Positions 1 to 64,000 of a stretch of DNA of 64,000 nt are shown piece after piece. Position numbers and translations under genes: made by a program. The stretch comes from Synechococcus sp. UW69 (GTDB lineage Bacteria > Cyanobacteriota > Cyanobacteriia > PCC-6307 > Cyanobiaceae), in NCBI RefSeq assembly GCF_900474185.1, contig NZ_UCNW01000009.1, positions 248,001-312,000 on the forward strand. Direction: 5' to 3'. Below the pieces are notes generated by a model. The model had not been told where the DNA came from and did not search any database. It saw only the letters and a list, made by a program, of their open reading frames with translations. Position 1 is the first letter of the stretch; each line of letters starts with the position of its first letter.

Positions 1-263
1 CCTTCCAATCGATGGGCATGGAGCACATCGTGGTGAACCAGTTCCTGCACACCGCTGGGCCGATCCTTGGTTCAGGTGTCCCCTTCACCAAGGTGATCTT
101 CTGGAACTTCCTGCCGGTCACCCTGGGCAACATCGTGGGCGGCATGGTGTTCATCGGCATGCTCTTCTACAGCACCCATCGCACTCAGATGGAGAACGTG
201 CTGCCCACCGAGCACGATGAAAAGCTGGAGCGTGAGCTCGCTGCAGAACTGGGTGCCCGCTGA
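1..263 (+). CDS. Formate/nitrite transporter (FNT family), C-terminal fragment
   Basis: This is the 3' end of a gene that begins left of the window; the reading frame is open from base 3. The last ~87 residues match the end of FocA/NirC-type channels, pentameric inner-membrane transporters of formate or nitrite. The visible signature is the segment NFLPVTLGNIVGG followed by a final membrane helix and a charged cytoplasmic tail ending ELGAR. With the cyanase gene nearby, nitrite uptake is the likelier role, but that is inference because the substrate-selecting part is outside the window. The next gene starts 7 bases after the stop on the same strand, so the two are probably co-transcribed. Confidence 0.85.
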   Translation, partial: FQSMGMEHIVVNQFLHTAGPILGSGVPFTKVIFWNFLPVTLGNIVGGMVFIGMLFYSTHRTQMENVLPTEHDEKLERELAAELGAR

Positions 264-270
264 TCCATCC

Positions 271-993
271 ATGAACGACGAAGCCGTTCTCTGGGAACGG
301 CTCGCTCGATCACGACGCGCTCCTTTGGAGCCCGCTTGGCTGGGGGAGGTCTACTCCCCCAGCCTTTCTGTTGATCTGCGGCGAGCCCTCTGCGAAAAAC
401 TGGGGATGCAAGCCGAGCGCGGCTGGCCCGTCATCCAAGAACTTCTCGCCAGCCATGGGGTTCTGCCCGATTTAGTCATGGCTGCAGGGCTGTGCCACCA
501 GAGCGAAGCCCGCGATTGGTTGTTGGTTCAACTCGAGCAAACCTCGGACAACGAGGACGCCAACCTGATGGTGGTTCAGGCTCTGGCCTGCTGGGGAGCC
601 GACGTTCCAGAATCAGTTGTAGTGAATTGCCTGCATCACCCAGGCCAACTGCACCGCCTCGCCGGTCTGCAACTGCTCAGCTTCCGGTCCCACTGCCTCG
701 ACGACGGCGAACTGCTGCAGTTCTGCCAAGAGGTCTTGAATGATTTTCGCGATCCAGTCGTTGTGGCTGCCATTCGGGTTCTGCAACGCCGCGATGGCGT
801 GTTGATCAGCGAAAAGCTGGCAGAACTGTGTCGCAACGGTTCCCTCCCTGTTGCAGAGGCAGCATTCCGCGCGCTGGGTTGCATCGCCACACCTGCCAGT
901 CAGCGCTGTCTGCTGGAACTGAGCGAAGAACTAAATGACGACACTCGAAGGAAGATGGCAAGCACCCAGCTGAGCCAACAGTTTCGCCAATAA
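271..993 (+). CDS. HEAT-like repeat protein next to the FNT transporter
   Basis: A 240-residue soluble protein. The ATG at 271, 7 bases after the transporter stop, was chosen over a longer in-frame start that would lie inside the transporter. The sequence is a run of amphipathic helical pairs typical of HEAT repeats, clearest in the second half (DPVVVAAIRVLQRRDG... followed by LPVAEAAFRALGCIA). There is no signal peptide, membrane segment or catalytic motif. HEAT proteins are usually protein-binding scaffolds. Its position behind a nitrite/formate transporter suggests an accessory role in nitrite assimilation; this is inference from context. It ends just before a terminator hairpin shared with the convergent cyanase gene. 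Confidence 0.7.
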   Translation: MNDEAVLWERLARSRRAPLEPAWLGEVYSPSLSVDLRRALCEKLGMQAERGWPVIQELLASHGVLPDLVMAAGLCHQSEARDWLLVQLEQTSDNEDANLMVVQALACWGADVPESVVVNCLHHPGQLHRLAGLQLLSFRSHCLDDGELLQFCQEVLNDFRDPVVVAAIRVLQRRDGVLISEKLAELCRNGSLPVAEAAFRALGCIATPASQRCLLELSEELNDDTRRKMASTQLSQQFRQ

Positions 994-994
994 A

Positions 995-1018
995 AAAGCC
1001 CCGCTGTTGCGGGGCCTT
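995..1018 (-). terminator. Rho-independent terminator for cynS
   Basis: Read on the minus strand, the stem GCCCCGC/GCGGGGC has a 4-base loop and is followed directly by six T residues. The T-run is on the cynS side, so it terminates cynS; in the plus direction only a poor T tract follows. Confidence 0.8.
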
Positions 1019-1046
1019 GATGTCTTTAATCAAGACAACTGGTTGT

Positions 1047-1532
1047 TCACCACTTTTTGTAAGGCAGAAACTTGCCGCACATGGTGATTTTGACCCGATC
1101 ACCTTTGGGATCTTCCACTTTGTCGACATCGAGGGTGAAATCGATCGCGCTCATGATGCCATCACCAAAATGCTCCTGGATGACATCCTTCAGAGGCATT
1201 CCATAAACCTGCATGATCTCGTAGAAGCGATAGATCAAGGGATCGGTGGGGATCACAGGATCAAGACTTCCCTTGGTGGGGAACTCCTGCAAAGCCGCAG
1301 TGATGGCCGGATCAAGGGAGAGAAGCGCAGCCAGCTTGTCAGCCTCTTCCTTGGAAGCCGTGGCTTGACCGTAGAACAATGAAGCAATCCAGACCTCATC
1401 AAGGCCCATGGCCGCTTCCAGATCGGCAAAGCTCATTCCCTTGGCTTTCTTGGCAGCCATCAAGCTGGCTGTGACGGTCTCCTGAGAAGGAGCTGACAAC
1501 GACGGGGTCGAAGGAACAGCTGAAACAGTCAT
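1047..1532 (-). CDS. cynS: Cyanate hydratase (cyanase)
   Basis: 161 residues, slightly longer than E. coli CynS (156) because of a variable N-terminus. The enzyme decomposes cyanate with bicarbonate to CO2 and ammonia (via carbamate), letting the cell use cyanate as nitrogen source. The N-terminal helical domain (about residues 20-85) contains the [17 protein letters not shown] segment. The C-terminal catalytic domain shows Arg102 and Glu105 in [16 protein letters not shown] and Ser128 in GIMSAIDF. These match the catalytic Arg/Glu/Ser triad of the family in identity and spacing. No cynABD transporter genes and no clear NtcA site (GTA-N8-TAC) are visible upstream. It is convergent with the HEAT-like gene. 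Confidence 0.95.
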
Positions 1533-1727
1533 GATTAAACGAAAAGTTGTTATAGCCGCCTCAAAAAAAGCGTCCCGAACCGGAACGTCTCAGCAGCTCA
1601 GAAACTGTTGCGCAAACACTGACTTAACAATGAAGCATCAACTACAAAACAACAGCCTGTTTTGAAGCAATCGGCACAGCCAACAGGCTCGTGGTGCGAG
1701 TGAAATTGGATTCAAAGAAGAATATCG

Positions 1728-1898
1728 ATGAGCCAATTTTTCCAATCCATGGCAACCCTGCTTCAGGGTCAATTCCTCCCAGCAACCACAGCACCCCAAC
1801 TGATGCTGGAACGGCTCTATTACGCCGATGGCCGCCACCACCCGGAGCATCCACGTCATGGCAGCTTCGAGGGGCTATCCCGTCTAGGCGGGCCCTGA
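1728..1898 (+). CDS. Small conserved-looking protein, 56 residues
   Basis: A short ORF from ATG 1728 to TGA 1896-1898. The product begins MSQFFQSMATLLQGQFLP and contains LMLERLYYADGRHHPEHPRHG. It looks like a folded small protein: a hydrophobic/aromatic N-terminal half, then a basic His-rich stretch, with normal host-like codon use. I do not recognise a function. An AAGAAG purine stretch lies about 7 bases upstream of the ATG. It lies alone between cynS (divergent) and the TrpD-like gene, 72 bases before the latter, and could be its first operon member. Conservation in related genomes would settle whether it is real. Confidence 0.5.
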   Translation: MSQFFQSMATLLQGQFLPATTAPQLMLERLYYADGRHHPEHPRHGSFEGLSRLGGP

Positions 1899-1970
1899 GC
1901 TTTCGTAGCAATTGCTACCCCTGCCGGGTGAGTCGCTCCTGAAGACTGGCCACAGCTTGAGGCCGGACCT

Positions 1971-3041
1971 TTGACGAGCGCAGTTCTCTCCGGCCGCGAC
2001 CGCTTCAAACAGCACCTGCGCAAGGTGGGAAGCGGTGAACACACCAGCAAGGGCATGAGTCGCGAGGAAGCGGCTGATGCCATGGAGCTGATGTTGCAGG
2101 GCGCAGCGACGCCCGCACAAATCGGCGCCTTTCTGATTGCCCATCGCATCCGACGGCCCGAACCCCAAGAACTCACGGGGATGCTCGACACCTACCGAAC
2201 CCATGGGCCGGTGCTGCAGTCGATGGCCGGCAGTCGAGCACCGCTGTGTTTCGGCATGCCCTACGACGGACGCACGCGGACAGCACCGATTTACCCGCTC
2301 ACCACATTGGTGCTTCTGGCCTGTGACCAGCCGGTGGTTCTGCAGGGCGGTGACCGGATGCCGATCAAATACGGCGTCACCGCTGTTGATCTGTTCCGCC
2401 TTCTCAATCTCGACCTCTCAGGCCTGCCGATCAGCGCCGTTGTAGACGGGTTCCAGCAAAACGGCTTCGCCCTGATCCATCAACCGGATCACTTCCCCAT
2501 CGCGGAAACACTGATCGGTTACCGCGAAGAACTGGGCAAGCGTCCCCCGGTCGCCAGCCTGGAATTGCTCTGGACTCCCCATCAAGGCGACCACCTTCTC
2601 GTCAGTGGCTTTGTGCACCCGCCAACCGAGGCCCGCGCCTGGGAAGCCCTCAAGCAAGGCGGCGAGACCGATGTCCTCACCGTGAAGGGTTTGGAAGGAG
2701 GAACCGACCTGCCCATCGGCCGTGCCTGCATCACGGCACGGGTGCGGAACGGTGAAGCAGAGCGGTTGATCCTGCATCCCCGCGACCATGGTTGCCATGA
2801 CGCCGACGTGGAATGGGCTGACGAAAGCACCTGGGCCGAGCAGGCGCGGGACGCCCTGCAGAACAAAGGCCCTCTCTGCGATGCCCTGCGCTGGAATGCC
2901 GGCGCCTATTTATGGTTCTCCGGCTGCAGTGAATCCCTGGAACTGGGCATTCAACGGGCGGAATCCGTCATGCAGACGGGCCAGGCCCAAGCCACGCTGG
3001 ATCAACTGTGCGCTTGGCGAAGCAGCTTGACCATCCGATAG
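1971..3041 (+). CDS. TrpD-like protein (anthranilate phosphoribosyltransferase family, TrpD2 type)
   Basis: 356 residues from a TTG start; no better ATG or GTG lies upstream in frame. The N-terminal helical bundle (about residues 25-95, with GMSREEAADAMELMLQGAATPAQIGAFLIAHRIR kept in short conserved blocks) is the glycosyltransferase family 3 N-terminal domain. The remainder follows the TrpD fold. The TrpD PRPP-binding motifs (GTGGD, KHGNR) are not present: the matching places read FGMPYDGRTRT and VLQGGDRM. It is therefore unlikely to be the tryptophan enzyme and resembles the TrpD2/YbiB branch, whose E. coli member has been reported to bind nucleic acid. Its 3' end overlaps the convergent GNAT gene by 40 bases. 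Confidence 0.75.
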   Translation: MTSAVLSGRDRFKQHLRKVGSGEHTSKGMSREEAADAMELMLQGAATPAQIGAFLIAHRIRRPEPQELTGMLDTYRTHGPVLQSMAGSRAPLCFGMPYDGRTRTAPIYPLTTLVLLACDQPVVLQGGDRMPIKYGVTAVDLFRLLNLDLSGLPISAVVDGFQQNGFALIHQPDHFPIAETLIGYREELGKRPPVASLELLWTPHQGDHLLVSGFVHPPTEARAWEALKQGGETDVLTVKGLEGGTDLPIGRACITARVRNGEAERLILHPRDHGCHDADVEWADESTWAEQARDALQNKGPLCDALRWNAGAYLWFSGCSESLELGIQRAESVMQTGQAQATLDQLCAWRSSLTIR

Positions 3042-3469
3042 CGCTCAAACGACACGCCTCCGATCAGGATTGTTTCCGGCGACTCCACCACCCAGCCACG
3101 ACGCTGCAGCAACGATCGGCTGAGCTGGCTGGCCTCCGTTCGCAATTGCAGGACGCCGGACGCCAAAGCATCAGCCTCAATCTGGTTCAGAAGGGCACTG
3201 CCATAGCCGCGCCGCGATGCCCGACCGCGGCAGTAGAGCAGCGACAGACGGTCTTCGGGATGACGGATCGCAAAAGCTGAACCGTCCGTGGTCAGCCAAC
3301 CCGAGCCATCCCGGAACGTCGCATCCAGCACACCCGGCAACCAGGCCAGGGCTGCCCAGGCTCTGACTTGTTCCTCTGAATAGAGAAGAGGGGCCTGCGA
3401 TTCGATCGCGTCGGCATAGATCTCCCGCAAAAGCGATTGATCCTCCGGAGCAATCGGACGCAAAGCCAT
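3002..3469 (-). CDS. GNAT family N-acetyltransferase
   Basis: 155 residues from the ATG giving MALRPIAPEDQSLLREIY, a typical GNAT start; a longer in-frame start would run deep into the divergent MFS gene. The acetyl-CoA-binding motif A is seen as LYCRGRASRRGYGSALLNQIEADA (R-x-x-G-x-G type). Next come a beta strand with LRTEASQLSRSLLQRRGW, where an Asn-like ligand is usual, and the GW at the end of the GNAT core. The substrate is unknown. It overlaps the TrpD-like gene at its 3' end, and its ATG shares CATG with a possible ATG of the divergent MFS gene. Confidence 0.8.
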   Translation of the reverse strand: MALRPIAPEDQSLLREIYADAIESQAPLLYSEEQVRAWAALAWLPGVLDATFRDGSGWLTTDGSAFAIRHPEDRLSLLYCRGRASRRGYGSALLNQIEADALASGVLQLRTEASQLSRSLLQRRGWVVESPETILIGGVSFERYRMVKLLRQAHS

Positions 3470-3503
3470 GGCAACCGCCTGTGGGAATGTGAGTCTCTCC
3501 TGC

Positions 3504-4757
3504 GTGGCGACAAGCTTGCAGCGTCCCCGGATTCCCACACTGCTCAGCGCATTTCTCACACTGCTCAACGACCGGCTCAGCGAAAGCATTGTTTTTCCGC
3601 TGTTGCCATTTCTCCTGGCCCAGTTCGCCCCAGATGGACGAACCCTGGGTCTGCTGGCGGGGAGCTATGCACTCGCTCAATTCCTGGTGACCCCGTTGAT
3701 CGGAGCGCTGAGTGATCGTTACGGGCGCCGACCCGTGATCAGCATCTGCGTCGCAGGCTCCGTTCTTGGACTCGGACTGTTTGCAGTAACCGTTTCCCTG
3801 CCTTGGCCCAGCCAAAGCCTTCTGCCCTTGCTGATGCTGTTCGCAGCGCGGATCATTGACGGCATCAGCGGCGGTACGGCTGCAACGGCCAGCGCAGTGC
3901 TTGCCGACATCACGCCTCCCGACAAACGAGCCCGTGCCTTCGGATTAATCGGCGTGGCCTTTGGCTTGGGTTTCATCCTTGGCCCCTTCGTTGGCGGACA
4001 ACTGGCCCGGGTGGCGGTGTCACTTCCCGTTTGGGTCGCCACAGGATTCGCTGCACTCAACCTCTTGGTGGTGCTCAATCTGCTGCCGGAGACCCATCCC
4101 CAAGACTCCCGCAAAAGCCTTCCCAGAAAACGCGACCTGAATCCGTTTGCACGGCTGAGCCAAGTGCTGATGAACCCCAGCGTGGGTCGACTCTGCGCTG
4201 CATTTTTCCTCTTCTTCCTGGCCTTCAACGGATTCACAGCCATCCTGGTGCTCTATTTCAAGCAGCGCTTCGGCTGGGGCCCTGAGCTGGCCACCACCGC
4301 ATTCCTGGTGGTGGGGGTGGTCGCCACCGTGGTCCAGGGAGGGCTGATCGGTCCCCTGGTCAAGCGGTTCGGTGAATGGCGTCTGACCTTGCTCGGCCTG
4401 GGTCTGGTGATCATTGGATGCCTGCTGATCCCCAGCGTCGGCTCATCAGACCGAGCCGGCGCGATTTTTACCGCCGTAGGAATCCTTGCTCTGGGCACAG
4501 GCCTGGTCACACCAAGCCTGCGCAGCCTGGTGTCCAGACGCCTAGGCCGGGAGGGGCAAGGCAGCGCCTTGGGCAGCCTTCAGGCCCTGCAAAGTTTGGG
4601 AAGCTTTCTCGGCCCCCCCTTGGCAGGGTTGAGCTACGACCTGCTCGGTCCTGTGAGTCCCTTTGCAGCAGCGGCAACCGTTCTGGTGCTTGTGATCGGC
4701 CTGGTCGCCGGAAGCCCTCTTCCAGACATCTCCGATACACGAACAAGCGAATCCTGA
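3504..4757 (+). CDS. Major facilitator superfamily transporter
   Basis: About 417 residues with around 12 hydrophobic segments. The MFS signature between helices 2 and 3 is present as GALSDRYGRRPV, and motif C-like glycine-rich FGLGFILGPFVGG follows in helix 5. It resembles TetA/Bcr-type multidrug or tetracycline exporters, but the substrate cannot be told from sequence. The start is uncertain. An ATG at 3468 would add 12 unlikely residues (MATACGNV...) and overlap the start codon of the divergent GNAT gene. I prefer the in-frame GTG at 3504; TTG 3516 is also possible. ppk follows 45 bases after the stop. Confidence 0.85.
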   Translation: MATSLQRPRIPTLLSAFLTLLNDRLSESIVFPLLPFLLAQFAPDGRTLGLLAGSYALAQFLVTPLIGALSDRYGRRPVISICVAGSVLGLGLFAVTVSLPWPSQSLLPLLMLFAARIIDGISGGTAATASAVLADITPPDKRARAFGLIGVAFGLGFILGPFVGGQLARVAVSLPVWVATGFAALNLLVVLNLLPETHPQDSRKSLPRKRDLNPFARLSQVLMNPSVGRLCAAFFLFFLAFNGFTAILVLYFKQRFGWGPELATTAFLVVGVVATVVQGGLIGPLVKRFGEWRLTLLGLGLVIIGCLLIPSVGSSDRAGAIFTAVGILALGTGLVTPSLRSLVSRRLGREGQGSALGSLQALQSLGSFLGPPLAGLSYDLLGPVSPFAAAATVLVLVIGLVAGSPLPDISDTRTSES

Positions 4758-4802
4758 TTGCTACCTTTTGGCTAACGACACGAACGCCGAGACGTTCAGC
4801 CC

Positions 4803-6941
4803 ATGTGCGCAGCAGCCCTAGCCCCGGAGCACTACATCAACCGGGAGCTGAGCTGGATCGCCTTCAACGAAAGGGTGTTAGCCCAGGCCCTTGATCCGCG
4901 CACACCCTTGCTGGATCAAGCAAAGTTCAGCGCCATTTTCAGCAACAACCTCGACGAATTCTTCATGGTTCGCGTGGCTTCCTTGAAGTCACAGGTGGAG
5001 GCCGGCGTCAGCAAACCGAGTGAGGATGGCAAGTCACCCCTGGAGCAGCTGCTTGCGATCCGAGAGCAACTCATTCCCCTGCTGAAGCAGCAACAGGTGC
5101 ACTACCGCCAACACCTGAAGCCAAAGCTGCTGGAACACAACGTTGAACTGCTCGATTACAAGCAACTCAACGAAGACCAGCGCACCTGGGTTGACAACAC
5201 CTTCCACACGTCGGTGTTTCCGGTGCTGACGCCCCTGGCTGTAGACCCAGCCCATCCATTCCCTTTTGTCAGCAATCTGAGCCTGAACGTCGCCGCCGTG
5301 GTTGTTGACCCGGAAACAGGGCAACGTCAATTTGCACGCGTCAAAGTTCCGCAGAAGAATCTTGCTCGTTTCATCGCCATCCCCTCAGAACTGAGCGGAA
5401 CTGAGGACAAACCAGTTCACACCGCCATTGCTCTCGAGCAGGTGATCGCCTTCAACCTTGAGGTGCTGTTTCCCGGCATGACGATCGAAGGTCACTACTT
5501 CTTCCGCGTGACGCGGGATGCGGATCTGGAACTGAGGGATCTGGAAGCCGATGACCTGATGCTGGCCCTGGAACAAGGGCTGCGGAAACGACGGATGGGC
5601 GGTGAGGTGGTGCGCCTCGAAGTTCCCAACGAGATGCCCAGAGACGTTGTGGAGATGCTGATGACCGGACTGAGCGTGGAAGAGGAAGACCTTTACGTGA
5701 TCGATGGACCCCTGGGCCTGGACGACCTCTTCGGGCTGACCGGGCTATCACTGCCAAAACTCAAAAGTCGTACCCAGGGAGGCCAAACACCGGCTGTGCT
5801 TGCACGCAGTCAGCAGCACCTGGTTGAAGAGGGCGCGATCAAAGCGGATGAATTCGAATCGATCTTCTCGGTGATTCGTCGTCAAGACATCCTTCTGCAT
5901 CATCCCTACGAGCTCTTCTCCACAACCGTCGAAGAGTTCATCAATCAGGCAGCGGACGATCCCCAGGTGATGGGCATCAAGATGACGCTCTACCGCACCT
6001 CCAAAGACTCTCCGATCATCGCTGCCCTGATCCGCGCTGCTGAAAACGGCAAGCAGGTGATGGCACTGGTGGAATTGAAAGCGCGATTTGACGAAGACAA
6101 CAACATTCAATGGGCCCGGCACCTGGAGCAGTCAGGGGTTCACGTTGTCTACGGCGTGCTTGGGCTCAAAACGCACACCAAGATCGTTCTGGTGGTTCGT
6201 AAGGAGAAAGAGAAGCTGCAGAGTTATGTGCACATCGGCACTGGCAACTACAACTCCAAGACTTCGAAGCTTTACACCGATCTAGGCCTGCTCACAGCCA
6301 ACCAAGAGCTGGGACAAGACCTGGTTGAACTGTTCAATTACCTCACCGGTTTTTCGAAGCAGCAAAGCTTCCGTCGCTTGCTCGTGGCCCCCGTCACGTT
6401 GCGAAAAGGTATGGAGCTGTTGATACGCCGAGAGATTGAGCATGCCCAACAAGGCAGACAGGCCGTGATCCGAGCCAAAATGAATTCCCTGGTCGATCCC
6501 AGCATCATTTCGCTTCTTTATGAGGCGTCTCAAGCCGGAGTGAAGATCGAATTGATCATTCGCGGCATGTGCAGCCTGTATCCAAACCGCCAGGGGTTGA
6601 GCGAAAACATTCGGGTGATCAGCATCATCGGCCAATTCCTGGAACATTCGAGGATCTTTTGGTTTGCCAACGGTGGCTCTCCAGAGGTTTATATCGGCAG
6701 TGCCGACTGGATGAGCCGCAACCTGGACCGCCGTATTGAAGCGGTCACACCAATCGAAGATCCAGAACATCGCCAGAAACTGGAACGCCTGCTGCAGCTT
6801 TACCTGAATGACAACCAAGGCGCCTGGGACATGCAGAGCGACGGCACGTTTACACAGCGCAAACCAACGAATGAGGCCCCAGAACGCAATTCCCAGATTC
6901 AATTGGTCAAGGAATGGAGCAAGGGCATCCAATCCTTGTAA
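4803..6941 (+). CDS. ppk: Polyphosphate kinase 1
   Basis: 712 residues, full family length. The enzyme reversibly transfers the terminal phosphate of ATP to polyphosphate, building the phosphate store of the cell. The N-terminal domain (INRELSWIAFNERVL, with NNLDEFFMVRVASLK) and head domain are followed by the two phospholipase-D-like catalytic domains. The phosphorylated histidine is His477 in YVHIGTGNYNSK, and the second conserved histidine is His615 in LEHSRIFWF. The metal-binding region ELKARFDEDNN is intact. ATG start; no pho-box-like sequence was recognised upstream. Confidence 0.97.
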   Translation: MCAAALAPEHYINRELSWIAFNERVLAQALDPRTPLLDQAKFSAIFSNNLDEFFMVRVASLKSQVEAGVSKPSEDGKSPLEQLLAIREQLIPLLKQQQVHYRQHLKPKLLEHNVELLDYKQLNEDQRTWVDNTFHTSVFPVLTPLAVDPAHPFPFVSNLSLNVAAVVVDPETGQRQFARVKVPQKNLARFIAIPSELSGTEDKPVHTAIALEQVIAFNLEVLFPGMTIEGHYFFRVTRDADLELRDLEADDLMLALEQGLRKRRMGGEVVRLEVPNEMPRDVVEMLMTGLSVEEEDLYVIDGPLGLDDLFGLTGLSLPKLKSRTQGGQTPAVLARSQQHLVEEGAIKADEFESIFSVIRRQDILLHHPYELFSTTVEEFINQAADDPQVMGIKMTLYRTSKDSPIIAALIRAAENGKQVMALVELKARFDEDNNIQWARHLEQSGVHVVYGVLGLKTHTKIVLVVRKEKEKLQSYVHIGTGNYNSKTSKLYTDLGLLTANQELGQDLVELFNYLTGFSKQQSFRRLLVAPVTLRKGMELLIRREIEHAQQGRQAVIRAKMNSLVDPSIISLLYEASQAGVKIELIIRGMCSLYPNRQGLSENIRVISIIGQFLEHSRIFWFANGGSPEVYIGSADWMSRNLDRRIEAVTPIEDPEHRQKLERLLQLYLNDNQGAWDMQSDGTFTQRKPTNEAPERNSQIQLVKEWSKGIQSL

Positions 6942-7145
6942 TTCTTTGGTTTTTTCAAGAGCGCTGCGTCTGTGATGTCCGATACAACATCACTTCAAAA
7001 ACAAACTTGAAGCAGCCACGATCACGCCCGCAACAGTTGCTTCGAAAACGAAAAGATTTAGATCCGGAAATTCTTCCGATTCGAAACAGTCATCGCTGTT
7101 GCTCGGTGCTAAGTTCAGCCCAAATTCATTCAGGAGACCAGGGTG

Positions 7146-8132
7146 ATGGGGATCCCTCTGGAATCTTCCGGCACGACACGTCAGTCGTCCCGGAAGGAAC
7201 CTGCGTTGCCGTCCACTGGACGTCGACCATCTTCGCGACAAGGAGGGCGGCTCGCCACCGACTCCATCGGTTTTTACTTGAGCAGCATCGGACGTATTCC
7301 GTTGCTGACGGCAGCCGAAGAAATCGAACTTGCACATCATGTGCAAGCAATGAAACAACTTCAGGAGTTGCCTGAGGAGGAGCTGACCTCTCGGCATCGG
7401 CACAAGATCCGCATGGGCAAACGGGCCCGCGATCGGATGATGGCAGCCAACCTCCGCCTCGTGGTGAGTGTGGCCAAGAAATACCAGAACCAAGGTCTTG
7501 AACTTCTCGACCTGGTTCAGGAAGGTGCCATTGGCTTGGAGCGAGCGGTCGACAAGTTCGACCCCGCCATGGGCTACAAATTCTCCACCTATGCCTACTG
7601 GTGGATTCGCCAGGGCATGACGCGGGCCATCGACAACAGCGCCCGAACCATTCGCCTGCCGATCCACATCAGCGAAAAACTCTCGAAGATGCGTCGCATC
7701 TCCCGAGAACTATCCCACCGCTTCGGTCGTCAACCAAATCGGCTTGAGTTGGCGAGTGCCATGGGCATCGAACCCAGGGAACTGGAAGATCTGATGTCCC
7801 AGAGCGCACCATGTGCATCGCTGGATGCCCATGCCCGTGGCGAGGAAGATCGCAGCACCCTTGGCGAACTGATCCCGGATCCCAATGGTGAAGAGCCGAT
7901 GGAAGGGATGGATCGCAGTATCCAAAAAGAACACCTCGGTGGCTGGCTGTCTCAACTGAACGAGCGCGAGCAAAAGATTCTGAAGTTGCGGTTCGGTCTT
8001 GGCGGTGAAGAGCCTCTGACCCTTGCGGAGATCGGTCGTCAGATCAATGTGTCCCGCGAGCGCGTCCGACAGCTGGAAGCCAAGGCGATTCTCAAGCTGC
8101 GGGCCATGACAAACCACCAACAAGCCGCATAA
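7146..8132 (+). CDS. RNA polymerase sigma factor, group 2 (RpoD/SigA-like)
   Basis: 328 residues. ATG 7146 was chosen because AGGAG (7132-7136) lies 9 bases upstream; an in-frame GTG immediately before it is also possible. Region 1.2 is DSIGFYLSSIGRIPLLT. Region 2 has LRLVVSVAKKYQNQGLELLDLVQEG and FSTYAYWWIRQGMTRAI, covering core binding and -10 recognition. Region 3 and region 4 with LTLAEIGRQINVSRERVRQLE (-35 helix-turn-helix) complete the protein. It lacks region 1.1 and a long non-conserved region, typical of non-essential group 2 sigma factors in cyanobacteria that handle stress, circadian or nutrient responses. Which subgroup it belongs to cannot be decided here. The phytol kinase gene follows after 5 bases. 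Confidence 0.93.
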   Translation: MGIPLESSGTTRQSSRKEPALPSTGRRPSSRQGGRLATDSIGFYLSSIGRIPLLTAAEEIELAHHVQAMKQLQELPEEELTSRHRHKIRMGKRARDRMMAANLRLVVSVAKKYQNQGLELLDLVQEGAIGLERAVDKFDPAMGYKFSTYAYWWIRQGMTRAIDNSARTIRLPIHISEKLSKMRRISRELSHRFGRQPNRLELASAMGIEPRELEDLMSQSAPCASLDAHARGEEDRSTLGELIPDPNGEEPMEGMDRSIQKEHLGGWLSQLNEREQKILKLRFGLGGEEPLTLAEIGRQINVSRERVRQLEAKAILKLRAMTNHQQAA

Positions 8133-8137
8133 GCAAC

Positions 8138-8788
8138 TTGCTTTCCATCACCGGACCCATCGCCATCCTCTGCTGGATGGCGATGGTGACAGCGGGAGCC
8201 GTGTTGTGTCGTCGCCTTCGTCCGAACCAACGGGAACTCAGTCGAAAAATTGTGCACATCGGAACCGGAGCCGTGGTTCCGATGGCCTGGGTCTTTCAGA
8301 TTCCTTTCGTTGTCGCCATCCCAGTTGCGATGGTGATCACTCTTGCTACGGCGATCAACCACCAATGGCGCTTCATCCCCGCCGTTGAGGATGTCAATCG
8401 CAACAGCTACGGCACAATCGCCTACGGAATAGCAATCACAACGCTGCTTCTGCTGTTCTGGCCAACCCGAGCCGATGCCGTTTCCGCAGGGGTTCTCGTG
8501 ATGGCACTGGGAGATGGGTTAGCAGGGTTGATCGGCAGGGGCGTCGACTCACCGAAATGGGAGCTCTTCGGTCAGACCAAGTCAACCGTTGGCACCATGA
8601 CCATGGCAGGTGTCACGGGCCTGGTTCTGATCGGACTGGCCCGATGGTCGGAGGCTGACCTGCCCCTGCCAGCAGCCTTGAGCATGGTGGCCATCGCAAC
8701 CGGCCTGGAACAGCTCAGCTGGCGCGGACTCGACAACCTCAGCGTTCCCCTCAGCGTTGGCGTTCTGTGGAGTCGACTGGTGGTCTGA
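8138..8788 (+). CDS. Phytol kinase / CTP-dependent prenol kinase-like membrane protein (VTE5 type)
   Basis: 216 residues with about seven hydrophobic segments. It belongs to the cytidylyltransferase/dolichol kinase-like family; the cyanobacterial and plant members (VTE5) phosphorylate phytol from chlorophyll breakdown for tocopherol or chlorophyll re-synthesis. Characteristic blocks are LSRKIVHIGTGAVVP near the N-terminus, VNRNSYGTIAYG, and the nucleotide-binding MALGDGLAGLIGRG with KSTVGTM. The start is TTG, 5 bases after the sigma factor stop, with no obvious Shine-Dalgarno sequence, so translational coupling is likely. The stop lies only 2 bases from the stop of the convergent DAHP synthase gene. 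Confidence 0.85.
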   Translation: MLSITGPIAILCWMAMVTAGAVLCRRLRPNQRELSRKIVHIGTGAVVPMAWVFQIPFVVAIPVAMVITLATAINHQWRFIPAVEDVNRNSYGTIAYGIAITTLLLLFWPTRADAVSAGVLVMALGDGLAGLIGRGVDSPKWELFGQTKSTVGTMTMAGVTGLVLIGLARWSEADLPLPAALSMVAIATGLEQLSWRGLDNLSVPLSVGVLWSRLVV

Positions 8789-8790
8789 TC

Positions 8791-9858
8791 TCAAGCAGTG
8801 ACCGTCTGTTTGCGACTGGCAACGGCCGCGGCCAGATCATCCAGCAGCGCTTCGGTGGTCTCGAGGCTGATGCAGGCATCCGTGACGCTCTGGCCGTAGG
8901 TCAGCTGCGACAAGTCGGCGCTGAGCTTCTGATTGCCTTCCACCAAATGGCTCTCAATCATGACGCCCATCACGTGATTGGACCCACCCCGCAACTGCTC
9001 GGCAACGCTGGCCAGCACCTCCGCCTGCCGCCGGAAATCTTTGTTGCTGTTGGCATGGCTGCAATCCACCATCAGCCGGTCCTGCAGACCGGCCTGGCTC
9101 AACTCCGCCGCGGCCGCCTGCACGGCCTCCAGGTGGTAGTTGCTGCCTCGGCTGCCTCCGCGCAGCACGAGATGTCCATAGGGGTTGCCCGTGGTGCTGA
9201 CGATCGAGGCATGACCCTCACGATTGATGCCGAGAAAATGATGCGGCTTCGAGGCAGCCTGCATGGCATTGATCGCGATGATGGCGCTGCCGTTCGTGCT
9301 GTTTTTGTAGCCGATCGGCATCGACAGACCTGACGCCATTTCACGGTGGGTCTGACTCTCCGTCGTCCTTGCACCGATCGCAGTCCAGCTGATCAGATCA
9401 GCGATGTACTGCGGAACCACTGGATCGAGCAGTTCCGTTGCAGCAGGCATTCCCTCACGGGCGAGATCCAGCAGCAATCCCCTGGCCCGACGCAGACCCG
9501 TGTTGATGTCATAGGAGTCATCGAGATGGGGATCGTTGATCAACCCCTTCCAACCGACCGTGGTCCGGGGCTTCTCGAAGTACACCCGCATCACCACATC
9601 CAACTGATCCTTCAGGCGCTCACGGATGGGTGCCAAACGCTGGGCATACTCACGGGCTGCTTTGACATCGTGCACGGAGCAGGGACCCACCACCACGAGC
9701 AAGCGGTCGTCACGACCGCTGAGAATGTCCTGGATGCGCTGGCGGGCGGACGCCACGGTCTCGAGTGCCGCCACATCAATGGGCAGCTCCTGATGCAACA
9801 CCGCAGGGGCAACAAGGGGACGTGTCTCCACCACATGCAAATCGGAGGTGGTGGCCAT
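8791..9858 (-). CDS. 3-deoxy-7-phosphoheptulonate (DAHP) synthase, class I
   Basis: 355 residues from ATG 9858 (MATTSDLHVVETRPL); an upstream in-frame start would add eight residues. It catalyses the first step of the shikimate pathway, joining phosphoenolpyruvate and erythrose 4-phosphate. Family blocks are complete: VVVGPCSVHD, RVYFEKPRTTVGWKGLINDP, GARTTESQTHREMASG, GYKNSTNG and MVDCSHANSNK with the metal-binding Cys and His. The N-terminal extension resembles AroG/AroF-type feedback-inhibited enzymes of proteobacteria, so inhibition by an aromatic amino acid is probable, but which one cannot be read off. It is divergent from acnB, 96 bases away. Confidence 0.95.
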   Translation of the reverse strand: MATTSDLHVVETRPLVAPAVLHQELPIDVAALETVASARQRIQDILSGRDDRLLVVVGPCSVHDVKAAREYAQRLAPIRERLKDQLDVVMRVYFEKPRTTVGWKGLINDPHLDDSYDINTGLRRARGLLLDLAREGMPAATELLDPVVPQYIADLISWTAIGARTTESQTHREMASGLSMPIGYKNSTNGSAIIAINAMQAASKPHHFLGINREGHASIVSTTGNPYGHLVLRGGSRGSNYHLEAVQAAAAELSQAGLQDRLMVDCSHANSNKDFRRQAEVLASVAEQLRGGSNHVMGVMIESHLVEGNQKLSADLSQLTYGQSVTDACISLETTEALLDDLAAAVASRKQTVTA

Positions 9859-9954
9859 GAGTGGACGCGAGAGTCCGACCAAGGCTACGCACCCCGCTCA
9901 CTGTCAACAGACACGGTCCGGAAGAATGGTGTTCGTCCCTGAACAGAGATCTCC

Positions 9955-12537
9955 ATGCTGAGCGCTTACCGCGAGCTGGCCGCCGCCCGGGAAGCCCAGG
10001 GCGTTCCCGCTCTTCCGCTCAATGCCGAGCAGACCCAGGGACTGACCGAACTGCTGCAGAACCCTCCTGCCGGCGAAGAAGCGTTCCTGATGCACCTGCT
10101 GAGCGACCGGATCCCCCCGGGTGTGGATGAAGCCGCTTACGTGAAGGCCACATGGCTCAGCGCCGTGGCCCAAGGAGAAGCCACCAGTCCCCTGGTGTCA
10201 CCGCTGGAAGCCACGCGCCTGCTGGGGACGATGGTGGGCGGATACAACGTGGCCGCCCTGATCGAGCTGCTGAAGAACCCTGACGCTGCACTGGCCGGCT
10301 GTGCTGCGGAGGGACTCAGCCGAACGCTGCTTGTTTACGACGCGTTCAACGAAGTGATGGATCTGGCGGCAGGCAACCGCTTTGCCCAACAAGTTGTGGA
10401 CAGCTGGGCCGCAGCCGAGTGGTTCACCTGCAAGCCGGAACTGGCCGACAGCATCACCGTCACGGTGTTCAAGGTCGAGGGCGAAACCAACACAGACGAT
10501 CTCTCGCCGGCCACCCACGCCACCACCCGGCCGGACATCCCTCTCCATGCCCTGGCGATGCTCGAAACCCGAGATCAAGAGGGTCTGAAAACGATCGCGA
10601 CCCTGAAAGACAAGGGCCATCCCGTGGCTTACGTCGGTGACGTGGTGGGAACAGGAAGCTCCCGCAAGAGCGCCATCAACTCGGTGCTGTGGCACACCGG
10701 CAATGACATTCCCCATGTGCCCAACAAACGGGCCGGTGGCGTGATTCTTGGCGGCAAGATCGCCCCGATCTTCTTCAACACCGCCGAGGACTCCGGCGCC
10801 CTACCGATCGAATGCGATGTCAGTGAACTGAACACCGGTGATGTCATCACGATCCGACCCAATGCCGGCACGATCGAACGCGACGGCACCGTGGTGAGTC
10901 GGTTCGAGCTCAAGCCCACCACGATTAGCGACGAGGTGCGGGCCGGCGGTCGCATCCCCCTGATGATCGGTCGCGCCCTCACCGACAAGATACGCACCAA
11001 GCTTGGCCTCAGCCCTTCGGAACTGTTCATCCGCCCCTCGGCACCGGCGGACACAGGCAAGGGCTTCACCCTGGCTCAGAAAATGGTGGGCAAAGCCTGC
11101 GGCCTCGCCGGCGTCCGACCCGGTACCAGCTGCGAGCCGCTGATGACCACCGTCGGCTCCCAAGACACCACCGGCCCGATGACACGGGACGAAATGAAGG
11201 AACTGGCCTGCCTGGGCTTTTCCTCCGACCTGGTGATGCAGAGCTTCTGCCACACCGCCGCCTATCCGAAGCCGGTGGATCTGCAGACCCAAAAGGACTT
11301 GCCCGACTTCTTCGCCCAACGCGGTGGCGTGGCTCTGCGGCCGGGTGACGGCATCATCCACAGCTGGCTGAACCGGATGCTCCTCCCCGACACCGTCGGC
11401 ACCGGCGGCGACAGCCACACCCGCTTCCCCCTCGGCATTTCCTTCCCAGGAGGCTCCGGGGTTGTGGCCTTTGCGGCCGCCATCGGCGCCATGCCGCTGG
11501 ACATGCCGGAATCCGTGCTGGTGCGCTTCAGCGGGTCATTGCAACCCGGCGTCACCCTCCGGGATGTGGTGAATGCCATCCCCTGGGTGGCCATTCAGCG
11601 GGGGCTACTCACCGTTGAAAAGGCCAACAAGAAAAACCTGTTCAATGGCCGGATCATGGAGATCGAAGGTCTCCCCGACTTGAAGCTGGAGCAAGCCTTC
11701 GAACTCACCGATGCCAGCGCCGAGCGCTCCTGCGCCGGCTGCACCATCAAGCTCTCAGAAGACACGGTGAGCGAATACCTGCGCAGCAATGTGGCGCTGC
11801 TTAAGAACATGATCGCCCGCGGCTACAGCGATGCCCGCACCCTGGCCCGCCGGATCAAGGAGATGGAGGCCTGGCTGGCCAACCCGCAGCTGATGAGCGC
11901 CGACCCTGACGCTGAGTACGCCGAAGTACTGGAAATCAATCTGAACGAGCTCACCGAACCCGTGGTGGCCTGCCCCAATGACCCCGACAACGTGAAGTTG
12001 CTCAGCGAGGTGGCCGGTGACCCGGTACAGGAGGTTTTCATCGGCTCCTGCATGACCAACATCGGTCATTACCGAGCCGCGGCGAAAGTGCTGGAAGGCG
12101 CCGGTCAGAACACCGCGCGCCTCTGGGTCTGCCCCCCGACTCGAATGGACGAGGAAACCCTGAAAGCCGAGGGCTACTACACCACCTTCGAGGCCGCAGG
12201 GTCCCGCATGGAGATGCCGGGCTGCTCCCTTTGCATGGGCAACCAGGCCCGCGTGGAGGACAACACCACCGTGTTCTCCACCAGCACCCGCAACTTCAAC
12301 AATCGCCTGGGCAAAGGTGCTCAGGTGTACCTGGGAAGCGCTGAACTGGCCGCCGTCTGCGCCCAGCTGGGTCGAATCCCCACGCCGGAGGAGTACAGCA
12401 GCATCGCGGCCGAGAAAATCGATCCCCTCTCCGACGAGCTCTACCGCTATCTGAACTTCGATCAGATCAGCGGTTTTGAAGACCAGGGGCGTGTGGTCAG
12501 TGCTGACGATGAAGCAACTGTTCTGGCTCAGGCCTGA
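9955..12537 (+). CDS. acnB: Bifunctional aconitate hydratase 2 / 2-methylisocitrate dehydratase
   Basis: 860 residues, the normal AcnB length. It interconverts citrate and isocitrate, feeding the 2-oxoglutarate supply needed for nitrogen assimilation. The N-terminal HEAT-like domain (residues ~1-160) and swivel domain ([13 protein letters not shown]) precede the catalytic domains with [13 protein letters not shown]. The [4Fe-4S] ligands are visible as Cys699 in GSCMTNIG and Cys757/Cys760 in PGCSLCMGN, with the same spacing as in E. coli AcnB. ATG start. A ClC-family gene follows 18 bases downstream on the same strand. Confidence 0.97.
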
Positions 12538-12555
12538 TCCCTAATCACCTCATCT

Positions 12556-14001
12556 GTGCCAGCCCTGAGCGAACCCAAACAACGACGCCACCTCCTGGGC
12601 TCCAGCCGGAGCATCAGGAGGTTGTTGGAGCGCCGCTGGCTGGTGGTGGTCCTGGCTCTGGCGCTCACTGGACTCGGAGCAGCCATCACCGGCCTGCTGT
12701 TCACCAGCGGTATCAACCTGCTGCGGGACTGGCGGCTCGATCTGCTCGATGAATTTCCTGCCTGGGTGGTGCTCCCCGCCCTCGGCGCCATCGGGGGCAT
12801 GGTCTCCGCCTGGCTGATCACCAACCTGTCTCCAGCAGCTGGCGGAGCGGGGATCACCCACATCATGGGTTTCCTGCGCCACAGGTCGGTGCCGATGGGG
12901 CTTCGGGTGGGCCTGGTGAAGCTCGTGGCCGGCATCATTGCCATCGGCTCAGGCTTCCCTCTAGGCCCAGAAGGCCCAGCTGTGCAGATGGGCGGCTCCG
13001 TTGCCTGGCAGATGTCCCGCTGGCTGCGGGCACCGGTGGCCTTTCGGCGAGTGATTGTCGCTGCAGGCGGCGGAGCAGGCATTGCCGCCGTGTTCAGCGC
13101 TCCCATCGGCGGATTCATCTACGCCATCGAGGAGCTGCTCCACTCCGCTAGGCCCGTGGTCCTGTTGCTGGTGATCATCACCACCTTCTCGGCCGACACC
13201 CTGGCGGATGTGCTCGGCTTCCTCGGTCTCGACCCTGGGGGCAGTGGGTTGAACAGCACCATCGGTTTTCAACTGGAGCGGGAATACACCCCCCTGGTGC
13301 GCTTCCTGCCTGTCGATCTGCTGTACCTGATCGCTCTCGGCGTGGTGATCGGCGTGCTGGCAGAGCTGTACACCCGCTACGTGCTCACCATGCAGCGGCA
13401 GGGCAACCGTTGGTTCGGTGACCGGCTGATTCTGCGCATGACCCTGAGCGGACTCGTGTTGGGCTGCGTCTATGCGGCCCTGCCCGACGCCTTCCACAAC
13501 CCCAGCGAGCTGAAGCACCTGATCGGAGCCGGCAAGGCCGACATCAGCCTGGCCCTCGCCAGCTTTGTGGTGCTGTTCTTCAGTACCGGTCTAGCGGCGG
13601 GCTCAGGAGCACCGGGGGGACTGTTCATGCCGATGCTGACGCTGGGAGGAGCCATTGGTTTGGCCGGCGGCATTGGCGTTGAGGCCCTCACCGGCCACGT
13701 TCCCACCACTTACGTGTTCGCTGGCATGGGTGCCTTCGTTGCCGGCTGTTCGCGAACCCCGATATCAGCCATGTTCCTGGCGTTTGCGCTCACCAAGGAT
13801 CTGCTCATCCTCAAGCCCATCCTGGTGGCCTGCCTCACCAGTTTCCTGGTGGCCCGGTTGTTCAATCCGGATTCCATCTACGAACGCCAGATGGGTATGG
13901 AGCTGGCCTCCGAAGACCGAATGCAACTGCGCTTGAACCGTCACCGCCGACCGTTTGAAGCCCCCACACCAGCCAAAGGCCCTTCAGGAGATCCACTCTG
14001 A
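12556..14001 (+). CDS. ClC family chloride/proton antiporter
   Basis: 481 residues from GTG, with ~10-12 membrane segments, matching bacterial ClC proteins. The external gating glutamate is Glu139 in FPLGPEGP. The pair Glu192-Glu193 in FIYAIEELL includes the internal proton-transfer glutamate position, which points to an exchanger rather than a channel. The usual GSGIP chloride motif reads AGGAGITH in this protein (about residues 95-102), so ion selectivity could differ. The third helix-N motif GLFMPMLTLGG is present. The last codons carry AGGAG (13986-13990), 7 bases before the proposed CTG start of the next gene, and the stop TGA overlaps that codon. Confidence 0.93.
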   Translation: MPALSEPKQRRHLLGSSRSIRRLLERRWLVVVLALALTGLGAAITGLLFTSGINLLRDWRLDLLDEFPAWVVLPALGAIGGMVSAWLITNLSPAAGGAGITHIMGFLRHRSVPMGLRVGLVKLVAGIIAIGSGFPLGPEGPAVQMGGSVAWQMSRWLRAPVAFRRVIVAAGGGAGIAAVFSAPIGGFIYAIEELLHSARPVVLLLVIITTFSADTLADVLGFLGLDPGGSGLNSTIGFQLEREYTPLVRFLPVDLLYLIALGVVIGVLAELYTRYVLTMQRQGNRWFGDRLILRMTLSGLVLGCVYAALPDAFHNPSELKHLIGAGKADISLALASFVVLFFSTGLAAGSGAPGGLFMPMLTLGGAIGLAGGIGVEALTGHVPTTYVFAGMGAFVAGCSRTPISAMFLAFALTKDLLILKPILVACLTSFLVARLFNPDSIYERQMGMELASEDRMQLRLNRHRRPFEAPTPAKGPSGDPL

Positions 14002-15626
14002 ACCAGGAAACACTGCTGTTTGAGCCGGCCTTACCGGAGCCCGGAGCCCTGCAGGCCGTGTTGGCCTTTCCCAGCTCCTATTCCGTGGGGATCACAAGCC
14101 TGGGTTATCAGATCGTCTGGGCCACGTTGGCGCAGCGCAGTGATGTGGATGTTCGGCGACTGTTCACGGACCAGCACGATCCCTTGCCCCGCCATTGCGA
14201 TCTGTTCGGGCTCTCCCTGAGCTGGGAACTCGACGGCCCTGTGCTGCCGGAGCTACTGCAAAACCAGCGGATTCCGATCTGGGCCCTGGAGCGGGGAGAT
14301 GAGGACCCCATCGTGTTCGGCGGCGGACCGGTGCTCACGGCCAACCCCGAACCCTTGGCACCGTTCTTTGATGCCGTGCTGCTCGGAGACGGCGAACTTC
14401 TGCTGCCCGCCTTCATCGACGCTCTGCAGAGCTGCCGGCAGGCATCGCGGGCGGAACGACTCAGACACCTGGCTCAGGTTCCAGGGGTATACGTGCCGTC
14501 GCTGTATGCCCCGCAATACGACCCAGACGGCGAGCTGATCGGCATCGAACCGATCGATCCAGCGGTTCCAGCCCTCGTCGAAAAGCAGACCTGGCGAGGC
14601 AACACCCTCAGTCACTCAACGGTGGTCACCCCTGAGGCCGCTTGGCCCGACATCCACATGGTGGAGGTGGTGCGCAGTTGCCCTGAACTTTGCAGGTTCT
14701 GTCTGGCCAGCTACCTGACCCTTCCGTTCCGGACGCCGTCGTTGGATGACGGTCTGATCCCAGCCGTGGAGAAAGGCCTGCAAGCCACCAAACGCCTTGG
14801 CCTGTTGGGTGCTTCCGTCACCCAGCATCCCCAGTTCGCCGACCTCCTCCACTGGCTGGATCAGGACCGTTTCGATGACACCCGCGTCAGCGTTAGCTCG
14901 GTGAGAGCAGCCACCGTGACCCCGGATTTGGGTCGGATCCTGGCCAAACGGGGCAGCCGCTCCCTGACCATCGCCATCGAAAGCGGCAGTGAACGGATGC
15001 GCGAGGTGGTGAACAAGAAACTCACCACGGAGGCCATCCATGGGGCGGCCCGCCATGCCAAACAAGGCGGCCTCTCGAGTCTCAAGCTCTACGGGATGGT
15101 GGGCTTGCCGACGGAATCGGATGACGACGTCGAAGCAACGGCAGATCTCCTGCTGGCCCTCAAAAAAGGAACAGCCGGACTGCGCTTTACCCTGGGGGTG
15201 AGCACCTTTGTACCCAAAGCCCAGACCCCCTTCCAGTGGCAAGGGGTCAGACCGGAAGCTGAGAAGCGCCTCAAACGCCTGGCCAAAAGGTTGAAACCGA
15301 AGGGAATCGAGTTCCGACCGGAGAGCTATGGATGGAGCGTGATTCAGGCCCTGCTCTCCCGCAGCGACCGTCGCCTGGCCCCGGTGATCGCGGCCGTTGG
15401 CGAAGACCGCAACAGCATGGGCGGCTGGAAAAAGACCTACCGGGCTGCTCTCAACGGTGAGCTCCAACCGATGCCAGGGCCAGCCCTGCCGCCGCCGCCG
15501 CAATGGAGTGCCGTGATCCACGAACCATGGGAGGCCTCACGGATCCTGCCCTGGACCCACCTCAGGGGGCCCCTAGCTCCGACGACGCTGCGGAACCATC
15601 ACGATCAGGCCTTGGATCAGGAGTAG
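13998..15626 (+). CDS. B12-binding-type radical SAM protein, proposed CTG start
   Basis: About 542 residues. The first in-frame conventional start is GTG 14058, but it falls inside a conserved-looking block (LLFEPALPEPGALQAV leading into LAFPSSYSVGITSLGYQ). The same frame is open back to CTG 13998, which overlaps the upstream TGA as CTGA and has AGGAG exactly 7 bases upstream, so I place the start there. The first third resembles a corrinoid-binding-like Rossmann domain (FGLSLSWELDG, VFGGGPVLTANPEPL, LGDGE). The radical SAM cluster is CxxxCxxC, in RSCPELCRFCLASYL (14681-14706), followed by SLTIAIESGSERMREVVNKK for SAM binding. Substrate unknown. The 3' end overlaps the convergent gene by 65 bases. 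Confidence 0.85.
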   Translation: MNQETLLFEPALPEPGALQAVLAFPSSYSVGITSLGYQIVWATLAQRSDVDVRRLFTDQHDPLPRHCDLFGLSLSWELDGPVLPELLQNQRIPIWALERGDEDPIVFGGGPVLTANPEPLAPFFDAVLLGDGELLLPAFIDALQSCRQASRAERLRHLAQVPGVYVPSLYAPQYDPDGELIGIEPIDPAVPALVEKQTWRGNTLSHSTVVTPEAAWPDIHMVEVVRSCPELCRFCLASYLTLPFRTPSLDDGLIPAVEKGLQATKRLGLLGASVTQHPQFADLLHWLDQDRFDDTRVSVSSVRAATVTPDLGRILAKRGSRSLTIAIESGSERMREVVNKKLTTEAIHGAARHAKQGGLSSLKLYGMVGLPTESDDDVEATADLLLALKKGTAGLRFTLGVSTFVPKAQTPFQWQGVRPEAEKRLKRLAKRLKPKGIEFRPESYGWSVIQALLSRSDRRLAPVIAAVGEDRNSMGGWKKTYRAALNGELQPMPGPALPPPPQWSAVIHEPWEASRILPWTHLRGPLAPTTLRNHHDQALDQE

Positions 15627-16845
15627 GAGTCTGCGCAACCTCCTGGTTAAAGGCAGCCAAACCCGCCAACAGCGTCCAGCCGAGAATGTTGAGGCGACTG
15701 TCGAAAAACGGCAGGTCGGTGGCATGCATCGCCACCAACACCAGCGTGGCGGTCCACCAGGCCCGTTCCATCGGTGCTTTTTGCAGGATCCCCTTTCGCA
15801 GCGCCACAACCAGCAACAGGAGCACCGTTCCGACAATCAACAGCATCACCGGAAGGCCGTGGCTGATCGCCAACTCCAGCGGGAGATTGTGGGAATGGCC
15901 ATGCCATCGCTTGGCCGCATAAATCGGATAAAGCACGCTGAACGCGGCTGCCCCCCAGCCAAGCCAGGGACGGGCCGCAACCAACTCCAAGGCATACCCC
16001 CACTGGCCCAGACGGGTGTGTTTCCAGGCGGTGGGCCCTCCCCGCTCCAGAAGCCGATCGAGAATCGGCTCCGGCACCACAGCCATGCCCAGTTGACGCC
16101 ATCCAGGGGGGACACCGGGCAGCACCACCAAGAACAACGGAGAGGCCAACAACAACAGGAGGGGGAGCAACCAGAACCACTGCATCGGTCCCAGAACGAA
16201 GGGAATCGCCAAGGCCAGTGCTCCCATGGCATTGCGCGACTGGGTGAGCAAAACAGCAACAACCGTCGAAAGCGTGAGCAACAAAGCCGCACCACGCCGC
16301 CTCCACCCATCCGGTCGCAGAACAGCCGCCAGCATCAAAGGCCAAACCACCCCGAGCCAGGCTCCCGCCATGTTGGCGTAATCAAACAGGGCCGAAAGCC
16401 GCCCTTGCGGCTGGCCACCGGGGGCAACGAACCAGATGATGGCGCCGCCTCCAAGTTGCCAGGGACCCTGCCAACCCAGAAACATTTGCCCCAGGCCGGT
16501 CAGCAGCACCGGCAAGGTTCCGGCCAGCAACATCCAAGCCGCCTGGCGGCGCTGCCGTTCGCTGGCGAGATGGGGCCGAAAGGCCCAGAAAGCCCAGAAA
16601 AATGGCAACCAATTGGCCAACCCAGCCCAGGCAAGGGATCCTGTTTCGGCCACCAGGGACCCCACCAGCATCAACAGGGAAGCGACAAGAAACGGTTGCG
16701 TCCAGCGGTCCTGCCAAACAGGACAATCCCTGCCACGACTTCCGCTGACACAAGCCACAAGGAGACAGATGCCCGAGAGCAGAGCACTGGAGGGAAGCAG
16801 AAAAAGGCCGAGCTGGAACGCCTGACCGCCGCGATGAGACGTCAT
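15562..16845 (-). CDS. O-antigen ligase/polymerase family membrane protein (Wzy_C, IctB-like)
   Basis: 427 residues with ~10 hydrophobic segments. The Wzy_C region includes LTQSRNAMGALALAIPF and, after a periplasmic loop, the conserved histidine-rich GHSHNLPLELAISHG. Proteins of this family ligate or polymerise lipid-linked sugars. Cyanobacterial relatives have been annotated IctB after a once-proposed bicarbonate transport role; this sequence supports glycan chemistry more directly. The ATG overlaps the purU stop as ATGA, so it is translationally coupled to purU, an odd functional pairing. The last 65 bases are antisense to the radical SAM gene end. Confidence 0.8.
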   Translation of the reverse strand: MTSHRGGQAFQLGLFLLPSSALLSGICLLVACVSGSRGRDCPVWQDRWTQPFLVASLLMLVGSLVAETGSLAWAGLANWLPFFWAFWAFRPHLASERQRRQAAWMLLAGTLPVLLTGLGQMFLGWQGPWQLGGGAIIWFVAPGGQPQGRLSALFDYANMAGAWLGVVWPLMLAAVLRPDGWRRRGAALLLTLSTVVAVLLTQSRNAMGALALAIPFVLGPMQWFWLLPLLLLLASPLFLVVLPGVPPGWRQLGMAVVPEPILDRLLERGGPTAWKHTRLGQWGYALELVAARPWLGWGAAAFSVLYPIYAAKRWHGHSHNLPLELAISHGLPVMLLIVGTVLLLLVVALRKGILQKAPMERAWWTATLVLVAMHATDLPFFDSRLNILGWTLLAGLAAFNQEVAQTPTPDPRPDRDGSAASSELGAP

Positions 16846-17696
16846 GCAAAAACGGCGGTGCGTCCTCGGTAAACCATCACCTGACGGCGCAGATGCAAGC
16901 GAAGGGCCCGCGCCAGAGCAAGGCGTTCGGTGTCACGGCCCTTGCGGATCAGATCCTCCACCTCATCCCGATGGCTGACGGGAACCGTGGTTTGCTCAAT
17001 GATCGGACCATCATCCAGATCCTCGGTGACGTAATGCGCTGTGGCACCGATGAGCTTGACCCCACGGTCCCAGGCCCGGTGGTAAGGCTGCGCGCCCTTG
17101 AACGCTGGAAGGAAGGAATGGTGAATGTTGATGACCTGTGGAAATCGCTCGAGAAACTCCGAACTAAGAACCTGCATGTATTTGGCCAGCACCGCAAGTT
17201 CAACGGCGTTCTCCTCAAGCAGCTGCAAGATTCGGTGCTCCGCTTCGGCCTTGGAATCCTTTCTGACAGGCACATAAATAAAAGGAATCTCGAACGACGC
17301 ACACAGGGGTTCCAGATCCGGATGATTGGCGATGACCAAGGGAACCTGCATCGGCAGCTCTCCGCTTTGGACACGCCAAAGCAGATCCTGCAAACAATGG
17401 CTCTGCTTGCTGGCAAAGATCGCCACGCGGGGAAAGGCGTCTGAGAAGTGGAGCTGTGCCTCACCACCAAGCCGCTCTCCCAGGGCCTGAGCTGCCTCGG
17501 GCAGGGCATCCCGGGGAATGCCGAAACCCTTGAGCTGCCATTCGATCCGGCTGAGAAACAACCCCGCTCCGGCGTCGGTGTGGTGATCGGCATGGCGAAT
17601 GCTGCCGCCATTGGCTGCCACCCAACCCGCTAATTCGCTGACCAAGCCCGGGCGGTCGGGACAGATCATCTGGAGGATGACCGTGGCGTCACTCAC
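16842..17696 (-). CDS. purU: Formyltetrahydrofolate deformylase
   Basis: 284 residues from GTG. The enzyme hydrolyses 10-formyl-THF to THF and formate. The N-terminal ACT-like domain (residues 1-85, VILQMICPDRPGLVSELAGWV) normally senses glycine/methionine balance. The catalytic formyltransferase-fold domain carries the Asn-His-Asp set in INIHHSFLPAFKGAQPYHRAW and EDLDDGPIIEQ. The formate released can feed PurT, whose gene is about 12 kb away. It is divergent from psbQ with 72 bases between the starts. Confidence 0.95.
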   Translation of the reverse strand: MSDATVILQMICPDRPGLVSELAGWVAANGGSIRHADHHTDAGAGLFLSRIEWQLKGFGIPRDALPEAAQALGERLGGEAQLHFSDAFPRVAIFASKQSHCLQDLLWRVQSGELPMQVPLVIANHPDLEPLCASFEIPFIYVPVRKDSKAEAEHRILQLLEENAVELAVLAKYMQVLSSEFLERFPQVINIHHSFLPAFKGAQPYHRAWDRGVKLIGATAHYVTEDLDDGPIIEQTTVPVSHRDEVEDLIRKGRDTERLALARALRLHLRRQVMVYRGRTAVFA

Positions 17697-17768
17697 AACA
17701 ACCTTTGAAAAACAAATTCTCCCGCGCAGGAGGGGCTGGTTAAAGTCGCAGAAAATTTTTTGATCACC

Positions 17769-18218
17769 ATGCTGAAGGCTCTGAGACGCCTGGCTGCGTT
17801 CTGCCTCTGCGTCGCGTTGAGCATGGGTCTGATGGCCCCGGCTGCTGTCGATGCTGCCGGCATCAATCCTGATGATCTGGGGGTGATCCGCCGCCAGGCC
17901 GCGGCATTTGAAGCCACCAAGTCTCGTCTGCCTGATCTAGCCCGGCTGGTGAGTGAAGAAGACTGGGTGTTCACTCGCAACCTCATCCACGGCCCCATGC
18001 AGGAAGTGGGCCGGGAAATGCTGTACATCAACCAGCGCTTGGATAAGAGCGACCGCAAAGCGGCCGACAAGGTGGCCCGCTCCTTGAAGGAAGCCATGGC
18101 CGATCTTGATGAGGCAGCGCGTCTGCAGGATTTCAGCCGCATGCAGAAGTCCTACAGCGCCGTCGCAGCCGGATTTGACGCCTACAGCGATCTGATCCCT
18201 GCTGAGGCCCTCAGCTGA
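17769..18218 (+). CDS. psbQ: Photosystem II protein PsbQ (CyanoQ)
   Basis: 149 residues from ATG 17769 (MLKALRRLAAFCLCVALSMG); an in-frame TTG just upstream is less likely. The N-terminus is a signal peptide ending near AVDA/AG, so the mature protein sits on the lumenal side of photosystem II. Many CyanoQ proteins are lipoproteins; here the cysteines (FCLC) lie too far forward for a normal lipobox, so lipid attachment is doubtful. The mature part is a four-helix bundle typical of PsbQ (EDWVFTRNLIHGPMQEVGREMLYINQRL, in two conserved pieces). It stabilises the oxygen-evolving complex. The stop overlaps the proposed CTG start of the next gene. Confidence 0.93.
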   Translation: MLKALRRLAAFCLCVALSMGLMAPAAVDAAGINPDDLGVIRRQAAAFEATKSRLPDLARLVSEEDWVFTRNLIHGPMQEVGREMLYINQRLDKSDRKAADKVARSLKEAMADLDEAARLQDFSRMQKSYSAVAAGFDAYSDLIPAEALS

Positions 18219-19285
18219 CCCGCTCCATTGGTGTCATTGGTGCTGGAGCCATTGGCCTCAGCACCGCCTGGCATCTGGCCCAACGAGGTCATCATGTCTC
18301 TGTTTACGACCCTCGCCTGAACGACCCCGTTCATCGCCAGGGATCGGCAAACGATCTCAGTGGCACGTCAGCCTCTCTTGGGGTGCTGATGGGACATGTG
18401 TTTCGCCGCAGCAGCGGGCGGGGCTGGAGGCTTCGCCGCCGGAGCATGGAGCTCTGGCCGCAATGGATCAGAGCGCTTCAAACGCACCAGCCTGAGCTCA
18501 AGCTCCATCTGGGCTTATTGCAAATCGCCGAGGACGAACAAGCGGCTGAACGGATGGAGTGGCTTGCTAGCCAACGCGTCGACCTGGGCCTGGAAATAGT
18601 CTCCAAAGAAGTGCTGAACAAGGTCTGGCCGACGGCCAGCCATGGTGGGCTCCACTCGCTTCAAGACGGTCGAATCGACCCGCTGCTGCTTCAGCAAGCT
18701 CTGCGAGAGGCTCTGAATGAACAGAGCGTGAAGCAGACCACCACAGCAGTGGTCCACCTGGAGCGCAACAAAAACCGGTGGAGTGTGCATCGAGCTGACG
18801 GTGAGAGCACAATCCATGACGTCGTTGTGCTGTCCACAGCACTGACCACGGATGCTCTGCTGGAACCCCTGGGCCACGCCCGAGCGATGACGCCGGTGTT
18901 GGGCCAGGCTCTGTCACTCCAGCTAACGACGGGGCCAACGAGCTGGACCCACTGGCCCTCAGTGCTGGTGGATCAGGGCTTCAACCTGATTCCCACATCA
19001 CCCGGGCGCTTGCTGCTTGGGGCCACCGTGGAACCGGGTGATTGCGCTTCGGCAGACCCTCTGATCTTGATGCGCAGCCTGAATGAACGGGCACCTGCAT
19101 GGCTGCGCACTGCCACCGTGTTGAGCCACTGGAGCGGCCTGCGAGCCCGACCCGTGGATCGCCCTGCACCGCTGCTGGAGGAGCTGGAGCCTGGACTGAT
19201 TCTTGCCAGCGGGCATTACCGCAATGGCGTGCTGCTCGCACCTGCCACAGCGGAGTGGGTTGCCGCTGCACTCGAGCAGCCATGA
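18215..19285 (+). CDS. FAD-dependent amino-acid oxidase-like protein (DadA/ThiO type), proposed CTG start
   Basis: About 356 residues. The first conventional start, GTG 18383, would remove the FAD-binding Rossmann motif. The open frame upstream encodes SIGVIGAGAIGLSTAWHL, a complete GxGxxG dinucleotide-binding motif, followed by an acidic-end strand VSVYD. The only plausible start is CTG 18215, overlapping the psbQ stop as CTGA, with GAGG 7 bases upstream; ATT 18227 is an alternative. The C-terminal part has WSGLRARPVDRPAPLLEEL and ILASGHYRNGVLLAPATA, typical of the DAAO fold (glycine oxidase, D-amino-acid dehydrogenase). Substrate cannot be assigned. It is convergent with dnaK, with a shared hairpin between them. 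Confidence 0.85.
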   Translation: MTRSIGVIGAGAIGLSTAWHLAQRGHHVSVYDPRLNDPVHRQGSANDLSGTSASLGVLMGHVFRRSSGRGWRLRRRSMELWPQWIRALQTHQPELKLHLGLLQIAEDEQAAERMEWLASQRVDLGLEIVSKEVLNKVWPTASHGGLHSLQDGRIDPLLLQQALREALNEQSVKQTTTAVVHLERNKNRWSVHRADGESTIHDVVVLSTALTTDALLEPLGHARAMTPVLGQALSLQLTTGPTSWTHWPSVLVDQGFNLIPTSPGRLLLGATVEPGDCASADPLILMRSLNERAPAWLRTATVLSHWSGLRARPVDRPAPLLEELEPGLILASGHYRNGVLLAPATAEWVAAALEQP

Positions 19286-19309
19286 AAAAAGGGCCCCGCA
19301 GGGCCCTAA
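19286..19309 (-). terminator. Rho-independent terminator for dnaK
   Basis: Read on the minus strand, GGGCCC, a short loop and GGGCCC are followed directly by six T residues. The stem lies 20-45 bases past the dnaK stop. On the plus strand the A-run precedes the hairpin, so it is not a good terminator for the oxidoreductase gene. Confidence 0.85.
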
Positions 19310-19329
19310 CGCGTCGATGGATCAACCGA

Positions 19330-21243
19330 TCACTTGGTCTCAGTGAACTCCGCGTCGATAACGTCGTCGCTGGCGTCACCACCACCGGCGTTAGCACCGG
19401 CACCGGCATCAGCACCAGGAGCTCCGCCGCCCGCTGCAGCACCCTCCTGCTGATAGACGGAAGCACCAACGGTGTAGAGCTCCTGCTGCAGTTCCTCCAG
19501 CAGGGTCTTCATCGCGTCGTAGTCGTCTTTCTCGGTGGCTTCCTTGAGCTGGAGGCGCTTCTCCTCCAGCTTCGCCTTGGCGTCAGCATCGACTTTGTCG
19601 CCCAGTTCGCCCATCTGCTTTTCAGCTTGATAAACGAGGGTTTCGGCCTGGTTCTTAAGGTCGATCTTCTCGCGCTTCTCCTTGTCAGCGCTGGCATTGG
19701 CCTCGGCGTCCTTCACCATCTTGTCGACTTCGGTATCCGACAGGGTCGAGGCACCGGTGATCGAGATGGACTGCTCCTTGCCGCTGCCCTTGTCCTTAGC
19801 GGTGACGCTGAGGATGCCGTTGGCATCGATGTCGAAGGTCACCTCGATCTGAGGCACGCCGCGGGGTGCCGGAGGAATGCCATCAAGACGGAAGGTTCCG
19901 AGCGACTTGTTGTCGGATGCCATCTCGCGCTCGCCCTGGAGCACGTGAATCTCCACGTTGGTCTGACCATCCACAGCCGTGGAGTAGGTCTCTGTCTTCT
20001 TGGTGGGAACCGTGGTGTTGCGGGTGATCATCTTGGTCATCACACCGCCGAGGGTCTCCACACCCAGAGAGAGGGGCGTGACGTCGAGAAGAAGGATGTC
20101 CTTCACCTCTCCGGCCAGCACACCGCCCTGGATGGCAGCTCCAACAGCCACCACCTCGTCGGGGTTCACCGTCTGGTTGGGATCTTTACCGGTGATGCGC
20201 TTGACCAGTTCCAGCACCGCCGGGATGCGGGTGGAACCACCCACCATCACGATCTCGTCCAGCTCACCGGAAGAGAGCTTGGCGTCCTTGAGCGCCTGCT
20301 CCACGGGCATGGCACAACGATCAATCAGCTTGGAGGCCAGTTCCTCGAACTTGGCGCGGGTCAAGGTGAGGTCTAGGTGCTTCGGACCCTCGGGCGTTGC
20401 CGTGATGAACGGCAGGTTGATCTCGCTCTGAGTGGCATTGGACAGCTCAACCTTGGCCTTTTCAGCGGCCTCGGTCAGACGCTGCAGAGCCTGCTTGTCC
20501 TGACGAAGATCAATACCTTCGTTGGATTTGAAGGTCTCGGCCAGGTGATCCACGATCACCTTGTCAAAATCGTCACCGCCGAGGTGGGTGTCTCCGGCGG
20601 TGGAGAGCACCTCGAACACGCCGTCGCCGACTTCCAAAACGGAAACGTCGAAGGTGCCGCCGCCGAGGTCGAAGACCAAGATGCGCTCATTGCTCTTCTT
20701 ATCGAGGCCATAGGCCAGAGCCGCAGCGGTGGGCTCGTTGATGATGCGCAGCACCTCAAGGCCAGCGATCTTGCCGGCGTCCTTGGTGGCCTGGCGCTGG
20801 GAATCGTTGAAGTAGGCGGGAACCGTGATCACCGCCTGGGTGACGGTTTCACCGAGATACTTTCCGGCATCCTCAGACAGCTTGCGCAATACCTGCGCTG
20901 AGACCTCCTCAGGTGCGAATTGCTTTTCGAGAACCGGGCACTTCACCTTCACGTTGGAGCCGGCCTTCTCAACGCCGTAGCTCACCTCCTTCGATTCCTC
21001 GTTCACCTCATCGACACGACGGCCAATGAAGCGTTTGACGGAATAAAACGTGTTGTCCGGGTTCATCACCGCCTGACGTTTGGCGATCTGACCCACCAAC
21101 TGATCCTGGTTCTTGGTGTAAGCAACCACGGAGGGCGTCGTGCGGAAGCCCTCGGCGTTTGCGATCACGGTGGGCTTGCCGCCCTCCATCACGGAAACAC
21201 AGCTGTTCGTGGTGCCAAGGTCAATGCCGACAACCTTTCCCAT
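19330..21243 (-). CDS. dnaK: Chaperone protein DnaK (Hsp70)
   Basis: 637 residues, full length. The ATPase domain has [60 protein letters not shown] and MVGGSTRIP. The substrate-binding domain follows ([17 protein letters not shown]), and the tail ends [16 protein letters not shown], resembling the essential DnaK2-type chaperone of cyanobacteria. A strong Shine-Dalgarno sequence, AGGAGGTG, lies 6 bases upstream of the ATG. No CIRCE element or grpE/dnaJ gene is nearby. The 3' end has a Gly/Ala-rich linker. Confidence 0.97.
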
Positions 21244-21359
21244 CGTTGCCCACCTCCTGAGATGGTGATTTGAATGGGCTCATCCTCCACATCAGACCCG
21301 GTGACAGGCGAGGTGTGGTTCCCGAACAGGCAGGCTGGTGGAGCGATCCGGCCCTGGCA

Positions 21360-22229
21360 ATGATCAACGGCGGCACCAGCCTTTTGGGCCTGCTCGGCAA
21401 TCCAGTGCGCCACTCGCTTTCGCCGGTGATGCACAACGCAGCCCTCGAATCAATGGGGCTCAACTGGCGCTACCTGGCCCTTCCTTGCGAAACCAAGAGC
21501 CTTGATTTGGTGTTGCAGGGTCTCAGGGCCGTTGGCTGCCAGGGCCTCAACGTCACCATCCCGCACAAGCAGGCCATCGCTGAACTTTGTAATGAGCTGA
21601 GCCCTCTGGCGCGGCGACTTGGTGCCGTCAACACCCTGGTTCCAGGGGTCGACGGTGGCTGGTACGGCACCAACACCGACGTGGAGGGCTTTCTGGCACC
21701 ACTTGGTGCCAACGAAGACTGGGCCGGACGCGATGCCGTGGTGATCGGCTGCGGCGGATCGGCCCGTGCGGTGGTCGCCGGCCTGCAAAGCCTGAAGCTG
21801 AACACAATCACCGTGGTGGGACGACGAAGCGAAGCCTTGCAGGCCTTCAACACCGATCTGCAACAAGAGAATGCCCCTTTAACGGCCTGCCTCGAGAACG
21901 CGCCCCAGCTCAAAGAAGCCGTCGCCCAAGCAGCTCTCGTGGTGAACACGACCCCGGTGGGAATGGCAAAGCACGGTGACCCCAAAGCAATGCCCCTGGG
22001 TGCGGAACTCTGGTCAGGGCTGAGCCCAAAGGCGGTTTTGTACGACCTCATTTACACACCAAGGCCCACCAGCTGGCTCACTACCGGGCAACGCCGCGGC
22101 CATCGCTGCATCGATGGCCTCGAGATGCTGGTGCAGCAGGGCGCTGCATCGCTGCGGCTTTGGAGTGGACGCCATGACGTTCCAACCGAGGCGATGCGAA
22201 GCGCCGCCGAGACTGCTCTTGCGACCTAA
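21360..22229 (+). CDS. aroE: Shikimate dehydrogenase (NADP+)
   Basis: 289 residues from ATG 21360 (MINGGTSLLGLLGNPVRHSLSP), which places the substrate-binding motif at the usual distance from the start; a longer frame back to 21270 adds 30 residues unlike the family. It reduces 3-dehydroshikimate to shikimate. The catalytic Lys/Asp pair is in NVTIPHKQA and YGTNTDVEGF. The NADP-binding loop is GCGGSARAVVAGL with the basic VGRRSE after it, indicating NADP preference. It is divergent from dnaK. A Tic20-type gene starts 25 bases after the stop. Confidence 0.95.
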   Translation: MINGGTSLLGLLGNPVRHSLSPVMHNAALESMGLNWRYLALPCETKSLDLVLQGLRAVGCQGLNVTIPHKQAIAELCNELSPLARRLGAVNTLVPGVDGGWYGTNTDVEGFLAPLGANEDWAGRDAVVIGCGGSARAVVAGLQSLKLNTITVVGRRSEALQAFNTDLQQENAPLTACLENAPQLKEAVAQAALVVNTTPVGMAKHGDPKAMPLGAELWSGLSPKAVLYDLIYTPRPTSWLTTGQRRGHRCIDGLEMLVQQGAASLRLWSGRHDVPTEAMRSAAETALAT

Positions 22230-22254
22230 CGTCGCAGTAAGTCCTAGCCCCACC

Positions 22255-22731
22255 GTGCAGATTCCCCTCTGGCAGCGGCTACTCGCACCGCTGGTGTACC
22301 TGCTCCCCTGGAGTGACGCCATTCCCTTTGGCCTAGGGGCTGACGGTGTGTTTAACCAGATCCCTTTGCTCAGACTGCTGATCGTTCCAGCAGTGCCTCT
22401 GATCCAACTGAATCGGGGGGTGCCTTTTGGTGGCCTGCTGCTGTTCTTCGTGCTTTTTCTGGCGGTGGTTCGGAATCCAGCCGTTCCCTACTTCCTGCGA
22501 TTCAACACTCTGCAGGCCTTGCTCACAGACATCGTGATCGTTGTTCTGAGCTTTGCCTTTGGAATCCTGCTCCAACCGATTGCTGGAGGCAGCTTGCTGC
22601 TGAGCACCCTGTCCAGCACGATCGTGATCGCGGTGCTGGCCATTCTGGTGTTCGCTCTTGTGGAGTGCTGGCGAGGGCGTGAACCGGATCTGCCAGGCAT
22701 CAGCCAAGCCGTGCGCATGCAGCTCTACTGA
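22255..22731 (+). CDS. Tic20 family membrane protein
   Basis: 158 residues from GTG 22255 (MQIPLWQRLLAPLVYLLPWSDAIPFG); the frame upstream overlaps aroE and is not membrane-like. Four hydrophobic segments and the LVYLLPWSDAIPFG start match cyanobacterial homologues of Tic20, a component of the chloroplast inner-envelope protein translocon. The bacterial function is not established. It lies between aroE and rpsF on the same strand, 80 bases before rpsF. Confidence 0.75.
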   Translation: MQIPLWQRLLAPLVYLLPWSDAIPFGLGADGVFNQIPLLRLLIVPAVPLIQLNRGVPFGGLLLFFVLFLAVVRNPAVPYFLRFNTLQALLTDIVIVVLSFAFGILLQPIAGGSLLLSTLSSTIVIAVLAILVFALVECWRGREPDLPGISQAVRMQLY

Positions 22732-22772
22732 AGGTGGAGGGGCACACCAGGGGATAAGGTGTTGGATCCGTC

Positions 22773-22788
22773 GCTCACTCCGGTGAGC
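22773..22788 (+). promoter_or_regulatory. Hairpin in the rpsF leader
   Basis: Perfect 6-bp stem GCTCAC/GTGAGC with loop TCCG, 24 bases upstream of the rpsF ATG. There is no T-run, so it is not a terminator. Bacterial rpsF leaders often carry an S6:S18-binding hairpin with a CCG element; this one has CCG in the loop, but I cannot confirm that it is that motif. Confidence 0.3.
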
Positions 22789-22811
22789 CTGAAGCCCCGT
22801 TGGAGCTGCCC

Positions 22812-23198
22812 ATGACGCACGATCCGTACTACGAAACCATGTACATCCTCCGTCCGGACATTCCGGAAGAGGAGGTCGAAAGCCATGTCACCAAGTACCG
22901 CGACATGCTCGTGGAAGCCGGTGCTGATGTGCTGGACAACCAGATGCGCGGAAAGCGCCGCCTGGCCTATCCGATTGCCAAGCACAAGGAAGGCATCTAC
23001 GTGCAGCTGAGCCATAACGGTGATGGCCAGCACGTTGCTGTTCTCGAGAAGGCCATGCGCCTCAGTGAGGACGTGATCCGCTACCTGACCGTGAAGCAGG
23101 AAGGTCCCCTTCCCGCACCTCGGGTGATGCCCGGTAGTGAAGCTGCTCAGCAACAGCAAGCCGAAACAGCTACAGCTGCAGCTGCATCAGCTGACTGA
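22812..23198 (+). CDS. rpsF: 30S ribosomal protein S6
   Basis: 128 residues from ATG 22812 ([16 protein letters not shown]); an in-frame TTG four codons earlier is not preferred. S6 pairs with S18 on the platform of the small subunit. The ferredoxin-like fold is complete, with the conserved [20 protein letters not shown] region and the following helix [17 protein letters not shown]. The C-terminal ~30 residues are a Gln/Ala-rich tail ([16 protein letters not shown]). The rpsR partner is not adjacent, which is common in cyanobacteria. Confidence 0.96.
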
Positions 23199-23239
23199 TC
23201 AGCATTGTGTGATCCATGGGTGGGCGATAGCGTCCGTCC

Positions 23240-23590
23240 ATGGATTCACAACCTGATCAGCGTCATTCAACAGAACCCGCTTGGAACGAACGTCATGGCG
23301 ACGTTGAGGTTGTTCGGTTGTTGAAGAAAAGAATCACAGAGCTCGAAGCCGAGATCAAGGCTTACGAAGACCTTCTTGCAGAACTGCCCGACGTTTTTGA
23401 GCGTCGATTCCAGCAGCGACTTGAGCCGTTGATGGAGCGGTATCAACTACTGGCTGAACAGGTTGATCAAGAACAGAACGAGCGGCCCCAGCAGGCAGCT
23501 CTCCCTGGAACCTCAGAACCGGACAACGTCGTGCGCTTTCCGGGCCTGAGGCTCCCCAAGTTCCTGCAGAGGCAGCAGCGTTCAGCCTGA
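23240..23590 (+). CDS. Hypothetical coiled-coil protein
   Basis: 116 residues from ATG. The middle (about residues 22-80: [30 protein letters not shown], in heptad style) is predicted by eye to be a coiled coil; the tail is basic ([17 protein letters not shown]). I recognise no enzyme motif, signal peptide or membrane segment. It lies 42 bases after rpsF, so may share its transcript, and its 3' end overlaps argG by 9 bases. A structural or regulatory role is possible but unassigned. Confidence 0.65.
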
Positions 23591-24793
23591 ACGACGGTGG
23601 GATGCTGACCAGAGCCGGGTTGGCAGACCCCAGACGTAAATGAAACCCTCCGCAGCACGGTGATCGAACTGATCCTCACTGCCGTAGGACGCCATCTCGG
23701 GAACATAAAGACTGCTGTCCGCTGAGCCGCGACCGGTGACCGTGGCTGTTCCCTTGTGGAGCCGGAGACGAACGACACCATTGACGTAGGTCTGGGTGCG
23801 ATCCATGAAGCCGTCAAGAGCATCCTTGAGGGGGCCATACCAAAGACCTTGGTAAACGAGGTCAGCCCACTGCATCTCCAATTGCCGCTTGCTACGCAGA
23901 ACATCGGCGGCCAGGGTCAGGCTTTCCAGTTCCTGGTGGGCCTGGATCAGAAGCAACAGCCCAGGCGTTTCATAGATCTCCCGGGATTTGATTCCCACCA
24001 CACGGTTCTCGATCATGTCGAGACGACCAATGCCGTGGGTTCCCGCCAAACGGTTGGCTTCACGGATCAACGCCACGGGATCCAGACGCTGCCCATTGAT
24101 CGCAACAGGATTGCCCGCTTCAAAAGCAATCTCGATCTCTTCTGAGGCATCGGGAGCAGCCTCCACCGATCGGGTCATCGCGAAGACCTCTTCCGGCGGA
24201 GCCACCATCGGATCTTCCAGAGGTCCAGCCTCGATGCTGCGGCCGAGCAGATTCAGATCAATTGAGTAGGGCGATTTCTTGCTCACCGGGGCGGGCATCC
24301 CAAAGCGTTCGCCGTAAGCAATGGTCTCCTCACGGCTCATGCCCCACTCACGGGCGGGGGTGAGGACCTTGAGATCAGGCGCCAGCGCTGCGATGGCCAC
24401 ATCAAAACGCACCTGGTCGTTGCCTTTGCCTGTACAGCCATGGGCGACAGCATCAGCACCCACTTCCCGGGCCACCTCGACAAGGCGCTTGGCGATCAGA
24501 GGCCTGGCCAGAGCGGTGGAGAGGGGGTAACGGCCTTCGTACAGGGCATTGGCACGAATCGCCGGAAAGGCGAAATCCTTGATGAACGGCTCGATCAGAT
24601 CTCCCACCAGCGACTGACTGGCACCGGCATCGAGCGCTTTCTGACGAATCGGTTCCAGCTCATCGCCCTGGCCGAGATCTGCAGCAAATGTGATCACGTC
24701 CTCCACGCCCCATTCCTGCTTGAGGTACGGGATGCAGACACTGGTATCCACTCCCCCGGAATAGGCGAGTACCACCTTCTTGGCGCGGCCCAT
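23582..24793 (-). CDS. argG: Argininosuccinate synthase
   Basis: 403 residues from ATG 24793. It joins citrulline and aspartate using ATP in arginine synthesis; argH, for the next step, is also in the window near 59 kb. The ATP pyrophosphatase P-loop is [14 protein letters not shown] at the N-terminus; the other family blocks [25 protein letters not shown] and [11 protein letters not shown] are intact. The ATG shares one base with the stop of a small upstream membrane-protein ORF (TGATG), implying coupling. Confidence 0.97.
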
Positions 24794-24999
24794 CAATGGG
24801 TCTCCTGATCACACTCCTCTGATTCTCTCGTCTCGCCGGCCGCATCCTGAGGTGAGGTCACAAGCAGCCATGCAGCCAACCCCGCAGCCGGAGCAAAGAC
24901 CAGGACCAGCGCCAGGATCCAGGAGGTCTGCAACGGTTCAGGCCGCTGCAGACCCCACCAGTGCAAGCCAGCACTGATCATCAGAGCCAGACCCCACAA
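24793..24999 (-). CDS. Small two-helix membrane protein coupled to argG
   Basis: 68 residues from TTG 24999. Two hydrophobic segments are visible, [17 protein letters not shown]-like and [22 protein letters not shown], followed by a charged tail. The stop and the argG ATG overlap as TGATG, the arrangement expected for translational coupling. Upstream, the same frame stays open into the divergent DUF3134 gene and encodes plausible protein (AVFELQLNKPALLIV) without an ATG, GTG or TTG, so the true start could be a CTG near 25029. Function unknown. Confidence 0.55.
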
Positions 25000-25085
25000 G
25001 ACAATCAGAAGCGCAGGTTTATTCAGCTGGAGCTCGAAAACAGCACGTGGTCTATCTTGGTTGATTGGCCTGTGTCCGTCCCTGC

Positions 25086-25355
25086 ATGAGCGATCTGGTT
25101 GATTTAAACGCCCTGGACAGCGTCAACCCGTCCCTCACCCGCTACGGGCGCCGTGACCCAGCACCCGTGCTGCCCCTGCGAGAGGAGCCCGATCTCCTGT
25201 CCTGGCTGGAAACCAGCGGCCGTCTCGTCGCGGACGAAGAATCCGGTTCCCCCGAAGTGAGCACTGTCGAAGAGGAAGAACTCTCGGCGCTCATGGGTGA
25301 GAAAGAGGATTACAACAAGGATGACGAGCAAAATGAGGAGCAGTGGGAGGACTGA
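25086..25355 (+). CDS. DUF3134-type small acidic protein
   Basis: 89 residues from ATG 25086. The first half (LTRYGRRDPAPVLPLREEPDLLSWLETSGRLVADE, in short conserved blocks) resembles the cyanobacterial DUF3134 family, recognised by the APV(L/I)PL and LLxWLExxGR segments. The second half is strongly acidic (EEEELSALMGEKEDYNKDDEQNEEQ). No membrane or signal segment. No known function. It precedes mraY by about 70 bases. Confidence 0.7.
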   Translation: MSDLVDLNALDSVNPSLTRYGRRDPAPVLPLREEPDLLSWLETSGRLVADEESGSPEVSTVEEEELSALMGEKEDYNKDDEQNEEQWED

Positions 25356-25426
25356 TGTCCCCCAACCACTGACTGGTCGTCACTGAGCGACTCATCTAGG
25401 GTCCCAGCGACCAGTCCAGTGCTGCT

Positions 25427-26527
25427 TTGCAATCCACGGATTCGATCCATCGTCCTTGGTGGGAGAACGGCTCGATTAGTGCCAGCTTGCTCATGCTGGT
25501 GGTCTTGGCGACCAGCTTTGCAGCCGACAAATGGATCCCCAATGCGCAGCTGAGCCTGCCTCTGTTGATTTCAACGGTCTGCGCAACCGCTACGGCAGCT
25601 TTAGGCATTCCGCTTCTGCGTCGCTTGAAGATGGGGCAGTTCATCCGCGAAGAGGGACCGGAATCCCATCGGAGCAAAGCGGGAACGCCAACGATGGGGG
25701 GTCTGCTCGTGGTTCCCGTCGGAGTCATTCTCGGCAGCCTGATCACGCGGGACTCCGTGGCATCGCAACAACTGCTCAGCCTGGCTTCGCTGACGTTGGC
25801 ATTCATGCTGATCGGCGGCGTCGATGACTGGAGCAGCCTCACCAAACACACGAACACAGGTCTGACAGCGCGAGGGAAATTGCTGCTGCAGGCCCTTGCG
25901 GCCCTTATCTTTCTGGTCGTCGCAGCCTGGCAGGGCTGGATCAGCAGCAGCATTGCCTTGCCTTTGGGCCTTGAACTTCCGCTGGGGATCCTGATCTGGC
26001 CTTTGGGGCTGTTTGTTGTTCTGGCGGAGAGCAATGCCACCAACCTCACCGATGGCCTGGATGGTCTGGCCAGCGGCTGTGGAGCTCTGGTGTTTACGGG
26101 TCTGGCGCTTCAGCTAATGCTGCGAGGGGACAGTGGAGATCCCGCCCTAGCTGGATTTTGCATGACCATGGCAGGGGCGTGGCTGGGATTTCTTGTGCAC
26201 AACCGAAACCCGGCTCGAGCCTTCATGGGCGACACCGGATCCCTCGCGATGGGGGCAGCCCTGAGTGGTGTCGCCCTGTTGTCCAACAGTCTTTGGCCAC
26301 TGCTGGTGATGGGAGGCGTCTTCGTGGCTGAATCCCTCTCCGTGATCATCCAGGTTTGGGTGTTCAAGGCCACGAAAGGGCCTGATGGACAAGGCCGACG
26401 CGTTTTCCGCATGGCGCCACTTCATCACCATTTTGAGCTGGGAGGCACCGATGAACGAAGCGTGGTGCCTGCGTTCTGGCTGGTGACGGCAGGGCTGGTC
26501 TTTGTAGGAGTGGTGGTACATCCCTAA
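25427..26527 (+). CDS. mraY: Phospho-N-acetylmuramoyl-pentapeptide transferase
   Basis: 366 residues with ~10 membrane segments, from a TTG start. MraY transfers phospho-MurNAc-pentapeptide from UDP to undecaprenyl phosphate, making lipid I for peptidoglycan. Signatures present: [20 protein letters not shown] (Asp-Asp pair), [25 protein letters not shown] and the cytoplasmic loop [11 protein letters not shown]. It stands apart from any other mur gene here. An AT-rich spacer follows. Confidence 0.95.
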
Positions 26528-26943
26528 GAGCGAGACAGCTGAAGTGATAGATAACCTGAAAATCTCCGCAGCAATGTGATAATTATTCAACTTAAACACA
26601 TTAAATTAGACACTCTAAGTGTCTGACGTTCATGAATAACTGAGCCAGCTCAGAAACATGATCAGGCATGAAAATAATAAGAGAAGTGATAGCACTTCTT
26701 TGAATGACCTTTACAGCGCAGCAACTCCATTTGTTACTTTTATCGATATTCTTTTCAAATAATGAGTCGTCATCAATAAAAACGATTGACATATCAAAAA
26801 TAAAAGTAGCGATTAAGAACAAAAACCAAGTGAAGATCGGATTTGAGGCAACAAGACAGTAAAAAAAAGATTTTTATATCCGTCAAGAAAGCTTTCTGCA
26901 GCTTACATGCCTTAAAATTGTGCTTTCGAGGCATCAAGGCAGG
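26528..26943. other. AT-rich intergenic spacer with two perfect inverted repeats
   Basis: About 416 bases that are strikingly A/T-rich against the GC-rich surroundings. Two perfect stem-loops are visible: AGACACT-CTA-AGTGTCT (26608-26624) and AGAAGTG-ATAG-CACTTCT (26682-26699). Neither is followed by a proper T-run. A minus-strand ORF of 73 codons (26601-26822) crosses it, but I cannot recognise its product. The spacer may hold a small RNA, a decayed gene or a strain-variable insertion site. Confidence 0.6.
26601..26822 (-). CDS. Doubtful AT-rich ORF, 73 residues
   Basis: The frame is open from ATG and encodes a hydrophobic N-terminus (MFLIATFIFDMSIVFIDDD), a middle with CC, and SELAQLFMNVRHLE near the end. 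It lacks the host's GC-rich codon bias and spans both inverted repeats of the spacer. It may be an unexpressed chance ORF, a remnant of transferred DNA or a real orphan. No Shine-Dalgarno sequence is evident. Confidence 0.2.
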   Translation of the reverse strand: MFLIATFIFDMSIVFIDDDSLFEKNIDKSNKWSCCAVKVIQRSAITSLIIFMPDHVSELAQLFMNVRHLECLI

Positions 26944-27192
26944 ATGACCTATTTCACCTGGCGTGAATCCGGTCTCACAGCTGACTGTTCGAGCCTCGAA
27001 GCGATGGCTGCCCGCTTTGAAGAGTCCGCCAGTTTGATGCGGCGCATGTCCAGCGAAGGATTCCATCTGGAACGGCATGGAACAGAGCAGCGCATCACCC
27101 ATCCCGATCCCAAGGTGTTTGAAGCCTGGGGATTCGTCAACGAAGAATCACCAGTTCGCCAACTCACGCTGATCCCCGATCTTCAGAACTGA
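26944..27192 (+). CDS. Hypothetical small protein
   Basis: 82 residues from ATG 26944 (MTYFTWRESGLTADCSSLEAM), preceded by an AGG-containing purine stretch. It is a soluble protein with helical SLEAMAARFEESASLMRRMSSEGF and a strand-like HLERHGTEQRITHPD region; composition and codon use match the host, unlike the spacer before it. I recognise no function. Its stop overlaps the start of the next small gene as TGATG, so the two are co-translated. Confidence 0.65.
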   Translation: MTYFTWRESGLTADCSSLEAMAARFEESASLMRRMSSEGFHLERHGTEQRITHPDPKVFEAWGFVNEESPVRQLTLIPDLQN

Positions 27193-27362
27193 TGGAAAAC
27201 CTGCTTGCCAAAACCGCTGAGCTACTCGCCAGCGCAGCGGCTGATCCCGATCGGGTTCTGCGTTGGGTGCTGATCTATTTCGGTGTGTCGTCGCTTGGAT
27301 TCATGGGCGTGTGGTTGATCGGAGAAGTGCGTCGTCAGAGCAACAACGCCGATTCGAACTGA
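27192..27362 (+). CDS. Small single-span membrane protein, 56 residues
   Basis: A short ORF from ATG 27192 to TGA 27360-27362. The product starts MENLLAKTAELLASAAADPD, then has one membrane segment (about residues 24-43, WVLIYFGVSSLGFMGVWLIG) and a basic cytoplasmic-type tail EVRRQSNN. The ATG overlaps the stop of the upstream gene (TGATG), strong evidence for real translation. Function unknown; it may anchor its partner to the membrane. Confidence 0.6.
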   Translation: MENLLAKTAELLASAAADPDRVLRWVLIYFGVSSLGFMGVWLIGEVRRQSNNADSN

Positions 27363-27366
27363 GCCC

Positions 27367-27789
27367 TCAGCGGCTCGCTTCCACTGAACGCTGACGCCAC
27401 TGAGGCGTCTGCTCCATCGATTTCAGCTGATCAGCACTGGGACTTTCAAGCGCGTCGAGGAAATGCAGCGGTTCCGCTTCAAAGTGAAGGTGAGGTCCGG
27501 TTGACCAGCGACCCGTATTCCCACAAAGACCAATGATCTGACCGCGGTCATAGGAACCTGCGGGGGCACCAGCATTGAGATGGCTGTAGCGGGTCTTAAT
27601 CCCATCGCCCGCAAGATGGAACGTCCATCCGTGGGTGGATGTCCAGCGACTCCGACCAACACCATCATGTGCCGCGCGCACAGGACGACCAACACGGCAG
27701 GCGATATCCAACGCTGGGTGGTCTGGTTCGACGCCTTGGGTCACCACACCCGACATCGGTACAAGCAACGCGGCAAACAGACCCAGCAA
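27367..27789 (-). CDS. Exported M23 (LytM-type) peptidase-like protein
   Basis: 140 residues from TTG. The N-terminus (MLGLFAALLVPMSGVV) looks like a short signal peptide. The metallopeptidase motifs are both present: HPALDIAC (HxxxD) and GPHLHFE (HxH), with a typical SHLNAG-G-x-x-GQIIGLCGNTG core. M23 proteins cut peptidoglycan cross-links or activate other hydrolases. It is shorter than most family members, being little more than the catalytic domain. It is convergent with the small-gene pair, 4 bases from the 56-residue gene. Confidence 0.75.
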   Translation of the reverse strand: MLGLFAALLVPMSGVVTQGVEPDHPALDIACRVGRPVRAAHDGVGRSRWTSTHGWTFHLAGDGIKTRYSHLNAGAPAGSYDRGQIIGLCGNTGRWSTGPHLHFEAEPLHFLDALESPSADQLKSMEQTPQWRQRSVEASR

Positions 27790-27961
27790 ACAATCAAAAT
27801 GAGAATTGGAAGAGAACCTTAAGACACTGTCCCTTTCGTCAGAGAAAAGACAGGATTCTCATTTTTCCTTAACGCTCTCTTAAAAGGAAAAAAACCCTGT
27901 GCTTCCGGGCCACTCCGCCGGCGGTCTCGCGACGGTTCGAAGTGCAAATCAAACGCAGCTC

Positions 27962-28561
27962 ATGCGCAGAGCACTTCTGTTCACTGGTGCCGGCCTGATG
28001 GTCGCCGCCGCTGGACTGCCTGGCTTCGCCGCCCCAAAACAAACCGCCCGGACCGTCACCAACGGTTTCGTTCGCTCCAACGTTCTGTTGCCCATCGGTG
28101 GCAAACAGCAGGTCTCCAATCCCGTTCCTCAGGATCTGAGCAATCTGTCCGGTTGGACCCGTGAAGAACTCGAAGTGGGTCTGGAGAAGCAGTACGACGT
28201 CGACGTTGCTGACGTCACTGAATTCCTCTATTCAGATGAGGGCGAGGCCTTCCTGAAAGCAAGCCTGAACGGCAACTATCACCCGTACTACAGCCAGCAA
28301 AACGATCTGCAGGCCGTACGCAGCGCCATCATTCTCGATGCTGAAGATGGCAAGCTCTCCAGCTACGGAATGATGGCCAAGCTGCCGACCGATCAGCGCC
28401 TGCAAGGTGCCATGAAGGTCTGCAATGCTGACGTGAAAGGTGATTTCCACAAGGACACCTCTCTGCTCAGCTGGTACATGAACACTCCGGCCTGCATCCA
28501 GGCCTACACCGCCAAGGCCCCTGAGCCCGCTCCAGCTGCTCCCGTTCAGGGACTCTGGTGA
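27962..28561 (+). CDS. Secreted DUF1400-like protein
   Basis: 199 residues from ATG 27962 (MRRALLFTGAGLMVAAAGLPGFAA), a clear signal peptide cut after AFAA-like GFAA. The mature protein has TREELEVGLEKQYDVDVADVTEFLYSDEG, and AVRSAIILDAEDGKLSSYGMMAKLP. By eye this resembles the DUF1400 domain found in cyanobacteria in front of alpha/beta hydrolases, but no hydrolase domain follows. A Pro/Ala tail ends the protein. The function is unknown. A strong terminator follows. Confidence 0.6.
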   Translation: MRRALLFTGAGLMVAAAGLPGFAAPKQTARTVTNGFVRSNVLLPIGGKQQVSNPVPQDLSNLSGWTREELEVGLEKQYDVDVADVTEFLYSDEGEAFLKASLNGNYHPYYSQQNDLQAVRSAIILDAEDGKLSSYGMMAKLPTDQRLQGAMKVCNADVKGDFHKDTSLLSWYMNTPACIQAYTAKAPEPAPAAPVQGLW

Positions 28562-28592
28562 TCTGACGGCATAACGACAAAAGACGTCGAAC

Positions 28593-28620
28593 AAGCCCTG
28601 GGTAGTCCCAGGGCTTTTTT
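28593..28620 (+). terminator. Rho-independent terminator after the DUF1400-like gene
   Basis: Ten-base stem AAGCCCTGGG/CCCAGGGCTT with loop TAGT, followed by a run of T residues, 31 bases after the stop codon. Clear plus-strand intrinsic terminator. Confidence 0.92.
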
Positions 28621-28647
28621 GATGCACTGGGCATCAAAAAAAGGGCA

Positions 28648-29238
28648 TCAAGGCAAAACCACCACGGGAGTCCCCACCTCCACAAGCTCAAACACCCTGC
28701 GGATGTGTTCGTCATAAAGACGCACACATCCATGCGACACGGCCCGTCCGACAGTCCAACGATGGGGAGTGCCGTGCAAGCCGACGTGGGAGCAGCCTCG
28801 AACCTGCACCACTTTCTCGCCATCCCAACCACCGGGATTGGAGCAGTCCTGATGAAAGGCAATCCAGCGCGATCCCAGGGGGTTTCGACCTCCGGGGGGA
28901 ACCAAAACACCGGTGCCTGGATGCCTCCAAACGGGATCCACCGTCTTGAAAAGCACCCGATGCTCCCCAACAGGGGTTTCCCAACCTTGCGTGCCAACAG
29001 CGGCAGGCACACGCAGACGAAGCTGGCCCTGCTCCAGCAGGATCAGCTGACGGCTTGAGCGATCCAACACAAGTTGCTTGTTGGAACGCGAGCGGACTGC
29101 AGCCGGCAGTAAAGCCAGCGCCTCTGCATCACTCAGCCAAGGAGCAACCGGTGGAATGGGATCAGCAGGCCTGGCTCTTGCCGCCCCGAGCTGAAGACAT
29201 CCCCCAGCGAGAACCGCCAACAATGTCGCCCGAAGCAC
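28648..29238 (-). CDS. L,D-transpeptidase (YkuD family)
   Basis: 196 residues from GTG. An N-terminal signal-like segment (LRATLLAVLAGGCLQLGAARA) suggests export, with LAGGC as a possible lipobox. The YkuD catalytic motif is complete, HGTPHRWTVGRAVSHGCVRL, with the nucleophile at Cys171. Such enzymes form 3-3 cross-links in peptidoglycan or attach proteins to it. Convergent with the DUF1400-like gene, with the terminator between. Confidence 0.9.
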   Translation of the reverse strand: MLRATLLAVLAGGCLQLGAARARPADPIPPVAPWLSDAEALALLPAAVRSRSNKQLVLDRSSRQLILLEQGQLRLRVPAAVGTQGWETPVGEHRVLFKTVDPVWRHPGTGVLVPPGGRNPLGSRWIAFHQDCSNPGGWDGEKVVQVRGCSHVGLHGTPHRWTVGRAVSHGCVRLYDEHIRRVFELVEVGTPVVVLP

Positions 29239-29357
29239 TGGACTCCATCAAGAACTCATCCTTGACGTAGCGGCACATCGAGCCCTGCACTCCCAGGCTG
29301 CGGAAAGTCTCAGGACTTGCGTTGATTGATGATGCGGCCAGCCATTCAAAGATCACC

Positions 29358-30536
29358 ATGCCGTCGTTTCCTCGCACCGTGATGCTGCTGGGCAGTGGGG
29401 AACTGGGCAAAGAAGTGGCCATCGCTGCCCAGCGACTTGGCTGCAGGGTGATCGCCTGTGATCGCTATGCAGGTGCTCCAGCAATGCAAGTGGCTGACAT
29501 GGCGGAAGTGCTGCCGATGACCGATGCCGATGCCTTGCTCGAAGTGGTCAGGCGCCACCAGCCCGACGTGGTGATCCCGGAGATCGAAGCGCTCGCAGTT
29601 CATGCGTTAGCGGAACTGGAACAGGAGGGAATCACCGTGATTCCAACGGCCCGTGCGACGGCCGTCACCATGAACCGAGACCGCATCCGCGACCTGGCAG
29701 CCGGCGAACTCGGTCTCCGCACGGCCCGATTCGCCTATGCCTCCAATGCTGAGGAACTCACAGAGGTAGCGAAACCTCTGGGCTGGCCCGTCGTGGTGAA
29801 ACCGGTGATGAGTTCCTCGGGCAAAGGCCAAAGCGTGGTGAAAGGCCCTGAAGACTTGAAGCAAGCCTGGGATATCGCCATGGCCGGCGCCCGCGGCACC
29901 TCAGACCAAGTGATTGTTGAGGAATTTCTCAGCTTCGATCTGGAAATCACCCTGCTCACCATTCGCCAGCGCAACGGCGAAACCCTCTTCTGTGCACCGA
30001 TCGGCCACGAACAGGAAGGAGGGGACTATCAGTGCAGCTGGCAGCCCGCCCAACTGACGGAACAGCAACTGAATCAGGCCCAGGCCATGGCCAGGACGGT
30101 GACCGACAACCTCGGCGGTGCAGGTCTCTTCGGTGTGGAATTTTTCCTCTGTGGTGATGAGGTGATCTTTTCGGAACTGTCTCCCCGCCCCCACGACACC
30201 GGCCTAGTCACATTGATCAGCCAAAACCTGAGCGAATTCGAACTGCACCTGCGTGCCGTTCTTGGCCTGCCGATCCCCACCATCACGGCAGCTGATGCCG
30301 CCGCCAGCCGAGTAATCCTGGCCCAAACGAATATGGACTCCGTCGCTTTTGAAGGGGTCGAAAAAGCGCTGACGGAAGCTGACACCCAATTGCTGCTGTT
30401 CGGCAAGCCCACGGCCCGCCCTGGTCGGCGGATGGGTGTGGCACTGGCAAGGGGAGGAGATCGGAAGGAAGCACAAGCCAAGGCCGACAGGGCAGCCGCC
30501 TGTATAACCGTGATCCCGGGATCAACGGCTGCCTGA
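29358..30536 (+). CDS. purT: Formate-dependent phosphoribosylglycinamide formyltransferase 2
   Basis: 392 residues from ATG 29358 (MPSFPRTVMLLGSGELGKEV); earlier in-frame TTG 29322 adds an atypical 12 residues. PurT uses formate and ATP to formylate GAR, a folate-independent step of purine synthesis. The ATP-grasp domain is complete: VVVKPVMSSSGKGQSVV, the VEEFLSFDLEITLL strand, and the metal ligands in GVEFFLCGDEVIFSELSPRPHDTG. Formate could come from PurU in this window. Its 3' end overlaps the convergent sps gene by 15 bases. Confidence 0.95.
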   Translation: MPSFPRTVMLLGSGELGKEVAIAAQRLGCRVIACDRYAGAPAMQVADMAEVLPMTDADALLEVVRRHQPDVVIPEIEALAVHALAELEQEGITVIPTARATAVTMNRDRIRDLAAGELGLRTARFAYASNAEELTEVAKPLGWPVVVKPVMSSSGKGQSVVKGPEDLKQAWDIAMAGARGTSDQVIVEEFLSFDLEITLLTIRQRNGETLFCAPIGHEQEGGDYQCSWQPAQLTEQQLNQAQAMARTVTDNLGGAGLFGVEFFLCGDEVIFSELSPRPHDTGLVTLISQNLSEFELHLRAVLGLPIPTITAADAAASRVILAQTNMDSVAFEGVEKALTEADTQLLLFGKPTARPGRRMGVALARGGDRKEAQAKADRAAACITVIPGSTAA

Positions 30537-32645
30537 AAACCGGTAGTGGGTTAAGCCATCCAGCACCGCTCCAACACTGGGGCGTTTCGACACATAAACC
30601 CGCTGCTGAGACCGTTGACCCAACAAACAAGGATCGTGATCCGCAGGCACAACCGTGGCGGGTAGACCATCCAGCAACTCTCCATCCCCCTGCTGACTGG
30701 CCACCACCAGAACCCGCTCCAGGGGGAGCCCCCAAGAGTGAGCCAGGAAGCGAATGGCCTCGCTGCGGGAGGCGCGCTGCGGCAGAACATCCAAGAACCA
30801 GTGGCAGCGGAGCTGGGGTTCAGCCTGCAAAGCATGGCGCCGCAAGCGCTGACGGGCCAACCCGATCAACCCACGGTTGGAGGCACGCAACAAGTAGCTG
30901 ACCTTGAAACGACTTTGATGATCAAGGTCCTGAAGCTGAATGTGTTCCTGCAGGTGACCCATCGCTGCAAGAACAGCATCGCGATCCCAGGCCTCACTGA
31001 TCCGCTGCGCCCAAACGGGGTCCGCTGCGCGATCCAAACCATGGTGGATCTCGGTTCCAGCCCGGCAGATCCAGGCCTTGGGATCGGGAAGGTGCAACTC
31101 GTGGTAGCGCTGACGTGCCTGAGCCAGGGAGCGACCCGTAAGGATGACCAACCCTGTCGAGGCGGAAAAGGGTTCGGCTTGAAGCCGATCGCGCAGATGT
31201 GCAAGGGAGCTTTCCTCCGGCAACTCCAAACTGCTGTCGAGATCCAGCGCCAGGAGCCTGGAGACAGGACTGGGCCGCCGCACCACCGACAACGCTCGAA
31301 CAGGTGACGAACGAATCCTTTGCTGCATCAGGGCGAGGTATTGGCAGACATGGGCATCCCAACTGAAGTGGCGACTGATCGCCTCCACCCCGTTGTCACT
31401 CCAACGTCGCCAACGGGGTGCATCACTGCCGGCGAGTTCCAGGGCTTCCTGAAGTGCCCCAGGATCGGTGACGTCTGCCAAAAGACCGTTGTCGCAACGG
31501 TGTTGGATATCCCGTGGCCCCCCATCGTCGGTCGCCACCATCGGCAAACCACAGGCCGCGGCCTCCAGCAGGGTGAGTCCGAAGGGTTCCGTCAAAGCCG
31601 GGTTCACAAACAACCCGCCACGACGGGCAGCCCAGCGATACAGGGCGGGAATCTGGGCACGACTGTGTTGTTTGGGATAAGCCACCTGGCCATAGAGGTC
31701 AAAGCGATCCACCAAATCGAACACCTGCTGAAGCACATCGCGCTGCTGCTTCTCGAGCTGACGCGGGTCATCCCGACAGCCCAGCACAAGCACGAGGTTG
31801 TGACGCTGCCGCAGCACCGGTGACTGGCCGTAGGCCTCCACAAGCGCAGGAATGTTCTTGCGACGAACCGCACGGGAAATCGCGAGCAGGGGTGCGCGAT
31901 CTGGCTCCCTCAGGAAAGGCTGCAACAGGCTTTCCAAAGCAGAGCATTCCTGCGACGAACCGTGGGGATGGAACCGTGTGGCATCGACCCCGGGGGGGAC
32001 CACCTCCGCCTGAGCCGCCTGAAAGTGGCCGTAGCGCGAGTACTGCTGATCAGCTTCCTGACGGGTGCTGGTGATCACCAGATCGGCTTGCGCCAGAGCG
32101 CGCTCTTCGGCATCGATGCGACGGCTGATGGCATAGGTCTGCTCAATCTGAGAGCGATCAAGACCACCAGCCAGGAGGCGACGCTGTTTCTCCCGGCCGA
32201 GAGAGTGCCCGGTGAACACCAGCGGAATGCCCAGCCGCTGACTGACCAGAGCACCCACCAAGCCGGCATCGGCGTAGTGGGCATGAATCCAGTCCACCCT
32301 GTGGCCAGGCTGGCTCAGATGTTCCACCAGTTGATCAGCCAGCTCCTCGAGATGGGGCCAAAGGAGCTCCTTCCGCAGGTACCGCTTCGGTCCGAATGGG
32401 AAACGCAGGATGCGGGCACCCGGACAAATGACCTCCTCCCGTTTGCTGTAGTCGAGATCAAAACGACGGTCCTGAATCAACCGCGTCACCACATCAACCT
32501 GCTCAACCTCGGCCCGCTGCGCCAGGCTGCGCGCAAGCTCGAGGACATAGAGCGTCTGGCCACCGGTATCAGCATCCCGTCCGAGTTCGAGCTCATGGGA
32601 ACGAAACAGACCGTGAAGATGCAGATGCAACAACCGGATCCCCAT
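30522..32645 (-). CDS. sps: Sucrose-phosphate synthase with C-terminal SPP-like domain
   Basis: 707 residues. Residues 1-~440 form the GT4 glycosyltransferase (HLHLHGLFRSHELELGRDADTGGQT; HAHYADAGLVG; RRKNIPALVEAYG; EPFGLTLLEAAACGLP), which makes sucrose 6-phosphate from UDP-glucose and fructose 6-phosphate. The C-terminal HAD domain (from ~450) resembles sucrose-phosphate phosphatase. Its motif I is DLDSS rather than DxDGT, and motif IV reads SQQGDGELLDG where GDSGND is usual, so phosphatase activity is probably lost. Sucrose is a compatible solute of marine picocyanobacteria. The upstream 206-base gap includes A-rich DNA (32690-32790) in which I see no certain promoter. Confidence 0.92.
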   Translation of the reverse strand: MGIRLLHLHLHGLFRSHELELGRDADTGGQTLYVLELARSLAQRAEVEQVDVVTRLIQDRRFDLDYSKREEVICPGARILRFPFGPKRYLRKELLWPHLEELADQLVEHLSQPGHRVDWIHAHYADAGLVGALVSQRLGIPLVFTGHSLGREKQRRLLAGGLDRSQIEQTYAISRRIDAEERALAQADLVITSTRQEADQQYSRYGHFQAAQAEVVPPGVDATRFHPHGSSQECSALESLLQPFLREPDRAPLLAISRAVRRKNIPALVEAYGQSPVLRQRHNLVLVLGCRDDPRQLEKQQRDVLQQVFDLVDRFDLYGQVAYPKQHSRAQIPALYRWAARRGGLFVNPALTEPFGLTLLEAAACGLPMVATDDGGPRDIQHRCDNGLLADVTDPGALQEALELAGSDAPRWRRWSDNGVEAISRHFSWDAHVCQYLALMQQRIRSSPVRALSVVRRPSPVSRLLALDLDSSLELPEESSLAHLRDRLQAEPFSASTGLVILTGRSLAQARQRYHELHLPDPKAWICRAGTEIHHGLDRAADPVWAQRISEAWDRDAVLAAMGHLQEHIQLQDLDHQSRFKVSYLLRASNRGLIGLARQRLRRHALQAEPQLRCHWFLDVLPQRASRSEAIRFLAHSWGLPLERVLVVASQQGDGELLDGLPATVVPADHDPCLLGQRSQQRVYVSKRPSVGAVLDGLTHYRFSGSR

Positions 32646-32851
32646 TCGCTCACCTCACAAACAACAACGGAACACAGATTCAGTGCCGTTGGTTTTTCTT
32701 TAGAGGCGGAAGAAGAGCTAAAAAATGAAAAAAACCTTAGAAGGCACGCAAATCAAACAGCTAAAAAAAGCCGACTCTCTTTCTCTCGCAGGTGATCTGA
32801 GCTCAAGAAACTGCACTCATGCCAACTGCTGTATGTAACAACCCGGCAATG

Positions 32852-34348
32852 TCAGAGGCGGTCGCTTACATCAACAAGACTTCCCTGCTCGTCACCCCAA
32901 CCACCCGCAGAGAAGGTGACCGCGCCATCCACCTCAAGCTGCTCATTGATCCAGCCGAGGATGACCGGTCCAACCTGTGCGGGGGACGGCTCACCTTGAA
33001 AACTACGAAGGCTGAAGTGGTCGGCACCCTGCACCAACACCAAGCGGTGACCGAACTGCACGGCCTTGTTCTCACGCATCGGAGTGATGGCTTCCGGACC
33101 CGAAGGCACCACCCAATCGCGGGTACCACTGATCAGCAGCAACTTGGCCGGAAGGCTCTCCAAGCGACTGCCGTCAAACAACAAGTGCAAGGGCGGACTG
33201 ACGGCCACAACAGCCTTGACCCTTGAATCGGCAACAGCGGCTTGGTTAACCCCCGACAGCCAACTGCATTGGAGCACCCAGCTGATGTTTCGCTCCGGAT
33301 CCTTGAGGTCGTTGCAACGGGCTTTGAGTCTGTAATCAACAGGAACACCACCGGCCAACTGGAGCGTGGTGGTGGCTCCCCAAGAGTGACCCACCACCGC
33401 TACGGCATCGGTGTTCAAGTTGGCACCTGGCCGAAAACGCCCTGCACTGATGGCATCCAACAAAGCAGACACATCAAGGGGCCGAAGACGCAATTCTTCA
33501 GGCCCCGGTGGCGGCGCATCACCAGCGAGCATCGCCTTCTGCTGATTGAGATCGCTGCCGGGGTGGTCTGGAAGCAACACGGTGTAGCCATGGGCAGCCA
33601 ACACCTCGCCCCAACCTTCAAAGGATTCCGGATCGTCCCAGAGCCCGTGGGAAATCATGACCAAGCGACCATTCCCAGGCGCTGCAGGCTGAAGCGTCAG
33701 AACCCGCAGAGGTTTCGGGCGGTGAGGCACGGGCACCTGAACAACCTCACGGGACCAACTGGGCCGCAGTGGTCCCCGCAGAGCAGCCGTCACGGATGCG
33801 GGCTCAACGGAACGGGCCAAAGCAACCCCCTCCTCAAGATTGGTTTTAAGCCGGTTGGCCACCTCAGCGAGGCGCGATAGATCGATCGATGCCTGTTCTC
33901 CCGGCAACTCCCGCAAAAAACCAAGGATGTTGGGTTGCCCCCGGCGTTCAGCACGAATCAGGGCCTCGGTCAGCATGCGCCCGCTCACATCCGGCTCAAC
34001 TCCTTCAAGAGCCACCACCTGCGTCGCCGCATGGAGGGCCTGCTCCAGAAGCGGCTGACCGGTCGATCCCGCCAGCAACGCCTTGGTTTCCAAGGGCAGT
34101 GGCGTGAGGAACACCTGGCGCAACAGCGGCAACAACTTGCCACCACTGGCCAGTTCCAGATCCTGCAGATCCGGACTGGACTGGATCAATTGTTCAGCGG
34201 ACTCGCCGTCATCGAAGTTGATCGTGATCTCCGTTTCCAGGAACGGCAGTCGCAACACCAGCCTCTCCAATGCTGAGGCGGGACCCCCTGCCAAGGCCAG
34301 CGAGATGCCGACACCCAGGGCCACCAGGTGTGTCCGAAGTCGAGCCAT
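32852..34348 (-). CDS. DUF1400 alpha/beta hydrolase, exported
   Basis: 498 residues from ATG 34348 after a TGATG overlap with the uvrA stop. A signal peptide (LVALGVGISLALAGGPASA) is followed by the cyanobacterial DUF1400 region (ERLVLRLPFLETEITI to ~residue 200). The alpha/beta hydrolase domain has the oxyanion segment MISHGLWDDP, nucleophile Ser322 in VVGHSWGATT, the acid GTRDWVVP and the His in VQGADHFS. The family is described as dienelactone-hydrolase/PAF-acetylhydrolase-like; the substrate here is unknown. Co-transcription with uvrA appears positional rather than functional. Confidence 0.85.
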   Translation of the reverse strand: MARLRTHLVALGVGISLALAGGPASALERLVLRLPFLETEITINFDDGESAEQLIQSSPDLQDLELASGGKLLPLLRQVFLTPLPLETKALLAGSTGQPLLEQALHAATQVVALEGVEPDVSGRMLTEALIRAERRGQPNILGFLRELPGEQASIDLSRLAEVANRLKTNLEEGVALARSVEPASVTAALRGPLRPSWSREVVQVPVPHRPKPLRVLTLQPAAPGNGRLVMISHGLWDDPESFEGWGEVLAAHGYTVLLPDHPGSDLNQQKAMLAGDAPPPGPEELRLRPLDVSALLDAISAGRFRPGANLNTDAVAVVGHSWGATTTLQLAGGVPVDYRLKARCNDLKDPERNISWVLQCSWLSGVNQAAVADSRVKAVVAVSPPLHLLFDGSRLESLPAKLLLISGTRDWVVPSGPEAITPMRENKAVQFGHRLVLVQGADHFSLRSFQGEPSPAQVGPVILGWINEQLEVDGAVTFSAGGWGDEQGSLVDVSDRL

Positions 34349-37311
34349 CAAGCCGCCAGGGGAACGGGAAGTTCAGGGGGATGCTGCTCCAAAACCCGGC
34401 TGAGGTAGCGCCCTGTGTGACTGGTGGAGTGCTGGGCAACCTCCTCTGGAGTCCCCGTCACCAGAATCTCGCCACCCTTGTCACCCCCTTCAGGGCCAAG
34501 ATCGATAACCCAATCACTGCAACGGATCACATCGAGATTGTGCTCAATGCAGATGATTGAATTGCCCTTGTCCACCAACCGCTGCATCACATCCATCAGC
34601 TTGTGCACGTCATAAAAGCTGAGGCCGGTGGTGGGCTCATCAATCAAATAGAGGGTCTTGCCGGTGGCCCGCCGTGACAATTCCGTCGCCAGCTTCACCC
34701 GCTGGGCTTCACCCCCCGAAAGAGTTGGCGCCGGCTGGCCAAGTTTGACGTAGCCCAAGCCCACATCCACCAGCGTGCGCAACCGATCTGCAGCCTGAGG
34801 AATCGCATCGAACACCTCAGCGGCCTGCTCCACCGTCATCTGCAGCACATCAGCAATGGTGTAACCCTTGTATTTCACCTGCAGGGTTTCGCGGTTGAAC
34901 CGAGCGCCCTTGCAGACATCGCACTGAACGTAGACGTCCGGCAGGAAGTTCATTTCAATCACATTCACGCCCTGACCGCGGCAGGCCTCACAACGGCCGC
35001 CCTTCACGTTGAAACTGAATTGCCCCACCTGGTAACCACGGGCCTTCGCCTCCACCGTGGCAGCGAACACCTGCCGGATCGGATCAAAAGCACCGGTATA
35101 GGTGGCCGGATTGGATCGGGGCGTCCGTCCAATCGGACTCTGATCGATCACGATCACCTTGTCGATCGACTTCAGACCCCGCAGCTCCCCAACACCCTGC
35201 GGGAAGGGGACTTTGAAACCCAGGCCGTTTTCCAGAGCCGGATGCAAAAGCTCATTCACCAGGGTGCTCTTGCCGCTGCCGCTTACACCGGTGACGGACA
35301 CCAGCCGTCCCAGTGGAAACTCAACCGAAACGTTCTTGAGGTTGTTGCGATTGCAATCGATCAGCTTGAGGGAACGTGAACCGCTCTGGCGGCGTTCTGC
35401 TGGCGTTGGAATCGAACGGCGGCCGCTCAGATAGGCACCGGTGAGGGATTCGCTGCTCGCAACCAAGTCATCGAAACTTCCCTCGGCCACGATGTGGCCA
35501 CCATGGACGCCCGCACCGGGACCGATATCCACCACGTGATCTGCAGCACGGATGGTGTCTTCATCGTGTTCCACAACCACCAGGGTGTTTCCAAGATCCC
35601 TGAGCCTCACCAGAGTGTTCAGGAGACGATCGTTGTCCCGCTGATGCAGGCCGATGCTCGGCTCATCAAGCACGTAAAGCACCCCTGTGAGACCAGCGCC
35701 GATCTGGGTGGCCAACCGAATGCGCTGGGCCTCACCGCCGGAGAGCGTCATCGCCGGACGATCCAAGCTGAGGTAATCCAGACCGACATCCAGCAGAAAC
35801 TTCAAGCGCAGACGGATTTCCCTGAGCACCAGATCACCGATCTGAATCTGACGGGGACTCAACAAAGGCTCTGAACCCTCATAGGAACCAACGCCCATCA
35901 ATTTTTCGATCCGTTCCAGGGTCTGACCGACGCTGACAGCCGTGAGTTCTGGAATCCGATAGGGACCGACCGTCACAGCCAGGGCTTCCGGTCGGAGCCG
36001 CTGTCCGGCACAGGCTTCGCAAGGTACGAGCTCGAGATACTTCTCCAACTTCTGCCGTTGAGCTTCACCGCTGGCATCGCGAAGCTGCCGCTCGAGAATC
36101 GGAAGAATGCCTTCGAAAGGGCGGGTGTATCCCCCTTTGCCCTTGCGATACCGGCTATCGGCCTGAATCAGAATCGGTTCACGGCTTCCGTTGAGCAGCA
36201 CATCCCGCTGGTCATCCGTGAGCTCATTCCATGGGGTCTTGATCTCAAAGCCGAAGGCTTCACCAACCGAGAACAACAGTGAAAAGTAATAGCTGTTGTC
36301 TTTCTCTGCCCAAGGGGCAACGGCGGAATAAACGGGCTGACTGGGATCCGGAATCACCCGGTCCACTGTGAATTTGCGTAGATGCCCGATGCCATGGCAA
36401 GCCTCACAGGCGCCGTAAGGGCTGTTGAACGAAAACAGTCGCGGCGATAGTTCCTCCATCACAGCGCCGTGAACCGGGCAGGCGAAGTTCTCGGAGTAGA
36501 GCCGCTCCCGTTCAACGCCGTCGGGAAGCTCCTCACCTTTCTTGGGCACGACCTCCACAAGCGCCAAACCATCGCCACGTTTGAGAGCCGTGCGCAACGA
36601 ATCTGTCAGCCGTTCCTGCACCCCCTCACGGGACACAAGGCGATCGACCACCACCTCGATGTTGTGGCTGTGGTTCTTGTCGAGTTCAATGTTGTCGGCC
36701 AGTTCGCGCACCTCACCGTTGATGCGCACCCGAGCAAAACCCTCAGCCGCCAGGCCACTGATCAGCTTGGTGTGGGTGCCCTTTTTGCCACGCACCACCG
36801 GCGCCAGCAATTGATACCGGGTTCCCTCCGGCAACAAAAGAATCTGATCGACCATCTCGTCGATGCTCTGCGGCTTAATCGAGCGACCGCATTTGGGGCA
36901 ATGGGGTTCGCCAGCCCGGCCGAACAGCAAACGAAGGTAGTCCTGGATCTCCGTAACGGTGCCCACCGTGGAGCGCGGGTTGTGACTGGTGGATTTCTGA
37001 TCAATGGAGATCGCGGGGGACAACCCTTCGATGGCATCCACATCGGGCTTGTCCACCTGGCCTAGGAACTGCCGGGCGTAAGCCGACAGACTTTCGACAT
37101 AGCGGCGCTGCCCTTCCGCAAAGATCGTGTCGAACGCCAGCGAACTCTTGCCGCTGCCACTCACCCCGGTGAAGACCACCAGCTTGTTGCGGGGAATCGT
37201 GACGTCGACGTTCTTGAGGTTGTGCTGTCGAGCACCCCTCACCCGAATCACGTCGTCCTGAATCGCCAGCGGGTCAGCTGAATCAGTGATCTTGGCAGCA
37301 GCTCGCGCCAT
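34348..37311 (-). CDS. uvrA: Excinuclease ABC subunit A
   Basis: 987 residues, somewhat longer than the E. coli protein (940) at both ends. UvrA finds bulky DNA damage with UvrB for nucleotide excision repair. Two ABC ATPase modules are present: Walker A at ~residues 49-57 (FTGVSGSGKSSLAFD) and again VTGVSGSGKSTLVNEL, with signatures LSGGEAQRIRLA and LSGGEAQRVKLA. The zinc-binding clusters CPKCGRS, CEACHG and CEACRGQG...CDVC are intact. No LexA-like box was recognised upstream. recN lies 45 bases further upstream on the same strand, so a repair operon recN-uvrA-hydrolase is likely. Confidence 0.97.
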   Translation of the reverse strand: MARAAAKITDSADPLAIQDDVIRVRGARQHNLKNVDVTIPRNKLVVFTGVSGSGKSSLAFDTIFAEGQRRYVESLSAYARQFLGQVDKPDVDAIEGLSPAISIDQKSTSHNPRSTVGTVTEIQDYLRLLFGRAGEPHCPKCGRSIKPQSIDEMVDQILLLPEGTRYQLLAPVVRGKKGTHTKLISGLAAEGFARVRINGEVRELADNIELDKNHSHNIEVVVDRLVSREGVQERLTDSLRTALKRGDGLALVEVVPKKGEELPDGVERERLYSENFACPVHGAVMEELSPRLFSFNSPYGACEACHGIGHLRKFTVDRVIPDPSQPVYSAVAPWAEKDNSYYFSLLFSVGEAFGFEIKTPWNELTDDQRDVLLNGSREPILIQADSRYRKGKGGYTRPFEGILPILERQLRDASGEAQRQKLEKYLELVPCEACAGQRLRPEALAVTVGPYRIPELTAVSVGQTLERIEKLMGVGSYEGSEPLLSPRQIQIGDLVLREIRLRLKFLLDVGLDYLSLDRPAMTLSGGEAQRIRLATQIGAGLTGVLYVLDEPSIGLHQRDNDRLLNTLVRLRDLGNTLVVVEHDEDTIRAADHVVDIGPGAGVHGGHIVAEGSFDDLVASSESLTGAYLSGRRSIPTPAERRQSGSRSLKLIDCNRNNLKNVSVEFPLGRLVSVTGVSGSGKSTLVNELLHPALENGLGFKVPFPQGVGELRGLKSIDKVIVIDQSPIGRTPRSNPATYTGAFDPIRQVFAATVEAKARGYQVGQFSFNVKGGRCEACRGQGVNVIEMNFLPDVYVQCDVCKGARFNRETLQVKYKGYTIADVLQMTVEQAAEVFDAIPQAADRLRTLVDVGLGYVKLGQPAPTLSGGEAQRVKLATELSRRATGKTLYLIDEPTTGLSFYDVHKLMDVMQRLVDKGNSIICIEHNLDVIRCSDWVIDLGPEGGDKGGEILVTGTPEEVAQHSTSHTGRYLSRVLEQHPPELPVPLAA

Positions 37312-37356
37312 CAGGACCCGTTGGATGGCCCAAAAGCTTAGGAAGAACCGAAGCCT

Positions 37357-39039
37357 TCAAGCTGTTCGCTGGTCCAGCAGGCTGGCTGCATAGGCATCGG
37401 CCTGATCGCCACCAGCGAGATCAGCCAGCTCCTGGCGACGTTCCTGGGTGTCCCGCAGTCGGGACACTCGCGAATGGGTCACGCCATCCTCCACATGCTT
37501 ACTGACCCGGAAATGATGATCAGCAACCGCTGCCACAAGCGGTTGGTGAGTGACGCAAAACACCTGACGCTGACGGGCCAGAGTCTGAAGGAGATTCGCC
37601 ATCGCTCCACTGACGCGTCCACTGACGCCGGCATCAATCTCATCGAACAGCAGCGTGCTGGACCCATCCACAGCGGCAAGAGTGGTCTTGAGCGCCAGCA
37701 GAAAACGGGACATCTCACCCCCAGACGCCACCTCCGTCAACGGTGCCATCGGCTGGCCGGGATTGGCAGAAAACAGGAACTGCACAGCATCCGCGCCATG
37801 CTCAGCGGGATCACAGGGGGTGAGCTCCACCTTGAAACGCACGTTGGCCAGCCCCATGGGAGGCAACAAGTCCAGCAACGAGGCCTCCAGAGCCGCCGCC
37901 GCCTTGGAACGCTCGCGATGCAACGCCGCATTGGCCTGATCACGCGTCTGGCGTCGGTCGTTCTCGTCCTGGTGCAGGCGAGCGAGATCCGCCGCGAATC
38001 CCTCAGCACCCAGACGAAGAAACAGGTCATCTCGACGCTGAATCAAACCGGCCAGATCAAGGCCATAGCGGCGCTGCAGGCGTTTTAAAACCGACAGGCG
38101 GTCTTGGATCCGCTCGAGATGGTCTGGATCGCTCTCGAGTGCAAGACCGTACTGATCGAGGGAACGCAACAAAGCATCCACACCAGCCTCGAGATCCAGA
38201 GCCTGATCCCGCAGGGACTCAAGGGAACCATCCAGCTGGGCCATGGCCTGCAGCTCCTGGATGCACATCGCGAAATGATCCTGCAGAGAAGGCCCCTGAT
38301 CCGCGCCATCGCGGAGACGCCCAAACAGCACGGACAACCCCTCCAGCAGCCTCACGCCATGAACAAGGCGGTCCTGATCCTGTTCAAGCCGCTCCTGTTC
38401 GTCGGGGTCTTCCAGATCGGCAGCCTGCAGCTGCTCCAGCTGCTCCTCCTGTTCAGCCCGCTCCTGTTCGGAACGCTTCTGCTCCTGCTCGAGGGCCATC
38501 AGAGCATCAGCAGCCAGGCGCCATTTGCTCCAGGCATCAGCCACTTGCTGTTTAGTCGCCGCCAACGGGGAGCCACCGAGACGGTCCAACCAAAGACGTT
38601 GTTGCCCAGCGCGTGACAACAACTGGGTCTGGCCTTGAACGGTGAGATCAATCAGCAGTGGTCTGAGCTCAAGCAACTGCTGACGGTTCACCGTGCTGCC
38701 GTTCAGACGGCAGCGACTGGAAAAGCGATCACCGTCTTGCCGTTTCCACTCACGGCTAATCAGGAGCTCCTCTTCAGGGTCAAACTCCGCCGCAACCAGC
38801 CACTGTTCAAGGGATGGGCTGAGTTGAAATGCAGCCTCAATCCTGGCTCGATCAACCCCAGCGCGAAGCAGACGAATACCACTGGCCCCCTGGGCTCCAC
38901 CGAGAACCGCATCGAGGGCATCAAGAAGAATCGACTTCCCTGCTCCGGTCTCACCGGTGAGCACCGTGAAGCCCGAGCTGAACTCCAGTTCAAGACTCTC
39001 GATCAGAGCAATGTTCTGCAGCAGCAGACCGGTGAGCAC
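37357..39039 (-). CDS. recN: DNA repair protein RecN
   Basis: 560 residues from GTG. RecN is an SMC-like ATPase acting in double-strand break repair. Walker A is at residues 29-36 (GETGAGKS); a long helical coiled-coil region (about 150-400, rich in Glu/Gln/Arg) separates it from the second nucleotide-binding half with EVASGGEMSRFLLALK and LLFDEIDAGVSG. Lengths and domain order are normal. It is the first gene of a probable recN-uvrA-hydrolase operon and is divergent from the ABC1 kinase gene. Confidence 0.95.
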   Translation of the reverse strand: MLTGLLLQNIALIESLELEFSSGFTVLTGETGAGKSILLDALDAVLGGAQGASGIRLLRAGVDRARIEAAFQLSPSLEQWLVAAEFDPEEELLISREWKRQDGDRFSSRCRLNGSTVNRQQLLELRPLLIDLTVQGQTQLLSRAGQQRLWLDRLGGSPLAATKQQVADAWSKWRLAADALMALEQEQKRSEQERAEQEEQLEQLQAADLEDPDEQERLEQDQDRLVHGVRLLEGLSVLFGRLRDGADQGPSLQDHFAMCIQELQAMAQLDGSLESLRDQALDLEAGVDALLRSLDQYGLALESDPDHLERIQDRLSVLKRLQRRYGLDLAGLIQRRDDLFLRLGAEGFAADLARLHQDENDRRQTRDQANAALHRERSKAAAALEASLLDLLPPMGLANVRFKVELTPCDPAEHGADAVQFLFSANPGQPMAPLTEVASGGEMSRFLLALKTTLAAVDGSSTLLFDEIDAGVSGRVSGAMANLLQTLARQRQVFCVTHQPLVAAVADHHFRVSKHVEDGVTHSRVSRLRDTQERRQELADLAGGDQADAYAASLLDQRTA

Positions 39040-39116
39040 GTCCAGCCCTGTGATGATGCCGACCGTAGCGGCAGCTCGGTTCGTTTAGAAGGGGTGTCGG
39101 ACATCCCGATGAATTG

Positions 39117-40976
39117 ATGGCGCAGGAGCTCGGGGATTTCATCGAAGCCGCGGGGTTGCTCGAGTACGACCCCGCCGCCATCACACGTATTTATGCCGGC
39201 CATCCCCAGCGGCTGATCCGACGGCTCTGGCAAACCCTGGTACCCATCGGCCTGTTGCTTCTGGGCGTCGCCTTCGACTGGATCTTCCAGTTACTGAAAG
39301 ACGAGCAACGGGCCCGGGATCGAGCCCGCGAGTGCGCAGAACTGCTGGTGGATCTCGGCCCCGCCTTCATCAAAGCCGGCCAAGCTCTGTCCACACGACC
39401 GGACATCGTCCCGCCGCTGCTGCTGGAGGAATTGGCCCAGTTGCAAGACCAACTGCCTGGCTTCGACAGCGGCCTGGCCATGGCCTGCATCGAGGACGAC
39501 CTGGGGGCACCGGTGGATGACATTTTCGAGCAGCTCGACCGGGATCCGATTTCCGCCGCCTCCCTGGGACAGGTGCACAAGGGAACCCTCAAGGGTGGCG
39601 CCAGGGTGGCGGTGAAGGTGCAACGCCCCGGCCTGCGCGAACAGATCACCCTGGATCTGTACATCGTGCGCAACATCGCAGCCTGGCTGAACAGCAACAT
39701 CGGACTGATCCGCAGCGACCTCGTCGCCTTGATCGACGAACTGGGGCGACGGGTGTTCGAAGAAATGGACTATCTCAACGAGGCCTCGAACGCTGAGACC
39801 TTCGCTGAGCTGCATCAGCACAACCCTCGAATCGCTGTTCCGACGATCTACCGCAGCGCCACCAGTCGCCGCGTGCTGACGATGGAATGGATCGACGGCG
39901 TCAAACTCACCAATCTGGATGCCGTTCGGGAACTCGGTGTCGATCCAGACGACATGGTGGAGGTGGGCGTGAATTGCAGCCTTCAACAGTTGCTGGAGCA
40001 TGGCTTCTTCCATGCCGACCCCCACCCCGGCAATCTCCTGGCCCTCGAAGACGGACGCCTCTGTTATCTCGACTTCGGGATGATGAGCGAGGTCAGCCGC
40101 GAGTCACGCACGGGCTTGATTCAAGCGGTTGTTCATCTGGTGAACCGGAACTTCGGGAAGCTCTCCAAAGACTTCGTCACCCTTGGTTTCCTGGCGGAAG
40201 ACGTGAACCTGGAACCGATTGTTCCGGCCTTTGAGAAGGTCTTCAGCCAAGCTTTGGAAGCCGGCGTCAACCGCATGGATTTCAAAGCGGTCACTGATGA
40301 CATGTCCGGTGTGATGTACAAATTCCCGTTCCGGGTACCGCCCTATTACGCCCTAATCATTCGGTCACTGGTCACCCTCGAGGGCATCGCTCTGAGTGTG
40401 GATCCGAACTTCAAGATTCTCGGTGCGGCGTATCCCTACTTCGCGCGTCGGCTGATGGAAGACCCAGATCCCCAATTACGTCAGAGCCTCAAGGAGATGC
40501 TGTTCGACGGAGATGCCTTCCGCTGGACCCGTCTGGAAAATCTTGTGTCTAGCGCTGCAAGTCAGGCCCAACTGGACCTGGAAGCGCTACTCGACCAACT
40601 GCTCGACTTCCTGTTCTCTCCCAAGGCGGGACTGCTTCGGGATCAATTGGTGACCGCCGCCGTGGAGAGACTGGACGCTCTGGGGTGGTCCACGATGCAG
40701 CGCCTGGGTAGACGTCTACCCAAACGACTGCAACCCTCCGCCATCGCCCAGACGCCTCCAGGGCTCTCGGATCCACTGATGCAACTGGAGCCAGTACGAG
40801 AATTGATTCAGGTGTTGCAGTCATTGCCGGGGTTCAAACCGGAACTTCTGCTGCGACGGATGCCCAGAGTTCTGAATGAGCCGGACACCCGCCGTATGGG
40901 ATTCCAGGTGGCTCAAGGGCTGGCCGAACGAGGAGTTGTCCGCCTGGTGCGGGTCGCCGCTGGAGTTCCTGCCTAA
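39117..40976 (+). CDS. ABC1/AarF/UbiB family kinase-like protein
   Basis: 619 residues from ATG 39117. The family-specific N-terminal extension holds the KxGQ motif (FIKAGQALSTRPD, about residue 85), followed by ISAASLGQVHKGTL (alanine-rich P-loop replacement), AVKVQRPG, HADPHPGNLL and LDFGMM. A hydrophobic stretch precedes the kinase domain (LVPIGLLLLGVAF), and the C-terminal region contains amphipathic helices. Family members support quinone synthesis and, in cyanobacteria, plastoquinone and tocopherol-related functions under light stress, by atypical ATPase/kinase activity. Which of several cyanobacterial ABC1 paralogues this is cannot be decided. Confidence 0.92.
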   Translation: MAQELGDFIEAAGLLEYDPAAITRIYAGHPQRLIRRLWQTLVPIGLLLLGVAFDWIFQLLKDEQRARDRARECAELLVDLGPAFIKAGQALSTRPDIVPPLLLEELAQLQDQLPGFDSGLAMACIEDDLGAPVDDIFEQLDRDPISAASLGQVHKGTLKGGARVAVKVQRPGLREQITLDLYIVRNIAAWLNSNIGLIRSDLVALIDELGRRVFEEMDYLNEASNAETFAELHQHNPRIAVPTIYRSATSRRVLTMEWIDGVKLTNLDAVRELGVDPDDMVEVGVNCSLQQLLEHGFFHADPHPGNLLALEDGRLCYLDFGMMSEVSRESRTGLIQAVVHLVNRNFGKLSKDFVTLGFLAEDVNLEPIVPAFEKVFSQALEAGVNRMDFKAVTDDMSGVMYKFPFRVPPYYALIIRSLVTLEGIALSVDPNFKILGAAYPYFARRLMEDPDPQLRQSLKEMLFDGDAFRWTRLENLVSSAASQAQLDLEALLDQLLDFLFSPKAGLLRDQLVTAAVERLDALGWSTMQRLGRRLPKRLQPSAIAQTPPGLSDPLMQLEPVRELIQVLQSLPGFKPELLLRRMPRVLNEPDTRRMGFQVAQGLAERGVVRLVRVAAGVPA

Positions 40977-41000
40977 GTTCCTGAGAACACCGTCAGCGTG

Positions 41001-41582
41001 ATGCTTCTCAAGCCCTTCACCCGTTCGTCACTGCTGGCCGCGGCGGCAGGACTTGGAATCGGTTGGAGCAGCGTCATGCAACCTCTGCATGCCGCCACGG
41101 ATGTAGCCCTTGTCAGTGGTGCCTTCCGCCGCTCGATTCCCGTCAAGGAATTTGAACACCTGGCCGAGACCGGTGAAGCCATCGGCCTGCTGGGCAATCT
41201 GCTTGAACTCTCCGGGCAGAACCCTCAGGAGGTATCGCGGATGCTCAATCAGAGCCTCGAACTTCCACTAGTGCTGACCAGCCGTTTAATCAATACACGG
41301 ATTGGTGAAGCCATCCTGCGCCGTGCTTCACGCATCATCTACCCCATCTACACACCGGAACCCGAGGTGAGTGTTCCGGCGATCCGAGCAGGGGTGATCA
41401 GTGGATTGCAAAGCGAGGAAGGCCTCACCGCTGTGAGCTTTCTGAAGGGGTATCCCAATGCCGTTATGGCGGTGAACCTGCCAGCTTTGTTTGGGGTGAT
41501 TGAGAAAGCGGAATCGATTGCCGGCCTGGTGCAGTTTTTCTCCGACTCCCCCTTGGACGGACTGAAGGACGCGCAACCCTGA
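41001..41582 (+). CDS. Solo DUF1400 protein, exported
   Basis: 193 residues from ATG 41001 (MLLKPFTRSSLLAAAAGLGIGWSS), a signal peptide ending near HAA/TD. The rest is a DUF1400 domain without a hydrolase: VSGAFRRSIPVKEFEHLAETG, then the middle LPLVLTSRLINTRIGEAILRRA and AIRAGVISGLQSEEGLTAVSFLKGYP. In other cyanobacterial proteins the same domain sits in front of an alpha/beta hydrolase. Function unknown; a periplasmic partner of such hydrolases is possible. The threonine synthase gene follows 53 bases later. Confidence 0.75.
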   Translation: MLLKPFTRSSLLAAAAGLGIGWSSVMQPLHAATDVALVSGAFRRSIPVKEFEHLAETGEAIGLLGNLLELSGQNPQEVSRMLNQSLELPLVLTSRLINTRIGEAILRRASRIIYPIYTPEPEVSVPAIRAGVISGLQSEEGLTAVSFLKGYPNAVMAVNLPALFGVIEKAESIAGLVQFFSDSPLDGLKDAQP

Positions 41583-41635
41583 CCAATTCCTGAACGGACG
41601 CCGCCTAGATTCCGGAAATCCCCCCATCCCAGCCG

Positions 41636-42742
41636 GTGTCCCTGTTTCAGAACCTCCGTCGGCGTTTCACTGCCACCCCTGTGATGCAGGACTGGCCTGG
41701 ACTGATTGAGGCCTATCGCAGCTGGCTTCCCGTCACCGATGCAACCCCGGTGATCACCCTTCGGGAGGGAGCCACTCCTCTGATTCCCGTGCCATCGATT
41801 GCGGAACAGATCGGCAAGGGCGTGAAAGTGTTCGTGAAATACGACGGCCTGAATCCCACAGGGTCCTTCAAGGACCGGGGCATGACCATGGCCATCAGCA
41901 AAGCCAAGGAAGCCGGTTGTGAAGCGGTGATCTGTGCAAGCACAGGCAACACCAGTGCAGCAGCAGCGGCCTATGCCCGGCGGGGAGGAATGCGGGCCTT
42001 CGTGTTGATCCCTGATGGCTATGTCGCCCAGGGAAAACTGGCTCAAGCTCTGGTGTATGGCGCTGAGGTCTTAGCGATCCGCGGCAACTTCGATCGTGCC
42101 CTGGACATCGTTCGGGAAGCGGCGGAGAAGTATCCGGTCACCCTGGTGAACTCGGTGAACCCCTACCGGCTTCAGGGCCAAAAGACGGCTGCTTTCGAAA
42201 TCGTGGATGCCCTCGGAGACGCACCCGACTGGCTTTGCATTCCCATGGGCAACGCGGGAAATATCACCGCCTATTGGATGGGTTTTCAGGAATATCAGCA
42301 GGCGGGCCGTAGCCGGAACCTGCCCCGGATGATGGGCTTCCAGGCCAGCGGATCAGCTCCTCTGGTGAACAACACGACGGTGACGGACCCCGAAACCATC
42401 GCCACAGCCATCCGCATCGGCAACCCAGTCAACCGAGCCAAGGCCCTGGCGGCACGCGAAGCCAGCAAAGGAGCGTTCCTGGATGTCACCGATGCGGAAA
42501 TCATCGAGGCTTACAAACTCTTGGGCGGTCAGGAGGGAATCTTCTGCGAACCCGCCAGTGCTGCATCTGTGGCAGGCCTGCTCAAACGCAAGGATGAAGT
42601 ACCAGCTGGCTCAACGGTGGTCTGCGTTCTGACCGGCAACGGCCTCAAGGATCCCGACTGCGCCATCAGCAACAACGACGCCGCCTTCCACACCGACCTC
42701 AATCCCGATCTCGACACCGTTGCCAATGTCATGGGCTTCTAA
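41636..42742 (+). CDS. thrC: Threonine synthase
   Basis: 368 residues from GTG. PLP-dependent conversion of O-phosphohomoserine to threonine. The PLP lysine is Lys79 in [11 protein letters not shown]; the phosphate-binding loop [15 protein letters not shown] and [11 protein letters not shown] are intact. It is the shorter bacterial class without the N-terminal extension of plant enzymes. It ends directly before the putative replication origin, with an intrinsic terminator 25 bases later. Confidence 0.96.
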
Positions 42743-42766
42743 AACGGCATTCCATCGACGTCCTCC

Positions 42767-42788
42767 AGCCCCCCAACGGGGGCTTTTT
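42767..42788 (+). terminator. Rho-independent terminator after thrC
   Basis: Stem AGCCCCC/GGGGGCT with a short CAAC loop, followed by a T-run. It separates thrC transcription from the origin region. Confidence 0.88.
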
Positions 42789-43175
42789 CATGGCCATTGG
42801 AGAAAACCAGCCGACAAAGCGGCTGCAGAAAACAAGCAAAAACCGAATGCACACGCTGTGGAAAACAGGTGAAAACAACTCCTCCGACCAAGTGGATGGT
42901 TTTCCACCTGCTGTGAAGACGTGGAAAACAGGTCTGCACTCCCCATTCCGTAAAAAATTCTCCTCAAGCATTGGTGAAGCAGAACTCTCTTGACCACTGA
43001 CTTTCAAGCAGCTTTCCCCCTTTTCCCCAGGCCCTACTACGACTGTTTTATTTTTATTTTTTTAAATCCATAAGAACAAAACAGCCGAAAAGAGGATCCC
43101 GTTGCGCTGGCCATTGCACTTCCCCTCAGCCTGTGAAACGGTGGGGCACCTCAGCGCACTCAGGTCGTCAGGACG
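42789..43175. other. Putative chromosomal replication origin (oriC)
   Basis: No gene is seen in these 387 bases between thrC and dnaN. Three DnaA-box-like nonamers are visible: TTTTCCACA (complement, 42857-42865), TTTTCCACC (42900-42908) and TTTTCCACG (complement, 42920-42928). Weaker copies are TTTTCACC (complement, 42868-42875) and TTTTCCCC (43021-43028). An A/T-only tract of 22 bases (43046-43067) is a candidate unwinding element. dnaN follows at once. By eye the plus strand shifts from C/A-rich to G/T-rich here. Cyanobacterial origins are known to lie beside dnaN and to use TTTTCCACA boxes. Confidence 0.75.
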
Positions 43176-44333
43176 ATGAAGGTGGTCTGTTCACAGTCCG
43201 AACTGAATAGCGCCTTGCAATTGGTGAGCCGTGCGGTGGCAACCCGGCCCACCCACCCGGTTCTGGCCAATGTGTTGCTTACGGCCGATGCTGGAAGCAA
43301 TCGCCTCAGCCTGACGGGATTCGATCTGAGTCTGGGGATTCAGACCTCTCTCGCCGCCAGTGTGGAAACCAGTGGAGCGATCACGCTTCCGGCCCGATTG
43401 CTGGGAGAGATTGTCTCCCGTTTATCCAGCGATTCTCCGGTCACTCTCGCGGTAGAAGATGCCGGCGAGCAGGTTCAGCTCACCAGCCTGAGTGGGAGCT
43501 ATCAGATGCGCGGTATGAGTGCTGATGACTACCCCGATCTCCCGATGGTGGAGAGCGGCATGACGCTCAAACTTCAGCCTGAACGGTTGGTGCAGGCGCT
43601 CAAGGGCACCCTGTTCGCGAGCAGCGGCGATGAAGCGAAGCAACTGCTCACCGGTGTTCATTTGAAGTTCAACCAGCGGGCTCTAGAAGCTGCTGCCACC
43701 GATGGACACCGCCTTGCTGTACTCAATGTTGACGACGCTCTGCAGGATGCGGCCATCGCTGATGCCGTTGATGAACAGGGTTTCGCGGTGACCCTCCCCG
43801 CACGTTCTCTTCGAGAGGTCGAGCGTTTGATGGCGTCCTGGCGTTCCGATGAACCCGTCAGTTTGTTTTGTGATCGTGGCCAAGTGGTGTTTCTCGCTGC
43901 CGACCAGATGGTCACCAGTCGCACGCTGGAGGGCACCTATCCCAATTACGGCCAGTTGATTCCCGATGGATTCACCCGCACGTTCGGGATGGATCGTCGT
44001 TCATTGATTGCTGCTCTGGAACGCATTGCTGTTCTTGCTGATCAACACAACAACGTCGTGAAATTCAGCAGTCAGCCTGAGGAGGGTGTTGTGTTGATCA
44101 GTGCTGATGCACAGGATGTGGGCAGCGGCTCCGAGTCACTACCAGCCAGCCTTGATGGTGATGCCATGCAGATTGCTTTCAATGTTCGCTATTTGCTGGA
44201 TGGTCTCAAAGCCATGGGCTCTGATCGGATTGTTCTGCACTGCAATGCACCCACCACGCCGGCTGTGCTTCGTTCCGATGAAACGTCTGAAGCTTTCACG
44301 TATCTGGTAATGCCCGTTCAGATTCGTTCCTGA
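43176..44333 (+). CDS. dnaN: DNA polymerase III subunit beta (sliding clamp)
   Basis: 385 residues from ATG. The three-domain clamp fold is complete. Typical pieces are MKVVCSQSELNSALQLVSRAV at the N-terminus, QMRGMSADDYPDLP, LLTGVHLKF, and the C-terminal YLVMPVQIR, which forms part of the hydrophobic pocket for clamp-binding peptides. It loads polymerase III on DNA, and in many bacteria and cyanobacteria marks the origin. A PRC-barrel gene follows after one base. Confidence 0.97.
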   Translation: MKVVCSQSELNSALQLVSRAVATRPTHPVLANVLLTADAGSNRLSLTGFDLSLGIQTSLAASVETSGAITLPARLLGEIVSRLSSDSPVTLAVEDAGEQVQLTSLSGSYQMRGMSADDYPDLPMVESGMTLKLQPERLVQALKGTLFASSGDEAKQLLTGVHLKFNQRALEAAATDGHRLAVLNVDDALQDAAIADAVDEQGFAVTLPARSLREVERLMASWRSDEPVSLFCDRGQVVFLAADQMVTSRTLEGTYPNYGQLIPDGFTRTFGMDRRSLIAALERIAVLADQHNNVVKFSSQPEEGVVLISADAQDVGSGSESLPASLDGDAMQIAFNVRYLLDGLKAMGSDRIVLHCNAPTTPAVLRSDETSEAFTYLVMPVQIRS

Positions 44334-44334
44334 T

Positions 44335-45093
44335 GTGTCTCTTCCGGATCAGCTTCTCCTCAGTGATCTTCTGAGTCATACCGTCCGCTGTGATCTGGGC
44401 TTGGATCACGGACCTGGGGTGATGGCTTGGATGCATCCGCCCGTGCATCGGTTGCTGGGTTGGGTCAGCCGACCGTCAGCTCTGCGTATGTCTCGCGATG
44501 TGTGGCGTTTGAACCAATGTTGTGGTTTTACGGATCAGCAGGTGTTTGTGCGCGGCGAACCGGCGGTCACCGATCAGGTGATGCTGGAACGCTTGCCGAC
44601 GTTGATGGAGGCAACGTTGCTTGATCGTGATGGTGAGCGAATTGGCAGCGTTGTTGATCTTGATTTCCGACCAGCGGACGGCGCGATTCTTCACTATCTG
44701 ATCGCCCGCAGCGACCCGCGACTTCCAGGGAGTTCCCGCTGGCGTTTGGCTCCGGATCGCATCCTTGACCAGCAACCGGGTCAGATTCAAACCGCCCTGA
44801 TGGGATTGGATGATTTGCCGATGGCCCGCGCCAGTGTCCGTCAAGACCTGCTCCAACGCACCCAACGTTGGCGGGACCAGTTGCGCGTCATGGGTGATCG
44901 GGCTGGCGATCGCCTGGAGGGTTGGTTGGAGGACTCACCAATGGATGATCTGCGGCCAGAGCCCATCCGCTCTTCGCTAGGGGACGTCGAATCAGAGCCC
45001 GTCTCTGAGCGTGAATCTGAGGTCTGGGACGACGACAGCTGGGAGGAAACTCCGTCCCCCCGCCGCCGACAGGACGAAGACCCCTGGGTCTGA
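44335..45093 (+). CDS. PRC-barrel domain protein
   Basis: 252 residues from GTG 44335, 1 base after the dnaN stop. The first part ([37 protein letters not shown]) looks like a degenerate PRC repeat. A clearer PRC barrel follows at about residues 88-145 ([25 protein letters not shown]). The C-terminal ~80 residues are charged and probably unstructured ([17 protein letters not shown]). PRC barrels occur in photosynthetic reaction centre H subunits and RimM, usually as protein- or RNA-contacting modules. This gene sits between dnaN and purL; its role is unknown. Its 3' end may overlap upstream codons of a longer purL frame. Confidence 0.8.
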
Positions 45094-45133
45094 CGGTCGG
45101 TCGGCAACACTGGGGGGAGGTGCTCCGCGATTC

Positions 45134-47440
45134 GTGGTTTCCTCCCCTGCGTACGACATAGCTGCAGCCCTGAAGCAGGAAGGGCTTAAGCCCAGTGACT
45201 GGGATGAGATCTGTCGGCGGCTCGGTCGTGAGCCGAACCGAGCTGAGTTGGGCATGTTCGGTGTGATGTGGTCCGAACATTGCTGCTATCGCAATTCCCG
45301 GCCCTTGCTGAGTGGTTTCCCCACTGAGGGACCGCGCATTTTGGTAGGACCTGGAGAAAATGCCGGCGTGGTCGATCTCGGTGGGGGCCACCGGTTGGCC
45401 TTCAAGATCGAAAGCCATAACCACCCCTCCGCCGTTGAACCCTTTCAGGGGGCGGCAACAGGGGTGGGCGGGATCCTGCGTGACATCTTCACGATGGGGG
45501 CCCGTCCGATCGCGCTGCTGAATGCCCTGCGCTTTGGTCCCCTTGAGGACTCCGCCAATGTTGGCCTGATGGAAGGTGTGGTGGCTGGCATTGCCCACTA
45601 CGGCAATTGCGTCGGCGTGCCGACGGTGGGCGGTGAGGTGGCCTTTGACCCCTCCTATTCCGGTAATCCCCTGGTGAATGCCATGGCACTCGGTCTGATG
45701 GAGACCGAGGAGATCGTCAAATCCGGAGCGATCGGCGTTGGCAATCCCGTGGTTTATGTGGGCAGTACCACCGGCCGGGATGGCATGGGCGGAGCCAGCT
45801 TTGCCAGTGCTGAGCTGAGTGCCGATTCCTTGGATGATCGCCCCGCTGTTCAAGTGGGTGATCCGTTTCAGGAGAAAGGGCTGATCGAAGCTTGTCTTGA
45901 GGCCTTTGCCAGTGGTGATGTGGTGGCAGCGCAGGACATGGGTGCTGCTGGGCTCACCTGCAGCTGTTCGGAAATGGCCGCCAAAGGGGGTCTGGGGGTG
46001 GAGCTGGATCTCGACCGTGTTCCGGCCCGTGAAACCGGGATGACGGCTTACGAGTTTCTGTTGTCGGAATCCCAGGAACGGATGTTGTTCGTGGTCAAGG
46101 CCGGGCGGGAGGAGGCGCTGATGCAGCGGTTCCGTCGCTGGGGATTGCAGGCGGCGGTTGTGGGCAAAGTGCTCCAGGAGCCGATTGTGCGGGTGTTGCA
46201 TCACGGTGCTGTTGCTGCTGAGGTGCCCGCCACAGCTCTTGCCGATGACACCCCGATCGAAAAACATGCTCTGTTGCAGGAGCCCCCGGCGGATCTTCAG
46301 GCCCTCTGGAGCTGGACTGAGCAGGAGCTTCCCGAGCTGAGCGATGCAGCTGCAGCTCTGCTTCAGCTCTTGGACGATCCCACCATCGCGAGCAAGCACT
46401 GGGTTCACCGTCAGTACGACCAGCAGGTGTTGGCCAACACAGTGGTGTCATCCGGCGCAGCCGATGCCGCTGTGGTGCGGCTGAGACCTCAGCAGGGTGA
46501 CGGATCGATGGCTGCGTCCAACCGTGGTGTTGCCGCCACGGTGGACTGCCCCAACCGTTGGGTCGCTCTTGACCCCGAACGTGGTGCGCAGGCGGCCGTC
46601 GCTGAAGCAGCACGCAACCTCAGTTGTGTGGGAGCTGATCCCCTGGCGGTCACCGACAACCTCAATTTCCCTTCACCGGAAACGCCGAAGGGGTTTTGGC
46701 AGTTGGCCATGGCCTGTCGGGGGATTTCCGACGCCTGCCGGGCTCTTAATACCCCCGTTACCGGCGGGAATGTCTCCTTGTACAACGAGACCAAACAGGA
46801 TGACGGCACGATGCAGCCGATTCATCCCACGCCGGTGATCGGCATGGTTGGTTGTGTGGACGACATCAGTCGTGTGACTGGTTTGGCTTGGCAGCAGCCC
46901 GGCGATTCAATCTTTCTCATCGGCGTTCCGCCGGATGATGTTGCAGATCCCAGCCTTGGTTTGGCGGGCAGTGCTTATCAGCAGCAGAGCCTTGGGTCGC
47001 TGGCAGGACGTCCGCCCCAGCCCGATCTCGTTGTCGAAGCCGCAGTGGGGTGTCTGGTTCGTGAGGCCATTGCTCAGGGTCTGCTGGCCTCCGCCCATGA
47101 CTGCAGTGATGGTGGTCTCGCTGTGGCTTTGGTTGAATCTTGCATTGCTTCTGATCTCGGCATCAATGTGACGTTGACGACAGGTTCAGCGCGTTTGGAT
47201 CGGGTGCTTTTCGCTGAAGGCGGCAGTCGCGTCATTGTGTCTGTGAACGCAGCCTGCCTCCCTGGCTGGGAGCAGTTGATCGGAGCCCGTGCAGGACTCT
47301 CTGTCACCTCGCTTGGCAGCGTCACAGCGGAGCCTCGCGTGGTGATCCGATCTGAATCTGCAGTTCAGTTCGATCTTGAGGTTGAACGGTGCGCAGCTGT
47401 CTTCCGTGATGCGTTGCCCCGACGGATTCATTCGGAGTGA
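45134..47440 (+). CDS. purL: Phosphoribosylformylglycinamidine synthase subunit PurL
   Basis: 768 residues from GTG 45134 ([26 protein letters not shown]), chosen because earlier in-frame codons lie within the PRC gene and are not family-like. PurL is the large catalytic subunit of the PurSQL FGAM synthase that uses FGAR, ATP and glutamine-derived ammonia. Signatures: [47 protein letters not shown], and the later [14 protein letters not shown] and [14 protein letters not shown]. The PurS and PurQ genes are not here. purF follows 61 bases later. Confidence 0.96.
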
Positions 47441-47444
47441 TTGA

Positions 47445-47461
47445 GTCAGGCGTTTCCTGAC
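47445..47461 (+). promoter_or_regulatory. Hairpin in the purL-purF spacer
   Basis: 6-bp stem GTCAGG/CCTGAC with loop CGTTT, immediately after the purL stop. No T-run follows, so it is not a clear terminator; it could be a processing or pausing site between the two purine genes. Confidence 0.25.
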
Positions 47462-47501
47462 GGCCGATTCTCTTCCTTTTCTCTCTGTCTACGGATTCAT
47501 C

Positions 47502-48959
47502 ATGTGCGGCATTATCGGCATGTTCTGTGTTGACTCAGTCAACCAACAAATCTACGACAATCTGCTTCTGCTTCAGCACCGTGGGCAGGATTCGGCTGGG
47601 ATTGTCACGATGGACAATCACACCTTCCATGTGCACAAACAAAAGGGACGTGTGCGTGAAGCGTTTCGCACCCGAGACATGCGAAAGCTTTTGGGCAATG
47701 CTGGTATCGGTCATGTTCGCTATGCGACCCGTGGTGCTGCTGCTTCTGAGGAGGAAGTTCAGCCTTTTTATGTGAATGCTCCCTATGGCATCACCTTTGT
47801 TCACAACGGTAATCTCACCAACACTCTTCAGCTCGAGCAGGATCTATTCAGGATTGATCGTCGTCATACAAATTCGACGAGCGATACGGAGATGTTGCTC
47901 AATGTGTTGGCTACCGAGGTTCAATCTCAGCTCACGGGTCGAGATCTCACGCCCGATCAGTTGTTTGATGCGGTGGCATCTCTGCATCACCGCGTTCAGG
48001 GCTCCTATGCGGCCATTGCTCTGATTGCGGGTCATGGAATGCTGGCGTTCCGTGATCCCTATGGAATTCGTCCTCTGATTTTGGGTAGGCGTTTATCCGA
48101 CCAGGGTCAGGAGGAGTGGATTGTCGCTAGTGAGTCGTTGGTGATTGAAAACAGTGGCTACGAGATCGTTCGCGATGTTGATCCTGGTGAGGCCGTATTT
48201 ATCGATGTCAATGCCAACTTGCACCAGCGTCAGTGTGCAGATTCTCCTCGGTTGATTCCTTGTGCTTTTGAGTACGTCTATCTGGCACGGCCGGATTCTT
48301 TAATGAACGGTATTTCAGTCTATGAGTCGCGTTTAAGGATGGGTGATCGTCTTGCTAAAACGATTTCTGAAACATTACCGGCTGGAGATATCGATGTTGT
48401 GATGCCGATTCCGGATTCAGCGAGGCCGTCTGCGATGCAGGTCGCCAAGCAATTGGGTCTTGACTATCGCGAAGGTTTTTATAAGAACCGCTATGTCGGT
48501 CGAACCTTTATTATGCCGGGTCAGGCGGAACGAAAAAAATCAGTACGTCAGAAACTAAATGCCCTTGGTACTGAATTCGCCGGCAAGAATGTGTTAATTG
48601 TCGATGATTCTATTGTTCGCGGTACTACCTCCCGCGAAATTGTTCAGATGGCGCGTAGTGCCGGCGCCAATAAGGTGACATTTACATCAGCGGCTCCCCC
48701 TGTCCGCTATCCCAATGTTTATGGAATCAATATGCCGACCAGGGCGGAACTTCTTGCCCATGGTCGAACAATTGATGACATTTCAGATGTTCTTGGTGCT
48801 GATCATGTTGTTTATCAGACCGTTGAGAATTTGCTGGAAAGCATTGTCGAAAATACCGACATCAAGGATCTAGAGATGTCTTGTTTTGATGGGCATTATG
48901 TAACTGGTGGTATTGATGAAGAGTATTTCGGGTGGTTGGAGCAGAATTGCAGCTCCTGA
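47502..48959 (+). CDS. purF: Amidophosphoribosyltransferase
   Basis: 485 residues. It makes phosphoribosylamine from PRPP and glutamine, the first committed purine step. The glutamine amidotransferase nucleophile is Cys2 (MCGIIGMF). The PRPP-binding loop is VLIVDDSIVRGTTSREI, and the RDPYGIRPLILGR segment is conserved. The Fe-S cysteines expected of B. subtilis-type enzymes appear partly at the C-terminus (Cys in LEMSCFDG and EQNCSS). Length is normal. The 3' half of the gene is visibly richer in A/T than its neighbours. Confidence 0.96.
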   Translation: MCGIIGMFCVDSVNQQIYDNLLLLQHRGQDSAGIVTMDNHTFHVHKQKGRVREAFRTRDMRKLLGNAGIGHVRYATRGAAASEEEVQPFYVNAPYGITFVHNGNLTNTLQLEQDLFRIDRRHTNSTSDTEMLLNVLATEVQSQLTGRDLTPDQLFDAVASLHHRVQGSYAAIALIAGHGMLAFRDPYGIRPLILGRRLSDQGQEEWIVASESLVIENSGYEIVRDVDPGEAVFIDVNANLHQRQCADSPRLIPCAFEYVYLARPDSLMNGISVYESRLRMGDRLAKTISETLPAGDIDVVMPIPDSARPSAMQVAKQLGLDYREGFYKNRYVGRTFIMPGQAERKKSVRQKLNALGTEFAGKNVLIVDDSIVRGTTSREIVQMARSAGANKVTFTSAAPPVRYPNVYGINMPTRAELLAHGRTIDDISDVLGADHVVYQTVENLLESIVENTDIKDLEMSCFDGHYVTGGIDEEYFGWLEQNCSS

Positions 48960-48962
48960 TGA

Positions 48963-51431
48963 TCAGCTGTTCAGTTGAATTGTGTTGATCACTTCAACGA
49001 TTGTTTCACCATTCTGAAGAGAAGTTTGTTGGCTTAATCTTTCCCCTGGTTGTGTGATGTTGATGTCGTCCGGATCCATGCGCCCGTGACGCTCTTTGCT
49101 TGTCCGCACTCCCATGAGTCCGGTTTGATCGCTGATCCCGACAAGACGATCAGATTCGGTGTCAATCTCAACGGCCATGCTGCCGAGATCGCCGCGTTGG
49201 TTGTATCGCAGGCCTGAGCAATCGACACGGCTGATCCACCCTTGTTGGCTGATCAGCATGAGTGGTGTCTGTTCTGCGCAGACAGCTCCGATGATCTGTT
49301 CCCCTGGCAGCAATCGCATGGTCATGGGTCCCTGTGCCAATCGACCCATCAATGGAAGGGAGTCCTCGGTGACGCGCAGACGCAAGAGCCGACCGATGTC
49401 GCTGATCAGAACCAGTGTTCCCTGGTCGCGGCAGATCACAGCAGTGTTGAGCTCGACGCCTTCCTTCAATTTGAGAACGCTTGTGGCTCGACCGGAAAGG
49501 TCCACGACCTCGCTCAGAGGAATTCGTTTGAAGCGACCATCGCTGCTGAGTAAGCCCAGACTGTGATCATCTGTGTTTTGGTGGGGCAGCGACAGAAGGG
49601 AGACGATGCGGTCTCCATCAAGGCCGGTGGGCAGGAAACGCCCGATCTGACCAGGCTGTTGTCCGGCAAATTCCCAGCGCACTTGAGCAATGCGGCCGCC
49701 GGCACTCACCGCCAGCAGTCTCGGTGGGGGTTCGATCGGCAGGATCACCTGTGCCGGAGACGGTGCGTCGCCAATTGGGCAAGGATCATTGAGATGGAGG
49801 CGGCCCAGCACCTGAGGGGTGACGATTTTTACTTGTCCATCGGCTTGGATCAGCACCCGACCATCCCCAGGCAATGCGGATAGGGCCTGCTGACGCAGGA
49901 GTTCTGTATTCGGCCGTTGGCTGGCTGCCCGTTCGGCCATCAGTGCATCGCCACCTTCCACGAGTCGGGTTCGACGGGGGGTGCTGAAGCGCTTCTTCAA
50001 CCCCTTGAGTTCCGTCACCATCGCGTCCAGCAATTGATCCCGGTTGTCGAGCAGCAACTTGAGGCGTTGACGTTCCGCCCGCAGTTCATCCAGCTCCTGT
50101 CGCAGGCTTTCCTGCTCGAGTCCCGTCAGGCGCCTGAGGGGCATGGCCAACACTGCATCCGCCTGTCGTTCGCTGAGGTCGAGCCGCACCATCAAGCTCG
50201 CGCGGGCCGATGCAGCGTCATTGGCCTCTTGAATCATGGCGATCACGGCCTGAAGATTGTTCAGGGCCGTGATCAGTCCTTCTACGACGTCAAGCCTGTC
50301 TTCTGTCTTGCGGAGCGCATGACTGGTGCGTCTAATCAGGGTCAGTTCCCTGAAATCGAGAAAGGTCTGCAGCAGTTGGCGTAAGGAAAGCTGCTGGGGT
50401 TGTCCATCAACAAGGGCCAGCAGGATGGCTCCGAAGTTGCTCTGCAGAGCCGTTCGTCGTTGCAGATCCTTCAAAACCTTGTCTGGATCCGCATCACGGC
50501 GCAGTTCCACCACAACGCGCATGCCTTCCCGGTCGCTTTCGTCACGGATATCGGCGATTCCACCGATCTTTCCGTCGTTGACGGACTCGGCCAGCTTTTC
50601 AATCCAGCCGGCCTTGCTGAGCTGGTATGGCAATTCCGTGACGACAACGGCATTGCGCTTGTGGCGCCCCTTGCCGGGTTGCACTTCTTCGATGTGGGCG
50701 ACGCCTCGCATCGGGATACTGCCGCGTCCACGCAAATAGGTGTCCTGTAGCCCCGAGCTGATCAGCACTTCACCGCCGGTTGGAAAGTCCGGCCCTGGGA
50801 TCAGTTCCAGAAGTTTCTCGTCACTCACTTCCGGCTTCCGGATCAGGGTGATCAGACCATCCACCACTTCTCCCAGATTGTGTGGCGGAATGCTGGTGGC
50901 CATGCCGACGGCGATGCCAGAGCAGCCGTTCAGCAGCAGGAAGGGGAGCTGGGCAGGCAGAACGGTGGGTTCCTGTTGGGATCCATCGAAGTTCGGCGCA
51001 AAATCAACCGTGTCTTCACCGATCTCCTCAAGCATCGCCTGGTGGGAGATGGGCGCCAGGCGGGTTTCGGTGTACCGCATCGCCGCCGGTGGGTCGTCGT
51101 CCACCGAGCCGAAATTGCCGTGGCCGTCCAGCAGTGGGTGACGGCTGGAGAAGGTCTGAACAAGCCGCACCAGGGCGTCGTAAACCGCCTGATCACCGTG
51201 GGGGTGGTACTTGCCCAGCACGTCACCAACGACCCTCGCGCATTTGCGGTAAGGACGGTCTGGGGTGAGCCCCAGTTCCTGCATCGCGTAGAGGATGCGT
51301 CGTTGGACGGGCTTGAGACCATCGCGGGCATCGGGCAACGCCCGACCCACGATCACGCTCATCGCGTATTCGAGGTAGGAGCGCTGCATCTCCTGATGCA
51401 GAGCGATCGGTTGAACGCGCTCCTCAGCCAT
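48963..51431 (-). CDS. Type IIA topoisomerase subunit A (GyrA/ParC)
   Basis: 822 residues from ATG. The catalytic tyrosine is Tyr120 in [10 protein letters not shown], equivalent to E. coli GyrA Tyr122; the [13 protein letters not shown] helix and [16 protein letters not shown] are canonical. The C-terminal six-bladed domain begins around residue 520. The GyrA box QRRGGKG, expected at the start of that domain, is absent; the nearest feature is YNQRGDLG near residue 740. The protein may therefore be a ParC-type (decatenating) paralogue or a divergent GyrA. It is convergent with purF, 3 bases apart. Confidence 0.92.
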
Positions 51432-51476
51432 TCGGTCTGTCGATCTCCGACCGGAAGGCGCTCAGCCTACAGATGA

Positions 51477-52358
51477 TCACTGGCTTTTCTTCCACGTTGC
51501 GTTGGCTTGGGCCCGTTCAACAATGTTGGTGAGCTCCGGCTCACCGAGCAATTGTGCCGTCGCTTCACGGATGCGACGACCCCAGAGCTGTTCCGCTTGG
51601 TGCATTGGCAAGACGTAGTTGGGGTTTTGGGCCAGTGCTGTTGATGCCAGCTGGATCGCTTCTGTCTGCTCACCCTGTTGGTGCAGAGCTGCGGCCAGAG
51701 CCAGCATGGGTTCTGCATTGTTTTCAATGGTCAGAACTCTGCGCCAGCGGCGAATTGCTTCATCAAGCTCTCCCATCTCATAAAGAACCAGGGATTGGTT
51801 GTTGAGTGCTTCCCAAAAGTTCGGTTTCAGTGCCGTGGCTTTTTCGAACGATTTCAGCGCCAGCGGGAAATTGTTCTGCATGATCCTGGCGTTGCCGAGG
51901 TCGAAATAGGCCGCAGCGTTTTCTGGATCCAGTTGAAGTCCTCTAGTGATGAGAGGCACTGCATCATTAGGTTTTTCCGCCCGTAGGGCGATCGCTGCTT
52001 CGGCAAACCAAAGGCCGGCCTTTTCCGGTTTCAGAGACTTGGCGCGAGCAAGTGACTGACTTGCCCCTTCAAGATCGTTACTACGCAATTGCGCTTCAGC
52101 CAGAACCGACCAGAACCTTTCGTCGTTTGGATCCAGTCGAACTGCTAAAGCTGCAAGTTTTGCTGCTTGTTCAGGCTGCCCCAGTTGAAGCAGCTGTGCA
52201 GCGGTACGTCCGATTCCGATCGATGAGCCTTTGAGCTCCTCTTCGGTGGGCAGATAGACGTAGGGAATGAGGGCGTTGGCTGCCGGCGCGCCGAACCAAC
52301 CGCTGAGGACCATCAATGCAGCCGCCAGCGTTCGACTGAAGCGAATTCGACGCAGCAC
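51477..52358 (-). CDS. Exported TPR-repeat protein
   Basis: 293 residues from GTG 52358 (MLRRIRFSRTLAAALMVLSGWFGAPAANA), giving a proper signal peptide; an ATG at 52418 would overlap queG by 41 bases. The mature protein has six or more tetratricopeptide repeats (ALKSFEKATALKPNFWEALNNQSLVLYEMGELDEAIRRWR-type pattern, in separate short blocks). It ends at 51477, 46 bases from the topoisomerase gene upstream start. TPR proteins mediate protein assembly; in cyanobacteria several aid photosystem or pilus assembly, but which this one serves is unknown. Confidence 0.8.
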   Translation of the reverse strand: MLRRIRFSRTLAAALMVLSGWFGAPAANALIPYVYLPTEEELKGSSIGIGRTAAQLLQLGQPEQAAKLAALAVRLDPNDERFWSVLAEAQLRSNDLEGASQSLARAKSLKPEKAGLWFAEAAIALRAEKPNDAVPLITRGLQLDPENAAAYFDLGNARIMQNNFPLALKSFEKATALKPNFWEALNNQSLVLYEMGELDEAIRRWRRVLTIENNAEPMLALAAALHQQGEQTEAIQLASTALAQNPNYVLPMHQAEQLWGRRIREATAQLLGEPELTNIVERAQANATWKKSQ

Positions 52359-52377
52359 TGGTTCGTTGTTGGAGTGG

Positions 52378-53343
52378 CTAAAGCGTAGGTGTGGGATCCG
52401 GTTGTGCTGCAGCGGCATTGCGGCGCCACATCCAGGGTTTTATCCGCCGTAATGCCGACCCTCGCAGGTTCTGGTCCCAGACCTTGTCATCCCAGTGCTG
52501 GACGTCGTTCCGGTGCAGGTTCAGCAGCCACGGGCGCGGCTGCACATCGGGATCGTTGCTGTGGGGCAATGTCCGATGGTTCCAGGGGCAGACGTCTTGG
52601 CAGATGTCACACCCCGCCACCCATGGGCCAAGGGCAGCGCGAATGCTCTCCGGTAGAGCCTCCGCTCGGTTTTCGATTGTGTGAAAGGCCAGGCAGCGCC
52701 TTGCATCCACCACAAAAGGTTCACGGATCGCATCCGTCGGGCATGCATCCATGCAGGCGGTGCAGCGTCCACAGAGGCTTCGCGCTGGTGGGTCGGCGTC
52801 CAGGGGCTCCGTGGTTAGGAGATGGCCGATCACCATCCACGAGCCCCGTTGGGGGTGAATCAGATTGCTGTTCTTGCCGATCCAGCCCAGCCCGGCTTCC
52901 TCGGCCCAGGCCTTGTCCAGCAGCGGTGCAGCGTCCACACAGGCTCGCCAGCCACATTCGGGCCGCTGTTCCGATAGCCAACGACCAATCCTCCGGAGCC
53001 GTTGATCAACAACACGGTGGTAGTCCCGTCCCCAGCCATAGCGGGCGACCTTGAGGGATCCGGGGGAGGGTTGGTCTTTGACGAAATAGTTGAGGCCGAC
53101 GGCAAGCACGCTGGTGAGTCCTTCCAACAAAAGTGTTGGATCTCGACGTCGGGGGGCCGCCATCCAGGCCATGTCGGCCTGATGCCCATGGTCCAACCAA
53201 CGCTGTAGAGCTTCCGTACGCAGCTGCAGCCGTGGACTTCCCGGGATCCTGGCAATCCCAACAGGATTGAAGCCCTCCTCGGCGGCGCGGCGCTTCAGGG
53301 CCTGACTTAACCGCGTCTGTTGATCGGTGACATGCCCTTGCAT
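52378..53343 (-). CDS. queG: Epoxyqueuosine reductase
   Basis: 321 residues from ATG. QueG makes the final reduction of queuosine in the tRNA anticodon, using cobalamin and two [4Fe-4S] clusters. Both clusters are seen as CGRCTACMDACPTDAI and CDICQDVCPWN, and the N-terminal domain carries GRDYHRVV and VDAAPLLDKAWAEEAGLGWIGKN. The C-terminal HEAT-like part is shorter than in E. coli. The stop is 19 bases before the TPR gene, so they probably share a transcript. Confidence 0.93.
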   Translation of the reverse strand: MQGHVTDQQTRLSQALKRRAAEEGFNPVGIARIPGSPRLQLRTEALQRWLDHGHQADMAWMAAPRRRDPTLLLEGLTSVLAVGLNYFVKDQPSPGSLKVARYGWGRDYHRVVDQRLRRIGRWLSEQRPECGWRACVDAAPLLDKAWAEEAGLGWIGKNSNLIHPQRGSWMVIGHLLTTEPLDADPPARSLCGRCTACMDACPTDAIREPFVVDARRCLAFHTIENRAEALPESIRAALGPWVAGCDICQDVCPWNHRTLPHSNDPDVQPRPWLLNLHRNDVQHWDDKVWDQNLRGSALRRIKPWMWRRNAAAAQPDPTPTL

Positions 53344-53379
53344 CGACCTTAGTGTTGGGCGCTATTAAGCATCTTCTTT

Positions 53380-54027
53380 GTGACCGGCACCGAGACAGGA
53401 CGATTTGCACCCTTGCTGCGGTGGCTCGGCTTGACCCTTGTGGTGATCCTCGTGTTGCAGATGGTGGCTGTTTTGGTGGGCGTCGACTGGAGCGCGGATG
53501 CTCCCCGCCCGCAGGTCACCGGCCCCCTGGTGGCCTTGGCTCCTCTGGGTTTTGCCGGTTTGCTGATCTGCCTGATTGGGTCCCGGCTGGATCACCCTCA
53601 GCAGCAGCGCAGTCCTCTGCGCCTGCTGGTCGCCGTTTGTTCAGCACTGTTAGCTCTCGGCATGGTGATTGCCGTTCCCATGTCGATGGATGGTGGAGCA
53701 GGTGACGTTGCCCGTTTGCGCAATCTTGAGCAGGGCCGCGAAGCCCTCAAGGATGCTCGGGCCTTCCGCGCCGATGAAGCGCAGGTGACGTCCCTGGGTG
53801 AGCAGCTGGCTCAGGCTGGTCAACTCGCCGCGGATGCCTCCGATGAGGACAAGTTGCGGGCTGCCGAAACGATGGTTGACGATCAGATCGCACAGATGGA
53901 GGAGCAACTCAAGACCGTTGAGGCCGGCCAGACACGCGAATCCAGGCAGAGGTTCATTGGCGGAACCATCAATGCTGTGGTCCTCGCCGTCGCTTTTGTG
54001 CTCCTTGCTTTCACGGCAGTGCTCTGA
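53380..54027 (+). CDS. HpsJ-like four-helix membrane protein
   Basis: 215 residues from GTG. Three membrane segments at the N-terminal side (LGLTLVVILVLQMVAVLV, LAPLGFAGLLICLIG, LLVAVCSALLALGMVIAV) are followed by a charged coiled-coil-like region (about 115-180) and a final membrane helix. The layout matches cyanobacterial HpsJ proteins, named for a role in hormogonium polysaccharide secretion in filamentous species. The assignment rests on architecture and is tentative. Divergent from queG (36 bases between starts). Confidence 0.55.
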   Translation: MTGTETGRFAPLLRWLGLTLVVILVLQMVAVLVGVDWSADAPRPQVTGPLVALAPLGFAGLLICLIGSRLDHPQQQRSPLRLLVAVCSALLALGMVIAVPMSMDGGAGDVARLRNLEQGREALKDARAFRADEAQVTSLGEQLAQAGQLAADASDEDKLRAAETMVDDQIAQMEEQLKTVEAGQTRESRQRFIGGTINAVVLAVAFVLLAFTAVL

Positions 54028-54077
54028 CCGCTGGTTAGGTTGGTCAGACTTCATTCAAAGCTGGGCGCAGAGGCTCC

Positions 54078-54812
54078 TTGGTCCAGTCCAATCCCAGACC
54101 TGATCTGCCGCTGTCCGCAAGGCTTCGGCAGGATCTGAAGAACGACCTGATCGCAGGGTTGCTCGTGGTGATCCCACTCGCGACCACGATCTGGTTGTCA
54201 ACAATCGTCAGTCGCTTCGTTCTGGCGTTCTTGACCTCGATCCCGAAGCAGTTCAATCCCTTCATCACCCTGAACCCACTGCTTCAGGATCTGATCAATC
54301 TGGCTCTCGGTCTCACGGTGCCTCTGATGGGCATCCTCCTGATCGGATTAATGGCCCGAAATATCGTTGGCCGCTGGTTGTTGGAGTTCGGTGAAGGCAC
54401 CCTGAGCCGGATCCCCCTCGCTGGGTCGGTTTACAAGACCCTGAAGCAGTTACTGGAGACCTTTCTTCGCGACAACTCCACCCGGTTCCGTCGAGTTGTT
54501 CTGGTGGAGTACCCAAGAGAGGGGTTATTCAGCGTCGGTTTTGTGACCGGTGAGGTTGGTCCCTCGCTGCAGTCCGATCTGAAGGAGCCTCTTTTAAGTG
54601 TGTTCATTCCCACCGCTCCGAATCCAACCACCGGTTGGTACACCCTTGTTCCTGCGGGGTCCGTCCGGGAGCTTGAGATCAGTGTTGAAGAGGCCTTCCG
54701 AACGATCATTTCTGCTGGCATCGTCAACCCCGATGATCGGGAAGCACCCGTGAATCGAAGTTTCTCCAGCCTCATGGCCCAGTTGCGGGCTTCTGCATCT
54801 CCTTCCAGCTGA
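54078..54812 (+). CDS. DUF502 family membrane protein
   Basis: 244 residues from TTG 54078, with GAGG a few bases upstream. The protein has two N-terminal membrane segments (LIAGLLVVIPLATTIWLS, LTVPLMGILLIGLMARN) and a DUF502 soluble region (LSRIPLAGSVYKTLKQLLETF, VLVEYPREGLFSVGFVTG, VFIPTAPNPTTGWYTLVP). DUF502 proteins occur in many bacteria and plants (COV-type membrane proteins); their function is not settled. It precedes nusB by 3 bases, so they are cotranscribed. Confidence 0.88.
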   Translation: MVQSNPRPDLPLSARLRQDLKNDLIAGLLVVIPLATTIWLSTIVSRFVLAFLTSIPKQFNPFITLNPLLQDLINLALGLTVPLMGILLIGLMARNIVGRWLLEFGEGTLSRIPLAGSVYKTLKQLLETFLRDNSTRFRRVVLVEYPREGLFSVGFVTGEVGPSLQSDLKEPLLSVFIPTAPNPTTGWYTLVPAGSVRELEISVEEAFRTIISAGIVNPDDREAPVNRSFSSLMAQLRASASPSS

Positions 54813-54815
54813 GTC

Positions 54816-55451
54816 ATGGCGACACGATCTCTTTCACGCGAGCTAGCTCTGCTCGTGCTCGGTCAGGTGCCGGAACAGAAGTCAGCCTCAGTGGCTGATT
54901 TGGCCCTTGATTCCATCCTTGATCAGGCCCTCGACACCCTCACCCAGCATTGGCGCGAATCGCTCGATGCCAGTGCTGCAGAGCTGGAGCAGGCGCAGCA
55001 GTCATTGCTGGACAGCGAGTTGCAGCAGGGCGAAACCGGAACCCATGACGCTGTGCGCACCCATCTGCGCTCATCCTTGAGTGCCGCTGAACAGGTGCTG
55101 AACGGATTGTCCGCCAGCCTTGAGTTGCCTCGGCTGTTGTTGCTCGGGGACCAGGAGCAGATTCGCCGTGGTGCCATGGAGCGGGTTCAGAAGGTGCTGA
55201 CCCAGCGCGAGGGCATCGACACACGGCTGGATCAGGTGATGGAGGGCTGGAGACTGACGCGTCTTCCGCGGATTGACCGCGACATCCTCCGGTTGGCTGT
55301 TGTTGATCTTGAAAGCCTGCGAACTCCAGCCCCGGTGGCGTTTAACGAAGCGGTTGAACTGGCCAACCGTTACAGCGATGAGCAGGGTCGCCGGATGATT
55401 AACGGTGTCTTGCGCCGGTTTCATGACGCTCAATCCAAAGCATCAGCCTGA
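54816..55451 (+). CDS. nusB: Transcription antitermination factor NusB
   Basis: 211 residues from ATG. NusB with S10 prevents termination in rRNA operons. The C-terminal helical fold with LTRLPRIDRDILRLAVVDLE, VAFNEAVELANRYSDEQGRRMINGVLRR is typical. The protein is longer than E. coli NusB (139) by a N-terminal/middle insertion of helical residues, as in other cyanobacteria. Its stop overlaps the ftsY start (TGATG). Confidence 0.93.
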   Translation: MATRSLSRELALLVLGQVPEQKSASVADLALDSILDQALDTLTQHWRESLDASAAELEQAQQSLLDSELQQGETGTHDAVRTHLRSSLSAAEQVLNGLSASLELPRLLLLGDQEQIRRGAMERVQKVLTQREGIDTRLDQVMEGWRLTRLPRIDRDILRLAVVDLESLRTPAPVAFNEAVELANRYSDEQGRRMINGVLRRFHDAQSKASA

Positions 55452-56998
55452 TGGTGTTCAACTGGTTCGAACGACAGGCTGAGGAGTCTCCGAAGCCAGA
55501 GCCGACGCCCACCCCGGCGCCTACATCGGAGCCGTCTCCTGCCCCGGAGCCCACTCAGGAGCCCACGTCGGTTTCTTCTGAAGTTGCTGTCACCCAACCA
55601 GAGCCGACCCCAGTTCCTGAAGTCAACGAGGAGGAAGACGAGGCCCTGGCTTGGGCCCGTGAGGCTTACGCCCGCTTGAAGGCACAGCAGCAGGCCGCGA
55701 CGCCTCCAGCTGACGCTGTCCCCGAGCCCACTCCTGAGCCGAGTCCCGAACCAACCCCGGCACCGGCACCGGTATCCCTACCGACTCCGTCCCCGCTACC
55801 GAGTCAGCCACCAACTCAGACGCCATCCCCAGCACCAGCACAAGGGCTGTCGTTGCTGGAGCAAGCCGCAGCTCAACGCCAGCAGCGTCAGCAGGATCTG
55901 GACAACAGAGCCTTCGAGGCTCCCCCTGCACCCACTCCGGCTCCAGCGCCCGAGCCCACCGTCGACTCGGATGAGCCACGGCTGGGTGACTTTGATCAGG
56001 ATTTCACTTGGTCGGCTGAGGTGCTTGCGGCCCAAGGGCGTCGTGTTGATCAGGTTTCCCTCGAGGAAATTGATTGGTTGGGCCGGCTTCGCCGCGGCCT
56101 CGAGAAGACCCGTCAGGGTTTTGTGACCGGTCTTCTCGAGAACCTTGGTGACGATCCGCTGACGCCTGAGGTTCTCGACGATCTCGAAACCTTGTTGTTG
56201 AGGGCTGATGCTGGCGTCCAGGCCACCGATCAGGTGCTGGATGCCTTGCGGCAGCGGATGAATCAGGAGGTGGTTGACCCTCAAGAAGGGATTCGCTTCC
56301 TCAAAGAACAGCTGCGTGGCCTGTTGGATGCGCCGATCCAGGCCAGTGGTGTTCCCCTTCTGGCGCCGGAACGGGATCGCCTCAACATCTGGTTGATGGT
56401 GGGGGTGAATGGGGTTGGTAAGACAACGACCCTTGGGAAATTGGCCAACCTGGCTGTTCGCAGCGGTTATTCGGCTTTAATCGCGGCCGCAGATACCTTC
56501 CGTGCTGCTGCTGTCCAGCAAGTTGAGATCTGGGGCGAGCGCAGCGATGTCCCCGTGGTGTCGAACCCCAGCAGCAATGCGGATCCAGCTGCCGTTGTGT
56601 TCGATGCCATCGGTGCGGCCCGTTCGCGGGGGTCGGATTTGCTGCTGGTGGACACGGCCGGACGGCTGCAGACCAAGCACAACCTGATGGAGGAACTCCA
56701 AAAAGTCAGGAAGATCATCGACCGTTTGGCGCCGGAGGCGAAGGTCGAATCGTTGCTGGTTCTTGATGCAAGCCAGGGTCAGAACGGGCTTCGTCAGGCC
56801 ATGGCCTTTGCTGAGGCGGCCGGGCTCACTGGCGTTGTGATCACGAAACTGGACGGCACAGCCCGTGGCGGCGTGGCTCTGGCGGTGTCGTCTGAGGCTG
56901 GCTTGCCGATTCGTTTTATTGGCGCTGGTGAGGGGATTCGCGATTTGCGCCCCTTCAACAGTTTTGAATTCATTGAGGCTCTGCTGGCTGGACGCTGA
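55451..56998 (+). CDS. ftsY: Signal recognition particle receptor FtsY
   Basis: 515 residues. The NG GTPase domain occupies roughly 225-515, with P-loop GVNGVGKTTT (near residues 318-327), AADTFRAAAVQQ, VDTAGRLQTKHNLMEEL and TKLDGTARGG. The N-terminal ~220 residues are low-complexity, rich in Pro, Glu, Thr and Ala (blocks such as EPTPEPSPEPTPAPAP). FtsY docks ribosome-SRP complexes at the membrane. The ATG overlaps the nusB TGA. Confidence 0.95.
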   Translation: MVFNWFERQAEESPKPEPTPTPAPTSEPSPAPEPTQEPTSVSSEVAVTQPEPTPVPEVNEEEDEALAWAREAYARLKAQQQAATPPADAVPEPTPEPSPEPTPAPAPVSLPTPSPLPSQPPTQTPSPAPAQGLSLLEQAAAQRQQRQQDLDNRAFEAPPAPTPAPAPEPTVDSDEPRLGDFDQDFTWSAEVLAAQGRRVDQVSLEEIDWLGRLRRGLEKTRQGFVTGLLENLGDDPLTPEVLDDLETLLLRADAGVQATDQVLDALRQRMNQEVVDPQEGIRFLKEQLRGLLDAPIQASGVPLLAPERDRLNIWLMVGVNGVGKTTTLGKLANLAVRSGYSALIAAADTFRAAAVQQVEIWGERSDVPVVSNPSSNADPAAVVFDAIGAARSRGSDLLLVDTAGRLQTKHNLMEELQKVRKIIDRLAPEAKVESLLVLDASQGQNGLRQAMAFAEAAGLTGVVITKLDGTARGGVALAVSSEAGLPIRFIGAGEGIRDLRPFNSFEFIEALLAGR

Positions 56999-57033
56999 AG
57001 CGTTGCTACCTTGCGGATCACGGTGGTGCGAGG

Positions 57034-58446
57034 TTGAGCAGCAAGCCTCCCGGACGTCATCCCAGGCCCTCGCAGCGGACCGGGAATCCTTCGCCCCAGG
57101 CGATCGACTCGTTGCGTCAGCTTTTTGACAGCCTCAGCAGCGAACAGCGCCGCAACCAGGACCTGTTGGTCTCCTTGGGGTTTGCTCTGCGCAGCTTCAC
57201 CAATCTTCAACGGTTTCTTGAGCTTGTGCCTGTCGTGGCCTCGCGTCTGGTGGGGGTTGAGGGTGCCCTGCTGGTTCCGTTTCAGACGGATGGTCGCCTC
57301 TGGCGTGATCAGTTGCAGGGTATTCCGGTGGAGCCTTCACAGGATCTGTTGCGGCGGCTGGCCGCTTTTGAACCTGGGTCTGCAGCAGGGTTTGGCAGCG
57401 ACGACCAGCAGGTGCTGGCGCTTGATCGTCTGGTCCAACGCTGCCTTCCCAAAGCGGGTCTGTTTGCCACGTCTGTGACGGCCCGTGGTCGGTCGCGGGG
57501 CCGCCTTTACGTCTATGCCCGCAACGGTTCATTGGTCTGGACCGAGGTGCATCGTCGGCATGTCCAGTTGGTGGCGGATCTCGCTGGTGTTGCGATCGAA
57601 AACGATCAGATGCTGCAGGATGCCCGCCGTCATGAGCGGGTCGACCGACAACTCAGCATCGGAGCAGACATTCAGGCCCAGTTGTTGCCGGATCGGTGCC
57701 CCGTGATCGAGGGCGTCGACTTGGCTGCGCGGTGCCGGCCTGCTTTTCAGGTGGGCGGTGATTACTACGACTTCATTCCCACCCGTCCGGAACTGATCGG
57801 CCGTCGTCGAGAGCGGGGTCGTTGGGCGCTGGTGATGGGAGATGTCATGGGCAAAGGCGTTCCTGCCGGGCTGCTGATGACGATGTTGCGCGGGATGCTG
57901 CGTGCTGAGGTTCTCAGTGGGCTGCCGCCGGACCGGATTCTTCATGACCTCAACCAGTTGGCTCAAGAGGACCTCGCGCAATCCCACCGGTTTGTGACGC
58001 TGTTTTATTCCGATCTGGATCCGCGCACGTTGCGGTTGCGCTATGCCAACGCGGCCCATAACCCTCCCTTGCTCTGGCGTGCTGAACGACGGGTGATCAT
58101 GCGGCTGGATGCCGCAGGGTTGCTGATCGGTCTTCAGCCTGAGGCTGAGTTTGCCCTTGGTGAGGTTCGGCTCGAACCGGGAGACGTGTTGCTCTATTAC
58201 ACCGATGGCGTGACGGAAGCACCGGGGATCACTGGAGATCGTTTTGATGAGGCGCGGCTGATTCGTGCCCTTGAAACGGCATGTCGCAGTGGTCAGGGGG
58301 CGCAGGGGATTCTTGAAAGCCTGTTTGAACGCTTGGATCGATTTGTGGGTTCGGATCGCCAGCTGGAGGATGACGCTTCCCTTGTGGTGCTGAAGGTTCC
58401 GGAAGCGGTCACGTTGCCGAGTGTGCAGGGACGGTCAATCGCCTGA
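57034..58446 (+). CDS. SpoIIE/RsbU-type protein phosphatase with GAF-like domain
   Basis: 470 residues from TTG 57034. After a disordered start comes a GAF-like sensory region (about 45-200, [32 protein letters not shown] style). The PP2C-type phosphatase domain (about 225-465) has [39 protein letters not shown] and the final [11 protein letters not shown], carrying the metal-binding Asp residues. Such proteins dephosphorylate anti-anti-sigma partners (STAS proteins) in partner-switching systems. No STAS or anti-sigma gene is adjacent, so partners must lie elsewhere. argH starts 28 bases after the stop. Confidence 0.9.
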
Positions 58447-58474
58447 CAAGCTGAGGAAATCGACGGATGAACTG

Positions 58475-59893
58475 ATGGCTGGTGGGGTGACCGGTGGTGC
58501 TGCAGGGACCTGGAGCGATCGTTTTGAGCAGGGTTTGCATCCCTTCATCGAGGCGTTCAATGCCTCCATCGGTTTTGACCTCACGTTGCTTCAGGAGGAT
58601 CTGGATGGATCGATCGCTCATGCCCGGATGTTGGCTGGCGCGGGAGTGATCACCGAGGCGGAAGCTGAGCAACTGGTGGAGGGCCTTGAGACAGTTCGTG
58701 CTGAGGCGGCGTCCGGCAGTTTTCAGCCCGGTTTGGCGGATGAGGATGTTCACTTCGCTGTGGAACGTCGTCTCATTGCTCTGCTGGGTCCAGTGGGCAA
58801 GAAGCTGCACACCGGACGCAGCCGCAACGATCAGGTCGGTACCGATTTACGGCTCTGGCTGCGTCGACGGCTGGATGGTCTGGATCAGGATCTGCAGCGG
58901 TTGCAGGGTGCGCTGCTGACCCAGGCGGATCGTCATCGCCGCACGATGATCCCCGGGTACACCCATCTGCAGCGGGCGCAACCGCTCTGTCTCGCCCATC
59001 ACCTCCTCGCCTACGTCGAGATGTTGGAGCGCGACCGTGAGCGGCTCCAGGATGTGCGGAAACGCGTGAACATCTGCCCGCTTGGGGCTGCTGCACTGGC
59101 GGGTACACCGGTGCCGATTGATCGCCAGCGCACGGCGAAGGAGCTTGGTTTTTCAGCGGTTTATGCCAACAGCCTTGATGCCGTCAGCGACCGTGATTTC
59201 TGCGTTGAGTTCTCTGCTGCTGCGTCCCTGGTGATGGTGCATCTGAGCCGTCTGGCGGAAGAGGTGATCGCCTGGGCGTCCGAGGAATTTGGCTTCGTGA
59301 GGCTCAGCGACCGCTGTGCCACGGGCAGCAGCCTGATGCCTCAGAAGAAAAATCCAGATGTTCCCGAATTGGTGCGGGGCAAAACCGGTCGCGTCTTCGG
59401 GCACTTGCAGGGGTTGTTAACCATGATCAAGGGTCTTCCACTGGCCTACAACAAGGATTTTCAGGAAGACAAGGAGGCCCTGTTTGATGCCTTCCGCACA
59501 ACACGTGATTGTGTTGAGGCGATGGCGATTTTGTTTGAGGAAGGCCTTGATTTCAGAGTCGAGCGCCTCAATGAAGCGGTGGAGCAGGATTTCTCCAATG
59601 CAACCGATGTGGCTGACTATCTGGTGGCTCGTGGTGTTCCATTTCGCGAGGCCTATCAATTGGTTGGCGCTGTCGTTCGGCGCTGTCTCGAGCAGGGTTG
59701 TTTGTTGCGGGACCTTGATCTGAGTGCCTGGAAGGAACTCCATCCAGCCTTTGAGGCGGATCTGCATGACGCCCTGGCTCCCCGGGCGGTTGTGGCTGCT
59801 CGTCGCAGTGAAGGGGGAACGGGATTTGAGCGTGTTGATGAACAGCTTCAGCGCTGGTTACAGCGTTACAACGGAAGTCAAGCGGTGGGATGA
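58475..59893 (+). CDS. argH: Argininosuccinate lyase
   Basis: 472 residues from ATG 58475 ([23 protein letters not shown]); upstream in-frame codons lie in the previous gene. It splits argininosuccinate into arginine and fumarate, the step after ArgG. The fumarase/aspartase superfamily signature [12 protein letters not shown] is intact, with the [20 protein letters not shown] and [12 protein letters not shown] segments supplying the catalytic residues. Full-length, no anomaly. Confidence 0.97.
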
Positions 59894-60019
59894 CTCTCCC
59901 CCATAAACGGGTCTACGCTTAATTAGCCAGAGGTATGTCACTTCGTTCCGGAGTCATGGCCCGATGGCAATATTCCAGGCCTCTTCGGTCCACTGTTTCG
60001 TACCCGGTCCACGCAAAAC

Positions 60020-60562
60020 GTGAGCATTTTTGTCGGCAACCTTCCCTTCCGCGCTGAGCAGGAAGATGTGATTGAACTGTTTGCCCAGTTCGGTGAAGTG
60101 TCTAACTGTGCGTTGCCGCTCGAGCGGGATACAGGACGCAAGCGTGGTTTTGCGTTCATCGAGATGGCGGATGAGTCCACCGAAGACGCAGCGATTGAGG
60201 GTCTTCAGGGTGCAGAACTGATGGGCCGTCCTCTGCGGATCAACAAAGCTGAACCCCGGGGCAGTGCTCCCCGTCGTGGCGGTGGCGGCTACGGCGGTGG
60301 CGGTGGTGGCGGCTACGGCGGTGGCGGTGGTGGCGGCTACGGCGGTGGTGGCGGCTACGGCGGTGGCGGTGGTGGCGGCTACGGCGGTGGCGGTGGTGGT
60401 GATCGCCCCTCCGGAGCTCGCGGCTGGGAAGATCGCAGCTATGGAGCCCGCGATAACAACAGTGGAGAAGGCAATGCCTACGACGAAGGCCGAAGCCGTC
60501 GTCGCCGTGGATCCTCCAGTGGTGGTGATGACTATTCCGGTTACGGCGGAGCTCAGGGCTGA
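60020..60562 (+). CDS. Glycine-rich RRM RNA-binding protein (cyanobacterial Rbp)
   Basis: 180 residues from GTG. The single RRM occupies residues 1-~80, with RNP-2 (SIFVGNLPF) and RNP-1 (RKRGFAFIEM) intact. Residues ~90-135 are a glycine/tyrosine repeat (GGGGYGGGGGGGYG) encoded by near-perfect 24-base tandem repeats. An Arg/Ser-rich tail (RSRRRRGSSS) follows. Cyanobacterial Rbps are often cold-induced and bind thylakoid or photosystem mRNAs. The 126-base 5' spacer is long enough for a regulated leader, but no clear element was recognised. Confidence 0.93.
   Translation: MSIFVGNLPFRAEQEDVIELFAQFGEVSNCALPLERDTGRKRGFAFIEMADESTEDAAIEGLQGAELMGRPLRINKAEPRGSAPRRGGGGYGGGGGGGYGGGGGGGYGGGGGYGGGGGGGYGGGGGGDRPSGARGWEDRSYGARDNNSGEGNAYDEGRSRRRRGSSSGGDDYSGYGGAQG
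60283..60402 (+). repeat. Tandem 24-base Gly/Tyr repeats within the RNA-binding protein gene
   Basis: Units of about 24 bases (GGCTACGGCGGTGGCGGTGG-type) occur in a row and encode (Gly)n-Tyr. One unit is 6 bases shorter, and otherwise they are nearly identical. Such arrays can change length by slippage. Confidence 0.85.
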
Positions 60563-60575
60563 CGCCAGTTGTTGA

Positions 60576-61571
60576 TCAGAGTCCTGCGTCCTTGAGCTGT
60601 TGCCAGGCATGGACCAGGACACTGAGGTCGGCTCCGGGTCGCTGGGCTTTCTCTCCCAGCTCCCGGCGCCAGTGCCGGGCACCTCGGACGCCTTCCACGA
60701 GCTGCACAAGGTGACGGCAAAGGTCCCATAAACGTCCTCCTCGCTCCAGATGAGCGGCCGCATGGGGAAGCAGGCCGTCCACGACGTCTGACGCCAGGAT
60801 CTGGCGTTCCTCTTCTCCGAAGATCAAGGCATCGACGCTGGTCCAGCGCAGGGGATGGCTATAAGCGGCTCGCCCCACCATGGCGCCATCGCACCCTTCC
60901 AGCGCCAAAAGGCAGTCTTCAGGTGACTCCAGCCCCCCATTGAGTTCAATCACCAGATCGGGTCGGCGCTGCTTTAGGGCATGCACGCGGTCATGCCTGA
61001 GCGCAGGAATCGTTCGGTTCTGCTTGGGATCCAGGCCCTCCAGCCAGGCCTTACGCGCATGAACAGCGAAGCGGCTGGCCCCTGCCAGCGCCACACGATC
61101 CACAAAGTTCGTCAGCAACGCGTCGCTGTCGAGGTCGTCAATTCCAATCCGATGCTTCACGGTCACAGGGAGTCCCCCCGCGTCCACCATGGCTTCCACG
61201 CAGCGGGCGACAAGATCCGGCTCCGCCATCAGACAGGCTCCGAAATTGCCGGCCTGCACCTTCTGACTGGGACAGCCCACATTGAGGTTGATCTCGTCGT
61301 AGCCCCAGTCCTGAGCCAGGCGTGCGGCTTCTGCCAGCAGGGCTGGATCGTCGCCGCCCACCTGCAGTGCGATCGGATGTTCAACAGGATCGAAATCCAG
61401 CAGCTTGTTGCGTCGCTTGCTGTGGTGGAGCGCCTGGGCCACGACCATTTCGCTGTAGAGCAGAGCTCTGCGGCTGATCTGCCGCATCAGCACCCGGAAG
61501 TGACGGTCGGTGCAATCCAGCATCGGCGCCACACTGAAGCGGTAGGCAGCGTTGGATCCGGCGGCGGTCAT
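60576..61571 (-). CDS. dusA: tRNA-dihydrouridine synthase A
   Basis: 331 residues from ATG 61571. DusA reduces U20 in the tRNA D-loop with FMN. The TIM barrel shows SVAPMLDCTDRHFR, VGCPSQKVQAGNFGACLM (catalytic Cys in the NVGCPS block; the following FGACLM is the DusA-type motif), VTVKHRIGIDD and the FMN-phosphate-binding LNGGLESPEDC-DGAMVGRAAY set. Convergent with the RNA-binding protein gene, 13 bases apart. Confidence 0.95.
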   Translation of the reverse strand: MTAAGSNAAYRFSVAPMLDCTDRHFRVLMRQISRRALLYSEMVVAQALHHSKRRNKLLDFDPVEHPIALQVGGDDPALLAEAARLAQDWGYDEINLNVGCPSQKVQAGNFGACLMAEPDLVARCVEAMVDAGGLPVTVKHRIGIDDLDSDALLTNFVDRVALAGASRFAVHARKAWLEGLDPKQNRTIPALRHDRVHALKQRRPDLVIELNGGLESPEDCLLALEGCDGAMVGRAAYSHPLRWTSVDALIFGEEERQILASDVVDGLLPHAAAHLERGGRLWDLCRHLVQLVEGVRGARHWRRELGEKAQRPGADLSVLVHAWQQLKDAGL

Positions 61572-61611
61572 CAATCCATTAGAACCGCTCGAGATTCCCC
61601 CGTCAGCATCG

Positions 61612-62115
61612 ATGAGCTTGAGTGCCGCCGTTCTGTCCCGTCGATCGCTGCTGTTGGCGGCGATGGCAGGTGTTTTTGGCAGTCTCTGGAGACCTCAGGC
61701 TGTGCTGGCAGCGTCCAAAGCTGCTGATTCGTCATGGGATCTCGATGCCGACCAGTGGCGTGAGCGCTTATCTCCCCAGGCCTATGACGTGCTTCGCAAT
61801 GAGGGAACAGAACGACCCTTCACTAGCCCGCTCAACGGTGAGAAGCGCTCTGGCACTTATCACTGCGCAGGTTGTGATGCGGCGCTGTTTTCCTCGGAAG
61901 CCAAATTCGACAGCGGCACCGGCTGGCCCAGCTTCTGGCAGCCCCTGGATGGTGCCATCGCCACGAAAGTAGATTTCAAATTGATCCTGCCGCGCACGGA
62001 ATACCACTGCAGCCGCTGCGGTGGGCACCAGGGCCACGTGTTCAATGACGGACCTCGACCTACCGGCAAGCGCTACTGCAACAACGGTGTCGCCCTCCGC
62101 TTCCAGCCCGCTTGA
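61612..62115 (+). CDS. msrB: Peptide-methionine (R)-S-oxide reductase, exported
   Basis: 167 residues from ATG 61612. The N-terminus (LSRRSLLLAAMAGVFGSLW, cut near VLAA) is a twin-arginine-like signal, so it should act outside the cytoplasm (periplasm or thylakoid lumen). The MsrB domain has the zinc CxxC pairs CAGC and CSRC, and the catalytic Cys156 in RYCNNGVALRF. It repairs oxidised methionine. Its 5' end is divergent from dusA and 41 bases away, and its 3' end overlaps the next gene by 29 bases. Confidence 0.9.
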   Translation: MSLSAAVLSRRSLLLAAMAGVFGSLWRPQAVLAASKAADSSWDLDADQWRERLSPQAYDVLRNEGTERPFTSPLNGEKRSGTYHCAGCDAALFSSEAKFDSGTGWPSFWQPLDGAIATKVDFKLILPRTEYHCSRCGGHQGHVFNDGPRPTGKRYCNNGVALRFQPA

Positions 62116-63355
62116 TCTGATCGTCGTTGGCGGTGGACCTGCCGGATACATGGCAGCGATCACGGCTGCCGAGCAGGGGCTACAACGTGTGCTGATTCTC
62201 GAAGGCACCCCAGAGCCGCTCCAGAAGGTGCGCATCAGCGGCGGCGGTCGCTGCAATGTGACTCATGCCTGCTGGGACCCCCGTGAACTAGCCACCCATT
62301 ACCCCCGTGGTAGTCGACCCTTGCGGGGCCCCTTCAGCCGCTTCGCTTGCGGTGATGCGATCGCTTGGTTTGACGAGCATGGGCTCACGCTGGTGGAGGA
62401 ACCCGATGGACGGATGTTCCCGCAGCAGAACCGTTCCGAGGTAGTGATCCAGTGCCTGCAGAAGGCGGCAAGGGCGTCTGGTGTTCAGCTTCGAACCAAG
62501 GCGATGGTCCAGCAGGTGCGCGTTCACCCCGAGGGTGGCTTTGTGCTCGAGGGCCGCGGCCTGGAGCCTATGCATGCACGCTGCTTGATGCTGGCTACGG
62601 GCGGGCATCCCAGTGGTCGAAAACTGGCGGAGGCCCTCGGCCACCAGGTGGTGCCACCCGTGCCATCGCTGTTCAGCCTCACGCTGCAGGCGCCGGCCCT
62701 GACGGCCTGCAGTGGCATTGCCATCGATGATGTGGGTCTTGATCTGAAGCTGGGCACCGAGCGTTTCCGCCAGACCGGGCGGGTGTTGATCACCCACCGT
62801 GGTCTGAGTGGTCCGGCCACGCTGCGCCTCTCAGCCTTTGCCGCCAGGGCCTTGCATCAGAGCCGATACAAGGGGGAGCTGAAGCTGGATTGGAGTGCTG
62901 GGTTGGGTCGTTCGGGGCTGACCCAGCGGTTTCACCAATGGCGTAAGGAGCAGGCCCGGCGAACCCTTTCAGCAGCGAAGCCCCTGGACCATCTGCCACG
63001 GAGGCTGTGGCACGCCTTTCTGACCATGGCCGGGGTGGAAGCTGAGCGTCGTTGGGCCGACTTGCCGATCAAGACGGAGCGTCAAATGGTGGAGCTGCTC
63101 TGCGCGCAGAGTTTGTCGATCCAGGGGCGTGGGCCGTTCGGGGAGGAGTTCGTCACCGCCGGAGGTGTCGCTTTGGGGGACGTCAACCTGGCCACGATGG
63201 AGAGCCGCCGCTGCTCCGGTCTTTACCTGGCTGGTGAACTGCTGGATGTGGACGGGGTGACCGGCGGTTTCAACTTTCAGGCCTGCTGGAGCGGCGGTTG
63301 GTTGGCGGGCCAGGCGATGGGCGTCGCGCTCACTGAATCTGATCAAACACGGTGA
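62087..63355 (+). CDS. NAD(P)/FAD-dependent oxidoreductase, HI0933/BaiN-like
   Basis: 422 residues from GTG 62087 (MSPSASSPLDLIVVGGGPAG). An ATG at 62045 is in frame but would overlap the conserved end of msrB by 71 bases, so I prefer the later one. The GGGPAGYMAAITAAEQG Rossmann start and VRISGGGRCNVTH match the HI0933-type flavoprotein family, with LATGGHPSGRKLA and the C-terminal EFVTAGGVALGDVNLATMESRRCSGLYLAGELLDVDG region. The reaction is not established for most members. The 3' end overlaps pilC by 26 bases. Confidence 0.85.
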   Translation: MSPSASSPLDLIVVGGGPAGYMAAITAAEQGLQRVLILEGTPEPLQKVRISGGGRCNVTHACWDPRELATHYPRGSRPLRGPFSRFACGDAIAWFDEHGLTLVEEPDGRMFPQQNRSEVVIQCLQKAARASGVQLRTKAMVQQVRVHPEGGFVLEGRGLEPMHARCLMLATGGHPSGRKLAEALGHQVVPPVPSLFSLTLQAPALTACSGIAIDDVGLDLKLGTERFRQTGRVLITHRGLSGPATLRLSAFAARALHQSRYKGELKLDWSAGLGRSGLTQRFHQWRKEQARRTLSAAKPLDHLPRRLWHAFLTMAGVEAERRWADLPIKTERQMVELLCAQSLSIQGRGPFGEEFVTAGGVALGDVNLATMESRRCSGLYLAGELLDVDGVTGGFNFQACWSGGWLAGQAMGVALTESDQTR

Positions 63356-64000
63356 ACATCGGCAGGTACATCGCCAGCAGGATGGAGCCCACGATGCCGC
63401 CCACCACCACAATCATTGCGGGCTCGAGCATTGAGGTGAGCGCCTTGACCATGGCTCCGACTTCGTCTTCATAGAAGTCCGCCACCTTGCTGAGCATCTT
63501 GTCCATCTCACCGGTTTCCTCGCCGATGGCCAGCATGTTCAGGGCCATGTCCGGCAGCACCTTGTGGCGGATGAGGGCATTGCTTAAAAGCACTCCCTCC
63601 TGCACCATGCCTCGCGACGCCAGGATGGCGTCGGAAATGATCGAGTTGCCGGCGGTTTCGCTCGAGATCTCCATCGACATCAAAATCGGTACGCCCGCAC
63701 GGGTGAGCGAACTGAAGATTCGACAGAACTGAGCTGTCGCCGTCATCAGAATCAGTTCTCCGAAGAGCGGAAGTTTCAGCACCAGGCGATCGATCGTCCG
63801 ACGGCCGTTGTGGGTGGCATAGAACCGGCCGAGCAGCCAGATGGAAACCAGAATGGCTCCGGCTGCGTAGAGCGCTACAGGCGATCGCAGCAGTTCGCTC
63901 AAATCAACGAGCAGTTGGGTGAAGGCCGGAAGCTCAGCGCCCAAGTCTTCGAAGATTCCCGCGAAGGTCGGGATCAGAAAGATGGTCATGCCCAGGAACA
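63330..64000 (-). CDS. pilC: Type IV pilus inner-membrane platform protein PilC (GspF family), partial
   Basis: The gene continues past the right edge; the open frame runs to base 64000 and the codons before the first visible ATG read FLG in frame. The visible 223 residues are the second GspF domain: a membrane helix (IFLIPTFAGIFEDLG), a second one (LYAAGAILVSIWLLGRFY), and the cytoplasmic helical part with LPLFGELILMTATAQFCRIFSSLTRAGVPILMSMEISS-type motifs. The ending LEPAMIVVVGGIVGSILLAMYLPMF is the last transmembrane helix. PilC supports pilus assembly and in cyanobacteria DNA uptake and motility. Confidence 0.9.
   Translation of the reverse strand, partial: FLGMTIFLIPTFAGIFEDLGAELPAFTQLLVDLSELLRSPVALYAAGAILVSIWLLGRFYATHNGRRTIDRLVLKLPLFGELILMTATAQFCRIFSSLTRAGVPILMSMEISSETAGNSIISDAILASRGMVQEGVLLSNALIRHKVLPDMALNMLAIGEETGEMDKMLSKVADFYEDEVGAMVKALTSMLEPAMIVVVGGIVGSILLAMYLPMFTVFDQIQ

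Follow-up and report, generated by a model that had tools for sequence, protein, structure and literature searches.

The genome comprises 2.37 Mb in 15 contigs, and the window, a stretch of 64,000 nucleotides, corresponds to C9:248001–312000. By DnaN, the nearest named relatives (95–96%) are marine Synechococcus isolates and MAGs. In the window, thrC and dnaN are separated by a gap of 433 bp, for which the original prediction had proposed a chromosomal origin. The gap contains DnaA boxes and a basal unwinding system (BUS), and the following features are present.

41636–42742, + strand: thrC (threonine synthase), the left neighbour; TIGR00260, 332.7 bits with a cut-off of 167.1
42767–42787, + strand: probable thrC terminator, a G+C hairpin followed by T5; sequence inspection
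42824–42832, − strand: weak DnaA box TTTTCTGCA with 2 mismatches; surrounding block conserved in the alignment
42857–42865, − strand: DnaA box TTTTCCACA, exact; nonamer search, conserved block
42900–42908, + strand: DnaA box TTTTCCACC; nonamer search
42920–42928, − strand: DnaA box TTTTCCACG; nonamer search, conserved block
43012–43020, + strand: degenerate upstream partner box CTTTCCCCC (6/9), abutting the box at 43021; comparison across 94 taxa
43021–43029, + strand: BUS DnaA box TTTTCCCCA; nonamer search, conservation in the alignment
43030–43033, + strand: G+C spacer GGCC from box to trios; sequence, comparison of dnaN upstream regions
43034–43045, − strand: four DnaA-trios, read on the + strand as CTA CTA CGA CTG
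43046–43067, no strand: A/T-only tract, probable unwinding element beside the trios; sequence, A/T comparison in 94 taxa
43176–44333, + strand: dnaN (DNA polymerase III sliding clamp); TIGR00663, 328.3 bits with a cut-off of 137.65

The TIGR00260 and TIGR00663 matches confirm both flanking genes that the original prediction had named. The order thrC–gap–dnaN is retained in all 42 relatives examined (30 from the genus, 12 from the family), with gap lengths of 356–494 bp. The three predicted nonamers at 42857, 42900 and 42920 are recovered by the nonamer search and the A/T-only tract is present. The BUS core at 43012–43045 had been counted only among the weaker copies nearby, and the A/T tract had not been seen as the direct continuation of the trios. 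The predicted core of 387 bases was described as gene-free. No ORF of at least 100 aa was found between thrC and dnaN. The length of 387 bases could not be matched to a boundary. An Rfam search of the window returned 0 matches. On the 3′ side of dnaN, an ORF without assignment is followed by purL, purF and gyrA-like genes. This ORF (252 aa, 44335–45093), located between dnaN and purL, has no NCBIfam match at E 0.001. The gyrA-like topoisomerase gene near the origin (48963–51431, − strand) scores under the GyrA cut-offs and over the cut-off of a broader topoisomerase subfamily.

The best-kept block in the 42 aligned relatives is 43021–43045, made up of a DnaA box and four DnaA-trios with a 4-nt spacer between them. 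Among the 15-mers of the gap, conservation is highest for those beginning at 43022–43026. The block reads TTTTCCCCA-GGCC-CTACTACGACTG and runs into the A/T tract. A BUS is defined by a box, a spacer and trios, and was reported for 85% of 2070 species (PMC8287927). Here, a DnaA box lies beside trinucleotides repeated on one strand, and the block together with the A/T tract is a BUS. Compared with TTTTCCACA, the BUS box has one mismatch and its partner has three; both are degenerate. A partner box with at least 6/9 matches is found 8–9 bp upstream in 73 of 94 taxa. In all 94 taxa, the 40 nt past the trios exceed both flanks in A/T content. The motif CTACNAC is present in the gap of 42/42 relatives; it replaced a first, stricter regular expression with wrong spacing, which had matched 0/42.

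A strict motif built from the window genome occurs there at one place, as expected from its construction (0 for the reversed control). The looser form TTYCCNCANNNNYTACKACNACK, itself still strict, matches 128 of the 400 genomes sampled from the family and 159 of the 291 from the class, with 3 and 3 for the reversed control; these samples overlap and the control counts are row counts. Because CGG trios are disallowed, it misses many true cases: 28 of 34 genus rows lack a match, although the alignment shows the block. Some hits lie away from dnaN, as in genome G106 (hit at C1:1869, dnaN at 3,080,768). Near-identical hits of the form TTCCCTCA-CGACTACTACAACG in unrelated sequence of G260, G323 and G403 are probably due to chance. 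Among 20 dnaN upstream regions of the class sample, CTA CTA CTA in fixed frame is clear in 9. In others the template either settled on a tandem box located one step further upstream or gave no placement.

The order of box, short G+C spacer, trios and A/T tract is the same as in the BUS of Bacillus subtilis and Synechococcus elongatus, and the same strand is read. On the − strand the trios read 3′-GAT GAT GCT GAC-5′. Published BUS trios are adenine-centred (3′-NAN-5′, at least three), whereas trio 3 of the window, as the only one of the four, is cytosine-centred. The window trios contain a run of two adenine-centred trios, and the published rule needs three, at most 16 nt from the box. In another phase, the A/T tract provides six NAN triplets with a spacer of 15, and a rule-based survey could call a BUS there. 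For this reason it is not claimed that earlier surveys missed the origin. The BUS of the window is regarded as a natural variant of the known system.

The genome encodes one protein with a DnaA C-terminal domain (a single PF08299 match, 95 bits, in an ORF of 464 aa), and this dnaA is located on another contig (C8:333318, − strand). In B. subtilis, DnaA captures two bases per trio, with Asn187 in contact with the amino group of the central adenine (PMC10721633). Residues N187, I190, I193, R202 and E228 of B. subtilis DnaA (chain 8btg) correspond to N201, I204, I207, R216 and E242 here. These five base-contacting residues are kept in 51/51 cyanobacterial loci, of which 41 were matched by a regular expression and the other 10 by a looser one. 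By analogy, the same contact between asparagine and amino group may constrain the middle bases of the trios in Cyanobiaceae. In the same study, the strand-separation rate with cytosine is similar to that with adenine, and G, T and U give lower rates. Unlike G or T, cytosine can largely stand in for this adenine by way of the amino group common to both. B. subtilis cells with cytosine-centred trios grow faster and initiate more frequently than those with G- or T-centred trios. Whether DnaA of other bacteria tolerates varied sequences is raised there only as a possibility. DnaA of S. elongatus opened its own BUS in vitro, for which boxes and trios were both required (PMC8287927).

From these parallels the following sequence of events is proposed. 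DnaA would bind the upstream boxes at 42857, 42900 and 42920 and the tandem boxes at 43012/43021. An oligomer would then grow from 43021 across the 4-nt spacer onto the trios at 43034–43045, and DnaA would capture the first two bases of every trio on the minus strand. This capture may open the A/T tract at 43046–43067 for helicase loading. In this lineage, the middle base of trios 2–4 would switch between adenine and cytosine, since the amino group that DnaA would read is present in both. The sequence comparison shows the location, the neighbours, the skew switch, the conservation, the phase of the trios and the A/C-only drift; DnaA binding, strand opening and the amine contact are carried over from other bacteria.

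The middle bases of the trios were compared in 96 dnaN upstream regions (29 from the genus, 67 others), of which 94, from Cyanobiaceae, were kept; L241 and L247 have no findable trios and were dropped. Trios were placed by their outer letters at fixed spacing, so that middle bases cannot bias the placement. Since the picker demands C as the first letter of a trio, the invariance of this letter follows in part from the method and is not counted as a finding. In the 94 taxa, the middle bases on the + strand are T (199), G (166), C (6) and A (5), corresponding to A, C, G and T, respectively, on the strand predicted to be captured by DnaA. In 8 of the 94 taxa, a base picked at a trio centre is neither A nor C; two of these are visibly misplaced. 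By parsimony on the dnaN tree, 30 changes are A↔C and 8 are of other kinds. Written for the + strand, these are 30 T↔G, 1 T↔C, 0 T↔A, 4 G↔A and 3 G↔C. The 56 four-fold degenerate columns of dnaN serve as control, with 118 T↔G, 279 T↔C, 97 T↔A, 85 G↔A and 373 G↔C, that is, 118 changes of the A↔C type and 834 others. Fisher's test of T↔G versus T↔C plus T↔A in trio middles and dnaN gives 7.5e-17.

Changes inside one column are non-independent, and the comparison was therefore made column by column. The share of T↔G is 11/13 in trio 2, 5/8 in trio 3 and 14/16 in trio 4; trio 1 has a single change, of another kind. Three of the 216 dnaN columns have a share of at least 0.8, compared with none of the 140 gap columns. 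Trio 3 by itself is not extreme, as a share of 0.6 is reached by 11 of 216 dnaN columns. Random triples of control columns reach the 29/36 of trios 2–4 in 1 of 100000 draws for dnaN and in 0 of 100000 for gap columns. With alignment-based placement, trios 2–4 show 30 T↔G changes and 5 others. The ratio of A↔C to other changes is 8:1 in the genus alone and 20:7 outside the genus of the window (control 61 vs 550), or 19 vs 4 without the misplaced L221 and L245. The sample outside the genus is the fairer test, the T/G pattern having first been seen among genus members and the test designed afterwards. Three adenine-centred trios in a row (of four) are present in none of the 29 genus members and in 12 of the 94 taxa.

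Probably, origins of Cyanobiaceae use mixed adenine- and cytosine-centred DnaA-trios whose middle base is read by the DnaA asparagine solely at the amino group; origins in G+C-rich genomes would then drift from A to C and not by the commoner transition from A to G. The comparative data fix the allowed bases only and not the strandedness. The A/C drift at a genuine origin could accordingly reflect recognition of double-stranded DNA, through amino groups in the major groove (A N6, C N4) or through a contact to the opposite keto group. Such reading of the duplex is unlikely; the position of the trios, their phase next to box and A/T tract, and the structure published agree with capture of a single strand (PMC10721633, PMC8287927).

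A purely mutational origin of the drift, in which a G+C-rich genome drives T to G on the + strand without selection, is very improbable. The number of cytosine-centred trios does rise with the third-position G+C of dnaN (Spearman 0.48, p 7.8e-7, kinship uncorrected). However, four-fold dnaN columns show 279 T↔C and 118 T↔G changes, where the trio middles show 1 and 30, and the T↔G share of the other gap columns averages 0.18. With the amino group of the middle base as the feature read, the trend is consistent with G+C pressure acting along the sole path left open.

The assignment of the gap as an origin is based on its neighbours, its boxes and the strand skew. Only the clustering of boxes is kept as box evidence, because window-wide and genome-wide counts are chance-like. 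The window contains 14 boxes with at most one mismatch (shuffle mean 12.25; 41 of 100 shuffles reach 14), and the exact nonamer occurs 12 times in the genome compared with 14 times for its reversed control, which is no enrichment. In the gap, four match starts lie within 200 bp, and the next-best places hold two (83 hits in C9:90001–490000). The scan covered these 400 kb of C9; a second cluster is known on contig C2.

GC skew changes sign between the bins 285–290 kb and 290–295 kb in the scan of C9:90001–490000. Within C9:200–370 kb, the cumulative GC minimum (window position 43131) and the AT maximum (42984) are both located in the gap. Skew was computed on 630 of the 637 kb of C9, and C8 was sampled by eight stretches. 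The lowest GC-skew point of the contig lies ~200 kb away, at C9:490–510 kb. Taken alone, this point would speak against an origin in the gap. When 160 kb of the complete congener G003 are compared, C9:393.4–492.9 kb matches its positions 197.6–80.5 kb in reverse, and forward matches flank the segment on either side. The deeper minimum coincides with the far end of this inverted segment of ~100 kb and is explained by it: undoing the segment removes the second minimum. The segment is either a real inversion or an assembly or scaffolding error.

The original prediction had suggested two checks, box clustering above background and a skew minimum. Both came out in its favour, the gap being the densest place in the 400 kb scanned and holding the local minimum of C9. 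It is hardly credible that the gap is a dnaN promoter or regulatory region with DnaA boxes and that the origin lies elsewhere. The conserved block at 43130–43150 near dnaN could be a promoter, and a conserved box cluster on C2 and the lowest skew point at C9:490–510 kb offer other sites. Against this, the skew extremes lie inside the thrC–dnaN gap, skew around the C2 cluster (−0.03 to +0.06) has no clear switch, this cluster is roughly opposite dnaN in complete congeners, and the deeper minimum falls at the border of the inverted segment.

Skew extremes, box cluster and kept flanks support a chromosomal origin between thrC and dnaN as originally predicted. Chromosome replication of this organism, to judge from its DnaN relatives a marine Synechococcus, very probably starts in the gap, and the probable opening site is pinned to ~30 bp. 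For the complete reading, a DnaA-dependent origin that is opened at the trios by reading of the amino group, we estimate a probability of about 0.85. Like the known dnaN-linked oriC of cyanobacteria, the gap is intergenic and adjacent to dnaN, contains a box cluster and a skew switch, and belongs to a genome that encodes DnaA. The location is ordinary, since cyanobacterial origins usually lie next to dnaN; dnaN was found on one side of the origin in 55 of 68 cyanobacteria (PMC4674748). The oriC of S. elongatus PCC 7942 and Cyanothece ATCC 51142 are likewise dnaN-adjacent. In contrast to these, the gap has only one exact TTTTCCACA box, the box next to the trios is TTTTCCCCA and dnaA is located on a different contig. 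Replication without DnaA and an irregular skew are noted for some cyanobacteria (PMC7198777). The clear skew switch observed here argues for DnaA dependence, short of proof.

Knowledge of how DnaA chooses a single strand rests mainly on B. subtilis. The engineered B. subtilis trios carry the same A-to-C change at the same position as the window (PMC10721633). Those trios are laboratory-made, whereas the cytosine-centred trios of Cyanobiaceae are natural, recur in many species and are mixed with adenine-centred ones. No description of natural cytosine-centred trios under A/C-only drift was found among the open-access matches listed. If the amine rule is true, these origins are natural evidence from many lineages that DnaA selects a single strand by one functional group. 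Many natural origins that swap A and C, and seldom other bases, are ready native substrates for in vitro tests. The data also suggest that origin finders should allow 3′-N[A/C]N-5′ trios.

Two further blocks at 43108–43150, between the A/T tract and dnaN, are strongly kept in the genus (CCATTGCACTTC and CTGTGAAACGGTGGGGCACCT). They may represent the promoter of dnaN or additional sites for DnaA.

At the inverted segment C9:393.4–492.9 kb, no inverted repeats were found at the ends by blastn. Both ends have low-G+C stretches, and one tRNA-Gly is located at the left end.

The second box cluster of the genome is at G000 C2:42140–42420 (L001:1501–1790). It consists of TTTTCCACA (+), TTTTCCACG (+) and TGTGGAAAA-GC-TGTGTATAA (−). 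By DNA similarity it is present in 12 of 34 genus genomes including that of the window, and its boxes are well kept. Possibly, the cluster is a DnaA-titrating or regulatory site. In the complete congeners G003, G008, G029 and G033 it is located 55–57% round from dnaN, near the expected terminus, and in G001 41% round from dnaN.
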